Of a DNA stretch of 64,000 nt, positions 1 through 64,000 are shown piece after piece. How positions within the stretch are numbered: the stretch's first letter is position 1; every line of letters starts with the position of its first letter. This stretch comes from Candidatus Proelusimicrobium volucris (GTDB lineage: Bacteria; Elusimicrobiota; Elusimicrobia; Elusimicrobiales; Elusimicrobiaceae), in the NCBI GenBank assembly GCA_944324665.1, contig CALUXD010000002.1, positions 478,694 to 542,693 of the forward strand, in the 5' to 3' direction. Under the pieces are notes generated by a model. That model saw only the letters and a list, made by a program, of their open reading frames with translations. It was not told where the DNA came from and ran no database searches. A program made the translations under genes and the position numbers.

Positions 1-425
1 GACCGGAAACACCCTTTCCCCAGCCGCCGACAGATTTGAACGACCAGCTCTTTAAAGCGATAGAAAAAGCCGCCCGTCAAACTTTCGGCAAGATTTTGGT
101 ATTGCCCGGCCTCACGCCCGCATCAAGCGAGAGCGAATTTTTAAGAAGGCACGGCGTAATAACCTACGGCATCGGCCCGCTTATCCAAAAGAACGGCAAC
201 GGCCCCCACGAACCGGATGAAAGCATAACGGAAAAGGACTTATTTGACCAATTGAAACTTACTTTTAATATCGTTATGAATTTGGTAACAGATACGCCAG
301 ATCTCCCCGAAGAAGAGCCCGCCGTTGCGCAAGAGGGCGAGAGTCAATCTCAAGAGGGGCAAACCCCGCAAGACGAGTTCCTGCCCGTAATTGAGCGGGA
401 AGACATTGCCCAAACGGCAAAATAA
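1..425 (+). CDS. M20 family metallopeptidase/deacylase, C-terminal part (5' end outside window)
   Basis: The reading frame is open from the first bases of the window, so the TTG near base 36 is not a start and only the last ~140 residues are visible. They resemble the C-terminal end of M20 hydrolases (ArgE/DapE/CPG2 group): a segment ending in EFLRRHG followed by YGIGPL, then a G-P-H-E-P-D-E stretch at the place where the family has its last conserved His/Glu block, then a final helix. The remaining metal ligands would lie upstream, so substrate cannot be judged. The last ~40 residues form a Glu/Gln/Pro-rich tail that is not part of the usual domain. Confidence 0.7.
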   Translation, partial: PETPFPQPPTDLNDQLFKAIEKAARQTFGKILVLPGLTPASSESEFLRRHGVITYGIGPLIQKNGNGPHEPDESITEKDLFDQLKLTFNIVMNLVTDTPDLPEEEPAVAQEGESQSQEGQTPQDEFLPVIEREDIAQTAK

Positions 426-492
426 CCCTTTTCGAGCTATTGATTTTTGTCCCTTGCTAAGCTATAACTTATTATAGAGAAAGGAGGACCCA

Positions 493-1086
493 ATGGACTT
501 TTTTCAAGCCGTACGGAAAAGACGCAGCATATACACTTTAACCGCTAAATCTACTTTGGAAGAAAAAGAAATAACCGACTTTTTGGAATTGGCGCTCGCT
601 AATTCGCCCTCGGCTTTCAACAGCCAAAGCGCAAGGCTCTTGGCCGCATTCGGGGAAAGCCATAAAAAAATATGGGATATAGCCAGGAAAGCGCTTAAAG
701 AAATTATTCCTTCGGAAAAATTCCCCCCGACCGAAGCTAAAATAAAATCTTTCGCCGACGCTTTCGGCACCGTATTGTTTTTTGAAGAAACAAAAACGGT
801 AGCGGAACTGCAAAGCAAATTCCCTGCCTATAAAGATAATTTTCCCCTATGGTCGCAGCAAGCCAACGGTATGCTCCAATATATCGTATGGACAGGCTTT
901 GCCGCTTTGGGCATGGCGGCCAACCTTCAGCATTACAACCCGCTTATAGACGGGGAAATCGCCAAAACTTTTAAAATACCGCCCTCTTGGAAACTTGTGG
1001 CGCAAATGCCCTTTGGAATATCGCCTGAGCAGGCGCCCGACAAAGAAATTATCCCGCCCGCACAGAGATTAAAAGTTTACCGATGA
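493..1086 (+). CDS. Nitroreductase family protein (Frm2/Hbn1-like)
   Basis: A 197-residue flavoprotein predicted to bind FMN and use NAD(P)H. The N-terminal VRKRRSIY (residues 7-14) is the phosphate-binding Arg/Ser cluster of nitroreductases. N-S-P-S-A-F-N-S-Q-S-A-R near residue 36 is the second FMN contact. The middle, with FFEETKTV and a long spacer before W-S-Q-Q-A-N-G-M, resembles the fungal/bacterial Frm2-type branch more than NfsB. The start is set by AGGAGG five bases before the ATG. It stands alone between the M20 gene and a terminator. The substrate is unknown; a second, different nitroreductase lies at 54414. Confidence 0.85.
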   Translation: MDFFQAVRKRRSIYTLTAKSTLEEKEITDFLELALANSPSAFNSQSARLLAAFGESHKKIWDIARKALKEIIPSEKFPPTEAKIKSFADAFGTVLFFEETKTVAELQSKFPAYKDNFPLWSQQANGMLQYIVWTGFAALGMAANLQHYNPLIDGEIAKTFKIPPSWKLVAQMPFGISPEQAPDKEIIPPAQRLKVYR

Positions 1087-1117
1087 GGCATATCCCAAGA
1101 TAAAAACCTTTATCAAA

Positions 1118-1144
1118 AAAACCGGGTTAAAGCCCGGATTTTTG
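1118..1144 (+). terminator. Rho-independent terminator of the nitroreductase gene
   Basis: CCGGG, a six-base loop and CCCGG, flanked by an A run on the left and followed by ATTTTTG. It sits 35 bases after the stop codon. Confidence 0.75.
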
Positions 1145-1230
1145 TGTATATTATGGAAATCCCCGCCTAGGCTGGGGGGCTTTTTATTTTTGTGTATATG
1201 GAAATCCCCGCCCAAAGCTAAGGGGATTTG
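1139..1230. repeat. Two-copy direct repeat with hairpins between convergent genes
   Basis: TTTTTGTGTATATTATGGAA followed by ATCCCCGCC (from 1139) recurs from about 1187 with a three-base deletion in the middle. Each copy is followed by a G-rich complement, giving one hairpin at 1160-1180 ending in TTTTTATTTTT and a second with arms AAATCCCC (1202-1209) and GGGGATTT (1222-1229). The second probably terminates the ABC-F gene on the minus strand. It looks like a local duplication of a terminator unit. Confidence 0.55.
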
Positions 1231-1293
1231 TCGTTAAAAATATTTCGGATTATATACGGGCTTTACGCTTAAAATCGGGCAGGATATTTTAAG

Positions 1294-3144
1294 TTAAGAG
1301 TTCATTATGCTTTCCAATTCTTCCGAAAGCTGTTCCCATTCCTTTTCCGCGTCGGAAATTTCCTTATTGACGAACGCCAGCTCTATACTTACGGAGGAAT
1401 CATAGCCGCGTATCAAGCGGTTTTCCAAATTCTCTTTTTGGGAGGACAAAACCTCCAGCTTGCGCTCTATGGCTTTTATTTTGTTCCTTAAAGGAGCGGT
1501 CTGCGCGCGCAGTTTGGCGGCGTTTTTGCGTTTTTCTTTGCGGTTGTCCTCCCCCTCTTGAGAGCCTTCATCGGCGGAAGAACGCGAAGAGTGAAGAACA
1601 TAATTTTTATAATCTTCCAAATCGCCGTCGTAAGATTTAACCGTTCCGCCTTCCACCAAAAGCAGGCGGTCGCAGACCGATTCCAATATGTGAAAATCGT
1701 GCGTCACCAATATTACCGCGCCGTCATAATCGTTTAAAGCCTCTATCAAAGCGCGGCGGCTGGTTATATCCAGGTGGTTTGTCGGTTCGTCCAAAATCAA
1801 AATATTGGGCTTTTCTATCGTGATTAAAGAGAGCAAAAGGCGGCTTTTTTCCCCACCCGAAAGTTTCCCTATCTGCGTATCGGCTTTATTCTTTTCCAAA
1901 CCGAAACACGCCAAATGGGTGTATACTTCCGTTTCTTTGGCTTCGGGCATGGCGGCTTTGGCCGTTTCGTAAGGGGTGGATTCCAGGTCAAATTCTTCCG
2001 TCTGGTGCTGGGCGAAATAACCCGCCTTCAGCTTGCGCGCGTATGTCAGTTTGCCGCTCATCGAGTGTATTCTGCCCGCCAAAAGTTTCGCCAAGGTCGA
2101 TTTGCCGTTGCCGTTAGCGCCCAAAAGCGCTATTTTGTCGTCTTGAGTTACAGTCAAATTCAAATCTTTAAGCACTACTTTCTCATCATAGCCGCAGCTG
2201 ACATTCTCCAAAGTGTACAGATAAGCGTCCAAATGCTGAGGCTGCGGGAAAGTAAACTTTATGCTCTTTTCCAAAGGTATTTTAGGGGCGTCGCCCATAC
2301 GCTCTATCATCTTTAAGCGGCTTTGCGCCTGCTTGGCCTTGGAGGCCTTGTAGCGGAATCTGTCGACAAAAGACTGCAAATGCTTTTTGGTTTCCTCATA
2401 GCGTTTGGCGTCTTTGATAAGCTGCTCGGTTTGAAGGTGGCGGGTACGCTCGTAAGTATCGTAGTCGCCCGTATAGGTTTTAAGTTTACACTCGTCTACT
2501 AGTATTATTTTGTCGCAGACTTTATTTAAAATATTCCTGTCGTGGCTGACTATCAGCAGGGTTTTATCCAGTTTGGCAAGGCAATTTTCAAGCCAGATTA
2601 CCGTTTCCAAATCCAGGTGGTTGGTAGGTTCGTCCAGCAAAAGGCAGTCGCTCGGCGCAAACAATGCCGCGCCCAAGGCCGCCCGAACACGCCATCCGCC
2701 GGAAAATTCCTTTAAAGGCCGGCTAAGTTCCTCATTGCTAAACCCAAGCCCCCCAAGTATCGCGCCGGCCCTGGCCGCCGCGCTGTGAGCGCCCAAACTA
2801 TCCAATTTATCGTATATCTCCGCAAGACGAACGCCCGATGGATTCGTTTCCAGCTCATCATAGAGTTTCTTAAGACGTTTATCGGAATACAAAACGTGGT
2901 TTAATACGCTTTGGTTTATATCGCTTATTTCCTGCTCTACGGTCGCCAAAACCGTACCGCTTGATATGCTTATCCTGCCGCCGTCGGGATACAGCTTGCC
3001 CAATATCAGCTTGAATAAGGTCGTCTTGCCGCAGCCGTTAAGCCCGACAAGCCCCACCTTCTGCCCCTTCCCTATGAAAGCGGAAGCGTCCTCGAAAATG
3101 GTTCTCTTGCCGATATGGTAGCTTAACTCCGATATTTCTATCAT
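1294..3144 (-). CDS. ABC-F family ATPase (YheS/Uup-like)
   Basis: A 616-residue soluble protein with two ABC ATPase domains and no membrane segment, typical of ABC-F factors that act at the ribosomal E site. Walker A GLNGCGKTT is at 34-42 with signature SGGWR near 149. The second Walker A GANGNGKST is near 343 with signature LSGGEK near 431. Both domains carry LLLDEPTNHLD-type Walker B boxes. The ~80-residue charged linker between domains is the P-site tRNA interaction motif region, and the C-terminus is a predicted coiled coil. It starts 27 bases after the typA stop and could be cotranscribed. The exact subfamily (translation factor or antibiotic resistance) cannot be told from sequence inspection. 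Confidence 0.9.
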   Translation of the reverse strand: MIEISELSYHIGKRTIFEDASAFIGKGQKVGLVGLNGCGKTTLFKLILGKLYPDGGRISISSGTVLATVEQEISDINQSVLNHVLYSDKRLKKLYDELETNPSGVRLAEIYDKLDSLGAHSAAARAGAILGGLGFSNEELSRPLKEFSGGWRVRAALGAALFAPSDCLLLDEPTNHLDLETVIWLENCLAKLDKTLLIVSHDRNILNKVCDKIILVDECKLKTYTGDYDTYERTRHLQTEQLIKDAKRYEETKKHLQSFVDRFRYKASKAKQAQSRLKMIERMGDAPKIPLEKSIKFTFPQPQHLDAYLYTLENVSCGYDEKVVLKDLNLTVTQDDKIALLGANGNGKSTLAKLLAGRIHSMSGKLTYARKLKAGYFAQHQTEEFDLESTPYETAKAAMPEAKETEVYTHLACFGLEKNKADTQIGKLSGGEKSRLLLSLITIEKPNILILDEPTNHLDITSRRALIEALNDYDGAVILVTHDFHILESVCDRLLLVEGGTVKSYDGDLEDYKNYVLHSSRSSADEGSQEGEDNRKEKRKNAAKLRAQTAPLRNKIKAIERKLEVLSSQKENLENRLIRGYDSSVSIELAFVNKEISDAEKEWEQLSEELESIMNS

Positions 3145-3171
3145 ATTCTATCTTGGCGGCCAAAAAACTGT

Positions 3172-5010
3172 TTATTCCTCGCCTTCCCCCTCTTCCTTGC
3201 GGTTGGCGCGTCTACGCTCGTGGATATTAAGTATTTTCTTCCTTAAACGTATCGAAGTAGGCGTAATTTCCACAAGTTCATCGGGTGCGATGTATTCTAT
3301 GGCCTGCTCAAGGCTCATTATCCTGGGCGGCGTCAAAAGCAGAGCGTCGTCGGCCGCTTTCGAGCGCATATTGGAAAGGCGTTTTGTCTTGTTCGGGTTG
3401 ACCACCAAGTCATTGTCGCGCGAGTTCTGCCCGACTATCATACCCTCGTATACTTTTACGCCCGGGCCGACAAATAATTGCCCGCCGTCCTGCAAACTGT
3501 TAATGGCGTAGGCCGTCGTTTCGCCCGCTTCCTTGGCGATAAATACGCCGTTGCTCCTTAAAGGCGGTACGTCCACCTTGGGATAATAGCCGTAAAAACT
3601 GTGGTGCATAATGCCTTTTCCGCGGGTGGAGGTTAAAAACTCGTTCTTAAAGCCTATCAAAGCGCGGGAGGGAATTACATATTCCAGTCTTAACCTGTTT
3701 TCGCCCTCGCTTACCATATTCTCCAGCTTGGCGCCGCGCGTGCCGACAAGTTCAAAAACCGCGCCTTGCATATCTGAGGTAATATCCAAAATAAGATATT
3801 CCATAGGCTCGAGTATTTTGCCGTTTTCCTCTTTGTAAATAACCTCGGGCGAGGATACCGCAAGTTCAAAACCTTCGCGGCGCATATTTTCGATTAAAAT
3901 CGTCAGGTGCAGCTCGCCCCTGCCAGATACTTTAAAACGGCCCTCGCCTTCCAGCTGCTCCACCTTGAGTCCGACATTCGTCTGAGCTTCTTTCTCAAGG
4001 CGCGCCTTTAGGTGGCGGCTGGTAAGGAATTTACCCTCGCGCCCCGCAAAAGGAGAATCGTTGACGAAAAAGTCCATAGATATCGTCGGCTCGTCAATAG
4101 AAAGCGGCGGCAAAGGTACAGGATTATCTGGGTGGCATACAGTATCGCCGACGTCTACCCCCTCAAGCCCGCTTATCGCCACTATATCGCCCGCTTTCGC
4201 GCTTTCCGTTTCCGTCTTGCCAAGACCCAAAAACTTCTCTATTTTTACCGCTTTGGCGGGCACGCTGCCGCCGCGGTTCTTTAATAATACCACGCTGTCG
4301 CCTTTGCTGACGCTGCCGTTAAGTATGCGCCCTATGCCGATATGCCCCAAAAAGTTATTGTAATCTAGCATAGTCACCTGCATTTGAAGCGGCTTCGTTT
4401 CGTCCGCTTCCGGTTCGGGCACGTATTTTATTATGGCGTCGAAAAGCGGTTTTATATCCGTGCCGCGCTCTTCCATTTTGTCGCTGGCCCAGCCCTCGCG
4501 GCCTGAGGCGTACAGTATAGGGAAATCCAATTGTTTATCGTCCGCGCCAAGCTCCATAAAGAGTTCAAAAACCTCATCGACTACGGCCGAAGGGCGCGCG
4601 TTTTCCCTGTCCATCTTGTTTACCACCACTATCGGGCGCAAACCCAAAGCCAAGGCCTTTCTAAGTACGAAACGAGTCTGTGGCATAGGGCCTTCCACCG
4701 CGTCCACCATCAGTATGGCACCGTCTACCATCTTTAGCACGCGTTCTACCTCGCTGCCAAAGTCCGCGTGGCCCGGGGTGTCTACTATGTTTACCGTATA
4801 GTCTTTATATTTTACCGAAGTGCATTTGGACAAAATAGTTATACCGCGTTCCCTTTCGATAGGATTGCTGTCCAGTACCGCCTCCTGCGCTTCGTCTTGC
4901 TTTACTTTAAATTGGCCCGCGTATTTAAGCAATGCGTCAACCACCGTAGTCTTGCCATGGTCTACGTGAGCTATTATAGCTACGTTCCTGATGTCCTTTC
5001 TCGTGTTCAT
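3172..5010 (-). CDS. typA: Ribosome-binding GTPase TypA/BipA
   Basis: A 612-residue translational GTPase. G1 AHVDHGKTT is at 14-22, G2 contains RGITI, G3 is DTPGH, G4 is VNKMDR and G5 is ASGREGW. Domains follow the EF-G-like order and end in the BipA-specific C-terminal domain, with GPARVYEG-like replaced by GPGVKVYEG, and a basic tail. The frame stays open 14 codons further upstream, but the ATG at 5010 has GAAGGA close by and yields the usual family N-terminus, so I choose it. Family role: ribosome assembly and stress or cold adaptation. Confidence 0.95.
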
Positions 5011-5043
5011 ATTTTCCTTCCGTGTATATTTGTAAAATTCTCC

Positions 5044-5079
5044 AAAAAACACTGCCCGCAGGCTTAGCCGCGGGCAGCA
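5044..5079 (-). terminator. Terminator of the galactose operon
   Basis: On the minus strand CTGCCCGC pairs with GCGGGCAG around a short loop and is followed by TGTTTTTT. It lies between the galT stop and the typA start. Confidence 0.8.
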
Positions 5080-5102
5080 TCTCTTCTACGCCTTTAACTA
5101 TA

Positions 5103-6614
5103 TTATATCTTATATATAAACCGCAGGAAAGCCTCTTTCCCCTCGGCGTCGTGCTTGAACACCCCGCAAGACCCCAAAACCTTAATGAAGGTGCAGCCGA
5201 TTTCCTCAAGCAGGATATCGGGCACGTCTTCAGCCTTAAAGCCTTTATAATCGCCGATAAAACTCATCACCCAATTATAATGCTGCGCCAAAGAGGATAA
5301 ATCCTTCATCTTCTCCATCTTGCCCGCCGCTATCAAAGCGCCGATTTGCGCCATCTCATTTTTTAGTCTGCCCGGCAGTATCGCCATACCGAGAGCCTCT
5401 ATAAGACCAATGTTTTCCCGCTTGATATTGTGATATTCCGGCCTAGAGTGAAATATCCCCCAAGGATACTCCTTGCTCGTCCTGTTGTTTCTAAGCACCA
5501 AATCCATCTCGTAGGCGCCGTCTTTATAACGGGCTATCGGCGTTATAGTGTTGTGCGGAGTCTTGCCCGTGGCGTGGATTATCCCGACTTTCTTATCATC
5601 GTATTTGCGCCATACTTCCAATACCCGCGCCGAAGCCTTCGCCACCTGCGCTTTGGGGCCTCTCAGCCTCAATACTGAAAGCGGCCAGCAGACTATATCA
5701 AAAGTAACTTTCGGGAACTTCTTTATTTTAAACCGCTTTACGGACTGCGCCCGCTCCATAGGGAATACGTAGCGCCCTGCCTGATAATGGTCATGCGTCA
5801 GTATCGAGCCGCCCACTATCGGCAAATCCGCATTGGAGCCTATAAAATAGTGAGGGAACTGCTCCACGAAATCAAGCAAATTTTTGAAGGTATCGGCGCT
5901 TATGCGCATAGGGCGGTGATCTTCCGCAAAAACTATGCTGTGCTCGTTATAATACACATACGGCGAATATTGGAAATACCACCTCTTCCCGTTTAACTTC
6001 AAAGGTATTATGCGCAAGTTCTGCCGAGCGGGGTGGTTCAAACGCCCCGCATAGCCCTCGTTTTCCCTGCAAAGCAGACATTTGGGATAGGCATTGGGGC
6101 TGACTTTTATCTTGCCCTGCAAGGCTATTTCCTTGGGATCCTTTTCCGGCTTGGAAAGATTTATAGTCATATCTATCTTGCCGTATTCCGTATCGGCTTT
6201 CCAAGTAATATTCTTGGCGACCCTGTCCGTCTTGATGTAATAAATCTTGCGGCAATATTTATAAAATTCCGAAGTGGCTTTCTTTATTCCTTTCTCGTGC
6301 CAAGTATCGTAGAATATTTTTGAGACTTCGCTCGGACGCTTGGTAAATACCGCCATTACGGAAGTTTCAAATATCTCGCGGTATGTAGAAGTAGCCGCCT
6401 CCAAAAGCCCGTTCTCCGAAGCGTAAAAAGATATGTCGGAAAGTATTTCCCCAGGATTATCCGGCAAAGGCCCCTTATACGGGGCGGCATTGTTGTTATC
6501 GGGCAGATTGAGCAATGCCAATATGCTGTTGCGCGCCCAAATCTCGTCTTCCTTCTCGATAAGTTTGTTCTTTAACCCGTAAGCTATAAGTTCTTCAACG
6601 TTGGAGTATATCAT
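5103..6614 (-). CDS. galT: UDP-glucose--hexose-1-phosphate uridylyltransferase, class II
   Basis: A 503-residue GalT of the class II type common in Firmicutes, not the ~350-residue E. coli type. It converts galactose-1-phosphate and UDP-glucose to glucose-1-phosphate and UDP-galactose. Class II hallmarks: IGSNADLPIVGGSILTHDHY with A-G-R-Y-V-F-P-M-E after it, carrying the active-site His region, and an N-terminal helical domain. The frame is open 15 codons upstream, but the ATG at 6614 has GAGGA just before it and leaves a 14-base gap after galE. It is the last gene of the galactose operon, followed by a strong terminator. Confidence 0.92.
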   Translation of the reverse strand: MIYSNVEELIAYGLKNKLIEKEDEIWARNSILALLNLPDNNNAAPYKGPLPDNPGEILSDISFYASENGLLEAATSTYREIFETSVMAVFTKRPSEVSKIFYDTWHEKGIKKATSEFYKYCRKIYYIKTDRVAKNITWKADTEYGKIDMTINLSKPEKDPKEIALQGKIKVSPNAYPKCLLCRENEGYAGRLNHPARQNLRIIPLKLNGKRWYFQYSPYVYYNEHSIVFAEDHRPMRISADTFKNLLDFVEQFPHYFIGSNADLPIVGGSILTHDHYQAGRYVFPMERAQSVKRFKIKKFPKVTFDIVCWPLSVLRLRGPKAQVAKASARVLEVWRKYDDKKVGIIHATGKTPHNTITPIARYKDGAYEMDLVLRNNRTSKEYPWGIFHSRPEYHNIKRENIGLIEALGMAILPGRLKNEMAQIGALIAAGKMEKMKDLSSLAQHYNWVMSFIGDYKGFKAEDVPDILLEEIGCTFIKVLGSCGVFKHDAEGKEAFLRFIYKI

Positions 6615-6628
6615 CTTAAATCCTCGGC

Positions 6629-7603
6629 TCAGTATCTCCGCTTTTGCTCCCAGCACCAAGCGGTCTGTATGATTTTATCTAAATTATACAAAGTTTCCCA
6701 ACCTAAAACCCGTCTGGCTTTAGCGCTGTCGGCAACCAATACAGCCGGATCGCCCGCGCGCCGCGGGGCCGTTTCCACCTTGAAGTCGCGCCCCGTTATA
6801 CGTTTGGCGCTTTCTATTACCTCTTTCACCGTAAAGCCTTCCCCGCTGCCCAAATTAAAGTCGTCGCTTTCGCCGGTCCTTTCCATCTTCTCAAGCGCCA
6901 ATATATGCGCGCTTGACAAATCATTAACATGCACAAAATCCCTTACGCAGCTGCCGTCTTTAGTCAGATAGTCCGTACCGAATATCTTTATGCTTTCGCG
7001 CTTGCCGAAAGCCGCCTGCAATATTATCGGCAAAAGATGCGTTTCCGGCGTATGCGATTCCCCTATCTTCCCGCTGTCGTCTGCACCCGCCGCGTTAAAA
7101 TATCTCAGCACGCTGCTCTTAAGGCCGTAGGCTTTATCGTAATCTTTTAAAACCTTTTCCACCATAAGTTTACTTTGCCCGTAAGGATTTATCGGGTTTT
7201 GGGGGTGAGCCTCAGATATTTTCGGTTCTACGGGTTCGCCGAATGTCGCCGCAGTAGAGGAAAAAACGAAATATTTTATTTTGTTTTCCACCATCGCGTC
7301 CAAAAGCGATATTACCTTGACTATATTGTTGTTATAGTATCTTGCCGGCTCTTTTACGCTTTCGCCGACCTCTATAAATGCGGCGAAATGCATTACCGCT
7401 TCTATATCGTGCTTCTTAAATACTCGGGCGAGTTTCTTCTTGTCGCCCAAGTCGCCTTTCTCAAACTTGACGCCCCGAACCGCCGCTCTGTGCCCCTTTG
7501 AGAGATTATCGTACACTATGGGATTATATCCCCTCTCCTTAAGCATTTTTACGCAGTGGCTGCCGATATAGCCCGCACCGCCGACAACTAAAATATTCTT
7601 CAT
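6629..7603 (-). CDS. galE: UDP-glucose 4-epimerase
   Basis: A 324-residue extended SDR enzyme that interconverts UDP-galactose and UDP-glucose. The NAD-binding GGAGYIG is at 8-14. FSSTAATFGEP holds the catalytic Ser/Thr, and the NPYGQSK stretch near 140 holds the Tyr-x3-Lys pair. The C-terminal part shows N-L-G-S-G-E-G-F and WETLYN-like ends typical of GalE. GAGGA precedes the ATG. It lies 29 bases after galK and just before galT in the same operon. Confidence 0.95.
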   Translation of the reverse strand: MKNILVVGGAGYIGSHCVKMLKERGYNPIVYDNLSKGHRAAVRGVKFEKGDLGDKKKLARVFKKHDIEAVMHFAAFIEVGESVKEPARYYNNNIVKVISLLDAMVENKIKYFVFSSTAATFGEPVEPKISEAHPQNPINPYGQSKLMVEKVLKDYDKAYGLKSSVLRYFNAAGADDSGKIGESHTPETHLLPIILQAAFGKRESIKIFGTDYLTKDGSCVRDFVHVNDLSSAHILALEKMERTGESDDFNLGSGEGFTVKEVIESAKRITGRDFKVETAPRRAGDPAVLVADSAKARRVLGWETLYNLDKIIQTAWCWEQKRRY

Positions 7604-7632
7604 CTCTATCCTCGTTTTCAGCCGTTAAATTT

Positions 7633-8790
7633 CTATATTTTCTTCGCGCCCGAACCTATCTGCGCGACGTAAAAGGAAGGTTTTATCCCCATTTCCGCTT
7701 CGTATTCCGCACCCGCTTTGTTCTGGACTTCTTCCAAAAACTCGTTCTTGACCAAAGCTATACAGCACCCGCCAAATCCGCCGCCCATCATTCTAGCGCC
7801 GATTACGCCTTCGCACTTATGCAGGGCGTCGGCCATTGTATCTAAAGCCTTGCCGGTTACCTCATAATTGTTCTTTAAAGACTCGTGGGAAGCGTCCATA
7901 AGTTTGCCAAAGGCCGCTATATCTCCTTTCTTAAGAAGGGCGACTGCCTCCAGCGTGCGGGCGTTTTCCTCCACGGCGTGGCGCGCGCGGCGGTAAAGAA
8001 CTTCGTCCGATATAAGATCTTTGCCCTTTTCCAAATCAGCAGGCTTCAGCTCGCATAAATAGTTTACCTTGTATTTGCTTTGAAGAAGTTTCAAAGCTTC
8101 CTCGCATTGGCTGCGCCTGGTATTGTACTCGCTGCCCGTAAGCTTGTGATTATTGTTTGTGTTGGCTATCAATATGGATACGCCTTGCAACGCTATCGGG
8201 CAATATGAATATTCCAAGGTGTTGCAGTCGAGCAACATCGCATTGTCTTTCTTGCCCATCGCCGAAGCGAATTGATCCATTATCCCGCAATTCATTCCGA
8301 CAAAGCCGTTCTCCGCACGCTGAGATATTTTTGCAAGCTCTATAAGATTGTAACCTAAATTATAAAAATCGTTTATCATAGCGGCGGTAACCACTTCTAT
8401 CGAGGCCGAAGAGGATAACCCCGCGCCGTTGGGCACGTCGCCGTAATATAAAGCGTCAAACCCGCAGTTTAGAATGTGGCCGTCCTCTTTAAACATCGCT
8501 ACTACGCCTTTGGGGTAATCGGCCCAGTTGCCGCCTTTTTTTATTTCGCTTATATCGGCAGATATTATGCCGTCGTCTTCAAAGTTTAAGGAGTAAAAAT
8601 TTATCTTGCCGTCTTGCCGCTTTGACGCCGCCAAATACGTCCCGAATGTCAAAGCGCACGGAAATACATGCCCGCCGTTATAGTCCGTATGCTCACCAAT
8701 CAAATTAGCTCTGCCCGGCGCAAAGAAAACCGCCGCCCCTTCACGCCCAAATATTTTTTTGAATTTTGCCCTCAATTCGTTTATTTCCAT
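7633..8790 (-). CDS. galK: Galactokinase
   Basis: A 385-residue GHMP kinase that phosphorylates alpha-D-galactose. GRANLIGEHTDYNGG (from 26) is the galactokinase signature with the sugar-binding Glu-His-x-x-Tyr. GAGLSSSASIEV is the ATP-binding GHMP loop, and MMGGGFGGCC is the third GHMP motif. The ribosome site AAGGGG precedes the ATG. Its position between the symporter and galE completes an uptake-to-UDP-glucose Leloir pathway. Confidence 0.95.
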   Translation of the reverse strand: MEINELRAKFKKIFGREGAAVFFAPGRANLIGEHTDYNGGHVFPCALTFGTYLAASKRQDGKINFYSLNFEDDGIISADISEIKKGGNWADYPKGVVAMFKEDGHILNCGFDALYYGDVPNGAGLSSSASIEVVTAAMINDFYNLGYNLIELAKISQRAENGFVGMNCGIMDQFASAMGKKDNAMLLDCNTLEYSYCPIALQGVSILIANTNNNHKLTGSEYNTRRSQCEEALKLLQSKYKVNYLCELKPADLEKGKDLISDEVLYRRARHAVEENARTLEAVALLKKGDIAAFGKLMDASHESLKNNYEVTGKALDTMADALHKCEGVIGARMMGGGFGGCCIALVKNEFLEEVQNKAGAEYEAEMGIKPSFYVAQIGSGAKKI

Positions 8791-8848
8791 ATTTCTACCC
8801 CTTTAAAAAAGGGGCCCCGCCATAAGCAAGGCCCCAATAAGCTGTTTA

Positions 8849-10561
8849 TTACGCCGCTATTCCAAGTTTGGAAAATAATATATACAGCCCTACCACACAG
8901 CACACTATAGCTATGCTGACGGGTACGGCTTTCTTCCAAGGCGTCGTATCGACGATATGCCTGTCAAGACTATCCTCATATTCATGTTTGGAAGGATAAT
9001 AATGCCCCATTACCACCATAAACAAAGAACATATCACAAACAGTATCGCCAAAATGTGCAAGTAGTGTATGCTTGAAAACTCAAACAGAGGCTTTACAAA
9101 CCACATAGGCATAGCGTTGTATATCGCGCCCGCTACGCCTTTAAGTACCGTCGGATCAGCCATGCCGCCGGCCATAAACTCTTTAAATCCGCCCGACATC
9201 GCCGTAAGCTGCGTCGTGCCGTATACCAATATGAATATTGCCAATGTTATCTTGGCCGATATCGCAGGCGCCTTCTTGTTAAGCATGCCGATAAGCATTA
9301 AGGTTAGTATCGGCACATTGTAAAAACCGTTTACCGTCTGCAGATAGTCGAACAGGCCGTTTGGCGCATTGGCTATCATCGGCGCTACTATCATTGAAAA
9401 TATCGCCAATATCGCCGCCGCTATCTTGCCCTTGCTGACAAGTTCCTTCTCGCTTGCCTTCGGATTGATATATTCCTTATAAATATTAAGCGTAAACAAT
9501 GTGGATGTTGAATTTAAACCCGCATTGAAAGAGCTTAATATAGCCCCAAACAACACCGCCGCGAAAAAGCCCACCAAGAACCACGGCAACACTTCTTTTA
9601 CCAACATCGGATAAGCAAAATCGCTCATCTCCAAACCCGGCCCGAATATCTTAAACGCTATTATGCCGGGCAATATCAAAAATGCCGGCCCGAATAATTT
9701 AAGTATAGCCGCGTATAATATGCCTTTTTGGCCTTCCTTCAAGTCTTTCGCCGCCAAAGCGCGCTGTATTATCGTTTGGTTTGTACCCCAATAAAACAAG
9801 TTCACCAAAAACATTCCGGTAAACATCGTCGCAAACGGTACGGGATCACTGCTGCTGCCTATGGAGTTAAATTTTTCAGGCACCGATGTTACCAATACAT
9901 TTAACCCTTCAATCGGGTTGCCCCCGCCGATATACATCAAGCCGAAAAGCGGTATCATAAACCCGCCTATCAACAAGCCTATGCCGTTTATAGTATCGGC
10001 TATCGCCATAATCCTCAAGCCGCCGCTTAATGTGTAAATTATACCCAGTATGCCGATAGACCATACCACGATATAAATACCCTGCATCTTGGTTATCCCG
10101 AATGTGCCTTCCAAATCGAAAATACCGCTTAATCCTATCGCCCCCGAATACAAAACTATCGGCACGAATATCAGTACGTATCCGAAAAGGAAAAACCAGT
10201 TTACCACCTGCTTGGTAACATTATCGTATCTTTCGCCGATAAAATCGGGTATAGTCGCATACCCCTTTTTTAAATATCTCGGCAAAAAGAAAAACGCCAC
10301 TATTATCAAAGCCAGCGACGCCCCTACTTCCCAACCCATTACCGACATATTGTCCGTATAGCCTTGCCCGTTTAAACCTACCATTTGCTCCGTAGATAAA
10401 TTGGTAAGCATCAACGACGCCGCTATTACCCAGCCCGTCAGGCCTCTGCCCGCCAAAAAATAGCCCGTTTCGGTATGGGTGTTCACATTCCTAGTTTTGT
10501 AATAAGAAATGCCGTAGACCAACAATGTAAATGCCAAAAAAGATAAGACCGTAAGTAACAT
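8849..10561 (-). CDS. Sodium/solute symporter (SSS/SLC5 family), likely galactose uptake
   Basis: A 570-residue polytopic membrane protein with about 14 predicted helices. The N-terminal GYFLAGRGLTGWVIAASLML followed by T-N-L-S-T-E-Q is the SSS-family helix-1 region, and SLC5-type motifs continue through A-Y-P-M-L. Its architecture and operon position suggest a Na+/galactose or Na+/glucose symporter similar to vSGLT. The TTG at 10564 is too close to the GGAGG ribosome site; the ATG at 10561 has the right spacing. First gene of the gal operon, directly behind the palindrome-containing promoter. Substrate is an inference from context. Confidence 0.88.
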   Translation of the reverse strand: MLLTVLSFLAFTLLVYGISYYKTRNVNTHTETGYFLAGRGLTGWVIAASLMLTNLSTEQMVGLNGQGYTDNMSVMGWEVGASLALIIVAFFFLPRYLKKGYATIPDFIGERYDNVTKQVVNWFFLFGYVLIFVPIVLYSGAIGLSGIFDLEGTFGITKMQGIYIVVWSIGILGIIYTLSGGLRIMAIADTINGIGLLIGGFMIPLFGLMYIGGGNPIEGLNVLVTSVPEKFNSIGSSSDPVPFATMFTGMFLVNLFYWGTNQTIIQRALAAKDLKEGQKGILYAAILKLFGPAFLILPGIIAFKIFGPGLEMSDFAYPMLVKEVLPWFLVGFFAAVLFGAILSSFNAGLNSTSTLFTLNIYKEYINPKASEKELVSKGKIAAAILAIFSMIVAPMIANAPNGLFDYLQTVNGFYNVPILTLMLIGMLNKKAPAISAKITLAIFILVYGTTQLTAMSGGFKEFMAGGMADPTVLKGVAGAIYNAMPMWFVKPLFEFSSIHYLHILAILFVICSLFMVVMGHYYPSKHEYEDSLDRHIVDTTPWKKAVPVSIAIVCCVVGLYILFSKLGIAA

Positions 10562-10596
10562 CAAAACCTCCGTTTAAAGATGAAATGACTACACCT

Positions 10597-10633
10597 ACAT
10601 TTCAAATGTAACATTTATGTTCTACCTTGTAAA
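10597..10633 (-). promoter_or_regulatory. Galactose operon promoter with overlapping palindromic operator
   Basis: Minus-strand -35 TTTACA (10628-10633), 17-base spacer and -10 TACATT (10605-10610). The perfect palindrome ACATTT-C-AAATGT (10597-10609) covers the -10 box and start site, which is where a repressor site would be expected. No regulator gene lies next to the operon. Confidence 0.5.
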
Positions 10634-10660
10634 GAATCTTTTGCATTGATAAAAATACAC

Positions 10661-10696
10661 AAAAAAACGGCGGGCCCACTTATTGGCGCCCGCCGC
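10661..10696 (-). terminator. Terminator of the 2029-residue gene
   Basis: On the minus strand CGGCGGGC pairs with GCCCGCCG around a 12-base loop, followed by seven Ts. It begins about 20 bases after the stop codon. Confidence 0.85.
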
Positions 10697-10717
10697 TTAT
10701 ATAGCCTTTCTTTACTC

Positions 10718-13700
10718 CTAGTTGGGAAGAGGATTGTTCAAATCGGTAGTGGGAGGTTCCTCCCCTTTATCCTTACCGCCCTTTATCTTATCCTTATACA
10801 AGCCCACCACATAGTCCGAAGCCTCCTTAAACTCCTGCTTGATAAATTTGTACAAGGTTGAATTATCCAACATTTTATTGGTCGCTATCATACTGGCAAC
10901 CAACATTGCCAGCGAGGCCATTACCCTAGCATAGGGAACATTTAGCCAATCGTTCAGATAGGTTATCGGCATGGATAACCCAACCGCTATGGGCATGGTA
11001 AAACTCATTCCTTGCGATATTTGGCTTTGCAGTTCGGGGTGTTTCCTTATGATATAAGCGAACATCTGCGAAAAGTAATTACCCATGCCTATACTGGCTA
11101 TCACGCCGCTCGATACTATCAGCGAAGGAATATCCGCCATTATACCAGCCAATATCCCCGCCGTACCAAGACCGGAAAGCGAAGAATACACCAAATATGA
11201 CGTACCGGAAGATATCCTGGTAGTCGTTATATTTCCGAGCAATCTGCCGAACATTAACGAACCATACAGAACCCCTATCACCATTACCGTAGCCATATCG
11301 CCGTCGGGTATTATCTGATACAAAGTCGAGGAAAACGCACTGGATACCGAAAGTTCATGCGCCGTCGCCAAAGACATTCCCACCACTACACTCATAACAC
11401 CTTCTTTATGGAGCATAATGTCAAACACTTCTTTTATGTCCTGCCAATAGCTCTTTTTGTTTTCCTGCTTGGCGCTTTCCGCGGCTATCGCGGCGGCTTC
11501 AGTTTCGTCTCCCGCTGAGGCCATTTGGTATACATCGTTCTTAATGTGGTCTATTATAATATTGTCCCTTAAATTAGTACGGTGCACTCTATATCCAGCG
11601 TATGCGCTGTACGCCGCATATAACGGCAAGGATACGTCCCAGCCGAAATTAAAGTCCATCCCAAAAGCCCGTCCCGCATAGTTTAACGCCGAAGGCGCAA
11701 CCAAAAACGCCATCGTACCGATATTCTTGTTTATAAAACTGCGGTTATAGAACAAAATATCTTCCATCGAGAAATCACTCCCGCCTGAAAACAGTTTTTT
11801 GAATTTTTCAATTAAAATATCGGTCGTAACTTTAAGCGCCTCGGAAAAGTTCTGTTCCTCTTTTTTCTTATCCTTGGCAATCGGCATCGCGCCCCTGTTC
11901 ATATTTATCAGGGAGTTGCCCAAGACGTTTCTTATATTTATCGAAAATCCCAAAGCGAACAATGCCAAACCGAGCGATATATTCCTAAGCAATGTCGGCT
12001 CCATTGCGTAAGAATAGCCATAAAAGCCGAATATCGCCGGTACAACTGCCGCAAGCATGGATATTACTATCGATACTTTAAACATCGCCACTTCGCCGAA
12101 TTTCTTTACCAAAGGATTTAACATCGGCGAGAGCAGCCCCGGCAGATAGTTTACCACGTACATCAAATTAGTGGCGAAGGCCTCGCTTACTCCCAAAGAT
12201 TCCGGCAATACGGGGCCCAAAGTTTTGCCCAAGCTGGGGTTAATGTAAAAACCTTCCTTTGTGATGACATCGGCCTTATTGTGATTTTGCATTACTTCAA
12301 TAGGCAGAACATTCTTTGACTGTTCCAATACTTTCAGTAATGTGCCGCGTTGATTTTTTGGTATTCTTACCACGACGGTAGACCCCAAAGAACTCGGCAT
12401 TGCCGACTTGTTCGACATCACCCCGACATTGCCCGAAGGCATCAAAACCAATTTGTCGCCTTGTTTAAGGAAGTTGGCATCCGTTATCACTTTTATGGGC
12501 AATTCTTCCTTGCCATCGGCATTGTAGAGCGGAACGGTAACGGTTTTGGAGGGCTCTATACCGTACTGCCACAATTTTATAGTTATATTTTCTTTTGCGT
12601 CTTTAAGAGCTTGAGCGAACTTTATAAGGCTCTTATTTTCCGTCTTAAGCCTCAAATAGAAGTTGGACATCGTCCTGGGTTTCTTGCCAAACTCCCTAAG
12701 CTCCGCGGTATTATTGTTGAAAACTATATTTGTATATCCGTTTGTATCGAAATCCTCGTGGAAGGAAAGCGACACCGGCAAGACCATATCGCGCCCAGCG
12801 CCGTTTATAACGCTTACGGTATAGCTCTTTCCTTCAAGAGAAACATCAAAATTGCGCCGCCCCGCCGCGGCTTGAGCCTCGCTAGAAAAAGCGATATTGT
12901 CCGCTTCCAGAAAATTCAGCCCTTTATTAAATGACATATAGTCATTTAAGTCGGAAGTCAGCTTCTCGGAGAAATTCCCCCCTTTGCCGTCTATCTTGCG
13001 GTAAAACATAGATACAAGGGAATATTCGCCGGCTTTTCTCAAAGCGCTGAATACGATTACCAATTCCTCTCCGTCATCGCCTTTTATTCTGTATGTAAGT
13101 TTTTCAGGGAAGCCGGCTTCCTGGGAAACTGGCGCATATTCCCGCAGTATGGAGGGCAGCTTAAGCAAATCGCCTTTGCTTATATACTTTTCGCCATTAT
13201 ATTTCCGCCCGTCTTTAAGCCTGTCATCGGAATGTTTAAAAATTATCTTGGTCAAGCCGAAATTGGAGAACGTCCCTCTAAGCCTTTTAAGCTCAGGGCC
13301 CTGTACTACAAGATCCCCTTTTCTGTTAGTAGCCGCATGGCCGTGCAATATCTTAAAAGTAAAGTTATCTACTTTTATCTCCGCCATCAGCTTGGAGGCT
13401 TTGCCCTTCGGATTGGCTTTTACTTCGTCCCAAGCCGCGGAGAGGGCTTTTTCCTCCCCTATTTTCTGCTGGGAGGCCGCTCTCCTTGCCCGTTCGTCCG
13501 CATAATAGGGACGCGTCCTATAAGATGATGTCGAAGATGTTAAATGCGGTATGGCGGGTATCTCGTAGACGTATTTATCCGTTCCGAAAACGCGGGAGAC
13601 ATCGTCGTATCCACCGGGCCAGACAAAATCCCACCCGCCAAGCGCGGCGGCTTTCCTGCTTAATTCCCACGAAAAATTATTATCGCCGTAAACTTTAAAT

Positions 13701-16700
13701 TCGCTTGAGGCGGGAGAATCAAAAAGTTTAACTCCAAAAGATTTTGCCGGGCTTATATTTATATTCAGCAGGCGCCTGTCAAAATAACCATACAAATCTT
13801 TTGCAAACATCAATCCCATTCCCGCCGCGCCCGCTAAGGAATAACCGGCTTTGGAAACATTGCCCAACAGCCCCTTTATACTGAAATCGTTTATAAGATT
13901 ACCGCCGGGCAGCGGCACCCCGCGGAAAAATTCAAATATCTTGGGGTCTATTACGCTTACCGGCTGGACTTTCGGCATAACGGGCATAAGGGGAGTGTTA
14001 GCTCTTGCGGTGCCAAAACTCAGCGTTTTGCCCAAATTCAAACCCTTCTCCGTATTCAGCACCCATTCGGTACCGGCCGTTAAATTCCTGCCAAAAGCGC
14101 CGACTTGCGGCACCGTCGTCGCTACATTATAATTGAATATAAGAGCCGTACCTAATACCGTCGCCCTGTTGTTTATGAATTTAAGGAAATCCGCCGCAGG
14201 CTTCATCTTATGCGCGGAAAGGAAATTGTAAAATTTGTTCACGGGCGTTTTATCGGAAGCGCCGCCAAAGAGTTTAAAGCCTTTCGTATAATTGGGATTG
14301 TACGGAGTGGTAATTCCCAAAGCCTCGGCTATCGTTATGCCTCTTTCGGTTTCCAACGCGGCGATGCCCAAGGTTCCGTCTCCTGAAGGTGCCCAAAAGT
14401 TCTGCCACGGCTTGAGTATATTCTTATTCCACCAGCCAGCGGCTTTATAATCCGCTCTGGCGGAATTTAAACTCTTAAGGGCTGAAGAAAACGTTTCGCC
14501 CGCATTTAAATATCCCAGTTCGCCGGCAGTGTAGAGCGGAGCGGAAGGCACCGTCTTTAAATCCGAAGCCAAAGATTTTATTTCCTTGCCTAAAACCTCA
14601 ATTTCCGAGGCCGCCCCGCCCTCGGCTTTAAGCGAGGCTAGCTTGGATAGTTTTGAATTATATATATTTACGTTTGAATTATAGTCCTTAACTTTTTGAA
14701 GATAAGCCGCGTTTTTGCTTTCCACCGAAGAACCGTATGCTCTGGCTTTTTTAACTAAATTTATCTGAGCCTGCTTAGCCTTATATTCCGCCGTAGCCAA
14801 TTTCGCTTTTGTCACTTGCCTTTGAGTGGGATTGGCGCTGTTTCTCACCGCCATAACAGCTTTTTTGCGGCTGTCATATAAAGATGCCAGTTGCTTATTG
14901 TTAAAATAATTTTCCAACTTTATCGCCTGACGGCTCTCGTTAGTCCCCACACCTGCAGCCGCGGCCGCACCTTTAACCTGTAAAGAAGAGCCTTTTATTC
15001 TCCCGCTCAAACGCAGCATATTGTTGCGCGCGGATATGTATTTGCCCATCTTCGCGTAATTGGCCCTGATATAAGATATCCTCTTCGCGCTGTCGGCTAT
15101 GCGCCCCGCTTTTACCGCGGTATATGTGGATTTACTCAAAGCAAAAGCCTTCCCGCCCAGTTTTGCAAGCGCAACCGTTCCCCAGATAAGGAGTAATATA
15201 TCTCCCGCGAAGGCGGCGTTGTCTAAATAGTCAAACCTCTTGTTGCGCGCTTTCCTTGCCGCAAGCTGATTAGGGGTTATTACGGCGCCGGAATTAAGTT
15301 TCCCTTTTATCGCGGGATACTTGGCCAGCAAATCTTTGTCTATATCGTATTCCTGCAAAGCGGTTATGTCGCCTAAAGTCAAATTGGCAAAAGCCGCCGC
15401 CATATTCCCGGCAGCTTCCGCGCTCAGCCCCGATTTGCCGCTTATCAAAGCCCCGGCCAAAAACGGTTTTATGCCGCCTTCCAGCCCTTTATCCGCGCCG
15501 TATTCCTTAAGTATCGCCAAAGCCTCCTTACCGCCGTCCTCGGCAAGTAAAAGAGCGATGTCGGTAAAGGAGTTGCCGTAAAGATAATCGCCACTGTACT
15601 GGGTTTGGTAAGAGGCTTTGCCCAAAAATTGTCCGCCCGCCGTGCGCGCTTTTGAAGAGTATAAAGTTAAATTCAGATATTCGCCGAAACTTGCCCCTTC
15701 CTTTTCCTTTAATGTATAGCGGGAGAGCATCTCTCTTAAAGAAGAATATTCTTCCGCCGCCAACAGGGCGGAAAATCCGTTGCTAAGTATTTGCCCAAAG
15801 CCAGCTCCGCTCTCCGAGGCGTATATCACGCGTTTGACGGCCTTTGCGTAACGGCCGCCGTCTTTGGCCGAAACATAAGAACCGATAATTATCGTGTCTA
15901 TAATATCGCCCAGCAGTACTGCGGCAATCTTTTTTTCTTTTTTCCCGCTGGTTATGCCAAGTTTAAGCGAGTTTAGATTTTGCTTTTCCAAACGGGAAAC
16001 AGCATAATTGTATATATTCTCTTTTTCGGCGGCGGTCATAACCGCTTTGCCGCCTATTTTAAGATGGATAAGGTAGCGCAAAACGTTTGAGGATAAATTT
16101 TCCGCGCCGACGGCTTCTATATACTTGCGCAGAACTTTATAAGCAGAAGCGTCAACCTTAGTTTTATTTGCCTTTCGCCAAGCTATCTCTTCTTTTGCCT
16201 CTTTTTGATATTGGGCATAATAATCTTTAAGGGGATATCCCTCTTTCAATTTGGCCGAGGCGGCATCCAGAGGGCTTTTATACGGTATTGCGCTTAGCGA
16301 AGGATTCTTTTTTAGATATTCCCGCGCCGCTTCATCTATTATTGTATTGTAAAATTTTTCATATTCCTTTAAAGGCATTACCCTGGGAGTAATAAAATAA
16401 GCCGCCAAATAGGCCATCAAATCGTTTTCAAGGTTTTTTATATCCTTTGCGCCCACCCTTTTTACGTACATAGGGCTCATTGATCCGTATTTAGTTTTCC
16501 CCGTCTTTATCAGCGCGGCGAGTTTGGCGCGGCTTTTATTGGAATCCAAAGACTTTAAAATTAAATCGGTTTCCCTGTTAAGGGAGGCTTCATAAATGTT
16601 GCCTTCTTCTCCTTTCAAGAATAAATCTTCCAATTTGGCATCAAAATCCGACAAAACGGCCGCGTCGAAGCCGACATAAGGCAAAGATTCATCCCATTGG

Positions 16701-16807
16701 GAAAAATCAACTCCAGCGAAAGCCGCCGTATTACATTCAAAAAGAATAGTAAAAGACAAAACTATCGAAATAATTTTTACGCCCAAAGAAGAAAGAATCT
16801 TTTTCAT
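10718..16807 (-). CDS. Giant secreted protein fused to a C-terminal MFS-like membrane module
   Basis: A 2029-residue protein I cannot assign to a named family. A signal peptide with basic start and hydrophobic core ends near A-A-F-A (residue 31). Residues ~32-1530 are a long, mostly soluble region rich in Ala/Lys/Ser with helical and coiled stretches, one hydrophobic patch near 530, and later beta-rich parts. From about 1540 to 1985 there are roughly ten hydrophobic segments in two blocks with a charged linker, resembling the two halves of a major facilitator transporter (for example VIGVLYGSLMFGRLLGNI in the second half). The tail is Lys/Glu/Pro-rich. It has its own long leader and terminator and no operon partner. 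If exported, the large domain would be periplasmic and the C-terminal module would sit in the inner membrane. Function unknown. Confidence 0.85.
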   Translation of the reverse strand: MKKILSSLGVKIISIVLSFTILFECNTAAFAGVDFSQWDESLPYVGFDAAVLSDFDAKLEDLFLKGEEGNIYEASLNRETDLILKSLDSNKSRAKLAALIKTGKTKYGSMSPMYVKRVGAKDIKNLENDLMAYLAAYFITPRVMPLKEYEKFYNTIIDEAAREYLKKNPSLSAIPYKSPLDAASAKLKEGYPLKDYYAQYQKEAKEEIAWRKANKTKVDASAYKVLRKYIEAVGAENLSSNVLRYLIHLKIGGKAVMTAAEKENIYNYAVSRLEKQNLNSLKLGITSGKKEKKIAAVLLGDIIDTIIIGSYVSAKDGGRYAKAVKRVIYASESGAGFGQILSNGFSALLAAEEYSSLREMLSRYTLKEKEGASFGEYLNLTLYSSKARTAGGQFLGKASYQTQYSGDYLYGNSFTDIALLLAEDGGKEALAILKEYGADKGLEGGIKPFLAGALISGKSGLSAEAAGNMAAAFANLTLGDITALQEYDIDKDLLAKYPAIKGKLNSGAVITPNQLAARKARNKRFDYLDNAAFAGDILLLIWGTVALAKLGGKAFALSKSTYTAVKAGRIADSAKRISYIRANYAKMGKYISARNNMLRLSGRIKGSSLQVKGAAAAAGVGTNESRQAIKLENYFNNKQLASLYDSRKKAVMAVRNSANPTQRQVTKAKLATAEYKAKQAQINLVKKARAYGSSVESKNAAYLQKVKDYNSNVNIYNSKLSKLASLKAEGGAASEIEVLGKEIKSLASDLKTVPSAPLYTAGELGYLNAGETFSSALKSLNSARADYKAAGWWNKNILKPWQNFWAPSGDGTLGIAALETERGITIAEALGITTPYNPNYTKGFKLFGGASDKTPVNKFYNFLSAHKMKPAADFLKFINNRATVLGTALIFNYNVATTVPQVGAFGRNLTAGTEWVLNTEKGLNLGKTLSFGTARANTPLMPVMPKVQPVSVIDPKIFEFFRGVPLPGGNLINDFSIKGLLGNVSKAGYSLAGAAGMGLMFAKDLYGYFDRRLLNINISPAKSFGVKLFDSPASSEFKVYGDNNFSWELSRKAAALGGWDFVWPGGYDDVSRVFGTDKYVYEIPAIPHLTSSTSSYRTRPYYADERARRAASQQKIGEEKALSAAWDEVKANPKGKASKLMAEIKVDNFTFKILHGHAATNRKGDLVVQGPELKRLRGTFSNFGLTKIIFKHSDDRLKDGRKYNGEKYISKGDLLKLPSILREYAPVSQEAGFPEKLTYRIKGDDGEELVIVFSALRKAGEYSLVSMFYRKIDGKGGNFSEKLTSDLNDYMSFNKGLNFLEADNIAFSSEAQAAAGRRNFDVSLEGKSYTVSVINGAGRDMVLPVSLSFHEDFDTNGYTNIVFNNNTAELREFGKKPRTMSNFYLRLKTENKSLIKFAQALKDAKENITIKLWQYGIEPSKTVTVPLYNADGKEELPIKVITDANFLKQGDKLVLMPSGNVGVMSNKSAMPSSLGSTVVVRIPKNQRGTLLKVLEQSKNVLPIEVMQNHNKADVITKEGFYINPSLGKTLGPVLPESLGVSEAFATNLMYVVNYLPGLLSPMLNPLVKKFGEVAMFKVSIVISMLAAVVPAIFGFYGYSYAMEPTLLRNISLGLALFALGFSINIRNVLGNSLINMNRGAMPIAKDKKKEEQNFSEALKVTTDILIEKFKKLFSGGSDFSMEDILFYNRSFINKNIGTMAFLVAPSALNYAGRAFGMDFNFGWDVSLPLYAAYSAYAGYRVHRTNLRDNIIIDHIKNDVYQMASAGDETEAAAIAAESAKQENKKSYWQDIKEVFDIMLHKEGVMSVVVGMSLATAHELSVSSAFSSTLYQIIPDGDMATVMVIGVLYGSLMFGRLLGNITTTRISSGTSYLVYSSLSGLGTAGILAGIMADIPSLIVSSGVIASIGMGNYFSQMFAYIIRKHPELQSQISQGMSFTMPIAVGLSMPITYLNDWLNVPYARVMASLAMLVASMIATNKMLDNSTLYKFIKQEFKEASDYVVGLYKDKIKGGKDKGEEPPTTDLNNPLPN

Positions 16808-16875
16808 TTATTATCTACCGTTTAATTCCCGTTGGTCTTAGAGAAACCTTTCCTTTTTATTTTATTGCCTTAAGA

Positions 16876-16908
16876 CCAAAAAAAAGGCGTCTAAATATTT
16901 TTAGGCAC
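16876..16908 (-). terminator. Attenuator-like terminator inside the leader of the 2029-residue gene
   Basis: On the minus strand AAAGGTGCCTAAA, loop AATA and TTTAGACGCCTTT form a 13-bp stem with one mismatch and one wobble, followed by a run of Ts (eight in all). It lies about 70 bases before the ATG and inside the predicted 5' leader, so it would stop transcription unless antiterminated. Alternatively it ends a separate small RNA. Confidence 0.7.
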
Positions 16909-16935
16909 CTTTTCCGAAATCCGATTTTATTTTTA

Positions 16936-17094
16936 TGCAGGGACACGCTTCCCTGCCGCGGCCTGCAGCACTCCCACAAGGGAGCTGCCCTGCGAATACC
17001 AAACGCTTAAAGCGGGCCCTGCTTTTGCAAGCCCAGGCGCCTCCTTCGCTTATGTTCATTAAATAATTCATAAACATCTTTGGTATCCTTTCGC
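16936..17094 (-). ncRNA. Candidate structured 5' leader or small RNA
   Basis: Read on the minus strand, this segment folds into several strong helices. A closing stem joins GCGA/ATACC (17094-17082) with GGTATTCGC (17000-16992). A hairpin ATGTTTAT/ATGAACAT lies inside it, then AAGCG/CGCTT with an inner GGGC..GCCC stem and AAAA loop. Outside it are GCAGCTCCC/GGGA-GT-GCTGC (16989-16966) and GCAGGGA/TCCCTGC (16955-16936). A terminator follows. I compared it by eye with tmRNA, RNase P, SRP, 6S and common riboswitch cores and saw no match. Its GC content is far above the flanking AT-rich DNA. Confidence 0.55.
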
Positions 17095-17138
17095 TAAAAT
17101 ATATAAATTACAAAAACAGTCAAACTTCTTATATATAA

Positions 17139-17210
17139 ATTTTATTCTTTTTTCGAGTTATCCCTCAAGCAAATTTTAGGCCCATTCTTAGCTGGGTCTT
17201 AAGTCCTAAG
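17139..17210 (-). promoter_or_regulatory. Promoter of the 2029-residue gene with the shared GGnCTAAAGACC element
   Basis: Minus strand: element TTAGGACTTAAGACCCA (17209-17193), second half-site near 17184-17174, -35 TTGAGG (17168-17163), 18-base spacer, -10 TAAAAT (17144-17139). Transcription from here would give a leader of about 325 bases containing the structured RNA and the attenuator-like terminator. The same arrangement occurs before the genes at 35128, 47098, 48211 and 52161. Confidence 0.6.
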
Positions 17211-17326
17211 GAAAGTTTTCACGCCTATATTTTGCCTATACAAAAGTTCTTTTAAACCGGCGCGATTTTTTTGCATTTAACAATAATCGTGAAAATCAAA
17301 ATTCTATATTTATAAAAATACAGCCC

Positions 17327-17356
17327 ATTAAAAAGCCCCGGTTACCCGGGGCTTTA
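17327..17356 (-). terminator. Terminator of the GGGtGRT gene
   Basis: Minus strand: AGCCCCGG, loop GTAA, CCGGGGCT, then TTTTAAT, 12 bases after the stop codon. Between it and the promoter at 17139-17210 I see only AT-rich sequence. Confidence 0.85.
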
Positions 17357-17367
17357 AATTTGCTTCT

Positions 17368-18366
17368 TTATTTTGAGGCTTCTTCTATCGCTACCGCTAC
17401 CGCGACGCTTGCGCCTACCATCGGGTTGTTGCCCATACCGATGAGACCCATCATCTCTACGTGTGCGGGAACCGAAGAAGAACCAGCGAACTGTGCGTCA
17501 CCGTGCATGCGGCCCATGGTGTCGGTCATACCGTAAGAAGCAGGACCCGCGGCCATATTGTCGGGGTGCAACGTTCTGCCGGTACCGCCGCCGGAAGCCA
17601 CGGAGAAATATTTCTTGCCGTGTTCGGTCGCCCATTTCTTATAGGTGCCGGCTACCGGGTGCTGGAAGCGTGTCGGGTTGGTGGAGTTGCCGGTAATGGA
17701 AACGTCCACGTCCTCGTGCCTCATTATGGCGACGCCTTCGTTTACGTCGTCGGCGCCATAGCATTTGACTTTGGCTTTATCGCCGTCGGAGAAAGCCTTC
17801 TCGCTTACTATATTAAGTTTGCCCGTATAGTAATCGTAAGAGGTTTCTACATACGTGAACCCGTTGATGCGGGATATAATATAAGCCGCGTCTTTGCCAA
17901 GACCGTTCAAAATAACTTTAAGAGGCTCTTTTCTTACTTTATTGGCCGTTCTGGCAATACCGATTGCGCCTTCCGCCGCGGCGAAAGATTCATGCCCCGC
18001 CAAGAAGCAGAAGCATTTCGTGTTTTCGCGCAACAGCATGGCAGCCAAATTGCCGTGGCCAAGGCCTACTTCGCGCTGATCGGCTACGGAGCCGGGTACG
18101 CAGAAGCTCTGCAAGCCTACGCCGATTTTTTCGGCCGCTTCAGCCGCGGTTTTTACCCCGCTCTTTATCGCTATCGCCGCGCCGACAGTATAGGCCCAGA
18201 CGGCGTTTTCAAAAGCGATGGGCTGTATGCCTTTTACTATCTTTTCTACGTCTATGCCTTTATCGTCGCAGATCTTTTTTGCGTCTTCCAAGGAGGCAAT
18301 GCCGTTCTCTTTCAAGGCGGCGTTTATTTTGTCTATTCTTCTTTCATAACCTTCAAATGTAATCAT
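17368..18366 (-). CDS. GGGtGRT family protein
   Basis: A 332-residue protein of the family named after its glycine-rich GGGTGRT motif, here near residue 257 followed by LHPDN. No signal peptide or membrane segment. Other conserved-looking stretches are F-C-V-P-G-S-V-A-D-Q-R, CFLAGHESFAAAEGA and TGNSTNPTRFQHP. The biochemical function of this family is not established. Here, as in several anaerobes, it directly follows a NifU-like scaffold gene (20-base gap), which suggests a shared Fe-S or metal-related role; that is inference. A 325-codon open frame lies antisense to it but is a shadow of its codon usage. Confidence 0.9.
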   Translation of the reverse strand: MITFEGYERRIDKINAALKENGIASLEDAKKICDDKGIDVEKIVKGIQPIAFENAVWAYTVGAAIAIKSGVKTAAEAAEKIGVGLQSFCVPGSVADQREVGLGHGNLAAMLLRENTKCFCFLAGHESFAAAEGAIGIARTANKVRKEPLKVILNGLGKDAAYIISRINGFTYVETSYDYYTGKLNIVSEKAFSDGDKAKVKCYGADDVNEGVAIMRHEDVDVSITGNSTNPTRFQHPVAGTYKKWATEHGKKYFSVASGGGTGRTLHPDNMAAGPASYGMTDTMGRMHGDAQFAGSSSVPAHVEMMGLIGMGNNPMVGASVAVAVAIEEASK

Positions 18367-18386
18367 AGTGTTATATTCCTCCCCGG

Positions 18387-19088
18387 TTACTCTTTGCGCG
18401 GATCTATCTTCTTGACGGCTTCGTTGAAGCGCCCGTAAGAATTGATGTTTTTCTCATAGGCGGTTTTCGGATCTTCGCCTTTCTTTATGGCGTCCATCAT
18501 TTTGCCCAAATTGACGAATTTGTATCCGATGACTTCATTATTTTTGTCAAGGCCGATCTCAAGGACATAGCCTTCCGCCATTTCCAGGTAGCGGGGGCCT
18601 TTGGCTTCGGTGCTGTACATCGTGCCCACTTGCGAGCGCAAGCCTTTGCCCAAATCTTCCATACCGGCGCCTATCGGCAACCCGTCGTCGGAGAACGCGC
18701 TCTGCGTTCTGCCGTATACTATCTGGAGGAATAATTCTCTCATAGCCGTATTGATGGCGTCGCAGACTAAATCGGAATTTAAAGCTTCAAGAATGGTTTT
18801 GCCCGGCAAAATTTCCGCAGCCATAGCCGCAGAGTGCGTCATACCGGAGCAGCCCAAAGTTTCCACCAAGGCTTCCTTTATTATGCCGTTCTTTACGTTT
18901 AACGTAAGTTTGCACGCGCCCTGCTGGGGTGCGCACCAACCCACACCGTGCGTAAGACCGCTGATATCCGTTATCTGTTTGGAATTGACCCATTTTCCTT
19001 CTTCAGGGATAGGGGCCGGATTATGTTTAGCGCCTTTGCATACGCTGCACATACTTTCAACGTGAGGGGTGCATTTTTCGCAGCTCAT
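18387..19088 (-). CDS. NifU/IscU-like Fe-S cluster scaffold protein (GGGtGRT-associated)
   Basis: A 233-residue protein of the IscU/NifU N-terminal scaffold fold. The extreme N-terminus adds Cys-x2-Cys pairs (C3/C6 and C14/C17) not found in plain IscU. The scaffold core shows WCAPQQGAC-KL, LGCSGMTHSAAMAAE and a later conserved region with D-G-L-P-I-G-A-G. GGAGATAACA precedes the ATG. Gene order scaffold then GGGtGRT protein indicates a two-gene operon. No cysteine desulfurase is visible in the window. Confidence 0.85.
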   Translation of the reverse strand: MSCEKCTPHVESMCSVCKGAKHNPAPIPEEGKWVNSKQITDISGLTHGVGWCAPQQGACKLTLNVKNGIIKEALVETLGCSGMTHSAAMAAEILPGKTILEALNSDLVCDAINTAMRELFLQIVYGRTQSAFSDDGLPIGAGMEDLGKGLRSQVGTMYSTEAKGPRYLEMAEGYVLEIGLDKNNEVIGYKFVNLGKMMDAIKKGEDPKTAYEKNINSYGRFNEAVKKIDPRKE

Positions 19089-19149
19089 TGTTATCTCCGT
19101 ATAAAAAATTTCTATTGCATATATATTTTACAATAATTGAAAGCCTATG

Positions 19150-20151
19150 TTAAAAGTTTACCCTAAGTTTACTTAGATATAATTTTATATACACTAAAAA
19201 TACTCCCCTGATAAATATGCCCACAAAGGCACAAAGCTTACTCTTATACCTGCTAATATAAAGCTTTTCCATAAGGCTCCAGCGAAACTGACGGAGGAAA
19301 AGATCAATATCCTCAACGGAAAATTCTTCTTTTAGAAACTTTAAGTTTATTACATAAAACATTTTAGGCACAGACAGCAAGAAAATCGCTCGGGCAAAAG
19401 AGTTACCCCCGCAGGCCATAGTGCTATACATATATCTGATGTATTCTTTAAATTGTATTCTAGACAGACCATTTTCCTTATTGTTGGAATCCTGCCCTTC
19501 GTGTATCCCGTAATAAACGGCTTTTCTATCCGTTAATATGAGGGCCGAATTCTTTTGTTTGAGAAGTTCAAACAGCATAGGCATATCAGCAATTTTTCCA
19601 AAGGAGGGATTTAAAAAAGCTTTCCTATATATATCGCTTTTCACCATACTTCCGCTCCAAAGATAGCAGTATACCCTTGACAGCGCCGCATAAAGCGTTT
19701 TGCTTGAGCATAATATCCCCGTGCTTTTTAAACGGCTTTTACCTAAATCAGGATAAGAATCCACAGGACAATCGCTTTTGCAAGGGGATATTACGGCTAA
19801 TCCTTTAAATTTATTTAAAGCCTTTAAACATATTTCCATATACCGGGAATGCAATACATCATCATCATGCAGGATGAGCGTATATTTCTTCTTCATAAAC
19901 CTTTTTGAAATCTCCCAATTGTTTAAAAAGCAGGTATTTACGCATTTTACCTGTACGGCGCAGCAAACTGGGGCGGCCTCTTTCTCCTGAGAATTGTCAA
20001 AAACGATTATCTCAAAACCTGAAGAAGTTTGTTCTATAAGAGATTTTAATGTCCTTTTTAAAAGCTCCGGCCTTTTATAAGTAAATACAAATACCGATAT
20101 ATCACCGGCCGATATATTATCCGATGAAAAAACTCTCTCCATGGCCGCCAT
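19150..20151 (-). CDS. Family 2 glycosyltransferase
   Basis: A 333-residue GT-A fold glycosyltransferase. The N-terminal SVFVFTYKRPELLKRTLKSL is the GT2 nucleotide-binding start, and LHDDDVLH (near residue 96) is the metal-binding DxD region. The C-terminal third is more basic and hydrophobic, with probable membrane contact. AGGAGG seven bases before the ATG sets the start. Third and last gene of a three-gene operon with a GT8 enzyme and a 148-residue unknown. It probably builds a surface glycan. Donor and acceptor are unknown. Confidence 0.82.
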   Translation of the reverse strand: MAAMERVFSSDNISAGDISVFVFTYKRPELLKRTLKSLIEQTSSGFEIIVFDNSQEKEAAPVCCAVQVKCVNTCFLNNWEISKRFMKKKYTLILHDDDVLHSRYMEICLKALNKFKGLAVISPCKSDCPVDSYPDLGKSRLKSTGILCSSKTLYAALSRVYCYLWSGSMVKSDIYRKAFLNPSFGKIADMPMLFELLKQKNSALILTDRKAVYYGIHEGQDSNNKENGLSRIQFKEYIRYMYSTMACGGNSFARAIFLLSVPKMFYVINLKFLKEEFSVEDIDLFLRQFRWSLMEKLYISRYKSKLCAFVGIFIRGVFLVYIKLYLSKLRVNF

Positions 20152-20182
20152 AATATTACCTCCTTTTTTAATACGGATAATT

Positions 20183-20629
20183 TTACCGTTTTATATCCGC
20201 CAGGACATCTTTTAAAGAAGCCCTAGGATTACGCTTTATATATTCCAAACACCGCCCGGAAAAATCAATATCCCGCCGCCGCTTCAAATTTATGAACTCA
20301 AAATCTTTATCCGTACCGCTCCGAAAACCTCGCCAATAAAGAGTAGCGTCCTCGGGCAAATAATCCTCAAGCAAAATATAAGTCATATCCGAAGGCGAAA
20401 TAAAGGGCGCGCCGCGCAAAAGCTCGTAGGCCATCACCTCCCCCACATTTATGCGGCTAATATTTAATATCCCCTTTGAAAGGATAATCTTTTTCTCTAT
20501 AGCAAGCGGCATAAAATAGGACAATAAATATATTTTGCCGCACCTCCCGCCGTCAAGAGAGGATATCTTTTCAAAAACATAGGGGCAATTCCCCGCCGTC
20601 AGTTCAAAAGCGATATTCGTTATTTCCAT
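20183..20629 (-). CDS. Unknown protein in glycosyltransferase operon
   Basis: A 148-residue soluble protein that I do not recognise. It has no signal peptide or membrane helix. It contains hydrophobic core stretches such as KIYLLSYFMPLAIEKKIILS and ends in a Lys/Arg-rich helix with C-L-E-Y-I-K-R-N-P. It starts seven bases after the GT8 stop with AGGTGG as ribosome site and is followed 31 bases later by the GT2 gene, so it is almost certainly translated from the same message. A role in glycan synthesis or sugar modification is suggested only by position. Confidence 0.65.
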   Translation of the reverse strand: MEITNIAFELTAGNCPYVFEKISSLDGGRCGKIYLLSYFMPLAIEKKIILSKGILNISRINVGEVMAYELLRGAPFISPSDMTYILLEDYLPEDATLYWRGFRSGTDKDFEFINLKRRRDIDFSGRCLEYIKRNPRASLKDVLADIKR

Positions 20630-20636
20630 ATTCCAC

Positions 20637-21590
20637 CTACCTGTTGCTTATAAGAGGCAAAAAACCCATGCTTTTCACCCGCCGCCAAAACTTCTTCTTA
20701 AAAAAGAAAAAATTATGCACTTTAAAATAATTCCAAAGGCAGAGCATATACAGCTTTATCCCGCTGTCGTCTTGGGGGATAAGATCTTTCCAGGGGCTTT
20801 CCGCCATAAGCAGGCGATATTCTTCCTTATTGGGGCCGAAATAGTTTTTCTTGAAAGGTTTACAATGCCTAATTTTGGGAGCCAAAGCGGCGCGGATAAT
20901 ATCTTCCCGCGAAGAGCCCCTCTCTATCAAATCCGGGTAATAAAAAGTATCCATAACATTCCACTCATAAGGAAGTATGTGTTTGCGCCCCGCGCAAACA
21001 TAGTTTATGGCGTCTTGATCATTATATTTCAGACGGGAGGAATTATCTCCGGAATAGTCAAAAAGCCATTCCCTTATGGAATATTTCCGCCATAAATCAT
21101 TGTTGATCAGCAGGACGCCCGCGTTAAGATAATGATTCACCCTTTCCCCCAAATGCTTTTTGTAATATTTGGGGCCGATATTTATATCTATAACCCCGCC
21201 GACCAGTTTGTCGCCCAAATCGGTATTGAATAATGGGGAAAGAGAGGCGCGCGCCAAAATATCGCAGTCCAAATACAAAACCTTTGAACAGGGGATTGTA
21301 TCGGATATCAGAAAACGGGCATAAGTGGTAAGGGTAAGTCCCCTCTGGGTAACCTTGCATTGTTTAAAATCGGAAGGATTTAAAGGAATCCAAAAGATAT
21401 CAAATTCCCTAAACTTTTTAAGGCTATCTATTTCGGCTTTGCGCTTAGCGCTGATTTGATTTTCCAAAATATAAAAAGCGAGTTTATCCTCTTTGGAAGC
21501 GCTTTTTAGGACAGATAGTATGGTAATTCCCATACAAACAGCGTAATTGTCGTCAGCGGCCAAACATATATTTATAGTATCTGCGCTCAT
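20637..21590 (-). CDS. Family 8 glycosyltransferase (LgtC-like)
   Basis: A 317-residue retaining glycosyltransferase. ICLAADDNYAVCMGITILSV is the GT8 N-terminal signature, YLDCDILA contains the DxD metal site, and YLNAGVLLINNDLWR is the acceptor-side NAG motif. A later HCKPFKKNYFGP matches the H-x-x-G/P-K-P end of the fold. The frame extends to a TTG at 21611, but the ATG at 21590 sits six bases after AGGAG. Likely transfers galactose or glucose in lipo-oligosaccharide or capsule synthesis. First gene of the operon, behind a 240-base structured leader. Confidence 0.85.
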   Translation of the reverse strand: MSADTINICLAADDNYAVCMGITILSVLKSASKEDKLAFYILENQISAKRKAEIDSLKKFREFDIFWIPLNPSDFKQCKVTQRGLTLTTYARFLISDTIPCSKVLYLDCDILARASLSPLFNTDLGDKLVGGVIDINIGPKYYKKHLGERVNHYLNAGVLLINNDLWRKYSIREWLFDYSGDNSSRLKYNDQDAINYVCAGRKHILPYEWNVMDTFYYPDLIERGSSREDIIRAALAPKIRHCKPFKKNYFGPNKEEYRLLMAESPWKDLIPQDDSGIKLYMLCLWNYFKVHNFFFFKKKFWRRVKSMGFLPLISNR

Positions 21591-21629
21591 CGTTTCTCCT
21601 ATCGGGAGCAACGAAACACTTGCAAGTTA

Positions 21630-21803
21630 TCGAGCGGCTTGCTTAACACAATAAAAAAGGCGAGCAGTCAGCAAGCCACTCGAATAACCTGCATAACCGT
21701 CGCCCTCCTGTCCTCATAAGAAAACAGGTAAAAGCAAACGATTATTTTCTGGTTTCGAGTGTGCCGAATCTTACTTCGGCTCAGCATACCCGTTTGGTAT
21801 GCT
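21630..21803 (-). ncRNA. Candidate structured leader RNA of the glycosyltransferase operon
   Basis: On the minus strand the leader contains hairpin AGCATACC/GGTATGCT (21803-21783), hairpin GCCGAA/TTCGGC (21780-21763) and CCTGT/ACAGG. ACTCGAA (21760-21754) can pair with TTCGAGT (21684-21678). The same TCGAGT region can instead form a 14-bp stem, TCGAGTGGCTTGCT (21683-21670) with AGCAAGCCGCTCGA (21643-21630), whose loop contains TTTTTT. The two pairings exclude each other, as in a switching leader. No match to a riboswitch core I know. Confidence 0.5.
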
Positions 21804-21838
21804 CCCATAAAATAATCTTAAATTGTACTTCTTAAAAT

Positions 21839-21867
21839 ATTATATGTTATTACACCGCCTTAGCCAA
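21839..21867 (-). promoter_or_regulatory. Promoter of the glycosyltransferase operon
   Basis: Minus strand -35 TTGGCT (21867-21862), exactly 17 bases, -10 TATAAT (21844-21839). The start site would be near 21832, giving a leader of about 240 bases before the GT8 start codon. Confidence 0.65.
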
Positions 21868-21907
21868 ATATTTCCTTAGAAATATCAGCCTTATTTAAGC
21901 AAATAAA

Positions 21908-21943
21908 TACGGGGAAAAACGATTCCCGCTTTCCCCCGTTTTA
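21908..21943 (-). terminator. Terminator of dxs
   Basis: Minus strand: ACGGGG plus GAAA pairs with TTTT plus CCCCGT around a ~10-base loop, followed by ATTTATTT. It starts about 18 bases after the stop. Confidence 0.65.
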
Positions 21944-21960
21944 TAAAACAGACGCGTAAT

Positions 21961-23715
21961 TTATTTAAGCAATTCGGATATGTCGCCCGCAATGGCTTCC
22001 GGCGTTATGCCACTCTCGTTTAAGACGTCCTCAGCGTTGAAACGGTCCAAAAATTCCTTCCTAAAACCGTAATTTAACACTTTTACCGAAGAACTTCCGT
22101 AAAACCTGGCGACTTTCTCTCCAAAACCGCCGTCAAGAATGCCGTCTTCTAAGGTCACCACGATTTTATGATCGGATTTTAACTCCTCAAGCAACAATTC
22201 GTCCAAACCGCTGATATAATACGGTTTTATCAAGGTAGGCTTTACGCCCGTTATGGCCTCTATCGCTGTGCACGCTCGCTCGCCTAAGCCGTAAAAACTC
22301 CCCAAAGCCAGCACCGCGACGTCTTGCCCCCTTTGTTCCACGCCGTAGCGGTTTAAAACGCCCCAGTCCCTTTCTACGGGCTTGGCGCCGTTTATCACTT
22401 CTACGGGTACTCTTATCGCTACCGGGTGTTCTCTCTGTTTAAGCGACCAATCCAGCATGGAAAAATATTCCTCCTTGGTGACAGGCGCCAAATATACCAG
22501 ATTGGGAATATTGGACAGTAAAGGTATATCATATATACCCAGGTGCGTAACGTCGTTCATCGCGTATATGGAAGCCCAAAAGTTCAAAATAACCGCGGGG
22601 TTTTTATTGATGCACAAATCTTGGGAAAGTTGGTCAAACGTCCTTTGGACAAACGTGCTGTATACGCCCCATACCGGCTTGCCGCCGCCGCACGCCACGC
22701 CTGAAGAAAGCGCGACGGCCGTTTCTTCCGCTATGCCGACGTCGGCAAACTGAGCCCCCGCCTCTTTTCGTTTTTCTGCGTTAAAGCCGAAGACGGCAGG
22801 CGTACCTGAAGTCACGGCAACAAGAGTTTTATCTTCTTTCATTTTTCCAAGCAGATAATCCGCCGTCATTGAGGCATAATCCGCGCCACTGGCCTTCGCC
22901 AAACTCTTGCCGTTCTCCATATTGAAAGGCGCGCAGTAATGCCAGGCCTCTTTGCTTTGCTCTGCCGGGGTATAGCCTTTGCCCTTCTCCGTGCAAATGT
23001 GTACCACTACGGCTTTGTTTACGTCCTTTACGCTCTTAAACGCTTCTATTAAAGAGTTTATGTCATTGCCGTCTTTTACAAATACATACTCAAGCCCGAA
23101 AGCCTTGAATATATTTCTCTCGGCTTTGCCGTCGCTTTCCCTTAGAAGTTTAAGATTTTCATACAGGCCGCCGTGGTTTTCCGCTATCGACATATCATTG
23201 TCGTTTACCACTATTATAAGATTGCTCTTAAGTTCGGGTGCGTAGTCAAGCCCTTCCAAAGCCTCGCCTCCGCTTAAAGAGCCGTCCCCTATTACCGCTA
23301 TCACATTGCCGCCTTCCCCCTTTAAATCCCTGGCTTTGGCCAAACCGCAGGCCAGACTGACGGACGTCGAAGTATGCCCTATTGTAAAAAAATCATGTTC
23401 GCTTTCCTTAGGGTTGGAATAACCAGATACGTCGCCGTAGTGCTCCTCGTACAAAAAAGCGTCTTTGCGGCCCGTAAGCATTTTATGCGCGTAACTTTGA
23501 TGCGATACGTCAAAAACAATTTTGTCTTTTGGGGAATCAAAAACATAATGCAAAGCTATCGTCGCTTCCACCATTCCCAAATTAGGCCCAAAATGCCCGC
23601 CCCTTTTGCTTAATTTATTAATTAAAGCGTTCCTAATCTCCGCTGCCAATGTTTTTAAAGCCTCTTTATTGAGTTTCTTTACGTCATAAGGATTTTTTAT
23701 TTGCTCTATGTACAT
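21961..23715 (-). CDS. dxs: 1-deoxy-D-xylulose-5-phosphate synthase (short form)
   Basis: A 584-residue thiamin-diphosphate enzyme that joins pyruvate and glyceraldehyde-3-phosphate in the MEP isoprenoid pathway. DVSHQSYAHKMLTGRK and FFTIGHTSTSVSLA are the DXS-type substrate-binding regions. GDGSLSGGEALEGLD ending at NDNDMS is the ThDP motif, and VGIAEETAVALSSGVA carries the catalytic Glu of the transketolase pyrimidine domain. It is shorter than E. coli Dxs (620). The frame is open to 23772, but AGGAGA precedes the ATG at 23715. A related transketolase-like function cannot be fully excluded. It ends at its own terminator. Confidence 0.85.
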   Translation of the reverse strand: MYIEQIKNPYDVKKLNKEALKTLAAEIRNALINKLSKRGGHFGPNLGMVEATIALHYVFDSPKDKIVFDVSHQSYAHKMLTGRKDAFLYEEHYGDVSGYSNPKESEHDFFTIGHTSTSVSLACGLAKARDLKGEGGNVIAVIGDGSLSGGEALEGLDYAPELKSNLIIVVNDNDMSIAENHGGLYENLKLLRESDGKAERNIFKAFGLEYVFVKDGNDINSLIEAFKSVKDVNKAVVVHICTEKGKGYTPAEQSKEAWHYCAPFNMENGKSLAKASGADYASMTADYLLGKMKEDKTLVAVTSGTPAVFGFNAEKRKEAGAQFADVGIAEETAVALSSGVACGGGKPVWGVYSTFVQRTFDQLSQDLCINKNPAVILNFWASIYAMNDVTHLGIYDIPLLSNIPNLVYLAPVTKEEYFSMLDWSLKQREHPVAIRVPVEVINGAKPVERDWGVLNRYGVEQRGQDVAVLALGSFYGLGERACTAIEAITGVKPTLIKPYYISGLDELLLEELKSDHKIVVTLEDGILDGGFGEKVARFYGSSSVKVLNYGFRKEFLDRFNAEDVLNESGITPEAIAGDISELLK

Positions 23716-23900
23716 TTCTCTTTCTCCTTTCATCAAGCTTAAATAATCCTCTTGCAATTTATAAATACGCAAAAAGTTTACAATATTATTTTATCAGCTG
23801 GAGTTTGCTCCAAGTCAAGCCGAAAAATTTAGAGGCTGTATCATTACCCCGATTTTTTTATAGAATATAAAAAAGGTTAAATTACAAAGGAGCAAAAAAT

Positions 23901-24230
23901 ATGAAAAAGACAACACCGTTCCTGTTTATACTCACGCTGTCGGCGGTAATTTGCGCTTTCGCATTTGCCGGATGTGCCGCCTCGCAAACGACTGCGGCCA
24001 AAACAAATACTATGACTTTGGACGAGGCCTTACAAAAATCAGCTGAAACAAGACAGAAAATCAGTGACATTAAAGAGGCTTACAATACCGCCAAAGAAGC
24101 CGATAAAGCGACAAACGCATCATCTTCCACTTTAGACGCCGCCAAAGCGGCCGCACAGGAGAAAATAGACTCCGTAAAACAACAGATTGAAGACGAAAAG
24201 AAAGCTTGGAAGGAAACCCTCTCCAATTAA
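23901..24230 (+). CDS. Small predicted lipoprotein with helical domain
   Basis: A 109-residue protein with a signal sequence ending in the lipobox F-A-G-C, so Cys25 is the likely lipidated residue. The mature part is almost entirely Ala/Lys/Glu/Asp heptad-like sequence and predicts one long helix or coiled coil, similar in style to Lpp-like or murein-associated lipoproteins but without a recognisable family motif. AAAGGAG precedes the ATG. Monocistronic, with a terminator right after. Confidence 0.75.
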   Translation: MKKTTPFLFILTLSAVICAFAFAGCAASQTTAAKTNTMTLDEALQKSAETRQKISDIKEAYNTAKEADKATNASSSTLDAAKAAAQEKIDSVKQQIEDEKKAWKETLSN

Positions 24231-24248
24231 CTCTTTTTAGCGCAATGA

Positions 24249-24280
24249 GAACGGCTCTCCTCTGAGAGCCGTTTTTTATT
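24249..24280 (+). terminator. Terminator of the lipoprotein gene
   Basis: ACGGCTCTC, loop CTCT, GAGAGCCGT, then TTTTTATT. Confidence 0.85.
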
Positions 24281-24473
24281 CTCCATATAGCCGCAATTAT
24301 TTACTAAACAGCTTAATAATCATCCGCCGGCAAACTCCTATTGATGAAACGACTCTGCAAAAATCAATGCTCCGATGTATATTCTTCGCTTTAACATCGC
24401 ACTCTCTCCTTTGCCCAAAAGTCTAAAAAACGTTTCAAAAAAATATAAGTCAATTCCTTTGAGCAAACCAAAA
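24281..24473. other. Gene-poor stretch with one doubtful 19-codon frame
   Basis: No recognisable gene. On the minus strand a 19-codon frame (24397-24338) has a good AAAGGAG ribosome site eight bases before its ATG and encodes a peptide with a hydrophobic middle. A TTGACT box lies upstream (24453-24448) but no convincing -10. It could be a small protein or chance. Confidence 0.3.
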
Positions 24474-24503
24474 CAAAAAGCCCCGCATTTTAACGCGGGG
24501 CTT
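24474..24503 (-). terminator. Terminator of the aat-pckA-SWIB operon
   Basis: Minus strand: AAGCCCCGC, loop, GCGGGGCTT then TTTGTTTT, 20 bases after the SWIB stop codon. Confidence 0.85.
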
Positions 24504-24524
24504 AAATACTTTAACGCTCTTTGT

Positions 24525-24779
24525 CTATTTAAGATGTTTGCCTACCAAACCGGCCATCTCGAACATGCTGATCTGCGTTTTGCCGCCGAATATCGGCTTC
24601 AATACGTCATCGGCATTTATCATTCTCTTGTTGGCCTTATCCTGAAGGTTATTCTTCTTAATATAGTCCCAAAGTTTCTTGACTACTTCGGTCCTGGGAA
24701 GCGGAGCCGCTCCAGTTACCTTAGCAAGATCTGCGCTCGGGGTTAAAGGCGCCATAAATTTAGCGTTTGCTTTTGCCAT
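24525..24779 (-). CDS. SWIB/MDM2 domain protein
   Basis: An 84-residue protein that is nearly all one SWIB domain: L-P-R-T-E-V-V-K-K-L-W-D-Y-I-K-K-N-N-L-Q-D, then KRMINADDVLKPIFGG and a final F-E-M-A-G-L-V-G-K-H. In eukaryotes this fold belongs to chromatin remodellers. Stand-alone bacterial copies are known from Chlamydiae and some other phyla, and their role is unclear (DNA condensation and topoisomerase fusion have been discussed). It follows pckA by 16 bases and shares its terminator. Confidence 0.88.
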   Translation of the reverse strand: MAKANAKFMAPLTPSADLAKVTGAAPLPRTEVVKKLWDYIKKNNLQDKANKRMINADDVLKPIFGGKTQISMFEMAGLVGKHLK

Positions 24780-24795
24780 TGTTATTTCTCCTATA

Positions 24796-26418
24796 TTATT
24801 TTACAAGCTCTTCCACTTTGGGAGCCGCGTTTAAAATTTCTTCGCTGCAGCCTTCTTTGAACTTTTCGAAGTTCTTTACGAAAGCGGCTGCGAGTTCTCT
24901 GTACTTCTTATAGTACTCGTTCTTATCTGACCAAGCGGCCGAAGGCTGTAATATCTCAGAAGGTACGCCTTCGCACTCGGTCGGAATTTCAAAGCCGAAT
25001 ACGTCGTCTTTTACGAATTTGACGTCATTAAGTTTGCCGTCCAAAGCCGCGTTAAGCAAAGCCCTGGTATGCTTGATGCTGATTCTGCTGCCGACGCCGT
25101 AAGGCCCGCCGACCAAACCGGTGTTTACCAACCAGCATTTGGCATTGTGTTTTTCCATCTTCTCTTTCAAAAGTTCCGCATATTTGGAAGGATGCAAAGC
25201 CATAAACGGCCCGCCGAAGCAGGTGCTGAACGTCGGCTGAGGTTCCTTTACGCCTTTTTCGGTTCCCGCGACTTTGGCGGTATATCCGCTCATAAACTGA
25301 TACATCGCCTGTTCCTTGGAAAGCCTTGAAATCGGAGGCAATACACCGAAAGCATCATAAGTAAGGAAGATGATGTTCTTCGGGTGGGGTCCGCGTTCGC
25401 TGGGTACGGCATTGTCAATGAAGGTTAAAGGATAGGAAGCGCGGGTGTTTTCCGTAATCGCGGCGCTGTCCAAATCCAGTTTTCTGGTATTGTCGTCGAA
25501 TACGACATTCTCCAAAATCGTGCCGAAGCGATGCGTCGTGGAGAATATCTGAGGTTCGGCTTCTTTTGAAAGTTTGATCACCTTCGCATAGCAACCGCCT
25601 TCAAAGTTGAATACGCCGTCATTGTCCCAGCCGTGCTCGTCATCGCCGATAAGCCCGCGTTTAGGATCGGCCGAAAGCGTCGTTTTTCCGGTACCGGAAA
25701 GACCGAAGAACAAAGCGCTGTCGCCGTTAGGCCCGACGTTCGCGGAGCAGTGCATCGTCATAATATTCTTGAGCGGCAGCATATAGTTCATTACCGTAAA
25801 TACGGATTTCTTAGATTCGCCCGCATAGGCCGAACCAGCTATCAATACCACTCTCTTTTTAAAGTTGATGAGTATCGCCGTCTCGGAAGCCGTACCGTCA
25901 GTGGCGGGATCGGCTTTAAGACCCGGCAAAAATACTACCGTGAATTGAGGTACAATCTTCGTCCTTTCTTCGGCTTTAGGCTCGATAAACATATTCTTGG
26001 CGAAAATGTTGTGCCAAGCATATTCGTTGATTACTCTGATAGGCATTCTGGAGGCTTCCGCACTGCCTACATAAGCATCGCGTACGAACAAATCTATGCC
26101 TTCCATATACTTAAGGGCTTTGTCAAAAAGGCTGTTAAAATGTTCTTCGCTTATGCCTTTGTTGCCTTTATGCCACCAAAGCGTATTTTTTACGTCTTCG
26201 GTTTCCACGAAAAATCTGTCGTTGGGAGCGCGGCCCGTAAGTTTGCCAGTCGTTACCGTTAAGGCGCCGCCGTCGGTTATGTTGCCTTCTCCCTTCTCAA
26301 GAGCCTTTTCGTAAAGCTCTTCCACCGTGAGGTTCCAATATACGGTTTTATTCGTCTTTATTCCCAATTTATCAAGACCGTATTCGCTCTGATAAGCTGT
26401 AGGGTTTATCTTTTTCAT
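24796..26418 (-). CDS. pckA: Phosphoenolpyruvate carboxykinase (ATP)
   Basis: A 540-residue enzyme that interconverts oxaloacetate and PEP with ATP/ADP. GLSGTGKTTLSADP is the kinase-1a P-loop, GDDEHGWDNDG the metal/kinase-2 region and FEGGCYAKVIKLS the PEPCK signature. The TTG at 26427 overlaps the ribosome site; the ATG at 26418 is the sensible start, two bases after the aminotransferase stop. In anaerobes this enzyme often runs in the carboxylating direction to make oxaloacetate; coupling to an aspartate aminotransferase supports a PEP-oxaloacetate-aspartate route. Direction here is inference. Confidence 0.95.
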   Translation of the reverse strand: MKKINPTAYQSEYGLDKLGIKTNKTVYWNLTVEELYEKALEKGEGNITDGGALTVTTGKLTGRAPNDRFFVETEDVKNTLWWHKGNKGISEEHFNSLFDKALKYMEGIDLFVRDAYVGSAEASRMPIRVINEYAWHNIFAKNMFIEPKAEERTKIVPQFTVVFLPGLKADPATDGTASETAILINFKKRVVLIAGSAYAGESKKSVFTVMNYMLPLKNIMTMHCSANVGPNGDSALFFGLSGTGKTTLSADPKRGLIGDDEHGWDNDGVFNFEGGCYAKVIKLSKEAEPQIFSTTHRFGTILENVVFDDNTRKLDLDSAAITENTRASYPLTFIDNAVPSERGPHPKNIIFLTYDAFGVLPPISRLSKEQAMYQFMSGYTAKVAGTEKGVKEPQPTFSTCFGGPFMALHPSKYAELLKEKMEKHNAKCWLVNTGLVGGPYGVGSRISIKHTRALLNAALDGKLNDVKFVKDDVFGFEIPTECEGVPSEILQPSAAWSDKNEYYKKYRELAAAFVKNFEKFKEGCSEEILNAAPKVEELVK

Positions 26419-26420
26419 TT

Positions 26421-27626
26421 TTACCAATCCTTTTTTACAATTTTATCGCCGATTTTTATCTCGGCAGGCGCGGCCTTGTCCAAAGCCCACCTTATCCTTC
26501 TTAAACCTTCTATAATATTCTCCTCGGCCGCACAGTAGCTTATTCTTAAGTATCCGTCCAGTCCGAACGATACGCCTGGTACCGTCGTCACCATTACCTT
26601 ATCAAGCAGAAACGCCGATAACGCCAAAGAGTCTTTATTATAGCGGCTGAAATCCGCAAAACAATAGAACGTGCCTTTGGGAGCCAGAACTTTCACCCCT
26701 TCTATCTTTGAAAGTTCGCTCAAAAGCGTGTTTCTATTATTTTCCAAAATTTTGCGCAGTTCGTCCACAACTTCTTGGCTTCCCTGCAATGCGCCCAAGG
26801 CACCCGCTTCCGACAGCGCGCTGTTGCACGATGTCGTCTGCGCCTGCATGCGCCCCATAGCAGCGATAACTTCCTTGTTGGTCGATACCGCCCACCCTAT
26901 CCTAAGCCCCGTAAGGCCGTATAACTTCGATACGCCGTTTATGGCGACTATATTATCGGCATTGTCGGTATACTCAAAAGGGCTGGGCGCCTTCACGCCG
27001 TCAAAAACCAGCTGATGATAAATATCGTCCGTCATTAGCCATATGTTCCTGCTGCGGCAAAGTTCAACCGTTTTCCTTATAAAATCCGCGCTAAACAAAA
27101 CGCCCGCCGGATTGCTCGGGCTGTTTAACATTATCGCCTTAGTCTTTTCCGTTACCGCGTTCGCGAGTTCCTCAAAGGTGATTTCTATACCCTCTTTGGG
27201 CTTTACCGCTACGGGAACACCACCGACAAGTTTTATCATATCGGGATAGCTGACCCAATACGGCACGGGGAAAACCACTTCGTCGCCTTTGTTGATCGTA
27301 CTCAAAAGAAAGTTATATATCGCCTGCTTCGCGCCAGAAGATATAATAATATTTTTATTATCCACTTCTATACCGTAGTGCTCTTTGGTATAGCGCGCGA
27401 CGGCTTCTTTCAGTTCCGCGCCGCCCGTGGTCGGAGAATATTTTATCTTGCGGCTTTGAGCTTTCTTTATGATCGCGTCAACCGCGCTTAACGGCGCGGG
27501 TATCTCAGGCTCGCCCCCGCCCAAATGGATAACGGGTAAGCCTTCCTTCTTTAATGCGGCCGTTTTCGCGTTTAATTTAAGAGTAGGCGAATCGCCTATC
27601 GTTGAAGATAAATTGCTAAGTTCCAT
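26421..27626 (-). CDS. Class I aminotransferase, probably aspartate aminotransferase
   Basis: A 401-residue PLP enzyme of aminotransferase subgroup I-gamma/AspB type. ISSGAKQAIYNF is the cofactor-phosphate region, NSPSNPAGVLF holds the PLP-contacting Asn, DDIYHQLVF the Tyr, and NGVSKLYGLTGLRIGW contains the Schiff-base Lys. The C-terminal LRISYCA carries the substrate-carboxylate Arg. It is the first gene of a three-gene operon with pckA, which favours aspartate/oxaloacetate as substrate pair. Confidence 0.9.
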   Translation of the reverse strand: MELSNLSSTIGDSPTLKLNAKTAALKKEGLPVIHLGGGEPEIPAPLSAVDAIIKKAQSRKIKYSPTTGGAELKEAVARYTKEHYGIEVDNKNIIISSGAKQAIYNFLLSTINKGDEVVFPVPYWVSYPDMIKLVGGVPVAVKPKEGIEITFEELANAVTEKTKAIMLNSPSNPAGVLFSADFIRKTVELCRSRNIWLMTDDIYHQLVFDGVKAPSPFEYTDNADNIVAINGVSKLYGLTGLRIGWAVSTNKEVIAAMGRMQAQTTSCNSALSEAGALGALQGSQEVVDELRKILENNRNTLLSELSKIEGVKVLAPKGTFYCFADFSRYNKDSLALSAFLLDKVMVTTVPGVSFGLDGYLRISYCAAEENIIEGLRRIRWALDKAAPAEIKIGDKIVKKDW

Positions 27627-27761
27627 ATCTCCCTCTTAGTACATTATACCTTTATTGCCCGTCCTTTTTAACCCTTTAAGCCAGATTAAACAAAAATATC
27701 CGTTTTACGGATTAAAATCCCTTTTTTATCCTATGCGCGGCACTTCAGCCCGACAAATATA

Positions 27762-27767
27762 TATAAT
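27762..27767 (+). promoter_or_regulatory. -10 box giving a probably leaderless transcript
   Basis: TATAAT ends six bases before the ATG at 27774 and no ribosome-binding site is present, so the message would begin at or next to the start codon. The -35 region is weak. Confidence 0.45.
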
Positions 27768-27773
27768 TGTCTT

Positions 27774-28484
27774 ATGAAATGGAACCCCTGGCACGGCTGC
27801 CGCAAATATTCCGAAGGCTGCCTTAATTGTTATGTATACCGTATCGATTCCAGACACGGAAAAGACAGCTCTTTAATCCTCAAGAACAAAGACTTTGATT
27901 TGCCCCTCAAAAAGAGCCGCAGCGGCAATTTTAAAATACCTTCCGGCGAAACCGTTTACACCTGCTTCAGTTCCGACTTCTTTCTCCAAGAGGCCGACCC
28001 ATGGCGCCCCGACGCTTGGCGTATGATTAAATTTAGATCGGACCTGCATTTCTTTATGACCACAAAACGAATACTGCGCCTGCCAGATATGTTCCCCCCG
28101 GATTGGCAGGACGGGTACCCTAACGTAACCATCGCCTGCACCGTGGAAAATCAAAAGCGGGCAGATGAACGCCTGCCCGTTTATCTGGAATTGCCGATAA
28201 AAAATAAAATTCTTATTTGCGAACCGCTCCTTACGGAACTTGATTTGGCGCCCTACCTAACACCGCAGATACTTGAAGTCGTCGCGGGCGGTGAATCCGG
28301 CCCCAACGCCCGCCCCGCCCGCTTTGAGTGGTTCCTTAATTTAAGCGCCCAATGCAAAAAAGCGAAAGTGCCCTTCAAATTCAAGCAGACGGGTGCGAAC
28401 TTTATCAAAGACGGAAAACTATATAAAATCCCCCGCAATCTTCAGCATATACAAGCTCAAAAAGCAAATATAGATTTTTATTGA
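27774..28484 (+). CDS. DUF5131 (phage Gp37/Gp68-like) family protein
   Basis: A 236-residue protein of the family first named from phage Gp37/Gp68. W-N-P-W-H-G-C-R-K-Y-S-E-G-C-L-N-C-Y-V-Y at the N-terminus holds the family's Cys-x6-Cys-x2-Cys motif, radical-SAM-like in pattern. VVAGGESGPNARP near residue 180 is the second family motif, and FFMTTKR lies between. Members often sit near three-Cys-motif partner proteins in mobile DNA, but none is seen here. Its stop overlaps the end of the convergent MFS gene by seven bases. Function not established. Confidence 0.85.
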   Translation: MKWNPWHGCRKYSEGCLNCYVYRIDSRHGKDSSLILKNKDFDLPLKKSRSGNFKIPSGETVYTCFSSDFFLQEADPWRPDAWRMIKFRSDLHFFMTTKRILRLPDMFPPDWQDGYPNVTIACTVENQKRADERLPVYLELPIKNKILICEPLLTELDLAPYLTPQILEVVAGGESGPNARPARFEWFLNLSAQCKKAKVPFKFKQTGANFIKDGKLYKIPRNLQHIQAQKANIDFY

Positions 28485-29776
28485 TCCAAAAATTCAGCCT
28501 TATCGGCCGCGGCTATGTAGGAATCGGCCTCCCGAAGCTGCTTGATTTTATAGCAAAGCGGTATCACCGCAAAAGAGATAAGGCTCATCACGCTGACAAG
28601 CAGGAAAAATTCCTTATATCCCAAAACCACCTGTAATTTGCCGCTTATCATATTGGGTATCATCATACCAAAAGCCATTATGCCCGTAGATATGGCGTAA
28701 AAAGAAGTTTTGTATTTCCCCTGCGATACAAACATAACAAACACCGTAAAAGCCATCATCGCAAGGCCGTTGCCGAAATTTTCCAAAACAAGCAATGTCC
28801 CTATAACCCACAGACCCGGCCGAAAATACGCCATATAGGCGTAAAAGAAATTGGGCAAGACGAGTATCAGCGCGAAATACCATATACATTTTCTAAATCC
28901 GAACTTGGATAATATGTATCCCCCCAATATATTGCCAGCTATCACCGCCAATAAGCCCAAGGTGCCTTTGATGTAACCGAAAGCCTCCGTACTCAAGGCC
29001 AAAGCCCCTTCCGCCTCCGGCTTTAGAAGAAACGGCACCACCACCTTTTCCAAACACGCGTCCCCGAAGCGATATAGCAGTATGAAAAGAAGAATATAAA
29101 TTATATTTTCCTGTTTGAAATAGCTCTTGAATACGTCCGCGAAGAGATATCCCCTTTCCAGCACCGCCGCCTTATCGGCCTGCGGACGAGGCAATATAAA
29201 TTTATGATAAGTCGTCACCAAAAAAGTAAAAGCGGCCAAGGCGCATAACACCATACTCCACGCCGCGGCCTCACTGTCGCCCAAGGCCCGAGCCTTGCCC
29301 GCCAATACCACCAATGGTCCGCTGATAAATATCATCGCGAACCTGTAAAACACCGTACGCCAGCCGACAAATTCGCTCTGGCGTTTGCCGTCAAGCGCTA
29401 TCATATAGTAGCCGTCAAGCGCGATGTCGTGCGTCGCCGATATCGCCGCGCCCGCAAAAAAACCGATTATCGAAAAAGTAAAGAAATTATCCCACTTCAA
29501 ACAAAGCGCCAAAAACAAAAATACCAAAGCCAAAGCGTACTGCGTGGCAAGTATCCAAAAACGCTTCGTCGCGTTGCCCTCAACCAAAGGCGACCAGAAC
29601 ATCTTTAAAGCCCATGGCAGGTACAGCCAGCTAGTCCAAAAGATAAATACGTCGTTGGGAACACCCAGCTTGGAATATATAACCGCGGAAAGTATGTTTA
29701 TTACGGCATAGGGAACACCCTCCATAAAATAGGCCGTCGGTATATACGCCCAAGGGGAAATATTCTTAAAATTCAT
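28478..29776 (-). CDS. MFS transporter, AmpG-like
   Basis: A 432-residue protein with about twelve predicted membrane helices. The start (W-A-Y-I-P-T-A-Y-F-M-E-G-V-P-Y) and the DIALDGYYM segment after helix 4 resemble AmpG-type muropeptide/sugar permeases and related MFS proteins. No obvious operon partner. Substrate not determinable by eye; import of cell-wall fragments is one possibility. Confidence 0.75.
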   Translation of the reverse strand: MNFKNISPWAYIPTAYFMEGVPYAVINILSAVIYSKLGVPNDVFIFWTSWLYLPWALKMFWSPLVEGNATKRFWILATQYALALVFLFLALCLKWDNFFTFSIIGFFAGAAISATHDIALDGYYMIALDGKRQSEFVGWRTVFYRFAMIFISGPLVVLAGKARALGDSEAAAWSMVLCALAAFTFLVTTYHKFILPRPQADKAAVLERGYLFADVFKSYFKQENIIYILLFILLYRFGDACLEKVVVPFLLKPEAEGALALSTEAFGYIKGTLGLLAVIAGNILGGYILSKFGFRKCIWYFALILVLPNFFYAYMAYFRPGLWVIGTLLVLENFGNGLAMMAFTVFVMFVSQGKYKTSFYAISTGIMAFGMMIPNMISGKLQVVLGYKEFFLLVSVMSLISFAVIPLCYKIKQLREADSYIAAADKAEFLDQ

Positions 29777-29875
29777 AAACGCTCCAAAATACCGTCATTT
29801 ATTTGTTTAAGTATACAAAAAATGTATTTTATATGTATAATCTCTACTGGAGAAATTTTATTTATAGGATTAACA

Positions 29876-30514
29876 ATGAAATCAAAACTTATAAAAAAAC
29901 CAAGCGACGATTTAATAATTTTCTTAAGCGGCTGGGGCTGCGACGATAACCAATTCAAAAATATGCACAGCGAAAAAAATGTTTTTCTCTGCTGGGACTA
30001 TTCCGACATCAGCTTTGATTTTGACGCTTCCAGCTACAAGAATGTTCATCTTCTGGCTTATTCGGCGGGGGTCTTCGCCGCAGGGCTCATAAAAGACAAA
30101 CTGCCCCGGCTGAAACAAAAAATAGCCGTCAACGGCAATCCACTGATGTTTGACGATTATTACGGCATACCCAAAGACGTTATAAAAGTTTTCAAGGGGC
30201 TTAATCTTTCAAATTATATGGCCTTCAGACGCGATTATCTTGTGGCGAGCGAGGAGGAATTGGAAGATTTCAACAAAAACTCTTCTATGAGGACTTTCGA
30301 AAGCTGTTTTGAGGAACTTGATAATCTGCAAAAACTTGCCGCAAGCAATTATCCCGTAATGGAATTTGACAAAGCAATTATCGCCGAGAAGGATAAAATA
30401 TTCTCCCCCGACAGACAAAAAGAATATTTCCGCGGAAAGTATAAAACTTTAAATGATTGCGCGCATAATGTATTTTATCGCTTTAAGAATTTTGACGAAA
30501 TTTTAAGTTTCTGA
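29876..30514 (+). CDS. BioG-like pimeloyl-ACP methyl ester esterase (DUF452)
   Basis: A 212-residue alpha/beta hydrolase. IFLSGWGCDDNQF at the start and LLAYSAGVFAA (nucleophile Ser near 80) are the DUF452/BioG hallmarks. NDCAHNVFYRFKNFDEIL at the end supplies the catalytic His. BioG demethylates pimeloyl-ACP methyl ester before biotin ring assembly. The frame opens 18 codons earlier, but the ATG at 29876 has AGGA in front and gives the family N-terminus. No other biotin gene is in the window. Confidence 0.75.
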   Translation: MKSKLIKKPSDDLIIFLSGWGCDDNQFKNMHSEKNVFLCWDYSDISFDFDASSYKNVHLLAYSAGVFAAGLIKDKLPRLKQKIAVNGNPLMFDDYYGIPKDVIKVFKGLNLSNYMAFRRDYLVASEEELEDFNKNSSMRTFESCFEELDNLQKLAASNYPVMEFDKAIIAEKDKIFSPDRQKEYFRGKYKTLNDCAHNVFYRFKNFDEILSF

Positions 30515-30574
30515 CGGGAAAGACAAATATTTCCTTCTTAACAGCGCGCTAATTTTATATAATATATTGGAATT

Positions 30575-30659
30575 GGAGAGGTGTGTGAGTGGTTGAAACA
30601 GCAGGTCTCGAAAACCTGTGTACCGCAAGGTATCGAGGGTTCGAATCCCTCCCTCTCCG
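30575..30659 (+). tRNA. tRNA-Ser(CGA)
   Basis: Acceptor GGAGAGG pairs with CCTCTCC, discriminator G. The anticodon loop is CTCGAAA (anticodon CGA, reads UCG). There is a long variable arm TACC-GCAA-GGTA as in class II tRNAs, and the T arm contains GGTTCGAAT. CCA is not encoded. A TATAAT box lies 12 bases upstream. Confidence 0.95.
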
Positions 30660-30716
30660 TTTTTTATTGCCTTATTACCAATATAACAGCCTTTTCCCAA
30701 GACTTATTTTCTCTAT

Positions 30717-30746
30717 TTGACGACTAGTAATCAAAACAGATACAAT
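30717..30746 (+). promoter_or_regulatory. Promoter of the outer-membrane protein gene
   Basis: -35 TTGACG (30717-30722), 18 bases, -10 TACAAT (30741-30746), about 55 bases before the ATG at 30801. Confidence 0.6.
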
Positions 30747-30800
30747 ATAAGCTCTTACCGAAAGGTAGGATAATTAACATTTGAGATATCAGGAGAAACG

Positions 30801-31406
30801 ATGAAAAAGAAACTTACCATCGCGTTGTTGGCCGTATTTCTTTCCCCCTTGGCTTTTGCGCAAGGCAATTGGGGTGCCGCTGTAAAATTTGGTGCAGCCG
30901 AAACCGATCCCCAAACTTTACAAAAAGTATTTGATGCCGTTGGTGGAGATTTAACAAAAGGTTACGGTTTTTTTGCTTTAGAAGGTCTGTATGAGTGGAA
31001 CCTTGTTGACCAAAACAAATTGGGCGTAAAAATCGGTTTAGACGGATATGGCGAGAACAAATACAAGAGCCATTCCATAAAAGAAATTACGGAAACCATA
31101 TACTCCATACCCCTTACCGTATATTATAAATGGGATAATGGCGTAAAGAATTGGAGCTTCTTTGCAGGTGCCGGCGTAACTTTTATGCAAGCCGAAATTG
31201 ACGATAGCGAAAGCTCTTATGACGAATCAAAAGTTTTCCCGCACATCACCGGCGGCGTTGAATACAGGTTTACGGAAGTTTTCGCCTTAGGGCTTGACGT
31301 TAAATACAACTTCTCCGCGAAACTTGAGAAAAACATTGAAGGCCTTGATTATAAAACCGACAAAAGCGGTATAGGCGCTGCTTTGGCTGCCCGTTTTTAC
31401 TTCTAA
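30801..31406 (+). CDS. Outer-membrane beta-barrel protein
   Basis: A 201-residue protein with a clear signal peptide ending in A-F-A (residue 20). The mature part shows alternating hydrophobic/aromatic strands (SIPLTVYYKW, SFFAGAGVTF, ALGLDVKYNF) and ends in A-A-R-F-Y-F with a C-terminal aromatic, as expected for a small OmpA/OmpX-like 8-strand barrel inserted by BAM. Monocistronic with a good promoter and terminator. The ligand or role is unknown. It is direct evidence for an outer membrane. Confidence 0.82.
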   Translation: MKKKLTIALLAVFLSPLAFAQGNWGAAVKFGAAETDPQTLQKVFDAVGGDLTKGYGFFALEGLYEWNLVDQNKLGVKIGLDGYGENKYKSHSIKEITETIYSIPLTVYYKWDNGVKNWSFFAGAGVTFMQAEIDDSESSYDESKVFPHITGGVEYRFTEVFALGLDVKYNFSAKLEKNIEGLDYKTDKSGIGAALAARFYF

Positions 31407-31424
31407 TAAAAAAACAAAAAACGA

Positions 31425-31453
31425 AAACCCTCGGCCAAAACCGAGGGTTTTTT
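31425..31453 (+). terminator. Terminator of the outer-membrane protein gene
   Basis: AAACCCTCGG, loop, CCGAGGGTTT then TTTATT. Confidence 0.85.
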
Positions 31454-31506
31454 ATTGTCCTTTATCTATATTTTAATATCTTCCCCGTTGCCAAAGTTTG
31501 TAACAA

Positions 31507-32190
31507 TCAAACAGCTTTTATTCTGTCGGAACAAAAAGACAATAATAAAGAGGCCGCGCGATTTAATTTATCGCCCGAATAGAAAGCAAAATTTTTTCTG
31601 TCCAAACAATACTGCATCAAATCTTTAGCCTCCCCGTTCAGCTTCCCGAAAAGCTCCCTTTTACTGCGCGGATATTCCCCCGTATTACAATAATACTCCG
31701 CTTGTAAAATAAAGAAAACGCCTTTGTAAATCCCGCTCAAGGAAGACGCAAAATCCGAGTCATACAAAAAAGAATGCGCGCAAGCGTGATACAATGCCTC
31801 ACAGCCGGCTTTGACGGCGGCTTTGGCGTCTTCCTTACGCGGAACGGGAACAATATCCTTCAAATCGCCGTATAAAGGCTTAGTGTCAAAATACAGTTGG
31901 AACACTTCTCGCTTGCTCCAATTGGCGAGCTCGGCGCGTCCGCTTATAAAACCGCAGGCCTTGTCGGAATGGGGCATTGTCTTTATCAATTCTTTATATT
32001 TTCCCAAATCGGATAAAGAGATTTCGTCAAATACCGCCACGATGTCAATATCGCTGTTTTCATCGGCTTCACCCCTTCCGTAACTGCCTTGATAGCCGAG
32101 GAATAAAAGCCTATCTCCAAACGCAGCCTTTAGCTTGGAGAGCAACGCCCCGCTCCACTCTTTTATATCTACTATGCACCCGCTAGTCAT
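31507..32190 (-). CDS. Nucleotidyltransferase-domain protein
   Basis: A 227-residue protein with the pol-beta-type nucleotidyltransferase signature G-S-Y-G-R-G-E-A-D-E-N-S-D-I-D-I-V near residue 35, with both metal-binding Asp residues of DxD present. The C-terminal half is helical, like the substrate-binding half of aminoglycoside or lincosamide nucleotidyltransferases. It could be such a resistance enzyme, a toxin-antitoxin MNT relative or something else. Its ATG follows the stop of the 185-residue membrane protein directly (TAA-ATG), so the two are translationally coupled. Confidence 0.72.
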   Translation of the reverse strand: MTSGCIVDIKEWSGALLSKLKAAFGDRLLFLGYQGSYGRGEADENSDIDIVAVFDEISLSDLGKYKELIKTMPHSDKACGFISGRAELANWSKREVFQLYFDTKPLYGDLKDIVPVPRKEDAKAAVKAGCEALYHACAHSFLYDSDFASSLSGIYKGVFFILQAEYYCNTGEYPRSKRELFGKLNGEAKDLMQYCLDRKNFAFYSGDKLNRAASLLLSFCSDRIKAV

Positions 32191-32748
32191 TTATTTCTCC
32201 TTCGCCGAGGATTTCTCTGTTCTACACCGCTTTATAAAGTTATACAATTCGTCAATATTTGCATTAGTCCCGGACAATGGATAAGACAAAGTGTTTCTTT
32301 TCTGCAAAGAAGCCAAAATCTTTTGGAATATATTATAGCCCTCTATTATAACCTTGACGCGTTCCTCTTTTAATTCCAGCCTTAAAAACACCTTTCCCTT
32401 AATCCTATCCAAATAAATCCTTTCCATATCCACCCATTTGACAAATCCTTCGGGGAGTGTTGCGCCTTTTTCATTTATCGTCAATATTAAAGGATTTCTA
32501 AAAAATTTCAAAAAAGCGAAAGAACCGAACACCGTAAAAAAAAGCAGAGAAAACCACCCCAAAATTTTATACAAAATCGGGCTGTCATAATGGTGTCGGC
32601 CCGGATTGGGATCCGAGGCTAAAATCTCCGCGTTAAAAATAAAAAACAGACCAGCACAAGTAAAAAAAAGAATGGCAAAAAAGATAAGAATTAAAGTCTT
32701 TTTCGTATAGTGTATTTTAAATTCTTTAACCGCTCCGATTTTATCCAT
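32191..32748 (-). CDS. STM3941-like two-helix membrane protein
   Basis: A 185-residue protein with two predicted membrane helices (residues ~18-40 and ~60-82) followed by a cytoplasmic beta-rich domain containing I-Y-L-D-R-I-K-G-K-V-F-L-R-L and a C-terminal helix. The layout resembles the STM3941 family of uncharacterised proteins (PH-domain-like tails). It is the first gene of a pair with the nucleotidyltransferase. No function can be stated. Confidence 0.6.
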   Translation of the reverse strand: MDKIGAVKEFKIHYTKKTLILIFFAILFFTCAGLFFIFNAEILASDPNPGRHHYDSPILYKILGWFSLLFFTVFGSFAFLKFFRNPLILTINEKGATLPEGFVKWVDMERIYLDRIKGKVFLRLELKEERVKVIIEGYNIFQKILASLQKRNTLSYPLSGTNANIDELYNFIKRCRTEKSSAKEK

Positions 32749-32844
32749 TTTACCCTCGTATCCCGATATTTATAACTTCCGTTGATATTATATTGCCATA
32801 CGCCATATGCGCTAAAGCGAGGAAATATCAGCACTGTCGTTTAG

Positions 32845-33591
32845 TTATATTTTATTGTAAACAAAGTCGGGAAGCACTTTTAAAATCCACGCTATCAGCC
32901 GCCAACGCTTTGTTATATAGGTTACAGCATTGTTCTTGGCTATGGCGCGGGCTATTTGCCGCGCTGCCTTATCAGCAGGGGCAACCCAAAACAACCCCTC
33001 CTTGCCGCCGACGCCTTTGGCCATGGCCGTATCGACAAAACCCGGTATTATTGTGCAGACTTTCAAATTAAGTTTGTTCTTAAGGGCTTTCTTCCTAAGC
33101 CCCTCAAGATAGTTACTTACATAAGCCTTGCTGGCATAATAAGATGGTGCCAAATCCGACCCCCTGAAAGAGGCGATGCTGGATATCCCGGCAAGCGCGC
33201 CTTGCCCGCCGTACTTGGGCAAATTTCTTTCAAAATAATTATACGCCGCGATGGCCGCGTCGGTAAAGCCCAAAACATTTGTCTTTACGGTATCAAGTTC
33301 TGGCCCGGCATTTAAAGAAGCGTTTATCTCCCCTATTCCGCTGCAAATTATTATTATGTCTATTTTACCCATATCTTCGTGTACGCTTTTTATCAAATCC
33401 GCGCAGGCAAGCGCCTTGATATCGGAAGCATAGGTAAAAACCCTTGTGGGATTTACCCGTTTGAGTTCATCCAAAAGAGCTTGACGCCGCCCGCTTACCC
33501 CGACAACACAACCCAAATCCAAATAATACTCGGCCAAGGCTCTGCCTATGCCGGAAGTCCCGCCTATTATAAAAATGTTCTTTTTCTCCAT
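32845..33591 (-). CDS. SDR family oxidoreductase
   Basis: A 248-residue classical short-chain dehydrogenase. GGTSGIG (10-16) binds the dinucleotide, and S-G-R-R after beta-2 suggests NADP(H). S-S-I-A-S-F and Y-Y-A-S-K carry the Ser, Tyr and Lys of the active site. V-C-T-I-I-P-G-F-V-D-T is the usual post-active-site segment. The substrate is not predictable. Divergent from the methyltransferase gene at 33633 with only 41 bases between. Confidence 0.88.
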   Translation of the reverse strand: MEKKNIFIIGGTSGIGRALAEYYLDLGCVVGVSGRRQALLDELKRVNPTRVFTYASDIKALACADLIKSVHEDMGKIDIIIICSGIGEINASLNAGPELDTVKTNVLGFTDAAIAAYNYFERNLPKYGGQGALAGISSIASFRGSDLAPSYYASKAYVSNYLEGLRKKALKNKLNLKVCTIIPGFVDTAMAKGVGGKEGLFWVAPADKAARQIARAIAKNNAVTYITKRWRLIAWILKVLPDFVYNKI

Positions 33592-33632
33592 AGTATTTAT
33601 TATAATTTATTATATCTTCTAACGGGGTAATC

Positions 33633-34535
33633 ATGACAGTTCAATACGAAAATAAAGAACAATGCGATATATGTTCCGGGCGAAAGCTGGAAAATCTTTT
33701 CAAAATAAGGAACTTGGAGGGTTTACACGGCCAATTTAATCTGCTTAAATGCAAAGATTGCGGTTCTTACTATACATCTCCTTATCCGACACCTCAAACC
33801 ATAAATGAATTATATTGCCAACGGGAAAATAATCATAATTTTGATTTAAAATCCAATTATTTTATAGATTTATTAAAGGATATTTCCGCGAAAAAGACTT
33901 TGAAAAATTTTATCAAAAAGACAAATCTGCACCCCCGCTCGATTTTGGACTTCGGTACGGGCAACGGCAGATATGCGGCAATGTCCTCAGTTCTTTTCCC
34001 CCAAGCCGAAATAACCGCCTGCGACTTTATGGCGGATAAACCATCAAGATTGGAAGAACCACCTTTTAGACACATAAAATATATTACCACCCCCCAGCTT
34101 CTTAATAGCGGGAAAAAATACGACTTAATACTCTTAAGACACGTAATAGAGCACATTTTTAAGCCGGCAGACTTTCTAAGCTCTTTATCGGAAAAGCTGA
34201 CCCAAAACGGCTTTATCTATATTGAGGTTCCAAACATCAACTGTATATATTCCATTCCCCTTCTGCGCAATCATTACAGCGGATATAATCCTCCATATCA
34301 CCTTACCCACTATGATGAATCCGCCTTTAACCTTTTATTGTCAAAAACTAATATGGATTTTAAAATTTGGCAGCAGAGCATGCCCCTATTCTCTAATGCT
34401 GCGGCGTCAATATGCAAAAGGAAATTAAATCCGTTTTTTCAATTCATTGGAATACTGTTGCACCCTATCCAAAAAGCCGGCGCGGCGATAAAAGGCGAAA
34501 AAGAGGTTCTTTGCGCCGCCGTAAAGAACAAATAG
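33633..34535 (+). CDS. Class I SAM-dependent methyltransferase with N-terminal zinc-ribbon-like motif
   Basis: A 300-residue protein. The N-terminus has CDIC (residues 10-13) and CKDC (residues 47-50), a putative zinc-binding pair as in the sugar C-methyltransferase/Methyltransf_13-type family. ILDFGTGNGRYAAMS is SAM motif I, and LLRHVIEHIFKPADFLSSLS is the post-motif region of the Methyltransf_23 type. The C-terminus has a hydrophobic helix. This architecture is common in polysaccharide or sugar modification enzymes. The acceptor is unknown. Confidence 0.8.
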   Translation: MTVQYENKEQCDICSGRKLENLFKIRNLEGLHGQFNLLKCKDCGSYYTSPYPTPQTINELYCQRENNHNFDLKSNYFIDLLKDISAKKTLKNFIKKTNLHPRSILDFGTGNGRYAAMSSVLFPQAEITACDFMADKPSRLEEPPFRHIKYITTPQLLNSGKKYDLILLRHVIEHIFKPADFLSSLSEKLTQNGFIYIEVPNINCIYSIPLLRNHYSGYNPPYHLTHYDESAFNLLLSKTNMDFKIWQQSMPLFSNAAASICKRKLNPFFQFIGILLHPIQKAGAAIKGEKEVLCAAVKNK

Positions 34536-34568
34536 TATAATTATAGTTACCAACAAGGGGGGCTTTTT

Positions 34569-35057
34569 ATGAAATATAATGATAATGCAAAAAACGACCT
34601 AACAGCCTTGTCCAAAGGCGCGTTTTTAATATCTCAAGATGCGGGACAGACAAACATTATGACCATCGCCTGGGGCGCGATAGGCAATATTTGGGGCAAA
34701 CCCGTATTTATAGCTCTTGTAAGGAAAAGCCGTTTCACCCATGAGCTAATAAACAATTCCAACGAGTTTACCGTTACTATCCCGCATGAGGATATGTCAG
34801 AAGCTTTGGCGCTATGCGGCACCAAGTCGGGGCGGGAAATGGATAAAATGGAATTTTTGGGGTTAAAAACCGTACCCAGCAAGGAAATCAAGACCCCCAC
34901 TCTCGACTGCAAAGGTACGCATTACGAATGTATGGTGCTATATAAAACCGATATGAAACCTTCGGAGTTGGACGAACTTACAAAAGAACGCTGGTACGGC
35001 GACAATGACTTCCATACCGTATACTTTGCCGAAATAGTAAATACTACGGAAAAGTAA
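34569..35057 (+). CDS. Flavin reductase-like FMN-binding protein
   Basis: A 162-residue protein of the flavin reductase/HpaC-like split-barrel family: N-I-M-T-I-A-W-G-A-I-G close to the N-terminus contacts FMN, R-K-S-R-F-T-H-E-L-I follows, and F-T-V-T-I-P marks the next strand. Family members reduce flavins with NAD(P)H or act as FMN-bound electron carriers. It starts 34 bases after the methyltransferase stop and ends at a hairpin terminator. Confidence 0.82.
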   Translation: MKYNDNAKNDLTALSKGAFLISQDAGQTNIMTIAWGAIGNIWGKPVFIALVRKSRFTHELINNSNEFTVTIPHEDMSEALALCGTKSGREMDKMEFLGLKTVPSKEIKTPTLDCKGTHYECMVLYKTDMKPSELDELTKERWYGDNDFHTVYFAEIVNTTEK

Positions 35058-35073
35058 ATTAGAGATATCCGCA

Positions 35074-35110
35074 AAAAAATACGGGCCGCCTTTAAAGACG
35101 GCCCGTTTCT
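35074..35110. terminator. Bidirectional terminator between convergent genes
   Basis: ACGGGCCG and CGGCCCGT form an 8-bp stem. It is followed by TTTCT on the plus strand and by ATTTTTTTG on the minus strand, so it serves the secreted-protein gene at 35128 best. Confidence 0.8.
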
Positions 35111-35127
35111 ATCGTTTGGCAAAAATA

Positions 35128-35895
35128 TTAAATTCCCAACTTTACCGCATTGCCGAATAAAAAGCGCAAAGTGTTTTTCTTAACAGTTTCACTTAGAATT
35201 GTGGATAATTCGTCCATAGCCGCGTAAAACACGGGCATATCTTCCACCTCTAGAGATGCTTGCGCTATATTCAACATATTATCTGCGCGGGCGGAAGCTA
35301 TATAAGAACAAGTATTCAAATCCAGCGTATTGTAAAGGCACTGAGAGGAATAGCGATAATACTCCCGCAACAGCATTTCGGAGTGATATTCGTCGTAATA
35401 TATACTTTGATACTTTTCTGGGAAAGCATCATTGGGGACTATAAGCCTTAAAGATTTGCTCCTTTCCGAATATTTATTGCGTAAAGCCACTAAATGTTTA
35501 TGGAATTCTTCCACTTGGGTACTGGTACCGTAACCGCTGTCCAGCTCCAATTTGTTATACTTCATAGGCGCTTTTTTAAGTTTGGCAAGTTTTCGTTGAT
35601 ATTCGCTATTTTCCGCAGCAGCTTTAACTTTGGCGTCATAACGTTTTAAAAAAACGGCAACTCTTCTGGCGCTTTCTGGCGTCATATCTCGGTTTTGCGA
35701 CTGGTATTGAGAATCTAAAAATTTAGTTTCCAAAATTTTTAGCAATTCAACGCCTTTTTCGGAAGAGGAAAAATCTTCTATCTGGAATTCCCCCCCGCTG
35801 AAAGAAAATTTCCCCATCGGATCAACCTTATTGTTCTGAGCGCTCAACGGTGAAAACAATAAACATAAAATAGCAAACGAGATACAATATTTCAT
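35128..35895 (-). CDS. Secreted protein of unknown function, shared-element regulon
   Basis: A 255-residue protein with a signal peptide ending L-S-A (residue 19) before Q-N-N-K. The mature part is soluble, helical and charged, without Cys pairs apart from two isolated residues (Q-C-L-Y and T-C-S-Y). I recognise no family. Its interest lies in its promoter: the same palindrome and spacing found before four other signal-peptide genes here. Monocistronic. Confidence 0.75.
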   Translation of the reverse strand: MKYCISFAILCLLFSPLSAQNNKVDPMGKFSFSGGEFQIEDFSSSEKGVELLKILETKFLDSQYQSQNRDMTPESARRVAVFLKRYDAKVKAAAENSEYQRKLAKLKKAPMKYNKLELDSGYGTSTQVEEFHKHLVALRNKYSERSKSLRLIVPNDAFPEKYQSIYYDEYHSEMLLREYYRYSSQCLYNTLDLNTCSYIASARADNMLNIAQASLEVEDMPVFYAAMDELSTILSETVKKNTLRFLFGNAVKLGI

Positions 35896-35947
35896 ATTTA
35901 CGACTCCTTACAACAGTATAATATAAAAACGAACAACTATATTTTTA

Positions 35948-36017
35948 ATTGTACCACGAGTGTTTTTGGCCCACAAGGGACTTTAGTCCCATCTTTTTTA
36001 TAGGTCTTTTGGCCTAA
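35948..36017 (-). promoter_or_regulatory. Shared-element promoter of the secreted-protein gene at 35128
   Basis: Minus strand: TTAGGCCAAAAGACCTA (36017-36001), second site GGGACTAAAGTCCC (35990-35977, a 14-base near-perfect palindrome), -35 TTGTGG (35976-35971), 17 bases, -10 TACAAT (35953-35948), 52 bases before the ATG. Confidence 0.65.
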
Positions 36018-36103
36018 TTCCACAAAAATATATGATTTTTTGGATAGAAATTACATACATAGCAGTTCCATTTTATAAGAGGATAAATTATTTTTTAAGT
36101 CTA

Positions 36104-36133
36104 TCGACCTTTATACTTGCAAAATGTTAAAAT
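36104..36133 (+). promoter_or_regulatory. Promoter of fmt, probably leaderless
   Basis: -35-like TCGACC (36104-36109), 18 bases, -10 TAAAAT (36128-36133) ending six bases before the ATG at 36140, with no ribosome-binding site. The message likely starts at the initiation codon. Confidence 0.4.
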
Positions 36134-36139
36134 ATATAT

Positions 36140-37078
36140 ATGTTAAAGACAATATTCTTCGGCACGCCGGACGTCGCCGTACCTTTTTTGGAATTATTAA
36201 ACGAAAAGACGGAAGTCGTCTTGGTCGTAACTCAGCCCGATAAGCCTTTCGGCAGAGGATTAAAATTAAAACCTTGCCCGGTAAAAGAAAAGGCTCTTTC
36301 CTTAGGGCTTAACGTAATATCGCCGGAGAAACTCAAAGACAATGTCGACTATATAAAGTCAATGGGCGCGGATATCGGCATAGTAGTAGCCTATGGCAAA
36401 ATTTTTAGGAAGCCCGCTTTGGAGTCGACAAAATTGGGGCTCTTAAATATCCATTTTTCGCTTTTGCCCGCCTATCGAGGAGCCGCGCCGGTGCAATATG
36501 CCTTATTCAATGGCGAAAAGAAAACGGGCGTAAGCGCCTTTTGGATAGAAGAAGGTTTGGATAGCGGCCCTATGGCCGCGGCTTTACCTTGCGAAATACT
36601 GCCAACGGACGACGCTAAAACTCTGTTCCCGAAGCTGATAGATCTGGGTAAAACGGCTTTGAAGCAAGTCATCGCGGATATAGAGAAGGGCGAGATAAAA
36701 AAAATTCCTCAGCAAGGTGATATTTCTTTGGCTCCCTCAATAGATAAAAGCAAGACCGTAGTTTCGTTTAAGGATATGACGGCCGAGGAAATACATAATA
36801 TCGTCCGCGGTTTGGCCGCGGCTATGCCTGCCTACGCAAAAGCCTTAACTAAAGACGGCCAAATTATCCAACTGATAGAAACTGAACTTTCCGAGCAGAA
36901 ATCGGATATGGCCGGCGGGCAGATAACTTTAATTGAAAGGAACAAAGGCTTTTTTGTAAAATGTAGAGAGGGCGTTATAATGATAAAAACGCTGCGTCCG
37001 GCCGGCAAAAACATAATGACGGCAGGAGCTTACATAAACGGCAGGAAGATGACTGCCGGGGAATTCTTTTTTGAGTAA
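36140..37078 (+). CDS. fmt: Methionyl-tRNA formyltransferase
   Basis: A 312-residue enzyme that formylates initiator Met-tRNA with 10-formyl-THF. FFGTPDVAVPFLE at the start is the formyltransferase N-terminus, and IHFSLLPAYRGAAPVQ holds the catalytic Asn/His region with the SLLP loop. LDSGP follows with the catalytic Asp. The C-terminal OB-like tRNA-binding domain is present at normal length. No def gene adjoins. It leads a run of housekeeping genes with four-base or shorter gaps. Confidence 0.95.
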   Translation: MLKTIFFGTPDVAVPFLELLNEKTEVVLVVTQPDKPFGRGLKLKPCPVKEKALSLGLNVISPEKLKDNVDYIKSMGADIGIVVAYGKIFRKPALESTKLGLLNIHFSLLPAYRGAAPVQYALFNGEKKTGVSAFWIEEGLDSGPMAAALPCEILPTDDAKTLFPKLIDLGKTALKQVIADIEKGEIKKIPQQGDISLAPSIDKSKTVVSFKDMTAEEIHNIVRGLAAAMPAYAKALTKDGQIIQLIETELSEQKSDMAGGQITLIERNKGFFVKCREGVIMIKTLRPAGKNIMTAGAYINGRKMTAGEFFFE

Positions 37079-37081
37079 ACT

Positions 37082-38089
37082 ATGAAAAAAGACAAAGAAT
37101 TAAGAGATGATTTTCTAGACGATAAACCGATAGTATTCGCATCCGTTTTCAAGGCTTTGGCGGTACTGTGCATAATAGGCGTATTTTTGGCGATTGTAGG
37201 ATTTTTCTCGTTTGACTGGGCTTTTTCGGCCATAGTACACAGCAGGGAAGAAACCACCGTTCCCGATTTATCAAAAAAACCAGTAGATACGGCCATAGAC
37301 ATTTTAGCCAACGCCAATTTGGCAATATTTAAGGCGGGTGAAGAGTTCCAGCCGGAAATACCCTCCGGTTCGGTAATAAGGCAGCTCCCCCCCGCGGGAA
37401 CGATAGTAAGGGAAGGCAAAGTCGTAAGAGTATGGCTCAGCCAAGGCAGCGAGAATATCGAAGTACCCGATGTTACTGGCGTATTGCAAAGGAACGCCGA
37501 ACTTATGTTAAGGCAAAGCCATCTTACCGTAGGTCTTAAGCAGACAGCCTCTTCCCTAACGGTGGAGAAGGGCTACGTAGTCAGCCAAACGCCTGCGGCG
37601 GGCGAACTGGTAAGCAAAGGCCAACCGATAGATTTGGTAATATCAAGCGGCAAACCTTTATCCTCACAAATTTTAATGCCTGACTTCAGACAGAAAAAAC
37701 TGCAGGAAGCAAATCGCTGGGCCTCGGAAAACAATATAGAAATACAACTTACCGAGGACAAGAACTCCATGTTCCCCAACAGCACTATAATAAGGCAGTA
37801 CCCTTCGCCCGATACGGAAATTACGCCTAAATCGTCGATAGAAATAACGGTAAGCACACGCCCCGTATCCGACGACGAAAAAACGCACCGTATCTATTAC
37901 GAATTGCCGCAAGGCAAAAACCAGAACAGGGTTAAGATAGTTTTGATAGACTCAATCGGCGAGCGGGAAGTGTTGAACGAATATAGGCAGCCCGGCTCCA
38001 AGATAGACCTGACGGTTCCTTACGGCGGCGACGCCAAGTTCAGGATATATGTTGACGGCGTATTAGTACGCGAAAAGGAAATGAAATGA
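37082..38089 (+). CDS. Membrane-anchored PASTA-domain protein
   Basis: A 335-residue protein with a short charged cytoplasmic N-terminus, one membrane helix (~25-50) and three PASTA repeats (~57-120, 123-192, 198-262), each starting with a V/M-P-D-(hydrophobic) box and containing a G-x-V-x-x-Q-x-P-x-x-G segment. It ends in a beta-rich tail. PASTA domains bind peptidoglycan fragments or beta-lactams when attached to kinases or PBPs; here the kinase is absent, so it is a stand-alone extracytoplasmic module. Its stop overlaps the rpe start (ATGA). Confidence 0.88.
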   Translation: MKKDKELRDDFLDDKPIVFASVFKALAVLCIIGVFLAIVGFFSFDWAFSAIVHSREETTVPDLSKKPVDTAIDILANANLAIFKAGEEFQPEIPSGSVIRQLPPAGTIVREGKVVRVWLSQGSENIEVPDVTGVLQRNAELMLRQSHLTVGLKQTASSLTVEKGYVVSQTPAAGELVSKGQPIDLVISSGKPLSSQILMPDFRQKKLQEANRWASENNIEIQLTEDKNSMFPNSTIIRQYPSPDTEITPKSSIEITVSTRPVSDDEKTHRIYYELPQGKNQNRVKIVLIDSIGEREVLNEYRQPGSKIDLTVPYGGDAKFRIYVDGVLVREKEMK

Positions 38090-38784
38090 TAAAACTGCCC
38101 GCGCGCGCCGATTGGCCCAAAGATAACACTATTATAGCGCCTTCGATATTATCGGCAAATCAGCTTATTTTGGGCGAGCAGATAAAACAGGCGCAACAGG
38201 GCGGAGCGGATTGGCTCCATATAGACATAATGGACGGGCACTTTGTGCCGAATTTAAGTTTCGGGCCCGCGACGGTAAAAGCGATAGACGGCTTTACAAC
38301 TTTAGCGCAAGACGTACACCTGATGGTGGAAAAGCCAGCGGATTTCATAGAGCCGTTTATAAAAGCTGGCGCCAGCTCTTTGACTTTGCATATAGAAAGC
38401 AAAGGCGATATAAGGAAATTGATTGAAGGAATAAAAGACAAAGGTTTATCCTGCGGCATATCGATAAAACCCGATACCAAGCCTTGCGATATAGCCCCTT
38501 ATGTCGATTTGATAGATTTGATATTGGTAATGAGCGTATATCCCGGTTTTGGCGGGCAGGCTTTTTTGGCCTCAAGCCCTAAGCAAATATCGGATATACG
38601 GGAAATAATAAAAACAAGCGGACGCGGAATCTGGCTGGAAGTTGACGGCGGCATAAATAAAGATACCGCCGCTAAAGCGGTAGAAGCCGGCGCGGACGCT
38701 TTGGTAGCGGGTAACGCTGTATTTGGGCAGAGCGACATAAAACAAGCTATCGCGCAGATACGCCAAGCGACAGAGCTTAAATAA
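38086..38784 (+). CDS. rpe: Ribulose-phosphate 3-epimerase
   Basis: A 232-residue TIM-barrel enzyme of the pentose phosphate pathway. I-A-P-S-I-L-S-A-N is the N-terminal signature, LHIDIMDGHFVPNLSFGP contains the metal His and Asp, and EVDGGIN the C-terminal phosphate and catalytic Asp region. It has about 14 extra N-terminal residues relative to E. coli Rpe. Translationally coupled to the PASTA gene by a four-base overlap. Confidence 0.95.
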   Translation: MIKLPARADWPKDNTIIAPSILSANQLILGEQIKQAQQGGADWLHIDIMDGHFVPNLSFGPATVKAIDGFTTLAQDVHLMVEKPADFIEPFIKAGASSLTLHIESKGDIRKLIEGIKDKGLSCGISIKPDTKPCDIAPYVDLIDLILVMSVYPGFGGQAFLASSPKQISDIREIIKTSGRGIWLEVDGGINKDTAAKAVEAGADALVAGNAVFGQSDIKQAIAQIRQATELK

Positions 38785-38848
38785 AGATTTTAAACAAAAC
38801 TAAATTTGCCGAGTCCTTCATGGAAACGGCAAATAAAAGGAGAAGAAA

Positions 38849-39091
38849 ATGGCAGTAGTAATCAGACTCCAGAGAACCGGCAAACGCACTCAGCCGCAAT
38901 ACAGGATTGTAGCTGCGGAAAAGAGAAGCGCGGTAGGTTCCCAGGCAAAGGAAGTACTCGGGACTTATAATCCCTGCGTAAAAGAAACAGAGCAGATTAA
39001 GCTTGACCTTGAAAGAGTAAACCATTGGGTAAAAGTCGGCGCGATACCGTCTAAGACTGTGGCCTCTTTAATCAAAAAAGCAAGCAAATAA
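38849..39091 (+). CDS. rpsP: 30S ribosomal protein S16
   Basis: 80 residues, standard length. M-A-V-V-I-R-L-Q-R-T-G and Q-P-Q-Y-R-I-V-A-A are the S16 signature, and L-G-T-Y-N-P the later family motif. AAGGAG precedes the ATG. It opens the conserved rpsP-khpA-trmD-rplS cluster. Confidence 0.97.
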   Translation: MAVVIRLQRTGKRTQPQYRIVAAEKRSAVGSQAKEVLGTYNPCVKETEQIKLDLERVNHWVKVGAIPSKTVASLIKKASK

Positions 39092-39120
39092 TTGCCTGCC
39101 TTTAACAAAAAGGTGTTCTT

Positions 39121-39351
39121 ATGAAAGAGATGGCAATATTCCTGCTGACTTCACTGGCGACGAAGAAAGAGAGCGTCGTAGTGGAAGCCAAAGAAGAACA
39201 AAATAATGTTTATCTTACGGCAAAAGTCGATCCTTGCGACAAAGGCAAAGTGATAGGGAAAGACGGGTGTATAATCAAAGCGGTGAGGACTGTACTAAGC
39301 GCCGCGGCGGCCAAAGCCAACAAGAAGGTATCCCTAAAACTGGAAGACTGA
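39121..39351 (+). CDS. khpA: KH-domain RNA-binding protein KhpA
   Basis: A 76-residue single KH domain. The G-K-V-I-G-K-D-G-C-I-I-K-A-V-R segment contains the GxxG loop (here GKDG). The usual place is between rpsP and rimM; here it directly overlaps trmD by one base (TGATG). Known KhpA proteins bind RNA with KhpB and affect cell division and translation. Confidence 0.92.
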   Translation: MKEMAIFLLTSLATKKESVVVEAKEEQNNVYLTAKVDPCDKGKVIGKDGCIIKAVRTVLSAAAAKANKKVSLKLED

Positions 39352-40088
39352 TGAAAATTGATATTATAACCTTGTTTCCCGAAGTTATGGAACCTTATCT
39401 CTCAAGCAGTATAATGGGCAGAACAAGGAACAAGGGGATAATTGAAATAGGGTATTTGAACCCGAGGGTCTTCACAAAAGATAAACATAAAACTGTTGAT
39501 GACAGGCCATACGGCGGCGGGGCCGGAATGTTAATGAAAGCCGAACCGCTCTATCAGGCCATAAAACAATTAAAGAAGCAATCACCCTTGAAAGGGAAAA
39601 AGCCTTTAGTTGTTATGACAAGCCCGCGCGGTAAAGTGTTTAACCAAAAGCTGGCAAAAGAGCTGGCGAAAGAAAAGCACCTAATATTCTTATGCGGGCA
39701 TTACGAGGGCGTAGACGCGAGGATCTACCCCGAAATAGACTTGGAAATCTCTTTGGGCGATTTTATCCTTACCGGCGGCGAATTGGCCGCATGCGTGATG
39801 ATAGACGCTTTGACCAGACTTCAGCCAGGCACTTTCGCCAAGCAGGACGTAACGGCGAAGGAGAGCTTTGAGGATAACCTCTTGGAAGCACCGCAGTATA
39901 CCAGGCCGGAAGTATGGCGCAGAAGAAAAGTGCCCGCCGTGTTGTTAAGCGGGAACCATAAAGAGATTGAAGAGTGGAAGTTAAACGAGGCTTTAAAAAT
40001 CACGAAGAAATTAAGGCCCGACTTGCTTGATAATAGACCTCTCAAAACAAGCGAAGAAAAGAAAAAAAGACTCAAGAGGAGAAAATAG
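39351..40088 (+). CDS. trmD: tRNA (guanine-N1)-methyltransferase
   Basis: A 245-residue SPOUT enzyme that makes m1G37. [16 protein letters not shown] starts the protein, [14 protein letters not shown] is the conserved loop, [11 protein letters not shown] the trefoil-knot SAM site and [12 protein letters not shown] the later knot. A longer open frame exists upstream, but the ATG at 39351 overlaps the khpA stop and gives the family N-terminus. No rimM gene precedes it. Confidence 0.95.
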
Positions 40089-40092
40089 AAGT

Positions 40093-40524
40093 ATGAATAT
40101 GAACGAAATTGCCGCAGCGCAATTAAAAAAAGACCTGCCTTCCTTCAAAGCGGGCGATACGGTAAGAGTATCGGTAAAAGTAGTAGAAGGCGATAACGAA
40201 AGGATTCAGCTTTTTGACGGCGTAGTAATAGCCAGAAGAGGCAAAGGGATAAGCGAAAGCTTCACCGTAAGGAAAGTATCCTTCGGCGTAGGGGTGGAGC
40301 GCATTTTCCCCTTGCATTCCCCGAGAATTGAAAAAATAGAAGTATTGAAAGTCGGCAAAGTAAGAAGAGCAAAACTCAACTACTTAAAGAAACTTTCCGG
40401 TAAAGCGGCCAGATTGCAGGAAAAGGCCAAAGTGGTGCCGGGTTCCCAAACGGTAAAAGAGACCGTAACTGAGGAAAACGTTGCCCCCGCCAAAACCGAA
40501 GAAGTAGCGGCCGAAACGAAATAA
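40093..40524 (+). CDS. rplS: 50S ribosomal protein L19
   Basis: 143 residues. [20 protein letters not shown] and [18 protein letters not shown] are the L19 signatures, and [20 protein letters not shown] follows. About 30 residues rich in Val/Thr/Glu extend beyond the usual end. I take the ATG at 40093, two codons before another ATG; an upstream open frame inside trmD is not used. It ends the cluster with a terminator. Confidence 0.95.
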
Positions 40525-40540
40525 AAGCATTTACACAAAC

Positions 40541-40575
40541 AACCCCGGCAAAATAAATTGCCGGGGTTCTTTTTT
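40541..40575 (+). terminator. Terminator of the rpsP-rplS cluster
   Basis: AACCCCGGCA, A/T-rich loop, TGCCGGGGTT, then CTTTTTT. Confidence 0.88.
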
Positions 40576-40707
40576 GCTTCACAGAATAATATCAAACTAA
40601 ACAACAGCCCCTTTTCAAGGTTTATACTATTACAAAAATAAATTTTTCGATTTCAGAAAGCAATCTGAGTAAAAAGATTTATAAAGCACAGCGCAGAATA
40701 TAACAGA

Positions 40708-41328
40708 TTATTTACCAACCTGTCCCACGGTAAAAGTGTGAATGAAAGGATAGCTGTCGTATTCATCGGGGGAAATATCTTCGGGGATTTGTTTTATTCT
40801 AATAATCAGATAATACTTCCCGTTTGAAGCCGCTTTCGTTATTTGCAGAAGAGCTATCTCGACATTCTTCTTATTCTTTTCGGCCTCATCTTCAGCGAGT
40901 TTTTTGTTTTCCGCTTCCATAATAAGGATAGAAGACTGCGTCAGGGAAAACTTAAAATCATAAGCGATATTTTTTTCTTTCAATAGGGCTTTGTATTCTG
41001 GCCTGGATATTTTTATCCCGGCCATTCTTACAGCGGGTATATTTAACTCCACTTTAGATGATTTAACAGGCAAGAGGAGAGAATATTCATAATTTAAACT
41101 GCGCTCATATGTCCCTTTAAAATCCCAAACGGGCGCTTTTGATTTTGAGGCGTTTTTATTTTTAAGGTAGGCTTCGCGCAATTCTTCTTTTAACGCTCTT
41201 TCGTTTTGACGTTGCACTACGCGCTGGAGCTCCGCTCTGTTTCGAGCTTTCGCCCCCTCCAGCGTGGCCTGGGCACATATAAAGCCGCCGCATATTAAAA
41301 AAAGCATAAATAATATTGTTCGATGCAT
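40708..41328 (-). CDS. Predicted exported protein of unknown function
   Basis: A 206-residue protein with a signal peptide (hydrophobic core, ending I-C-A before Q-A-T-L). The frame runs on to 41415, but the ATG at 41328 gives the clean signal peptide. The mature protein begins with a long charged helix (R-N-R-A-E-L-Q-R-V-V-Q-R-Q), then beta-type sequence with SYPFIHTFTVG at the end. I recognise no family. It lies downstream of the histone-like gene but is separated from it by a strong terminator. Confidence 0.65.
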   Translation of the reverse strand: MHRTILFMLFLICGGFICAQATLEGAKARNRAELQRVVQRQNERALKEELREAYLKNKNASKSKAPVWDFKGTYERSLNYEYSLLLPVKSSKVELNIPAVRMAGIKISRPEYKALLKEKNIAYDFKFSLTQSSILIMEAENKKLAEDEAEKNKKNVEIALLQITKAASNGKYYLIIRIKQIPEDISPDEYDSYPFIHTFTVGQVGK

Positions 41329-41383
41329 AGTCAAATCCGATAGAAATATCTCTATTATTTTATATTTTTCTACACCAATTAAA

Positions 41384-41413
41384 AAGGGCGCACCCGTTAA
41401 GAGTACGCCCTTC
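41384..41413 (-). terminator. Terminator of the histone-like gene
   Basis: Minus strand: AAGGGCGTAC pairs with GTGCGCCCTT over 10 bp (one wobble), followed by TTTAATT. Confidence 0.82.
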
Positions 41414-41427
41414 AAGTTGTTAAAAAG

Positions 41428-41727
41428 TTATTTTTTTGAAGCCTTTTTAACCGCTTTCTTTACACATTTCTTGGCGGCTGTTTTCTTTACCGCCGCTTTC
41501 TTTACGGCAACTTTTTTGGCCGCCGGTTTCTTGGCGCAAGCCTTCTTGCCGCAGCAAGACTTCTTTGCACAAGCTTTCTTAGCCGCAGGTTTCTTTACCG
41601 CGACTTTCTTCACAGCGGCTTTCTTAGCCGCCGGCTTCTTTACCGCAGCTTTCTTTACCGTCGCTTTCTTTACGGCCACTTTTTTAGCCGCCGGTTTTTT
41701 AGCTGCTACTTTCTTCTTTACAGGCAT
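41428..41727 (-). CDS. Histone H1-like Lys/Ala-rich protein with cysteines
   Basis: 99 residues, almost only Lys, Ala and Val in repeats of the A-V-K-K / P-A-A-K-K type, as in bacterial histone H1-like proteins (chlamydial Hc1/Hc2 and related C-terminal tails). Such proteins bind and condense DNA without a folded domain. Unusually, it has six Cys: a central A-C-A-K-K-S-C-C-G-K-K-A-C-A-K block and one near the end. The codons are very repetitive, which makes the opposite strand open too. It has its own terminator and a very AT-rich upstream region. Confidence 0.85.
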   Translation of the reverse strand: MPVKKKVAAKKPAAKKVAVKKATVKKAAVKKPAAKKAAVKKVAVKKPAAKKACAKKSCCGKKACAKKPAAKKVAVKKAAVKKTAAKKCVKKAVKKASKK

Positions 41728-41749
41728 TTTATTTCTCCTGAATATAAGG

Positions 41750-42090
41750 ATATAACTTCAATGAAATAATACTACAAAACAAAAACATTTTCAACTTTTT
41801 TGTAAAAAATGGATAAAATTTTTTTAAAAAAATCAAGTCCTTAATCACCTATACATTTTTTATTTTTCTCGTCTGAAAATTTAACTTTTTTTAAAATATT
41901 TTCCATATTTCCAAATATTTTATTTTTCTTTGATTTAAAATGAATTTTTCTAACTTAATAAATATTATCATTCTCATTTCTTGCGAAAATATTTTATTTA
42001 ATCTTTACATAAACAATCGTCTTTTAAAAATATTTTTATACGTCCATTTTCATCTTTATGCATACCAAAATGCGGATTTACATTTAACAT
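41750..42090. other. Very AT-rich intergenic stretch
   Basis: About 340 bases upstream of the histone-like gene with long A and T runs and very little G or C, unlike the rest of the window. No gene, tRNA or repeat found in it. It may hold the promoter of the histone-like gene or act as a curved or nucleoid-protein-binding region. No DnaA-box cluster is visible. Confidence 0.6.
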
Positions 42091-42126
42091 AAAAAAAAGC
42101 GGCGCACCAGAAAGTGCGCCGCTTTT
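42091..42126. terminator. Terminator of the glycogen-binding-like membrane protein gene
   Basis: AAAGCGGCGCAC and GTGCGCCGCTTT form a 12-bp stem with T runs on both strands (eight on the minus strand). Confidence 0.85.
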
Positions 42127-42140
42127 TGGCAATTAAAATA

Positions 42141-42743
42141 TTATTTAACTATCAATACGGAACGTCCGTCTTCCTGCTCCGCGTTAGGATCTGGCATTTC
42201 TTTACCGTCGACTATATATAAATATCTGTATTCACCGGGATATATTATCAATGTAGTCGACCACACGCCACCGCTCTTTTTAAGAGCGATAGGTTTGCGC
42301 ATCGTAAAACCTGATATTATAGAAACTTTATTGGCATCGCCGTAATATTTGAATGTTACCTTTCTCGTTTTGCCCGTACCGGATATAAATACACTCTGCC
42401 TTTTGGGCTCGGGTTTTACTTCGGCGACAGGTTTTTCTTCTTTCGCGGTCGGTTCATTGGCCTTATCATCGGCTTTCGGTTCTTCCTCTTTCACCGAGGG
42501 AGTTTCCCCCTCCTGCGGAAGGTTTATATCTTCCACCGACAAATTATCCTCCGCGGAGAACTCCGCAAATTCTTCTTCCTGTACCGCACTTTGCGGCATT
42601 AAAGAGGCAAAATCAAAACCATTAAAGAAAGCTCTATATATAAAAAATCCGAAAACGCACAATGCTACGATATCTACAAATATTAAAAATAACCAAATCT
42701 CTTTTGAAGTTTTTTTGCTGTTGTCTTGAATTTCTTCGGACAT
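42141..42743 (-). CDS. Membrane-anchored protein with C-terminal AMPK-type glycogen-binding domain
   Basis: A 200-residue protein: short cytoplasmic N-terminus, one membrane helix (~15-38), a Glu/Pro/Lys-rich linker (~50-115), and a C-terminal immunoglobulin-like domain of the AMPK1_CBM/CBM48 type. The domain shows R-K-V-T-F-K-Y-Y-G-D-A-N-K-V-S-I, G-V-W-S-T-T-L, Y-P-G-E-Y-R-Y-L-Y-I-V-D-G-K and D-P-N-A-E, the standard order of that fold. The Trp usually found in the G-x-F-x-x-W box is replaced (S-G-F-T-M-R-K), so carbohydrate binding may be weakened. Related proteins occur in several Gram-negative phyla; role unknown. Confidence 0.78.
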   Translation of the reverse strand: MSEEIQDNSKKTSKEIWLFLIFVDIVALCVFGFFIYRAFFNGFDFASLMPQSAVQEEEFAEFSAEDNLSVEDINLPQEGETPSVKEEEPKADDKANEPTAKEEKPVAEVKPEPKRQSVFISGTGKTRKVTFKYYGDANKVSIISGFTMRKPIALKKSGGVWSTTLIIYPGEYRYLYIVDGKEMPDPNAEQEDGRSVLIVK

Positions 42744-42757
42744 AAGGACCTCTTAAA

Positions 42758-42828
42758 AGCGGGCGAAGGGAATCGAACCCTCGTCTAAAGCTTGGGAAGC
42801 TTCCGTTCTACCATTGAACCACGCCCGC
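42758..42828 (-). tRNA. tRNA-Gly(CCC)
   Basis: Minus strand, 71 bases. Acceptor GCGGGCG/CGCCCGC with discriminator U, D arm with GGTTCAATGGTAGAAC, anticodon loop TTCCCAA (anticodon CCC, reads GGG), T arm GGTTCGATTCCC. CCA is not encoded. Confidence 0.93.
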
Positions 42829-42888
42829 ACAAACTCAACACTTTTATTTTACTAAAATAAAATGCCTTTCGGCAACTTTATTGCATCG

Positions 42889-44394
42889 CTATCCGAGAAG
42901 CTTGCTTTTATTTTCAAGAATAAATCGCAGGGCATCTTCCCTGGTCTTTATCTTGCCTTCAACCTGCTCCAATATCACCTGTTCCATTATTTCGCCCACT
43001 TTAGGGCCAGGCGCGATTTTAAGCGTTTTCATTATATCGCGGCCGTCTATAAGGCGTACGGGCGCGGTAAAGCGTTTTTCTTCGTTAAAATACTTGCCAA
43101 ACAGGAAATTGAGCATTTGCATATGCCGCAGAGTTTTGCCGACGTTCTCTTTTTTCTTGGCTTCCTCCATAGTCATAACAGGCAAGACGGATTTCTTCAT
43201 CAGGGTGGGTATCTGTCGCGGATTTACGTAGCTTGTGTAATCTGCCCAGCACAGAAGCAACATCGGAATACCGGCTTGGCCCAATTCCTTAAAGAATTTA
43301 TATATCCCTTTATCTGTTACGATTTCGTTGCTGGCGAGATTGCTGGGGCGAAGATGATAATATATCATCTTGCATATAAGCTTTTGATTGTCGGAAGAAA
43401 ATTTTAATTTCTTTAGCAGCTTCTCCGCCATTTCGCTGCCACGCTCTTCGTGGTGGAAAAATCTCAGACGTCCGTTTATCTCCTTGGCGGTGGCGGGCTT
43501 GGCTATATCGTGCAGCAAGGCAGCCATTTTATAAAGGGAAATATCCCGCGCGTAGGCTTTCAGCTTAGTGTGGTATTTAGGGAAAGCTCTTTTTAAATTG
43601 TTAAGCAGAAACTCAATGCGTTCCACCACCTTCATCGTATGGGTAAATACTCCCCCATCCCCGTAATAGCACAAAGCGCAACTTTTTTGCTTCGCGAGTT
43701 CCGGTATCAGAGAACATAAAACACCGCTTTCGTCCATTTTCCGCAAAACAGCGGCGGTATTAGGCGCGAGAAATATGCGGCGCAGTTCTTCTTGTATACG
43801 CTCACCCGCGGGCTTAAACGCCAAAGCCGAATACTTTTTTATCAAAGAAAAAGTTTTATCCTCTATTTTAAAATTCAATTCACAGGCCGTTCTGAAAGCT
43901 CTTAGTAATCTTAAAGGATCTTCTTGAAATATCTTAGGGCCGTTGGCACGGACAACTTTATTCTTAATATCGGAGATACCGCCGTTTAAATCTATAATAC
44001 CGTCTTTTTTGAGAGAAGAAAGTTTAATAAAAATCTTTTTTCCTTCTTTCTTCAGAGATATTTTTATGGGAGAGTTTACCGGATAAGCGAGCGCGTTTAC
44101 GGTAAAATCGCGCCGTTTTAAATCCGTTTTAATCTCTTGACCGACAAACGCGCATAAATCTATCTGAAGGCCGTTTTTAGCGCTTACGCGCCAAACGCCA
44201 AATTCTTTATCCATTTCAAAAGCCGTAGCTTTTAATTTGGAGGCTAATTTCAAGGCACATGGTTTTACTTTTTCCCTTGGCATAGCCAAATCTATGTCGC
44301 CGGAATATCTGCGCATTAAAGCGTCACGAAGAGCGCCCCCGACATAATAACCGTCGGGGACGCTTTCTTTTATAATTTTATCTAAATTACTCAT
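42889..44394 (-). CDS. CCA tRNA nucleotidyltransferase/poly(A) polymerase family with HD domain
   Basis: A 501-residue class II nucleotidyltransferase. YYVGGALRDALMRRYSGDID carries the GG-x-x-R-D loop and the D-x-D metal site, and RRDFTVNALAY is the next family motif. The middle holds the helical NTP-selecting region. ALLHDIAKP near 295 with HHEERGS is an HD phosphohydrolase domain as in bacterial CCA enzymes. Since neither tRNA here encodes CCA, a CCA-adding enzyme is needed; poly(A) polymerase remains an alternative. It overlaps the acyl-CoA synthetase by four bases. Confidence 0.88.
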   Translation of the reverse strand: MSNLDKIIKESVPDGYYVGGALRDALMRRYSGDIDLAMPREKVKPCALKLASKLKATAFEMDKEFGVWRVSAKNGLQIDLCAFVGQEIKTDLKRRDFTVNALAYPVNSPIKISLKKEGKKIFIKLSSLKKDGIIDLNGGISDIKNKVVRANGPKIFQEDPLRLLRAFRTACELNFKIEDKTFSLIKKYSALAFKPAGERIQEELRRIFLAPNTAAVLRKMDESGVLCSLIPELAKQKSCALCYYGDGGVFTHTMKVVERIEFLLNNLKRAFPKYHTKLKAYARDISLYKMAALLHDIAKPATAKEINGRLRFFHHEERGSEMAEKLLKKLKFSSDNQKLICKMIYYHLRPSNLASNEIVTDKGIYKFFKELGQAGIPMLLLCWADYTSYVNPRQIPTLMKKSVLPVMTMEEAKKKENVGKTLRHMQMLNFLFGKYFNEEKRFTAPVRLIDGRDIMKTLKIAPGPKVGEIMEQVILEQVEGKIKTREDALRFILENKSKLLG

Positions 44395-46019
44395 TCTATG
44401 CCTGCGGAGGAACGAGATGTCTCTTCCTGTTGGTTTAACTTCTCTACTGCCATGCGGCGGAGGTCTTTCTTCAATATTTTCCTAAGCGAGTTTTTAGGCA
44501 GTTCTTCCATAAATTCGACGTCCCTGGGGCGCTTATAGTTGTCCAAGCTGTTCCTTAAGAACTTCCTAAAGTCCGCTTCGTTAAATTCAAGGCCCTTTTT
44601 CTTGACCGCGTACAGTTTGATAAATTCCCCGCCGTGTCCATCGGGTACGCCGACAACCGCGCATTCCTCTATGCCGGGATATTCATTTATTACATGTTCT
44701 ACCTGCGCGGAAAATACCTTCAGGCCTTTGATAATTATCATATCTTTCTTCCTGTCACGTATAAACAGGAAACCTTCATTGTCTATCACGCCGATGTCGC
44801 CGGTCTTAAACCAACCGTCTTTATCAAAAGCGTCAGCGGAGGCCTGCGGGTTATTATAATATCCGTGGAAAACATTGTCGCCCTTTACGCATATCTCGCC
44901 TTCCGTATTTCTGGGCAATTCGTTGCCGTCGTCATCGGTTATTCTGATCTTCACGTAAGGAAGATTTATACCTACGGAGCCCGCCTTTCTGTTATGCTCA
45001 GTGTTTACACTGACTATCGGGCTGGTTTCCGTCAAGCCGTAGCCTTCCAATATCGGAAGATCAAGTTGCTTTTCAAAATGGGCCTGCGTTTCTTTATTAA
45101 GAGGCGCCGCCCCCGATATGCAAAAACGTACTTTTCTAAAGGCCCAATATTGCAGATAGAGTTTTTTCAAGCCTTTAGCTTCCTTGGCCAAAACGCTGTA
45201 AAGCTGCGGAACGGCTATCATTAAAGTCACGCGTTCTTTGCCCATAAGATGCAGCCAAGCGGAAGCGGGCGTAATATTGGCCATCACCACCACTTTAAGC
45301 CCCAAGGTCAGCGGCAGCACTATATTGGCCGTCCAAGCCAAAGTATGGAAAAGCGGCAAAATACACAAGAAGACATCGTCTTCCGTTATTTTAAAGGAAA
45401 GCACCGTTGAATATACGTCCGACATTATATTCTTATGCGTCAGCATAACGCCTTTGGGAAGGCCCGTCGTGCCGGAGGTATATAAAATCATCGCCAAATC
45501 TTCATAAAAGGGCCGCACGCTTAATGTCTGCGGGTTAAAGCGACTGCTTTCCACCGCCGGCCAAAACAATTTTATATCCTTATCTTCAAGTTTGGCTACG
45601 CTTGATTGAATCTCATCAACAGAAAATATATATTTAAGTTCCGGAATATCCTTTTTTATCGGGGCATAATGGCGCAGGAACTCCGCCTGCGTAACCACCG
45701 CTTTGGCGCGTGAATCAGATAAAATGAACTTCAGCTCCTCCGCCTTGGAAACCATAAAGTTTATCGGTACGCTTATCGCGCCTATTTTGAAAAGCGCATA
45801 ATTGGTAATTACAACCTCCACGGAGTTGCGCATCGCTACGGCTACTTTATCGTTCTTTCTTATGCCGTGTTCCCAAAACATATCGGCAGTACGGTCTACC
45901 TTCATAAGGAGCTCGTGGTAAGACCAATGCTTGCCGTTATATACTATAGCGGTAGCCTCAGGTCTTTTGTATGCGCTTGAAGTAAGCGCGGTATACAGAT
46001 CTGTTGAATTGATTTCCAT
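44391..46019 (-). CDS. Acyl-CoA synthetase (AMP-dependent, FadD-like)
   Basis: A 542-residue ANL enzyme that adenylates a fatty acid and transfers it to CoA. Y-T-S-G-T-T-G-L-P-K-G is the P-loop-like A3 motif, GYGLTETSPIVS is A5, and TGDIG...IRDRKKDMIIIKG is the A7-A8 hinge. K-N-S-L-R-K-I-L-K ends the protein with the catalytic A10 Lys. Chain-length preference cannot be read off, but the family branch looks long-chain. Coupled (ATGA) to the CCA enzyme gene, an association probably without metabolic meaning. Confidence 0.9.
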   Translation of the reverse strand: MEINSTDLYTALTSSAYKRPEATAIVYNGKHWSYHELLMKVDRTADMFWEHGIRKNDKVAVAMRNSVEVVITNYALFKIGAISVPINFMVSKAEELKFILSDSRAKAVVTQAEFLRHYAPIKKDIPELKYIFSVDEIQSSVAKLEDKDIKLFWPAVESSRFNPQTLSVRPFYEDLAMILYTSGTTGLPKGVMLTHKNIMSDVYSTVLSFKITEDDVFLCILPLFHTLAWTANIVLPLTLGLKVVVMANITPASAWLHLMGKERVTLMIAVPQLYSVLAKEAKGLKKLYLQYWAFRKVRFCISGAAPLNKETQAHFEKQLDLPILEGYGLTETSPIVSVNTEHNRKAGSVGINLPYVKIRITDDDGNELPRNTEGEICVKGDNVFHGYYNNPQASADAFDKDGWFKTGDIGVIDNEGFLFIRDRKKDMIIIKGLKVFSAQVEHVINEYPGIEECAVVGVPDGHGGEFIKLYAVKKKGLEFNEADFRKFLRNSLDNYKRPRDVEFMEELPKNSLRKILKKDLRRMAVEKLNQQEETSRSSAGIE

Positions 46020-46135
46020 ATTTATATTTTACTATTTACGTTTAATTCTTACAAATTGACACTGCCCTTTAACTTTAACGAGGGGAAGCAAAAACCTTGT
46101 CTTAAAATAATAAAAATATTATCATTTATGTAATT

Positions 46136-46999
46136 ATGAAAAAGTATATCCTCTCCCTTCTGCTTTTTATAGCGGCGTATATCGTCGCGATGTATCTGAC
46201 TCAAGAATATACAACTCTTAAACCGGCGGGTTCGGCCCCGGCCAGGTTGTCCGACTTTTTTGCTGAGCTGAAACCTGAAAAATATACAAAAGATTTAAAT
46301 CGCCTTACTCCAATCGCGACAAAACGTATGACGCCGCAGCAGGAAGAAGAGCTGAGAATAAAACAGGAGCAAGAACGCTTAGCCCAAGAGCAGGCTCGCG
46401 CAAAAGCTGAACAAATAAGATTGGCCCAAGAAAGAAGAGATCAAATCTTTAAAGAAAAGGGCTTAATAAATATAGAAACTTTACCGGTAAAACTATTTTT
46501 GGATATTCGTTACGCTACGGAAAATAATTTTTCCGGCAAGAAGCTTTACTCTTCGGACAAATGCTATCTCCAAAAAGACACCGCAGACGCTTTAGTTAAA
46601 GCCGCGCAATACGCCGCGCAGGAAGAACGCCCCTTTTACTTGTGTTTATATGACTGTTATAGGCCCCTTTCCGCACAGCAGGCTTTGTGGGATATTCACC
46701 CCGTACCCGGACAAGTAGCAAACCCGAAAACCGGATCCAACCATAACAGGGGTACCGCCGTGGACTTAGGCCCTTGCGATTATCAAGGATACCCCCTGCA
46801 AACACCTACACCTTTTGACGACTTCTCAGAAAATGCCTACGCCTATGCCAAAGAGGGTATTCCTCAAGAAGCCATAAGAAACCGTTCCGCCCTTCAGAAA
46901 GTTATGAGAAAGGCCGGCTTTACCACTATACGCAAGGAATGGTGGCACTTCAATTACAAAAACGCAAAAAATTACCCGATAGTAGATTTGAACTTTTAA
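46136..46999 (+). CDS. M15 family D-Ala-D-Ala dipeptidase, VanX/DdpX-like, membrane-anchored
   Basis: A 287-residue protein: N-terminal membrane helix (~4-20), a Gln/Glu/Ala-rich coiled segment (~65-100), then a VanX-like zinc peptidase domain. LDIRYATENNF starts the domain, YDCYRPLSAQ holds the catalytic Arg, GSNHNRGTAVDL gives Zn ligands His and Asp, and KEWWHFNY holds the catalytic Glu and third His. VanX-type enzymes cleave D-Ala-D-Ala; without vanH/vanA neighbours a role in wall-fragment recycling is more likely than vancomycin resistance. A terminator follows. Confidence 0.88.
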   Translation: MKKYILSLLLFIAAYIVAMYLTQEYTTLKPAGSAPARLSDFFAELKPEKYTKDLNRLTPIATKRMTPQQEEELRIKQEQERLAQEQARAKAEQIRLAQERRDQIFKEKGLINIETLPVKLFLDIRYATENNFSGKKLYSSDKCYLQKDTADALVKAAQYAAQEERPFYLCLYDCYRPLSAQQALWDIHPVPGQVANPKTGSNHNRGTAVDLGPCDYQGYPLQTPTPFDDFSENAYAYAKEGIPQEAIRNRSALQKVMRKAGFTTIRKEWWHFNYKNAKNYPIVDLNF

Positions 47000-47048
47000 T
47001 CAAAAAGTTCCGGCAGGTATTTTATTGCAATTTAAAACACAAACAAAC

Positions 47049-47077
47049 AAGCGGCCATTTAAAACGGCCGCTTTTTA
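47049..47077. terminator. Bidirectional terminator after the dipeptidase gene
   Basis: AAGCGGCC and GGCCGCTT form an 8-bp stem with TTTATT after it on the plus strand. It also lies at the 3' end of the convergent gene at 47098. Confidence 0.82.
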
Positions 47078-47097
47078 TTGTTAAAATTTTCGCCAGA

Positions 47098-47958
47098 TTA
47101 TTGTTCGTACACCGGCTTTGTTTGGAAGTTGGAAAAATTGTATTTGCTCTCCCAATTATTTTTAAACCATTCGTCTCCGATTTTCAAATCCTGCTTTAAA
47201 GATTTTTCTTTTTCTTCTCGTTCCTCTTCCTGCGCCGCTTTTAAAAGATAACCGGTAAATTCCCTATTTTCTTTGGAAATTGCAAATTCCACCTGTTCTT
47301 TAAGAAGTTTGTATAAATTCTCGTCCTCAGATATTATTGAGCAGACAAGTTTCCTGTACGGCATCAAATATGCCGACAAAGCGAAAGCCTCCGGATGTTC
47401 ATGAGCGGTATTGGTCAAAATACGTTTTATCTCCACCCTGTCGGACGATACCGGCGTTTGATATGGAGGCTCGTTATTAGAAGCAACAAGATATTCTATC
47501 CCTATTGCCGCGGCTACAAATAATAATGCCCCCATTCCTTTTTTGGCGTAGCGCGCGCTTCTTATTTTATCTACAAAAGCGCGCCGCACCTCTTTGGGTT
47601 GGCTTTTATAAATTATATATTTCTTAATATCCGAAAAATGGCTGTTAACGAAACGCCGCCGCTCTTTGCTTGGCATTTTGTGCCTCAGCCATTTTACGAT
47701 AGCCTCTTCCTTCTTGAGCATACGTCTTTCAAAGATATAATCGTCAACAACCAAATACAAATATCCGCCTATTAGCAGACTAACAGCCGTAGCCCCCAGC
47801 GGGTAGCCTTCTTCTGGCTGCAAATCATCGGGCAGCTGCGCAAGTAAAACTTCCACGTCAGTTTCGCTTATTGTCCGTTCTCGCGCAAATAACTCCGCGG
47901 GAAAAGAGATACAAAATATATTTAACGCAATGAATATTAATAATACTTTCTTCAACAT
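47098..47958 (-). CDS. Exported protein of unknown function, paralogue of the 48211 gene
   Basis: A 286-residue protein: signal peptide ending near L-F-A-R, hydrophobic segment ~52-72 (AVSLLIGGYLYLVV), a basic middle, second hydrophobic segment ~142-158 (GALLFVAAAIGIEYLVA), and a C-terminal helical domain rich in Glu/Lys. The last ~110 residues align with the end of the 321-residue protein next door (A-L-x-x-Y, then I-x-x-E-N/D-x-x, then K-x-Q-V-E-x-A-x-S-x-E-N). No family recognised. Transcribed from a shared-element promoter. Confidence 0.72.
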   Translation of the reverse strand: MLKKVLLIFIALNIFCISFPAELFARERTISETDVEVLLAQLPDDLQPEEGYPLGATAVSLLIGGYLYLVVDDYIFERRMLKKEEAIVKWLRHKMPSKERRRFVNSHFSDIKKYIIYKSQPKEVRRAFVDKIRSARYAKKGMGALLFVAAAIGIEYLVASNNEPPYQTPVSSDRVEIKRILTNTAHEHPEAFALSAYLMPYRKLVCSIISEDENLYKLLKEQVEFAISKENREFTGYLLKAAQEEEREEKEKSLKQDLKIGDEWFKNNWESKYNFSNFQTKPVYEQ

Positions 47959-47994
47959 ATCAGCACCTCGACTCTCTGCAATATCCTTTATCTT

Positions 47995-48062
47995 ATTTTA
48001 TGAAAGGCTCCCCCTAACGGCAAGAGTCCTCAGCCCCAGACTATTCTAGGTCTTTAGACCTA
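47995..48062 (-). promoter_or_regulatory. Shared-element promoter of the gene at 47098
   Basis: Minus strand: TAGGTCTAAAGACCTA (48062-48047, 7-bp arms), second half-site near 48038-48025, -35 TTGCCG (48023-48018), 17 bases, -10 TAAAAT (48000-47995), 36 bases before the ATG. Confidence 0.65.
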
Positions 48063-48152
48063 TATCCACAATCTTACGCAATTGGCTAAAAAGTTATTTT
48101 TCTCCCCCAATAAAAACATAGGGAAATAAATCCCTCTCTATCTTCAACAATA

Positions 48153-48186
48153 AAAAAGCGGGCGCCTTATTTTGCGCCCGCTTTTT
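48153..48186 (-). terminator. Terminator of the gene at 48211
   Basis: AAAAAGCGGGCGC and GCGCCCGCTTTTT form a 13-bp stem, followed on the minus strand by a T run. Confidence 0.88.
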
Positions 48187-48210
48187 ATCAAATACTACTT
48201 AAATTATTTC

Positions 48211-49176
48211 TTACTCGCCCCAAGTCCAAGAAGGAGTAAACTCCTCTTGCAGCCTTAAACTGTCTTTATACTCGGCTTCTCTCATGGCATTATCGGTTTC
48301 GATGAAAGCATCAACATTCTCCGTTGAGAAAGCCTCTTCCACCTGTTGTTTTACAATTGCGAAAATTTCAGGGTTCTCGGCCAAAATGCCGTAAGCTATT
48401 CTCTGCTGATCTTCAGGTAAGCCATAGACATACAAAGCAAGTGCGTCAATATCGCTTTCCATCATTTTCCTGATTTCGCGCTCCAAAACCGCACGATTAT
48501 TGCTTATCGCGGTTTCCTCTTTGGTATTATCATGTAAAAAGGTATATCCTATAACAGCCAATACTATGCCCCATTTCCCGGCCTTTTTCGCTCTTACCAA
48601 AACTTTATTATTTCTCATTCTGGATAAGACATTAGAGCTTTGAGCCGAGGCCGGCATTGCCAAAAGTCTTTTGGCTCTGTTCATTTGTCCAATCGCTTTG
48701 TTGGCAGCAGTCCAATTGCCGGCCATCGTAGCGCTAACGGCTTTCCAATAATTAGCTCTGCTAATGGCTTTTATCCTTCCGCTATGACGCATCGCAGCAT
48801 TCCATTTAGCCATTTCCGCAGTTTCTTTGGCCGCAAACGATTTGATAAGTTTCTTCTGAGCAGGCATAGCCGCTCTTTTTTCCGCCGCATTCATAAGAGT
48901 CTGGTAAGCCTTAGGATCTTGCGAAGCTACATAAAACATACTTAATTCGGGATTTTTAACTATCTTTCTAATAGAATAAGCCAAAGTAAGCAAAGCCGCC
49001 GCGCCACCGCCTATAACAACCCCTTTCGGCAAGCTCTTCTCTCTCTTTTCTATGCTCTTCATATACAGTTCCACTTCTTCAGCGGTCAATTCCTCTTCCG
49101 GCTGATACTGTGCGTATGCCAAGCCGGAAAAGCATATATTCATTGAAATTATTGCGACTAAAAGCTTTTTCAACAT
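48211..49176 (-). CDS. Exported protein of unknown function, paralogue of the 47098 gene
   Basis: A 321-residue protein: signal peptide ending A-Y-A before Q-Y-Q-P, hydrophobic segment ~53-70 (VVIGGGAAALLTLAY), a basic Ala/Met-rich middle, second hydrophobic segment ~203-216 (GIVLAVIGYTFLH), and a C-terminal acidic helical domain matching the end of the 286-residue neighbour. Same order of elements, though the middle is longer and more basic. GGAGG precedes the ATG. Driven by its own copy of the shared-element promoter. No known family. Confidence 0.72.
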   Translation of the reverse strand: MLKKLLVAIISMNICFSGLAYAQYQPEEELTAEEVELYMKSIEKREKSLPKGVVIGGGAAALLTLAYSIRKIVKNPELSMFYVASQDPKAYQTLMNAAEKRAAMPAQKKLIKSFAAKETAEMAKWNAAMRHSGRIKAISRANYWKAVSATMAGNWTAANKAIGQMNRAKRLLAMPASAQSSNVLSRMRNNKVLVRAKKAGKWGIVLAVIGYTFLHDNTKEETAISNNRAVLEREIRKMMESDIDALALYVYGLPEDQQRIAYGILAENPEIFAIVKQQVEEAFSTENVDAFIETDNAMREAEYKDSLRLQEEFTPSWTWGE

Positions 49177-49211
49177 TGTTTCCTCCGTTAAATTTAAACT
49201 TCCTTACATAA

Positions 49212-49279
49212 ATTCTAAGAAACTATTCTTTTACCTGCAAGAGACTTTGGCCCCAACAGCAAATGGGTCTTTAGTCCTA
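49212..49279 (-). promoter_or_regulatory. Shared-element promoter of the gene at 48211
   Basis: Minus strand: TAGGACTAAAGACCCA (49279-49264), second half-site GGGGCCAAAGTCTC (49254-49241), -35 TTGCAG (49240-49235), 17 bases, -10 TAGAAT (49217-49212), 35 bases before the ATG. Confidence 0.65.
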
Positions 49280-49282
49280 TAC

Positions 49283-49310
49283 TAAAAAGCCCCGTCTTTA
49301 GACGGGGCTT
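49283..49310 (-). terminator. Terminator of the gap-pgk-secG operon
   Basis: Minus strand: AAGCCCCGTC, loop, GACGGGGCTT, then TTTAG, five bases after the secG stop. Confidence 0.85.
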
Positions 49311-49314
49311 AAAT

Positions 49315-49623
49315 TTAATTGTTCTGCGTCGTATCGGCCGGCGCCGCAGGCGCGCTTGCCGGTATCTGCACATTGTCTACTACCGAACTCATACCGCGTT
49401 TGGATACATTCACCGTTAAAAATATCGAGGTTATCATTATCACCAATGCAACCGCTGCGGTAAGTTTCGTTATAAACGTCGTGGCAGTAGGTCCCGCGAA
49501 TACGCTGTCGCTGTTTGAGCTGCCGAATATCCCGGCCGCGGAACCCTTCCCGCTTTGCATCAATATCAGCATTATAAGCAATATGCACGCTACCCATTGC
49601 AATACTAAAGCTATCGTGTACAT
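49315..49623 (-). CDS. secG: Preprotein translocase subunit SecG
   Basis: A 102-residue protein with two membrane helices (~3-22 and ~52-70). Q-S-G-K-G-S-A-A-G-I-F-G-S after helix 1 is the SecG family motif, and F-I-T-K-L-T-A precedes helix 2. An Ala/Pro/Thr-rich tail follows. It is the last gene behind gap and pgk, with a 19-base gap. Placement of secG after pgk or tpi is common in bacteria. Confidence 0.93.
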   Translation of the reverse strand: MYTIALVLQWVACILLIMLILMQSGKGSAAGIFGSSNSDSVFAGPTATTFITKLTAAVALVIMITSIFLTVNVSKRGMSSVVDNVQIPASAPAAPADTTQNN

Positions 49624-49642
49624 GTTATATATTCTCTCCTAA

Positions 49643-50845
49643 TTATTTTTTCAGCAATGCCGTAAGGCCCGGCAATTCCTTGCCTTCCACAAATTCCATG
49701 CTCGCGCCGCCGCCCGTAGAAGCATGAGATACCTTGGAAGAGGATATCTTCGCTTTCTTTAATACGTTCAAGCTGTCGCCGCCGCCGATTATCGTTATGG
49801 CGCCTTTTTCCGTCAATTTTACCAAGGTTTCCGCTATCGCGAAACTTCCTTTGGCGTATGTCGGCATTTCAAATACGCCTACGGGGCCGTTCCAGAATAT
49901 CGTCTTGCATTCGCTCAAAGCATCTTCAAAAAGTTTAATACTCTTGGGGCCGATATCCAAACCCATAAAACCTTCAGGAATATTCGGGCTGTCGGTTACC
50001 ACAGTTTCTACGCCCTCGGCAAATTCCTTGGCAGCAATATTATCCACGGGCAGCAAAAGTTTTACGCCTTTTTCTTTCGCTTTAGCCATAATGCTCTTGG
50101 CTTCTTCTATTTTATCGGCTTCCAAAAGGGAGTTGGATACATTATATCCCAAAGCGGTATTGAAAGTATAAGCCATACCGCCGCCGACTATCAAAACGTC
50201 CACTTTATCAAGCAAATTGTTAAGCACCATTATTTTATCTGATACTTTCGCTCCGCCAATTATTGCGGCAAACGGGCGGGCGGGATTTTCTAAGGCGCCG
50301 CCTAAAAATTCAACTTCTTTCTGAATCAAGAAGCCGGCCGCACTGGGCAAGAACTCGGTTATGGCGCTGGTGGAGGCGTGTGCACGATGTACGGTGCCGA
50401 AGGCCTCCTGCACGAAGAAATCGCCGAGTTTAGCGAGTTTCTTGGCAAATTCTTTATCGTTCTTTTCCTCTTCGGGGTGGAAGCGGAGATTCTCAAGCAA
50501 TACGATCTCGCCGTTCTTGGCGTTCTTTACCGCTTCTTCGGCGACTTCGCCGACGCAATCGGACGCGAAATGAACTTTCACGCCCATAATTTTTTCAACT
50601 TCCGGGGCTACCGGCGCCAAAGAAAATTCCGGCACTACTTTTCCTTTCGGTCTGCCTAAGTGGGCTATCAACACCAATTTGCAGCCTTTCCCTAAAAGAT
50701 ATTTTATCGTTTTTTCCGTAGCCGTAATGCGTTTGGGATTATCTACTTTTCCGTCTTTTAAAGGGACATTGTAATCCACTCTGACGACAACGGTCTTATT
50801 GTCTAAATTTACGTCCTGTATTTTTACGATATCATTAAGGTTCAT
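49643..50845 (-). CDS. pgk: Phosphoglycerate kinase
   Basis: A 400-residue glycolytic enzyme (1,3-bisphosphoglycerate + ADP to 3-phosphoglycerate + ATP). V-V-R-V-D-Y-N-V-P-L is the N-terminal PGK signature, H-L-G-R-P-K-G the substrate site, IIGGAKVSDK the hinge and G-G-G-D-S the nucleotide-binding end. Length is normal. Between gap and secG in one operon. Confidence 0.97.
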   Translation of the reverse strand: MNLNDIVKIQDVNLDNKTVVVRVDYNVPLKDGKVDNPKRITATEKTIKYLLGKGCKLVLIAHLGRPKGKVVPEFSLAPVAPEVEKIMGVKVHFASDCVGEVAEEAVKNAKNGEIVLLENLRFHPEEEKNDKEFAKKLAKLGDFFVQEAFGTVHRAHASTSAITEFLPSAAGFLIQKEVEFLGGALENPARPFAAIIGGAKVSDKIMVLNNLLDKVDVLIVGGGMAYTFNTALGYNVSNSLLEADKIEEAKSIMAKAKEKGVKLLLPVDNIAAKEFAEGVETVVTDSPNIPEGFMGLDIGPKSIKLFEDALSECKTIFWNGPVGVFEMPTYAKGSFAIAETLVKLTEKGAITIIGGGDSLNVLKKAKISSSKVSHASTGGGASMEFVEGKELPGLTALLKK

Positions 50846-50925
50846 TTTTGTTTCCCCGGATCTATTTAAATATTATTTCAAATCTGACGGGCGGGACAGC
50901 TCTCTGCCCCGCCCTTTTTGCAAAC

Positions 50926-51966
<1,041 letters not shown>

Positions 51967-52112
51967 TTATTTCACATATATGATACTATTTTTTTACACC
52001 TTTTGAAATACAACCCCATACCCTTGCCTTTTTAGAACTTTACTAATATCCCCCCTTTTATTTGCGGAACTTAAAAAATGCTTTTATCCGCCAAATATTA
52101 AAAGCAAGCGAT

Positions 52113-52146
52113 AAAAAAACCCCGGCCTGTTTCGCCGGGGTTTTTA
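52113..52146. terminator. Terminator of the trypsin-like gene
   Basis: AAACCCCGGC and GCCGGGGTTT form a 10-bp stem with T runs on both strands. It ends the gene at 52161. Confidence 0.85.
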
Positions 52147-52160
52147 TTTGGATTCTTAAA

Positions 52161-53162
52161 TTATAAAGAGGTATTGCCGTTCAAGTCTTTGGTAAGTTTT
52201 ATCCCTTTTGTTTCCACATTTTCTTGCATCAGCTTGGTAAATTCGGAAGAGAATAAAGCATACTTATTAGTCTTGGTATAGGTGAGTATTTGATCGTCGC
52301 TTACCGTTTTTATTCCCACAAGAATATTCTTGTCTGAAGACGCACGGTGAAACAAAGGCTCGCCAAAATAACTTCTCCTGGCTTTGCCGTTTACCGTTAT
52401 GAACCCGTCTTTTACCGAACTTATGGTTTGCTCTCCGCCTACCGGCGAGAAAAATACTCTCTTTAAAAACGATTCCTCGACATTGTCTTTCGGATCAATA
52501 TTGGAAAGTATTACCGTTCCGTAATTGTCCTTCACTCCAAAAGTAACTTTATCTGAGCTTACGGCCCACTCCCACAATCTGACACAAACATTATCTGCCG
52601 TAGTACCTTTTTCCTGTAAACACAAATTGCTTATTTTTATCAAAGCGGCACCGCTTTTGTAATCAATAAATACTTTGGATATTTCACGCGCATCAAATTC
52701 AAGCGATCTTCCGTTAAGCTCCAATTCCACGCTAAGCGGGGTAAATTCCACCAAAGCGCCGGGGGCGTCGTCCCCTACATATTCCATTCTGTCAACTCTC
52801 AAACATTTCTCATGAGTAAGCAAGTAATCTTTATTTATAAGAGTGCCATAACAATGCCCCTCATAGAAGCCCGCGCCTTCGCCCCAAAGACCGTCTTGTT
52901 TATAGTTTAGATTTATCCTATAAGGAGTGCCATCGGCCTCATAGTCTTCTATAAACAAATCCCTTTTATATGTAGTGGTAAGTTTAAAGACCATCGGAGA
53001 ATAGTTATACTTATAACTCCCCTGTTCCGCTGCAGCGTTTATACGGCTTTCTATTTCTTTGTTCAGCTCCTCATTCGCCATAAACGACGAGAAGTCGGCA
53101 CAATAAGCCGCGCTGCCGATCCCTAATAAAAACGTAAAGACTAGTAATTTCTTTATTGACAT
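52161..53162 (-). CDS. Secreted trypsin-fold protein lacking the catalytic triad
   Basis: A 333-residue protein with a signal peptide ending Y-C-A (residue 21). The mature region has the layout of an S1 (trypsin/chymotrypsin) domain: G-H-C-Y-G-T-L-I-N-K-D-Y-L-L-T-H-E-K-C where proteases have C-G-G-x-L-I...V-L-T-A-A-H-C, then S-G-A-A-L-I-K-I for D-I-A-L-I-K-L, and S-Y-F-G-E-P-L-F for G-D-S-G-G-P-L. In that alignment His, Asp and Ser are all altered, so it is probably a pseudoprotease. Assignment of the fold rests on these by-eye matches. Its promoter has the shared element. Confidence 0.6.
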   Translation of the reverse strand: MSIKKLLVFTFLLGIGSAAYCADFSSFMANEELNKEIESRINAAAEQGSYKYNYSPMVFKLTTTYKRDLFIEDYEADGTPYRINLNYKQDGLWGEGAGFYEGHCYGTLINKDYLLTHEKCLRVDRMEYVGDDAPGALVEFTPLSVELELNGRSLEFDAREISKVFIDYKSGAALIKISNLCLQEKGTTADNVCVRLWEWAVSSDKVTFGVKDNYGTVILSNIDPKDNVEESFLKRVFFSPVGGEQTISSVKDGFITVNGKARRSYFGEPLFHRASSDKNILVGIKTVSDDQILTYTKTNKYALFSSEFTKLMQENVETKGIKLTKDLNGNTSL

Positions 53163-53189
53163 TATATATCTCCTTGCTAATATATCTAA

Positions 53190-53258
53190 ATTATAGTTAT
53201 TCTCCCCCCCTCATTACAAGAGAAAAAGGTCCCTTCCCCAATTAGGACCTTAGACCCA
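53190..53258 (-). promoter_or_regulatory. Shared-element promoter of the trypsin-like gene, with a G7 tract in the spacer
   Basis: Minus strand: TGGGTCTAAGGTCCTA (53258-53243), -35 TTGTAA (53219-53214), 18-base spacer that contains seven consecutive Gs, -10 TATAAT (53195-53190), 27 bases before the ATG. Confidence 0.6.
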
Positions 53259-53284
53259 TCTCCGCTTCACCCAGGATAAAAGCA

Positions 53285-53312
53285 GAAAAAAAGCCGCCCC
53301 GAAGGGCGGCTC
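53285..53312 (-). terminator. Terminator of fba
   Basis: Minus strand: GCCGCCC, loop TTCG, GGGCGGC, then a T7 run. Confidence 0.88.
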
Positions 53313-53328
53313 TTTGTCAATTAAAGGA

Positions 53329-54303
53329 TTAATACCTGCCGGCGGAACCTAAAACCTTCTCGTTCTTCTCTTTATACATAGCGATAAGGTCGGTTCTGGC
53401 GGGGCCCAAGTATTTGCGAGGATCGAACTCGGCCGGTTTTTCGGCAAAGACTTTCCTGATCGCTGCGGTCATTACCAATCTGCCGTCGGAATCGACGTTA
53501 ATCTTGCATACCGCGCTCTTGGCCGCTTTTCTAAGCTGCTCTTCAGGTACGCCTACGGCGTTTTCAAGTTTGCCGCCGTATTTGTTTATCGTTTCAACGG
53601 CTTTCTGGTCTACGCTGGAAGCACCGTGCAGTACGATAGGGAAACCGGGTAAGCGTTTTTCTACTTCCGCCAAAATATCAAATCTCAAAGGCGGTACGCT
53701 TTCGCCGGGTTTCACTTTAAATTTGTAAGCGCCGTGGCTCGTGCCGATCGAGATCGCCAAAGAATCCACGCCCGTTCTCTTTACGAAGTCCTCTACCTGA
53801 GCGGGATCGGTATAAGTGTGTTTCTCCGCGGAAACTTCGTCCTCGATACCGGCCAATACGCCCAACTCGCCTTCCACCGTTACGTCAAACTGATGGGCAT
53901 AATCCACCACTTTTTTGGTTAAAGCGATGTTTTCTTCGTAAGGGAGATGGGAACCGTCTATCATTACGGACGAAAAACCGGAGTCGATACAATCTTTGCA
54001 CAGTTCAAAAGTATCGCCGTGGTCCAAATGGAGGGCGACAGGTACCGGCTGGCCCATCTTCTTCATCATTTCGATGGCGCCGCGGCCCATCCAGCGGAGC
54101 AAGGTGGCGTCGGCATAGTTTCTGGCGCCTTTGGATACCTGTAAAATTACCGGCGAGCGCGATTCCGTGCAGGCCGTGATTATCGCCTGAAGCTGCTCCA
54201 TATTGTTAAAGTTGTAAGCGGGTACGGCATAACCTTCTTTCATGGCTTTGGCGAACATGTCTTTCGTGTTCACAAAGCCCAGTTCTTTATAAGAAACCGT
54301 CAT
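53329..54303 (-). CDS. fba: Class II fructose-bisphosphate aldolase
   Basis: A 324-residue zinc aldolase. VALHLDHGDTFELCKDCID holds the catalytic Asp and zinc His, SVMIDGSHLPYEENI the next signature, and VEGELGVLAGIEDEV the zinc Glu region. ISIGTSHGAYKF and IVLHGASSV supply the further zinc His residues and phosphate site. The frame reaches 54318, but GGAGG is placed for the ATG at 54303. Monocistronic. Confidence 0.95.
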   Translation of the reverse strand: MTVSYKELGFVNTKDMFAKAMKEGYAVPAYNFNNMEQLQAIITACTESRSPVILQVSKGARNYADATLLRWMGRGAIEMMKKMGQPVPVALHLDHGDTFELCKDCIDSGFSSVMIDGSHLPYEENIALTKKVVDYAHQFDVTVEGELGVLAGIEDEVSAEKHTYTDPAQVEDFVKRTGVDSLAISIGTSHGAYKFKVKPGESVPPLRFDILAEVEKRLPGFPIVLHGASSVDQKAVETINKYGGKLENAVGVPEEQLRKAAKSAVCKINVDSDGRLVMTAAIRKVFAEKPAEFDPRKYLGPARTDLIAMYKEKNEKVLGSAGRY

Positions 54304-54413
54304 AAAAAATGCCTCCATAAGTTTTATTTCAATTTTATTGTACTAATTTTGTTAAAATAAAGTAAACACGGCCCTATATACCGTTAATTTACCCCCGATA
54401 ATACAGAGGTTTT

Positions 54414-54959
54414 ATGACTTTAGACGAAATAATACTTAACAGAAGAAGCATACGCAAATTTAAGGATTCCCCGGTATCCAGAGAACTTTTACAGCAATGC
54501 GCCCAAGCTGCCAGGCTCGCGCCGAGCGCCTGCAACAGCCAGCCGTGCAAATATGTCGTCATAGACGATAAGAAACTTAAGGAAGATTTCTGCAATACCG
54601 TATTTACCGGGGTATATGCCACCTGCCGAGATATGGCCCTTAAAGCACCCGCCATTGTGGCGGTATGCGCCAAAGCGGGCGGAAGCATAACAACCAGAAT
54701 GGGGCAAATGGTAAGCGGCACGAAATATTATCTGGTAGACCAAGGCATAGCGGCGGAGCATTTTGTTTTAAAGGCGCAGGATTTGGGCCTCGGTTCCTGC
54801 TGGGTGGGTTGGTTTAATCCAAAAAAGGCAAAAAATTTCCTTAAACTGCCCTTCGACGTCAAATGCGAAATACTCCTCCTAATCGGCCACCCAGACGAAG
54901 CACCCGCACCAAGGCCGAGAAAACCGCTGGAAGATATTTTATCCTATAACAAATATTGA
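54414..54959 (+). CDS. Nitroreductase family protein
   Basis: A 181-residue FMN enzyme. I-L-N-R-R-S-I-R-K-F-K is the N-terminal phosphate-binding motif, and LAPSACNSQPCKYVV the second FMN contact. The middle has an A-E-H-F-V-L-K-A-Q-D-L-G-L-G-S-C-W-V-G segment typical of the family, and the C-terminus I-G-H-P-D-E-A-P-A-P-R-P-R-K-P-L-E-D-I is the usual NfnB/YdjA-like tail. Six Cys are more than average and might ligate a metal, but no Cys-x2-Cys pattern is present. Substrate unknown. Confidence 0.88.
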   Translation: MTLDEIILNRRSIRKFKDSPVSRELLQQCAQAARLAPSACNSQPCKYVVIDDKKLKEDFCNTVFTGVYATCRDMALKAPAIVAVCAKAGGSITTRMGQMVSGTKYYLVDQGIAAEHFVLKAQDLGLGSCWVGWFNPKKAKNFLKLPFDVKCEILLLIGHPDEAPAPRPRKPLEDILSYNKY

Positions 54960-54979
54960 TTTCTTCAAGCCGACAAAAA

Positions 54980-55016
54980 CGAGCGGCCGCCCCGTTCTGA
55001 GGGTGGCCGTTAAATT
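54980..55016. terminator. Terminator between convergent genes
   Basis: CGGCC-G-CCC and GGG-T-GGCCG pair around a short loop. T-rich sequence follows on the minus strand (CTCGTTTTT) and weaker on the plus strand. Confidence 0.6.
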
Positions 55017-55032
55017 TGCGTCTACTCTAATT

Positions 55033-56250
55033 TTATTTGCTTTCAAGTTTATCCAGCATTTTATTGAAACATTTATAAACGAACTCCGGCTTGTAGTCGA
55101 TTATTTTTTTATTGTGGCGCAAATAATCACCCTCGCAAGCCATTATCATTTTGTTCTTCGGAAGTTTCTTATATATATAATCGGTTACCACCGTTATATT
55201 CGGATACCATAAATTATGAACTTTTTTGTCCACCCAATGCTGCAAACCCAAATTGGGGATATCCAAACCAGCCGAAGCCGCCCAAAACACAGAGTTAAGC
55301 GCTATTATATACATCTTATATTTCTTGGAGAGCAGGGAAAGCAAATGGCAGGACTCGTTGAAGGAAAACTTTTTAATGTCAATTATCTTAAAATATTCGT
55401 CCACAACGGCAGACTTGGTCACCGACAATACTAAATACTCGTCCCTGAGCAGGCGGCGGATGAGATCGTCTTGATACGGATAGCTATAAGCCGAGCCGCG
55501 CGAATCGAGCTGGAGAAAAACTATCCCCTTTCTCTTTTTGGCCAGTTTAGAAATTTCCTCAAAAGATTTTTTGACTTCTTCTGAAGGCTCCGCGGGAAAG
55601 TAAAATACAGGGCGGGGCGTTTCTTTTTTAGAAGACATAGCAAGCTGGAAAGTCTTAAACAGACTGTTTACCCTATGCGCCACTTTTACGTCATATTCGT
55701 AATAAACGGGCAAGATCAGGAAATCTTCCGGAATATCTTTAAAAGCGTCTTCATAATTGTAATTTTTCCAAATAAAGGGATTGCGGTATCCATCGAAATA
55801 GAAAACCTTTTCAAATGCGGGATTGGTTTGCAGCATTGTTCCCACTATCGGGGAATTGTTCCTATCGATATTTTTGGATACGTAACCGTAAAATTTAAGC
55901 TGGGGATATTTTTCTTTCAAAGCCGCAAGCATAGGCGTTGTATATAAATAGTCGCCTATACCCATAAAAAATATCAAAGCGAGCCCTTTTACGTTTTTAT
56001 TCGCGGACAAAGCATTATCTATATTGTAAAAGACATGTTCGTGCAGATACAAAGGGCGGGGCAGTTTGTGCCAATCTTTATCGATAGGCAGATATTCTTT
56101 CTTGCAATTGGGGCAAGGCTTATCAAAGGAATACCACACACAATAAGGGCTATGCATAAAACTGCCTAAAGTTTTATGCCAGCAATATCTCAACATCTCC
56201 TGAGCGACACAAAGGGGACGATACTTCCATAGTTTACGGTTGATTGTCAT
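55033..56250 (-). CDS. Glycosyltransferase family 9-like protein
   Basis: A 405-residue protein. MGIGDYLYTTPMLAALKEKYPQ followed by L-K-F-Y-G-Y-V (near residue 97) matches the N-terminal GT-B domain of heptosyltransferase-type GT9 enzymes. IIALNSVFWAASAGLDIPNL near the end resembles the donor-site D/N-S-x-x-x-H-x-A-A-x-x-x-x-P segment, with the His replaced by Trp. The N-terminal 80 residues with C-P-N-C-K are an unusual extension. It would act at the inner face of the cytoplasmic membrane on surface glycan. Donor unknown. Confidence 0.68.
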   Translation of the reverse strand: MTINRKLWKYRPLCVAQEMLRYCWHKTLGSFMHSPYCVWYSFDKPCPNCKKEYLPIDKDWHKLPRPLYLHEHVFYNIDNALSANKNVKGLALIFFMGIGDYLYTTPMLAALKEKYPQLKFYGYVSKNIDRNNSPIVGTMLQTNPAFEKVFYFDGYRNPFIWKNYNYEDAFKDIPEDFLILPVYYEYDVKVAHRVNSLFKTFQLAMSSKKETPRPVFYFPAEPSEEVKKSFEEISKLAKKRKGIVFLQLDSRGSAYSYPYQDDLIRRLLRDEYLVLSVTKSAVVDEYFKIIDIKKFSFNESCHLLSLLSKKYKMYIIALNSVFWAASAGLDIPNLGLQHWVDKKVHNLWYPNITVVTDYIYKKLPKNKMIMACEGDYLRHNKKIIDYKPEFVYKCFNKMLDKLESK

Positions 56251-56513
56251 GGATATATTTTAATAAAAAAAACCGAAAGTGCAAATAAAAAACGAGTAAA
56301 AACCGCCAAAAGGACAAAAAAGCCAGGTTTATTAGCCGCAGAAAAAGACGATTAAAGGCTAATACTCTTATTTTCCACAAGAAATTATACGACACGGCAT
56401 TGTAAGGCAATAATCTCAAGATTGACAATACCCCCCAAAAGGTTACAGCGGCCGCAAAACGGCTGCATATAAACTGGACATAAAAGGGGTAAAATGTATA
56501 AACATTATAATTG

Positions 56514-56542
56514 TTGCCCTGAAAGCAATAAAGTTATACAAT
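56514..56542 (+). promoter_or_regulatory. Promoter of the PFOR gene
   Basis: -35 TTGCCC (56514-56519), 17 bases, -10 TACAAT (56537-56542), about 62 bases before the ATG. In the preceding 56251-56513 I see no gene; it holds only AT-rich sequence and an imperfect inverted repeat GCGGCCGC-AAAA-CGGCTGC near 56448. Confidence 0.5.
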
Positions 56543-56604
56543 GTACAAGTCAGCGCGGATATGCCGAGGCATACGTGCGCTTTACTTAACTGAGGAGAAT
56601 GTAA

Positions 56605-59600
56605 ATGTCCAAGAAATTAACGGCGATGGACGGCAATACCGCGGTATCGCATGTCGCCCACGCAACCAACGAAGTAATAGCAATTTATCCTATTACGCCT
56701 TCTTCCACTATGGGCGAGATTTGCGACGCAAAATCCGCCAAAGGCGAAACAAATATCTGGGGTAATGTACCCGTAGTAAGCGAAATGCAGTCCGAAGGCG
56801 GCGCCTCTGGCGCGGTGCACGGCGCTTTGGCGGCCGGCGCTCTTACGACGACCTTCACCGCTTCGCAGGGGCTCTTGCTGATGATCCCCAATATGTTCAA
56901 AATAGCGGGCGAACTCACCCCGACGGTATTTCACGTGTCGGCCAGAGCTTTGGCTACCCACGCTTTATCCATTTTCGGCGACCACAGCGACGTTATGGCC
57001 GTACGCCAGACCGGCTGGGCTATGCTCGCCAGCGCCAACGCGCAGGAAGCGATGGACTTCGCTTTAATATCCCAAGCGGCTACTTTGGAAGCCAGAGTGC
57101 CGTTCCTGCATTTCTTTGACGGTTTTAGAACTTCTCACGAACTTAATATGGTGGACGTAATCTCCAAAGAAACGATGAAGGAAATGATTGACGATAAACT
57201 CGTAGCCAAACACCGCGAGAACGCCATGAACCCCGAATCACCCACCATTCGCGGCACCGCCCAAAACCCCGATGTTTATTTCCAGGGAAGGGAAGCCGTA
57301 AACAAATTCTATTTGAACACACCCGCCATAGTAAAGAAATATATGGACAAATTCGCCCAGCTTACCGGCAGAAAATACGACCTTTTTGAATATGTCGGCG
57401 CGGAAGATGCGGAGAAAGTCGTCGTTATTATGGCCTCCGGCGCGGACGTCGCCCAGACCGCGGTAGAACGCATGAAAGGCGAAAAAGTGGGCGTACTTAA
57501 AGTGAAACTCTTTAGGCCCTTCAGCGCGGCGGATTTCATCAACGCGTTCCCCAAGACCGTAAAGAAAATCGCTGTTTTTGACAGAACCAAAGAACCCGGT
57601 TCACTCGGCGAGCCTTTGTTCCAGGACGTTTGCTCCGCTTTCTTAACCAACGAAGCGAAAGCCAAATTTGAAACTACCCCCCTCATCATCGGCGGAAGAT
57701 ATGGTATCGGCTCCAAAGAGTTTACCCCCGCCATGGTAAAGGCCGCGTTTGACAACCTAGACGCCAAAGAACCGGTAACCGGTTTCATCGTAGGCATAGA
57801 AGACGACTTGGGCGGCAAATCCCTCAAGACCCCGGTTTTGAAGAGAGATTCCTCCGAAACCGCAACTTTCAATGCCTTGTTCTACGGCTTGGGTTCCGAC
57901 GGTACCGTAGGCGCCAACAAAAACACGATGAAGATCATCAGCGAAAAAACGGATAACTTCGCGCAGGGTTACTTCGTCTATGACTCCAAGAAATCGGGCT
58001 CTATGACGACTTCCCATATCCGCTTCGGCAAGAAATATATCCGCGCGCCTTACCTTATCGAGCACGCCGATTTTATCGCCTGCCATATGTTCTCATTCTT
58101 GGAAAGATACGACATTCTGGGCAAAGCCAAAGAAGGCTCCACCTTCCTCTTGAACGCCCCCTATTCCAAAGAAGAAGTTTGGGATAAACTCCCCAAAGAA
58201 GTGCAGAAGCAGATAATCGATAAGAAACTCAAATTCTACGCTATCGACGCGTCCCACATCGCTTTGAAGACGGGTATGGGTTCCAGAACCAACACGATAA
58301 TGCAGACGGCGTTCTTCGGCATAGCGGGCGTAATAGAAAAAGACGCCGCCATCGACGCCATCAAACAGGCCATCAAGAAAACCTATTCCAAGAAAGGCGA
58401 GGAAGTAGTCAACAAGAACTACGCCGCAGTCGACGCCGCGCTTGACGGTTTGCACGAAATAAAATATCCCGACCACGTCACTTCTACGATCAGTATGAAG
58501 CCGCCCGTACCGGCCGACGCGCCCGAATTCGTAAAAGACGTATTGGGCAAGATAATTTCCAACAACGGCGACGAATTGCCGACCTCCAAGATGCCCGTAG
58601 GCGGAATATTCCCCACCGGCACCACCCAGTACGAGAAACGCAATATCGCCATTATGTGCCCCGCGTGGGACCCCGATACCTGCATACAGTGCGGTATCTG
58701 CTCCTTGGTCTGCCCGCACGCCGCTATCCGCATAAAGGCCTATAAAGCCGAGGATATGAAAGACGCGCCCGCGACCTTTAAGTCCGCCGACGGCAAAGCC
58801 GATTTGGCCGGCCTTAAATTCACCGTACAGGTAGCCGTTGAAGACTGCACCGGCTGCGGAGCCTGCGTGGTAAACTGCCCCGCTAAGAATAAGACCGACG
58901 CCAATAAGAAAGCCATCAATATGGTTGAGCAGCTGCCTTTGAGAGCGACGGAAAGCGAAAACTTTAAATACTTCCTCGCTTTGAAACAGGCCGACGTCAA
59001 GACGAAGAAAGAGAGCGTGAAAGGCTCCCAAATGCAGAAGCCTTTGTTCGAGTTCTCCGGCGCGTGCGCGGGCTGCGGCGAAACGCCTTACGTTAAATTG
59101 CTGACACAGCTCCACGGCGACCATTTGGCCATAGCCAACGCTACGGGCTGCTCCTCAATTTACGGCGGCAACCTGCCGACTACCCCGTATTGCAAACGCG
59201 ACGACGGAAAAGGACCCGCTTGGGCCAACTCACTCTTCGAGGATAACGCCGAATTCGGTATGGGTATCCGCTTGGCTTATGACCAACTCTTCAGCGACGC
59301 GGCCGCCCAGCTTACCGCTTTGAAACCGACCTTGGGCAACGACGCTTTGGTTGACGAAATATTAACCGCCAAGCAAAACACCACGGCCGAAATCGACGCC
59401 CAGAGAGAAAGAGTCGCCAAACTCAAAACCCTCACCAAAGACGAGAGAATGCTCGCCTTGGCCGATTATCTGGTAAAGAAATCGGTGTGGATATTGGGCG
59501 GCGACGGCTGGGCTTACGATATCGGTTACGGCGGCCTCGACCACGTATTGGCCAGCGGCAAGAACGTAAAGATATTGGTAATGGATACCGAAGTATATTC

Positions 59601-60147
59601 CAATACCGGCGGCCAGATGTCAAAAGCGACGCCTATGGGCGCGGTAGCCTTATTCGCCGCGGCGGGCAAATCTATGCCGAAGAAAGACCTCGGTATGATA
59701 GCTATGACCTACGGCAATATCTATGTGGCGCAAATCAACTTGGGCGCGAATATGAATCAGGCGGTGCAAGCCCTCGCCGAAGCCGAGGCTTATGACGGCC
59801 CCGCTTTGGTAATCGCTTACGCACACTGCATAGCGCACGGTATCGATATGAGCAAAGGCCTCCTGGAAGCCAAAAAAGCCGTACAGAGCGGAAGATGGAT
59901 ACTCTACCGCTATAACCCGGCTTTGAAGGAACAGGGCCTCAATCCGCTCAAAATTGACAGCGGCGAACCGACTATCGCGCTTAAAGACTTTATGTCGGGC
60001 GAAAATAGGTTCAAAACGCTGATGAAGAACAATCCCGAAAGGGCTGAGCGCTTGCTCAAGATAGCCGAGGAAGAATACGCCTACAGACGCAAACTCTATA
60101 AAGAGCTTGCCGCCCTGCCCGGCGCTTCCGACGAGGCAAAAAAATAA
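56605..60147 (+). CDS. nifJ: Pyruvate:ferredoxin (flavodoxin) oxidoreductase
   Basis: A 1180-residue homodimer-type PFOR that oxidises pyruvate to acetyl-CoA and CO2 with reduction of ferredoxin. Domain order is complete: N-terminal pyruvate domain with YPITPSSTMGE, transketolase-like domain II, domain with the CoA site, then a two-cluster ferredoxin domain (C-I-Q-C-G-I-C-S-L-V-C-P near 690 and C-T-G-C-G-A-C-V-V-N-C-P near 750). C-A-G-C-G-E near 820 with a later A-H-C-I-A-H-G binds the proximal cluster, and GGDGWAYDIGYGGLDHVLAS is the ThDP motif. GAGGAG precedes the ATG. Long minus-strand frames inside it are shadows. Central to fermentative energy metabolism here. Confidence 0.96.
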   Translation: MSKKLTAMDGNTAVSHVAHATNEVIAIYPITPSSTMGEICDAKSAKGETNIWGNVPVVSEMQSEGGASGAVHGALAAGALTTTFTASQGLLLMIPNMFKIAGELTPTVFHVSARALATHALSIFGDHSDVMAVRQTGWAMLASANAQEAMDFALISQAATLEARVPFLHFFDGFRTSHELNMVDVISKETMKEMIDDKLVAKHRENAMNPESPTIRGTAQNPDVYFQGREAVNKFYLNTPAIVKKYMDKFAQLTGRKYDLFEYVGAEDAEKVVVIMASGADVAQTAVERMKGEKVGVLKVKLFRPFSAADFINAFPKTVKKIAVFDRTKEPGSLGEPLFQDVCSAFLTNEAKAKFETTPLIIGGRYGIGSKEFTPAMVKAAFDNLDAKEPVTGFIVGIEDDLGGKSLKTPVLKRDSSETATFNALFYGLGSDGTVGANKNTMKIISEKTDNFAQGYFVYDSKKSGSMTTSHIRFGKKYIRAPYLIEHADFIACHMFSFLERYDILGKAKEGSTFLLNAPYSKEEVWDKLPKEVQKQIIDKKLKFYAIDASHIALKTGMGSRTNTIMQTAFFGIAGVIEKDAAIDAIKQAIKKTYSKKGEEVVNKNYAAVDAALDGLHEIKYPDHVTSTISMKPPVPADAPEFVKDVLGKIISNNGDELPTSKMPVGGIFPTGTTQYEKRNIAIMCPAWDPDTCIQCGICSLVCPHAAIRIKAYKAEDMKDAPATFKSADGKADLAGLKFTVQVAVEDCTGCGACVVNCPAKNKTDANKKAINMVEQLPLRATESENFKYFLALKQADVKTKKESVKGSQMQKPLFEFSGACAGCGETPYVKLLTQLHGDHLAIANATGCSSIYGGNLPTTPYCKRDDGKGPAWANSLFEDNAEFGMGIRLAYDQLFSDAAAQLTALKPTLGNDALVDEILTAKQNTTAEIDAQRERVAKLKTLTKDERMLALADYLVKKSVWILGGDGWAYDIGYGGLDHVLASGKNVKILVMDTEVYSNTGGQMSKATPMGAVALFAAAGKSMPKKDLGMIAMTYGNIYVAQINLGANMNQAVQALAEAEAYDGPALVIAYAHCIAHGIDMSKGLLEAKKAVQSGRWILYRYNPALKEQGLNPLKIDSGEPTIALKDFMSGENRFKTLMKNNPERAERLLKIAEEEYAYRRKLYKELAALPGASDEAKK

Positions 60148-60163
60148 ACGCTTATTTAAGCAA

Positions 60164-60197
60164 AAAACCCGCGCTTCAAAGCGCGGGTTTTTTATTT
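60164..60197 (+). terminator. Terminator of the PFOR gene
   Basis: AAACCCGCGCTT, loop CAAA, GCGCGGGTTTTTT. Confidence 0.9.
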
Positions 60198-60459
60198 TAT
60201 CTCATCGTAATAAATAAAGAGCCTCCCCCTAAAAAATTCTTTGTTTATCTTTTAGACTGCCAAAATCAAAATATATCCGCTGGCAATAATAGTTATCTCA
60301 TAGAATTATGATATATTATCGCAAAGCATTATAACAGCAAATACTCGATTTCCCAATTACGCCATTTACTGTGTTAAAAAGCTATTGGATAATCCCAGAT
60401 AATAACTCTTTTAAGATACATAGAAAGAAAATCTATTTAAAAACTGCTTTTATATAAAA
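60198..60459. other. Gene-free AT-rich spacer
   Basis: No supported gene, RNA or repeat. It separates the PFOR terminator from the terminator of the cysteine-rich array. Confidence 0.6.
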
Positions 60460-60490
60460 TAAAACCCCGGCTGAATAATCAACCGGGGCT
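60460..60490 (-). terminator. Terminator of the first cysteine-rich gene
   Basis: Minus strand: CCCCGGTT pairs with AGCCGGGG (one wobble/mismatch), followed by TTTTATTTTAT. Confidence 0.8.
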
Positions 60491-60513
60491 AATTAAAAGA
60501 TGGCTTTAATGTT

Positions 60514-61286
60514 TTATCTGCAATAGTATTGATTACAGATTTCTTCTCCTCTGTTCGTCCAAGAATGGTGAGTCGTACAGAATGCGCCCGCCCAATGATC
60601 AGGGCAAGTGGCCCCATCGGACGGAGTCCCTACGGGACAAAATCCCGTACAGTTATAGCTCGTTCCCAAATATTCCCACCTATGGCCCAATTCATCCCTG
60701 ATATCCGTTGCACAAATACACCTAGCAATCATACCGTTTGGGCCTTCTCTTCCGCAGTTTGCAATTTCGCAACAAATACTGCCGTCTGACGCTTTAACAC
60801 TCCTATAACCGCTATTACAGGTCTCTAATTTGTCCACTTACCGTTACTGCATGTACAATTATATTTACATGTTCCGTTTGATAAAGAACACGTCGGTTTC
60901 TGCGATTCCAAGCAATTATCTTCAACAGAGGCCAATTGACATACTTTCCTTACAATGCCACCGGAACTGCTTGCTTTACAAACTTTCCCGCCGCAACAGT
61001 CGGCATTGCTGGTACACGGATTTTTCTCTACGCATAGCTCGGGACAATCCTCATTCCAGCCGCTCCAATTTTGAAGCACAAACAATCCGCTAGAGGTTTG
61101 CCCACCCTGGCAACATGTCCGCATAGACGTGCTGCAACCGTTAGGCTTATACTCCACCGCCCCTACAGGTTTGCAATTGTTTATAACAAGATTTTGCGCA
61201 TAAACAGCCAACGGAAAAGTATTTGCCACAATAACAGCAAAGGCTATCATCAAAACACAACTTATTTTGCGTTTTAAATAATTCAT
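60514..61286 (-). pseudogene. Cysteine-rich secreted protein, split by a frameshift
   Basis: Two overlapping frames, 61286-60825 (153 codons with signal peptide ending V-Y-A) and 60837-60514 (107 codons beginning at a GTG), together match the uninterrupted downstream part of the neighbour at 61488. The first ends C-S-N-G-K-W-T-N-stop; the neighbour continues C-S-N-G-K-W-V-N-C-T-K. The second resumes with C-N-S-G-Y, as the neighbour has C-K-S-G-F, then C-C-E-x-x-N-C-G-x-x-G-P-N in both. A shift to the -1 frame within ACAAATTAG restores the whole protein. Features: R-T-C-C, W-S-G-W-N-E-D-C-P-E-L-C (thrombospondin-1-like) and C-T-S-N-A-D-C-C-G-G-K-V-C. It may be decayed or need recoding. Confidence 0.7.
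61021..61100. repeat. Segment duplicated at 62041-62120
   Basis: These 80 bases match 62041-62120 with four differences, much closer than the surrounding gene parts. They encode the conserved W-S-G-W-N-E-D-C-P-E-L-C module of both cysteine-rich genes. Recent duplication or gene conversion is the likely cause. Confidence 0.85.
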
Positions 61287-61434
61287 ATTTTCTCCCTAAC
61301 TAACCTTTTTAGCAGATATTATATATTTTACCTGCGTATTAATATATTAGCTTATTAATATAATTTTTCCTATACTTTTCAATGAAAAAATCTTATTTTA
61401 TTACACTTTACGCTTATTTGTCTTGCCAAAATGG

Positions 61435-61468
61435 AAAACCCCTCAATAATTTTATATTGAGGGGTTTT
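61435..61468 (-). terminator. Terminator of the second cysteine-rich gene
   Basis: AAAACCCCTCAATA and TATTGAGGGGTTTT form a perfect 14-bp stem; T runs on both sides. Confidence 0.88.
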
Positions 61469-61487
61469 AAAAATACTTATGATTTGC

Positions 61488-62322
61488 TTAGTTCCAGGTT
61501 ACGCCGCCGCCAAATTGACAGATGTACAAAGTGCAATTCCAACCGTTATTTATATCAGGCGCACCTACCAAGTCTCCACCATCATTGCGAAGCGTACACT
61601 CCGCACCTTTCATGGAAGCATTACATTGTCCGCATGCGACAGTGGGATCTGTCCCGCCTGAAGCCATATTACAACTATGCCTGTCCGTTTGGAAAACCCA
61701 ACCGTAATCTAATGCTCCCATAGTGGCACAATAGCATGGATATTGCCAGTTATTGGGGCCAGTCTTACCGCAATTTACATTTTCACAGCAAGGGGAATCT
61801 GTTGTGCCTTTCAATATAAAACCGCTTTTACAAACGACACGCTTCGTACAATTTACCCATTTGCCATTACTGCATGTGCATATATAAGAACAAGTACCGT
61901 TAGGTATAGAACATGTCGGCTTTTCGGATTCCAAACATTCGTCCTGCGCTTCATATACGCAATATCTTAAACTAGCCCCGACTCCGGAAGGTTGGCTGCA
62001 AACCCTACCGCCACAGCAATCGGCGTCGCTCGTACACGGATTTTTATCTACGCATAGCTCGGGACAATCCTCATTCCAGCCACTCCAATTTTGAAGCACA
62101 AACGATCCGCTAGAAGTTTGTCCGCCGCCGCAGCAGGTCCTCTTTTCCTCTTTAGTCCCGCACTCTCCTTGAGGGCTATATCTGTACTCGACAGCTCCCA
62201 CGGTATTGCAGCCAATCTGAACCAATTGCTGTGCATTAGATTTTATCGGTAATGAACAAAAAAAAACATAAGACCGTCAAAGCAAATGGCATCAAGACTG
62301 TCTTTTTTACTAAAAAATCCAT
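61488..62322 (-). pseudogene. Cysteine-rich secreted protein, signal peptide interrupted at a nine-T tract
   Basis: The long frame (245 codons) opens at a TTG and lacks a signal peptide, but an ATG at 62322 with GGAGGGG before it begins a signal peptide in another frame. The two frames are joined if the run of nine Ts (minus strand, 62266-62258) is read as eight: the result ends its signal with S-N-A before Q-Q-L-V-Q, aligning exactly with V-Y-A/Q-N-L-V of the neighbour. So the gene is out of frame by one base at a homopolymer. The mature part has about 30 Cys, a thrombospondin-1-like W-S-G-W module, C-T-S-D-A-D-C-C-G-G-R-V-C and three further Cys-rich blocks. Phase variation, decay or a sequencing error are all possible. 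Confidence 0.75.
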
Positions 62323-62435
62323 ATCCCCTCCTTAACTAACCTTTTAATCAAAGAAATGTTCAATATACAATATTCGGATATAATAATATTTTAAAGCAGT
62401 TTCCATATTTTACAATATCTCTATTTAATATTACT

Positions 62436-62467
62436 ATAAAAACGCCCCTCGTAAAGCAAGGGGCGTA
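62436..62467 (-). terminator. Terminator of the third cysteine-rich gene
   Basis: Minus strand: ACGCCCCT pairs with AGGGGCGT, followed by TTTTTATAG. Confidence 0.85.
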
Positions 62468-62486
62468 TCATAATACAGGTGAAAAC

Positions 62487-63290
62487 TTAGTAATATATCG
62501 GGCCGTCTTTTTCTTGTATGCTGAAGTTGGCAAAGGAATCGCACCTAGCGACATCTCTTCCGCCGTTGGGGTCTTCCCTATAACAGCCCCAGCTGGAAAC
62601 GGAATCTATATAGGAAACCCCACAGAAATTCTTTACCGTTATCCCTTTAGATGGGGCATAACTGAAACACATTTTGTCATAAAACATGCTTCCCGAAGGG
62701 CAAACATCCGATTTCGTAATACCATATTTCGGGTCGTAAGAAGAGTAGAGGGCGCATTCGCTCCATAATTGCTCCCACCAGTTCTTTCCCGCACACTCAT
62801 CCCAAGGATATAAGCCCGTCCAATACCCGCTATTCTCCACATTACCGGACGGGTAAGCAATAGTTATCTCTCCATCTTCAAAATGATATGCTATATTTTC
62901 TATTTCCCTGTACTTCATACAGACAAAGCCCTCCCCTTCCTTACAGGCCCATTGCGTGCATTGTTTGCCCCATAAGTCTCGCTCGTAAGGTTTGGAACTC
63001 AGATCTTTCAAACAAACGGGAGCCGCGGGTTTGCTTTCGCACGAGGTTCCATTCCAACATTCGTTGTTGGAACATATATTATCGGGACACGGCTGATCCC
63101 ACTCGGACCACTCTCCGTTGTTGCAGAGTGTTCTTGTCGATGTCTCATATCCGCATTCGTCATCGGCAGTATATTTATATTGAATCCGCCCTTGCTTGTC
63201 CTTATAAGCCCCATGAAGTTGTGCGGCAGCAGATGCCGTAAACATTCCCAGGAAAAGCAGAGTGAATAACAGATAATTCCTATTTAACAT
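62487..63290 (-). CDS. Cysteine-rich secreted protein, intact
   Basis: A 267-residue protein with a signal peptide ending A-A-A before Q-L-H-G. About 20 Cys in the mature part. The first 60 mature residues match the family start of the two neighbours: I-Q-Y-K-Y...E-C-G-Y...R-T-L-C, then E-W-S-E-W-D-Q-P-C-P-D-N-I-C, again thrombospondin-1-like. The rest differs, with aromatic-rich stretches (KNWWEQLWSECALY). This suggests a shared N-terminal module with variable C-terminal parts, as in adhesins. It is the first of the three genes in transcription order. Function unknown; surface location likely. Confidence 0.72.
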   Translation of the reverse strand: MLNRNYLLFTLLFLGMFTASAAAQLHGAYKDKQGRIQYKYTADDECGYETSTRTLCNNGEWSEWDQPCPDNICSNNECWNGTSCESKPAAPVCLKDLSSKPYERDLWGKQCTQWACKEGEGFVCMKYREIENIAYHFEDGEITIAYPSGNVENSGYWTGLYPWDECAGKNWWEQLWSECALYSSYDPKYGITKSDVCPSGSMFYDKMCFSYAPSKGITVKNFCGVSYIDSVSSWGCYREDPNGGRDVARCDSFANFSIQEKDGPIYY

Positions 63291-63372
63291 AACCTTTAAC
63301 CTCTAATCTAACATTTTGCCACAAATATTATATAAATATTACTCGCGAAATACCAACTTAAGCAAAATGAAT

Positions 63373-64000
63373 TTAAATTCTGTTCACTTTGCCGTCCGCT
63401 ATTTTATAGCATTCGTCGGCATAATCCGCTGCTTTTATATCGTGGGTTACCATAAGCACAGTCAACCCTTCGGAAGCAGCCAATGCAAAATCCTTGAAGA
63501 TTTGCTCCTTGCGTTCACCGTCCAAATTACCGGTAGGTTCATCAGCCAGAAGTATTTTGGGCCCGTTTATCAAAGCGCGGGCTATAGCCACTCTTTGCTT
63601 CTCGCCGCCGCTGATCGAAGGCGGCATTTTATCGGCTAAAGCCACTATTCCGAACTTGGCCAGCAGTTTCCTGGCGTAGCCGAAATTGTTTTTACCCTTT
63701 ATCAAAGCCGGCAAATTGACGTTTTCCAATACCGTAAAGTCTGGCATAAGACTGTCAAACTGGAATACGAAGCCAAACTTGCTCAAACGGAGTTTCGCCC
63801 GTTTCTCCTCTTTCAGCCTTAAAATGTCTTTCCCCTCAAACATTATCGAGCCGCCAGTAGCCGTATCCAAAAGCCCTATAAGATTTAACAGCGTGCTCTT
63901 CCCGCTGCCGCTGGGCCCGATAAATACTATAAACTTGCCCCGCTCTATATCCAGAGAAATATCGTCCAGCACTCTTATTTCGCCGCCGGCGTCATTATAT
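63373..64000 (-). CDS. ABC transporter ATP-binding protein, LolD/MacB type (5' end outside window)
   Basis: The frame is open to the window edge, so the GTG near 63972 is not the start. Visible ~208 residues hold a complete ATPase core: Walker A G-P-S-G-S-G-K-S-T (visible residues ~29-37), Q-loop F-Q-F-D-S-L-M-P, signature I-S-G-G-E-K-Q-R, Walker B ILLADEPTGNLDG and H-loop VTHDI. The D-E-P-T-G-N-L-D form and L-M-P after the Q loop are typical of LolD/MacB/FtsE-like importless systems. The permease would be upstream or on the far side of this gene. Lipoprotein release or macrolide-type efflux are both possible. Confidence 0.9.
   Translation of the reverse strand, partial: YNDAGGEIRVLDDISLDIERGKFIVFIGPSGSGKSTLLNLIGLLDTATGGSIMFEGKDILRLKEEKRAKLRLSKFGFVFQFDSLMPDFTVLENVNLPALIKGKNNFGYARKLLAKFGIVALADKMPPSISGGEKQRVAIARALINGPKILLADEPTGNLDGERKEQIFKDFALAASEGLTVLMVTHDIKAADYADECYKIADGKVNRI

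What the first reader, a model, noticed from the sequence alone, without database searches (positions are those of the whole stretch)
10718..16807. 2029-residue protein joining a ~1500-residue exported domain to an MFS-like membrane module
A signal peptide is followed by a very long soluble region and then about ten membrane segments in two blocks resembling the two halves of a major facilitator. MFS proteins do not normally carry a cleavable signal peptide and a domain of this size. The gene is solitary, has a 325-base structured leader and belongs to the candidate regulon. It could be a surface or periplasmic machine with its own transporter, or the MFS-like part could be a structural anchor.
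Basis: partly seen in the sequence, partly recalled or inferred. Interest (0 to 1): 0.72.

Follow-up and report, generated by a model that had tools for sequence, protein, structure and literature searches.

The report
Giant exported protein with transporter module
This gut bacterium (family Elusimicrobiaceae) carries a 2,029-residue protein in which a very large, partly exported region is joined to a complete transporter-like (MFS-fold) membrane module; it belongs to a lineage-only family of giant proteins that share one front part but carry different rear modules (transporter, protease or kinase).

Summary
The 2,029-aa ORF is real: four full-length orthologs (about 51-83% identity) keep signal peptide, long region and membrane module in one protein. 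The C-terminal module is a genuine MFS fold. Pfam MFS_1 matches 36 of 46 module members (best 7e-12), and AlphaFold2 on a full-length relative gives 12 helices (Z 36.4, rmsd 3.1 over 373 residues to FLVCR2). Many polar residues inside the helices are nearly invariant, so a passive anchor is unlikely. The duplicated beta domain plus MFS is one unit, found in 60+ Elusimicrobiaceae genomes, mostly with other N-terminal parts; no match turned up outside that family. The N-terminal domain recurs in the same genome on other giant proteins ending in trypsin-like proteases, a P-loop (zeta-toxin-like) kinase or other MFS modules. The "1500-residue exported domain" is doubtful: a conserved hydrophobic segment (531-551) and MFS orientation suggest only about 32-530 may be outside, but this is unresolved. 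The gene is solitary, has a conserved attenuator-like leader hairpin, and sits behind an operator found 7 times in the genome (0 in control), always before signal-peptide genes. Substrate and function are unknown; transport or sensing is inferred.

The parts
10718..16807 (-). Gene for the 2029-aa protein
16715..16807 (-). Signal peptide, residues 1-31
   Evidence: sequence; similar small-residue (A-x-A) endings in orthologs and paralogs
15218..16714 (-). Shared N-terminal helical domain, residues 32-530 (exported side)
   Evidence: homologous to the N-termini of giant paralogs; AF2 confident only for about 84-280
15155..15217 (-). Candidate membrane segment TM0, residues 531-551
   Evidence: score 2.3 (orthologs 2.3-3.0; soluble controls 3.9 or higher); second-lowest window of the family average
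12854..15154 (-). Middle region, residues 552-1318; 552-1040 shared with some paralogs, side of the membrane unresolved
12287..12853 (-). Duplicated beta domain, residues 1319-1507
   Evidence: internal repeat by hhalign 94.5%, E 8e-8
10865..12286 (-). MFS-fold module, residues about 1508-1981 (helix 1 polar, with L1526 G1527 K1528 T1529)
10721..10864 (-). C-terminal tail ending in DLNNPLPN, a motif kept in relatives
17166..17208 (-). Operator TAGGACTTAAGACCC-N11-GGGCCTAAAA...CTTG, overlapping the -35 box
17139..17168 (-). Promoter-like site TTGAGG-18-TAAAAT
16878..16910 (-). Leader hairpin followed by a T-run (attenuator-like), conserved in all 5 orthologs
10661..10695 (-). GC-rich hairpin with T-run after the stop codon (terminator-like)
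   Evidence: sequence printed; its loop is longer than the scan allows

Best explanation
This is most likely an inner-membrane protein of a lineage-specific, module-swapping family of giant proteins. Shown: a signal peptide (by sequence); an N-terminal helical domain shared with paralogs whose C-termini are proteases, a kinase or other MFS modules; and a C-terminal unit of a duplicated beta domain plus a complete MFS fold with nearly invariant polar residues in the membrane. Inferred: the N-terminal domain acts as a common envelope address or docking scaffold; the MFS part still binds a small molecule and either transports it or, like a transporter-derived receptor, senses it; the beta domain next to helix 1 couples that event to the giant soluble part. 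The favoured topology is residues 32-530 in the periplasm, one crossing at 531-551, 552-1507 in the cytoplasm, then twelve helices with the C-tail inside. The alternative is that everything up to about 1540 is periplasmic and helix 1 does not span.
For: MFS: Pfam MFS_1 in 36/46 module members, best 7.1e-12, relative L045 above the curated cutoff; AF2 pLDDT 78, Z 36.4 and rmsd 3.1 over 373 residues to FLVCR2, model residues 565-1105. Orientation: loops on one side carry 0-0.2 K+R on average, on the other side 1.1-17. Functional core: K1528, T1529, N1553, K1694, N1695, N1709, H1817, E1818, R1855, N1910, Q1914, T1937 at least 90% conserved in 46 sequences. TM0; the kinase paralog has an intact Walker A (GPNGSGKT) downstream of its TM0, which would need ATP and so suggests cytoplasm. 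Module swapping: Trypsin_2, zeta/AAA_33 and MFS ends on the same N-domain; beta+MFS on other N-termini in many genomes of the sister genus. Paralog MFS modules are related but distinct (hhalign 97.6-99.7%) with different helix 1 sequences, as expected for different ligands.
Against: No ligand, activity or partner is known. Short relatives (e.g. L090) have a signal peptide but no TM0, which conflicts with a cytoplasmic beta domain if helix 1 spans. The helix 1 segment is too polar to insert alone (best window 10.2 against 2.5-5.9 for the other helices). Trypsin-like domains downstream of TM0 in paralogs are more usual outside the cytoplasm. The AF2 model of the window's own N-terminal part is poor (pLDDT 47.6). 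The MFS model is of a relative about 28% identical, not of the window protein.
Confidence: 0.5

Rival explanations
1. Fully exported version: all of residues 32 to about 1540 is periplasmic, helix 1 has lost its spanning role, the MFS module has 11 membrane helices, and the giant domain captures or presents a substrate to it.
For: The helix 1 segment is far too polar to insert (10.2) while paralog groups B, C and D keep a hydrophobic helix 1; short relatives have a signal peptide and no other membrane segment before the module; the early mature region of the window protein is acidic, as in exported proteins.
Against: TM0 at 531-551 is hydrophobic in all orthologs and would need a second crossing, for which the only candidate (about 982-1002) is borderline; AF2 with structural alignment places the helix 1 segment as a normal helix 1; the ATP-binding motif in a paralog downstream of TM0.
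Confidence: 0.3
2. The MFS fold is only a membrane anchor for a giant surface or periplasmic machine and no longer handles a ligand.
For: Paralogs do without it and carry protease or kinase ends on the same N-domain; helix 1 is unusually polar and the usual loop 2-3 motif is altered (K-K-[YF]-G-E instead of D-R-x-G-R).
Against: Strong conservation of polar residues inside the helices, and helices 7, 8 and 10 are more conserved (mean entropy 1.1-1.3) than the beta domain (1.96).
Confidence: 0.12
3. Polymorphic-toxin-like system: a common exported N-domain delivers different C-terminal effectors to other cells.
For: Constant N-terminus with variable C-termini, one of them zeta-toxin-like with an intact Walker A, others trypsin-like with H, D and S residues.
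Against: A 12-helix MFS module is not a plausible delivered effector; this gene is solitary, with no recognisable delivery part beside it; PADLOC gave nothing for this protein.
Confidence: 0.08

Closest known systems
Major facilitator superfamily (PF07690; e.g. FLVCR1/2, SPNS2, SotB, MdfA structures)
   Same: Profile similarity and the complete 12-helix fold; loop charges show the normal orientation
   Different: Preceded by about 1500 residues with a signal peptide; polar helix 1 with LGKT; the loop 2-3 motif reads K-K-[YF]-G-E instead of the common D-R-x-G-R (that motif is frequent in MFS but not required); long charged loops 4-5 and 6-7
MFS proteins with an added soluble domain (SPX-MFS vacuolar phosphate transporters, seen in PMC10392026; LplT-Aas fusions, from own knowledge)
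   Same: A soluble domain fused to an MFS permease
   Different: Those domains are cytoplasmic, much smaller and unrelated as far as I know; none has a signal peptide
Polymorphic toxins
   Same: One constant N-terminal part with interchangeable C-terminal modules in the family
   Different: This member ends in an MFS module, not a toxin; no delivery or immunity part identified

Membership tests
Major facilitator superfamily | Sequence similarity to the MFS profile | tested here: met
   36/46 module members match MFS_1 at E up to 0.1, best 7.1e-12; L045 40.4 bits against cutoff 33.4; the window protein alone is below cutoff (E 0.0034, 16.8 bits)
Major facilitator superfamily | Two six-helix bundles, 12 helices in the MFS arrangement | tested here: met
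   AF2 of relative L090, Z 36.4, rmsd 3.1 over 373; the window protein aligns over the whole module. Tested on a relative, not on the window protein itself
Major facilitator superfamily | Transport of a small solute | not testable with these tools
   conserved polar in-membrane residues are compatible
Polymorphic toxins | C-terminal toxin domain | tested here: not met
   the C-terminus is an MFS module; a zeta-like domain occurs only in paralog L009 and its ortholog
Polymorphic toxins | Adjacent immunity gene | not tested
   gene is solitary; neighbours of the paralogs were not examined

The most novel reading that the evidence does not exclude
A family-wide toolkit of giant envelope proteins in which one exported docking domain is combined with interchangeable membrane or enzymatic modules, the MFS versions being transporter-derived receptors or one-protein capture-and-transport machines that link a periplasmic domain to a cytoplasmic beta domain through the permease.
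Probability: 0.3. Interest if true: 0.75.

Novelty: new variant of a known kind. Interest (0 to 1): 0.55.

Why it matters
Small-genome (about 1.5 Mb) gut Elusimicrobiaceae devote several 1,500-2,400-residue genes to this family, yet no family model searched here covers the N-terminal part. If the topology is right, it is an MFS fold coupled through one chain to large domains on both sides of the membrane, an arrangement for which no precedent was found here, and it would make the cell envelope biology of a nearly uncultured phylum testable.

Tried and rejected
Signal peptide serving as MFS helix 1 with the giant domain inserted after it: rejected, because the structural alignment finds helix 1 at model residues from about 565 on, the signal helix is not confidently placed (pLDDT about 55), and paralogs without MFS keep the same kind of signal peptide. 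Helix 1 absent: first inferred from hydropathy, then corrected by profile alignment to paralogs. Folding the window N-terminus with 5 orthologs gave no usable model, and the structural comparison only short helix matches (best Z 7.6 over 68 residues), which says nothing for or against a known fold. PDB sequence search, NCBIfam and PADLOC: no useful match for the window protein. Phage and plasmid collections: none for the module. A combined N+C alignment for the genome scan failed, so the N-domain was not searched outside the phylum. Literature: no report of this architecture in the held library; the E. minutum genome paper is not held.

Full report
What is there. The ORF at 10718-16807 (-) encodes 2029 residues. 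The genome is Elusimicrobiaceae: named relatives from the genome scan are Elusimicrobium, Elusimicrobiaceae and Avelusimicrobium MAGs, several from guts and rumen, and one related genome has 1,643,562 bp in one contig, which is the size of E. minutum Pei191 as I recall it. Four orthologs keep the whole architecture (2028, 2029, 1996 and 1839 aa).

The C-terminal module. Pfam sees MFS_1 only weakly in the window protein (E 0.0034), but 36 of 46 module members match, the best at 7e-12. AlphaFold2 on a full-length 1146-aa relative (L090, 46 sequences) gave pLDDT 78, and structural alignment gives Z 36.4, rmsd 3.1 over 373 residues to FLVCR2, with near-complete coverage of SotB and others. Hydropathy shows 11 helices; helix 1 is the polar stretch 1508-1538 with L1526-G1527-K1528-T1529, aligned by profile to a hydrophobic helix 1 of paralog modules. 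K+R counts put the helix 1 N-side, the long loops and the C-tail in the cytoplasm. Polar residues in helices 1, 2, 5, 7, 8 and 10 are nearly invariant. Directly upstream lies a beta domain (1319-1507) made of two repeats (hhalign 94.5%); beta plus MFS travel together. The ends of the relatives share a DLNNPLPN / NLDDAAPAQ-like tail.

Distribution. In 341 Elusimicrobiota genomes the module is found in 69, in 3 of 100 genera, all of one family; a scan of 84,980 species genomes returned 48 loci, and every record title that names a group names Elusimicrobia (a few titles say only 'uncultured bacterium'); phage and plasmid collections gave none. In a second genus it is fused to other N-terminal parts, such as a confident all-helical, HEAT-like domain (pLDDT about 95). 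I saw no stand-alone module; the shorter hits run off contig ends or have an uncertain start.

The N-terminal part. Residues 1-700 (to about 1040 in some) are shared with giant paralogs in the same and related genomes. Their C-termini differ: Trypsin_2 domains with H, D and S at the expected places, a zeta-toxin/AAA_33 kinase with intact Walker A, or other MFS modules. The same genome has five further giant paralogs. The N-domain has no PDB or NCBIfam relative by sequence; its AF2 model is poor.

Topology. A cleaved signal peptide puts the following residues outside. A canonical 12-helix MFS needs its N-side inside. Residues 531-551 are the obvious return crossing: they score like the MFS helices, below all soluble controls, are the second most hydrophobic window of the family average after the signal peptide, and are followed by K/R-rich sequence; the kinase paralog places an ATP-binding domain after this point. 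Against this, short relatives have a signal peptide and no such segment, their early mature parts are basic, and the polar helix 1 would hardly insert alone. I favour 13 crossings at roughly 0.55 to 0.6 and give the 11-crossing, fully exported version roughly 0.3 to 0.35. The scoring scale is a home-made sum on the biological hydrophobicity scale with only seven soluble control proteins, so it is a guide, not a predictor.

Regulation and neighbourhood. The gene is monocistronic. The operator TAGGNCTTAAGNCC-N~11-GGNC...CTTG is conserved in all five orthologs, occurs 7 times in the genome with 0 in the reversed control, and all seven lie before genes for proteins that start with a signal peptide, four of them giant family members. 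The leader ends in a conserved hairpin plus T-run upstream of the start codon, which suggests attenuation; no Rfam family fits.

Verdict. A real, lineage-restricted giant protein, a new architecture for a known fold, with function inferred only.

Noticed in passing
window 36001, 48047, 49264, 53243 and seven genome sites: Operator TDGGNCYTWDGDCC with a downstream half-site next to the -35 box; 6 core matches in the window against 0.21 expected. The genes behind the seven full genome sites, and those starting at 47958, 49176 and 53162 in the window, begin with signal peptides: a regulon of exported proteins.
   Followed up: partly
L009:3522-8333 (-): Giant paralog with the same exported N-domain and a C-terminal zeta-toxin/AAA_33 P-loop kinase domain.
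   Followed up: partly
L010:3110-10165 (-), L072, L065, L069: Giant paralogs with trypsin-like domains; L010 shows two such stretches with H, D and S residues.
   Followed up: partly
L053:96-13628 (+): A 4510-aa ORF in a congener ends in the same beta+MFS module; genome G018 (E. minutum size) has a 3968-aa ORF with part of it.
   Followed up: no
L085, L095, L097, L100: Proteins with the module followed by a second partial copy in the same chain.
   Followed up: no
window 52161-53162 (-): Regulon member of 333 aa that reads like a trypsin-fold protein whose usual catalytic His position is changed (LLTHEKC).
   Followed up: no

Follow-up and report, generated by a model that had tools for sequence, protein, structure and literature searches.

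The window analysed here, a stretch of 64,000 nucleotides within a 1.5-Mb genome of Candidatus Proelusimicrobium volucris (Elusimicrobiota), carries on its minus strand a folded leader at about 17131-16832, located between a promoter and an open reading frame (ORF) of 2029 amino acids at 10718-16807, called here the giant gene. The features of the locus, in the order in which they would be transcribed, are:

17166-17206, minus strand: promoter/operator motif, GGNCYTNNGNNC-N12-GNNC-N7..9-CTTG, matching the genus-wide pattern
17139-17168, minus strand: promoter TTGAGG-18-TAAAAT, a -35/-10 pair present in 5/5 orthologues
about 17131, minus strand: estimated transcription start
17086-17090, minus strand: Shine-Dalgarno-like AAGGA, 8 nt 5' of the leader ORF start
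16901-17077, minus strand: leader ORF of 58 codons, ATG at 17077-17075 and TAA at 16903-16901
16994-17088, minus strand: closing stem, 17088-17080 (GGATACCAA) with 17002-16994 (TTGGTATTC)
17078-17071 with 17009-17002, minus strand: start-codon pairing, alongside the closing stem
17010-17045, minus strand: internal hairpin within the closing stem (helix 2), 13 pairs
16965-16992, minus strand: hairpin 3, 11 pairs
16940-16959, minus strand: hairpin 4, 6 pairs
16879-16915, minus strand: intrinsic terminator of 15 pairs with an eight-T run at 16886-16879 and the ORF stop in its 5' arm
16832-16879, minus strand: post-terminator hairpin with an A-rich loop, arms 16879-16871 and 16840-16832
10718-16807, minus strand: giant gene, 2029 amino acids, presumed target, with a signal-peptide-like N-terminus

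A preliminary description, made from the letters of the window, had named a promoter, a closing stem, three hairpins and a terminator followed by eight Ts, all of which can be found on the minus strand; the eight Ts stand as described, and the terminator stem has 15 pairs in place of the 13 bp claimed. The element as delimited there leaves out its best-covarying helix (16879-16832), which lies between the terminator and the giant start codon. The ORF at 16901-17077, which spans the whole of the supposed aptamer and has its stop inside the terminator stem, had been overlooked.

The own genome is denoted G000; close orthologues of the locus were found in G007, G011 and G017, and a diverged one in G004. 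The nearest relatives carrying the same giant gene are metagenome assemblies (4/4 loci), which we take to be of gut or rumen origin. The leader accompanies the giant gene in all five orthologues; G000, G007 and G011 share one upstream neighbour and G017 has another, so leader and giant gene evidently move together. Near-full-length homologues of the leader occur in four of 90 genomes of the family, the own genome included, the other three having 86, 79 and 72% identity. In G004 the leader is recognisable by sequence in its latter part and by its layout; ahead of the terminator region its sequence can barely be aligned. A covariance model of the leader, run against 149 genomes of the order, matched strongly only its four training sequences, with weak matches in G044 (E 0.004) and G011:C1 (E 0.05). 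A phage origin was considered and rejected, the leader DNA being unmatched in 50,697 phage records and the core pattern absent from viral contigs.

The giant protein matched no family above the cut-off, MFS_1 being found below the threshold only. Its last 550 amino acids have 70-95% identity and its first 400 have 47-74%; the structure predicted for the last 550 (pLDDT 34.8) was not used. Several giant paralogues are present in the own genome, and sister-genus homologues have leaders of their own (L054, L056). A conserved ACGGTGA/ACGGTAGA, found at 16814-16821 (minus strand), lies shortly before the giant start codons, also at other giant genes, and is perhaps a variant ribosome-binding site. 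Elsewhere in the window, at 17368-19088 (minus strand), a gene for a GGGtGRT protein (PF14057) adjoins one that matches NifU_N below the threshold, and the two are also found together in G013.

The analysis confirms the folded leader and its conservation. When folded alone, a stretch of 231 nt reached a minimum free energy of -82.6 kcal/mol (z -3.5), which none of 200 shuffles equalled; the opposite strand gave z -4.1, so that the strand is not given by the folding energy alone. The consensus structure was obtained with RNAalifold on a sequence-only alignment of four genomes, leaving off the three outermost pairs. Compensatory changes in homologues, which the preliminary description had proposed to seek, affect 15 of the 72 pairs of this six-helix structure (shuffles 6.2 +/- 1.8; 0/500 as high), and 95.5% of its cells in the four-sequence alignment are paired. 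When partners were slid by 1-3 columns, at most four pairs were compensated; this control is biased in favour of the structure, which was derived from the same sequences.

The helices contribute unequally to this signal. The post-terminator hairpin covaries best, with 8 of 11 pairs compensated, and it forms in 5/5 orthologues; it extends from the final T of the eight-T run to a point 24 nt short of the giant ATG. Hairpin 3 has 3 compensated pairs out of 11, hairpin 4 has 3 out of 6, and the internal hairpin has 1 out of 13 with 100% of its cells paired. No pair of the terminator is compensated, its sequence hardly varying among the four genomes, and the nearly invariant closing stem has no compensated pair in the sequence-only alignment; after re-alignment by hand it pairs fully in 4/4, with one double change from A-U to G-C. 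Through this stem, codons 26-28 of the leader ORF are base-paired to the Shine-Dalgarno site, and the most invariant segment of the leader, where a ligand pocket might be sought, is explicable by its pairing with the Shine-Dalgarno site and AUG (5 sequences). The gating fold of G004 differs from that of the close orthologues. As had been expected, the core matches no known RNA: a search of the whole window with the covariance models of Rfam 15 (4227 families) returned two tRNAs only, and at E up to 10 the leader region gave only weak matches, far below the gathering scores.

The whole part previously seen as an aptamer is open in one frame, which has 58 codons in 4/4 close orthologues and 63 in G004, with AAGGA or AGGGA 7-8 nt upstream of the ATG in 5/5. 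No stop occurs in 4 x 58 codons, as compared with a mean of 12.6 in column shuffles, of which a fraction of 0.001 was stop-free. Furthermore, the ORF is free of indels in 6/6 genome pairs, while its flanks have 3-4 events. Of 4000 dinucleotide shuffles, just 22 left the 63-codon frame of G004 open; the corresponding share for the own sequence was about 4.5%, long frames being fairly common in GC-rich RNA. Frame 0 has the top codon score among the three plus-strand frames in 5/5 orthologues, and in G011 one minus-strand frame outscores it. The substitution-based score for protein-likeness is not significant on its own (fraction 0.073, and 0.053 for one minus-strand frame).

The amino-acid sequence is weakly conserved, with dN/dS of 0.50-1.12 and little third-position excess. 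Compared with G007, the own genome differs at synonymous sites by 0.25 in the leader ORF against 0.58 in the giant gene, and at nonsynonymous sites by 0.14 against 0.10. The slower synonymous sites, together with the weak amino-acid conservation, indicate that selection holds the nucleotides and not mainly the peptide, while the frame stays open. No convincing match to the peptide was obtained in Pfam, PHROGs or NCBIfam, and the translations from 5/5 orthologues contain no codon run for one amino acid. In the folding of growing transcripts, the openness of the Shine-Dalgarno site drops about 90 nt past the ATG in G000, G011 and G017; there is an earlier dip in G000, the drop comes somewhat earlier in G004, and none is seen in G007.

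In 4/5 orthologues the stop codon of the leader ORF falls within the terminator's 5' arm, and in G004 it precedes that arm by 1 nt. For ordinary genes of the window, the linked terminators begin 13-54 nt past the stop in 15 of the 20 cases listed, and 79-298 nt past it in the remaining five. According to a study of Escherichia coli, moving a stop from 28 to 5 bp before the terminator tR2 lowered termination from about 90% to below 10%, an effect for which translation was needed (PMC4824070). The same study describes a terminator almost fully repressed by the ribosome when the stop is a few bp upstream, with full efficiency beyond about 30 bp, and ribosomes that are often still trailing behind over the initial 100 bp of an ORF (PMC4824070). 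Set against this 100-bp lag, the 177 nt of the leader ORF make coupling plausible, not assured. In the four-sequence alignment no conserved strong anti-terminator pairing was found; the alternative pairings between leader and terminator arm, present in 4/4, are short and G-U-rich (6 bp at columns 176/284 and 6-8 bp at 145/310).

The promoter motif places the leader in a wider context. The pattern, built from the upstream regions of giant paralogues, had 74 matches across 18 of the genus's genomes, and the reversed control pattern had one. Matches at the giant paralogues themselves are circular, which does not apply to the ones in, for example, G005, G006 and G013. Its architecture is that of a palindrome, GGNCTTNAGNCC, followed after about 12 nt by GGNCY and then by CTTG as part of the -35. 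Among 37 matches examined, 29 sit 16-94 nt before an ORF, the first start codon being assigned mechanically, and most of these ORFs have signal-peptide-like starts. The others are the G004 orthologue of the leader, L096 (219 nt from an ORF), two matches too close to a contig end and four in apparent coding sequence. Among these 37, apart from those that could not be judged, a promoter of this type far from its gene is seen only at this leader and at L096. All seven matches of the own genome precede genes whose starts resemble those of exported proteins, six directly and one via this leader. The motif thus points to a genus-wide regulon of exported proteins, of which no description was found. 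As the leader is inserted between motif and gene, transcription is expected to arrive at the giant gene by read-through; no promoter-like site was found between the terminator and the giant ATG (16808-16880). Between promoter and start codon, the leader ORF itself has the spacing that is usual in the regulon (+58 in G004). The view of this region as an attenuator-like leader of the giant gene, put forward in the preliminary description, is supported by the linkage in 5/5 orthologues and by a promoter motif that normally lies right before exported-protein genes.

From these comparisons, the reading which we prefer, at a likelihood just short of even, is that the leader may be a translation-gated transcription attenuator, working like that of pyrBI. 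The regulated promoter would start a transcript carrying the 58-codon leader ORF; a ribosome loading early and moving close behind the RNA polymerase would cover the 5' arm of the terminator, the hairpin would fail, and the polymerase would read through into the giant gene. If the leader were not translated, the terminator would form and the giant gene would stay off. About 90 nt into the ORF, the segment UAAGCGUUUGGUAUUC would pair with the Shine-Dalgarno site and the start codon, ending further loading. We infer that the leader ORF is translated and that its translation causes the read-through; the signal might be ribosome supply or growth rate, or else a binder of the closing stem. The leader peptide itself probably matters little.

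As the main rival to this reading, the leader ORF might instead be a small-protein gene, the first of a two-gene operon in which a leaky terminator sets much small to little giant protein with no coupling, an explanation that we regard as unlikely. It draws on a second giant paralogue with the same order of promoter, small ORF, terminator and giant gene, found in the own genome (L061, G000:C2:402000-404800) and in G007 (L057), G017 (L048) and G004 (L051). There the small ORF, of 76, 78, 80 and 72 codons, respectively, has dN/dS of 0.25-0.30 among G000, G007 and G017 (0.53-0.67 with G004), the terminator begins tens of nt past its stop, and the ORF looks like a real protein from these values. 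In G017 and G004, a hairpin with a long A-rich loop precedes the giant gene of this paralogue. The regulon-like spacing of the leader ORF from its promoter also suits a small-protein gene, but the dN/dS of the leader ORF and its slow synonymous sites point to selection mainly on the RNA, its peptide has no convincing family match, and having the stop within the terminator arm sets it apart from ordinary genes of the window.

The strong constraint and covariation at the nucleotide level, with weak constraint on amino acids, would also fit an attenuator made of RNA only, in which a metabolite, a protein or temperature shifts the terminator and the frame arises incidentally from structured RNA rich in GC. 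This we consider improbable: the leader/terminator-arm alternatives on which it could draw, although found in 4/4, are short and rich in G-U, no Rfam family was better than chance at E up to 10, and the frame is kept in G004 despite an RNA that can hardly be aligned upstream of the terminator region. The aptamer-like transcriptional riboswitch originally proposed is not supported, given that no Rfam match and no conserved strong anti-terminator pairing were found and that the "aptamer" is an ORF with its stop in the terminator arm. Very improbable is a stand-alone small RNA, possibly of dual function, that ends at the terminator and leaves the giant gene to a promoter of its own. The preliminary description had offered a separate small RNA as its alternative, and the complete promoter-to-terminator unit of about 250 nt exists; yet the best-covarying hairpin lies 3' of the T-run, where it is sensible only in a read-through transcript and implies selection on that RNA, the segment 16808-16880 has no promoter-like site, and the leader is strongly matched nowhere else in the 149 genomes of the order.

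It is possible, albeit doubtful, that the leader represents a new attenuator family confined to the genus, in which fold and leader ORF are one RNA, the fold closes the ribosome site after a short window and an early ribosome carries the polymerase through the terminator. In that case it would be a timer by which the rate of translation initiation sets the output of a giant exported protein, and a similar succession of elements would serve the second giant paralogue. If translation-gated attenuation is correct, it would explain a cheap off-state for a 6-kb exported-protein gene. Translation-coupled attenuation would moreover be extended to the Elusimicrobiota, for which neither a study of it nor a paper on such a leader was found in open-licence PubMed Central. 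The layout, with a stop in the terminator arm and a ribosome site shut by codons of the ORF itself, can be searched for elsewhere.

Several known systems share parts of this arrangement. In the ampC attenuator of E. coli, ribosomes that load on the leader are believed to keep the terminator from forming, so that expression follows the supply of ribosomes; its start codon is immediately followed by a stop. The proposed role of a ribosome on the leader in preventing the terminator is alike, while the 58 codons and several conserved hairpins found here are different. Attenuators of the trp and his type likewise have a leader ORF, hairpins and a terminator, but here neither a codon run for a single amino acid nor a strong terminator/anti-terminator pair was found. 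As regards pyrL, the leader of E. coli pyrBI, we know of no case in which the Shine-Dalgarno site and AUG of the leader ORF are folded away as they are here. The likeness to pyrBI consists in a short leader ORF that extends into an intrinsic terminator, a hairpin that a ribosome close by should block and a leader peptide whose sequence is unimportant (PMC4824070, PMC5021804). A pyrBI-like layout is found in 5/5 orthologues, with an ORF and ribosome-binding site between promoter and terminator and the ORF reaching the terminator. In contrast, no pyrimidine gene lies downstream here; pyrBI proper is further characterised by U-rich, UTP-sensitive pause sites of RNA polymerase. As no pyrimidine gene follows and translation-dependent read-through is here a prediction, the leader is likened to pyrBI in outline and not filed as a member. 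The Mbox of pe20 in Mycobacterium tuberculosis is a folded leader that controls both the translation of a small upstream ORF and the premature termination of downstream genes; it contains an established Mg aptamer and its termination depends on Rho, whereas the leader described here has no known aptamer and an intrinsic terminator (PMC12810186). Of the readings considered, that of a leader-ORF attenuator suits the leader best, ahead of that of a riboswitch.
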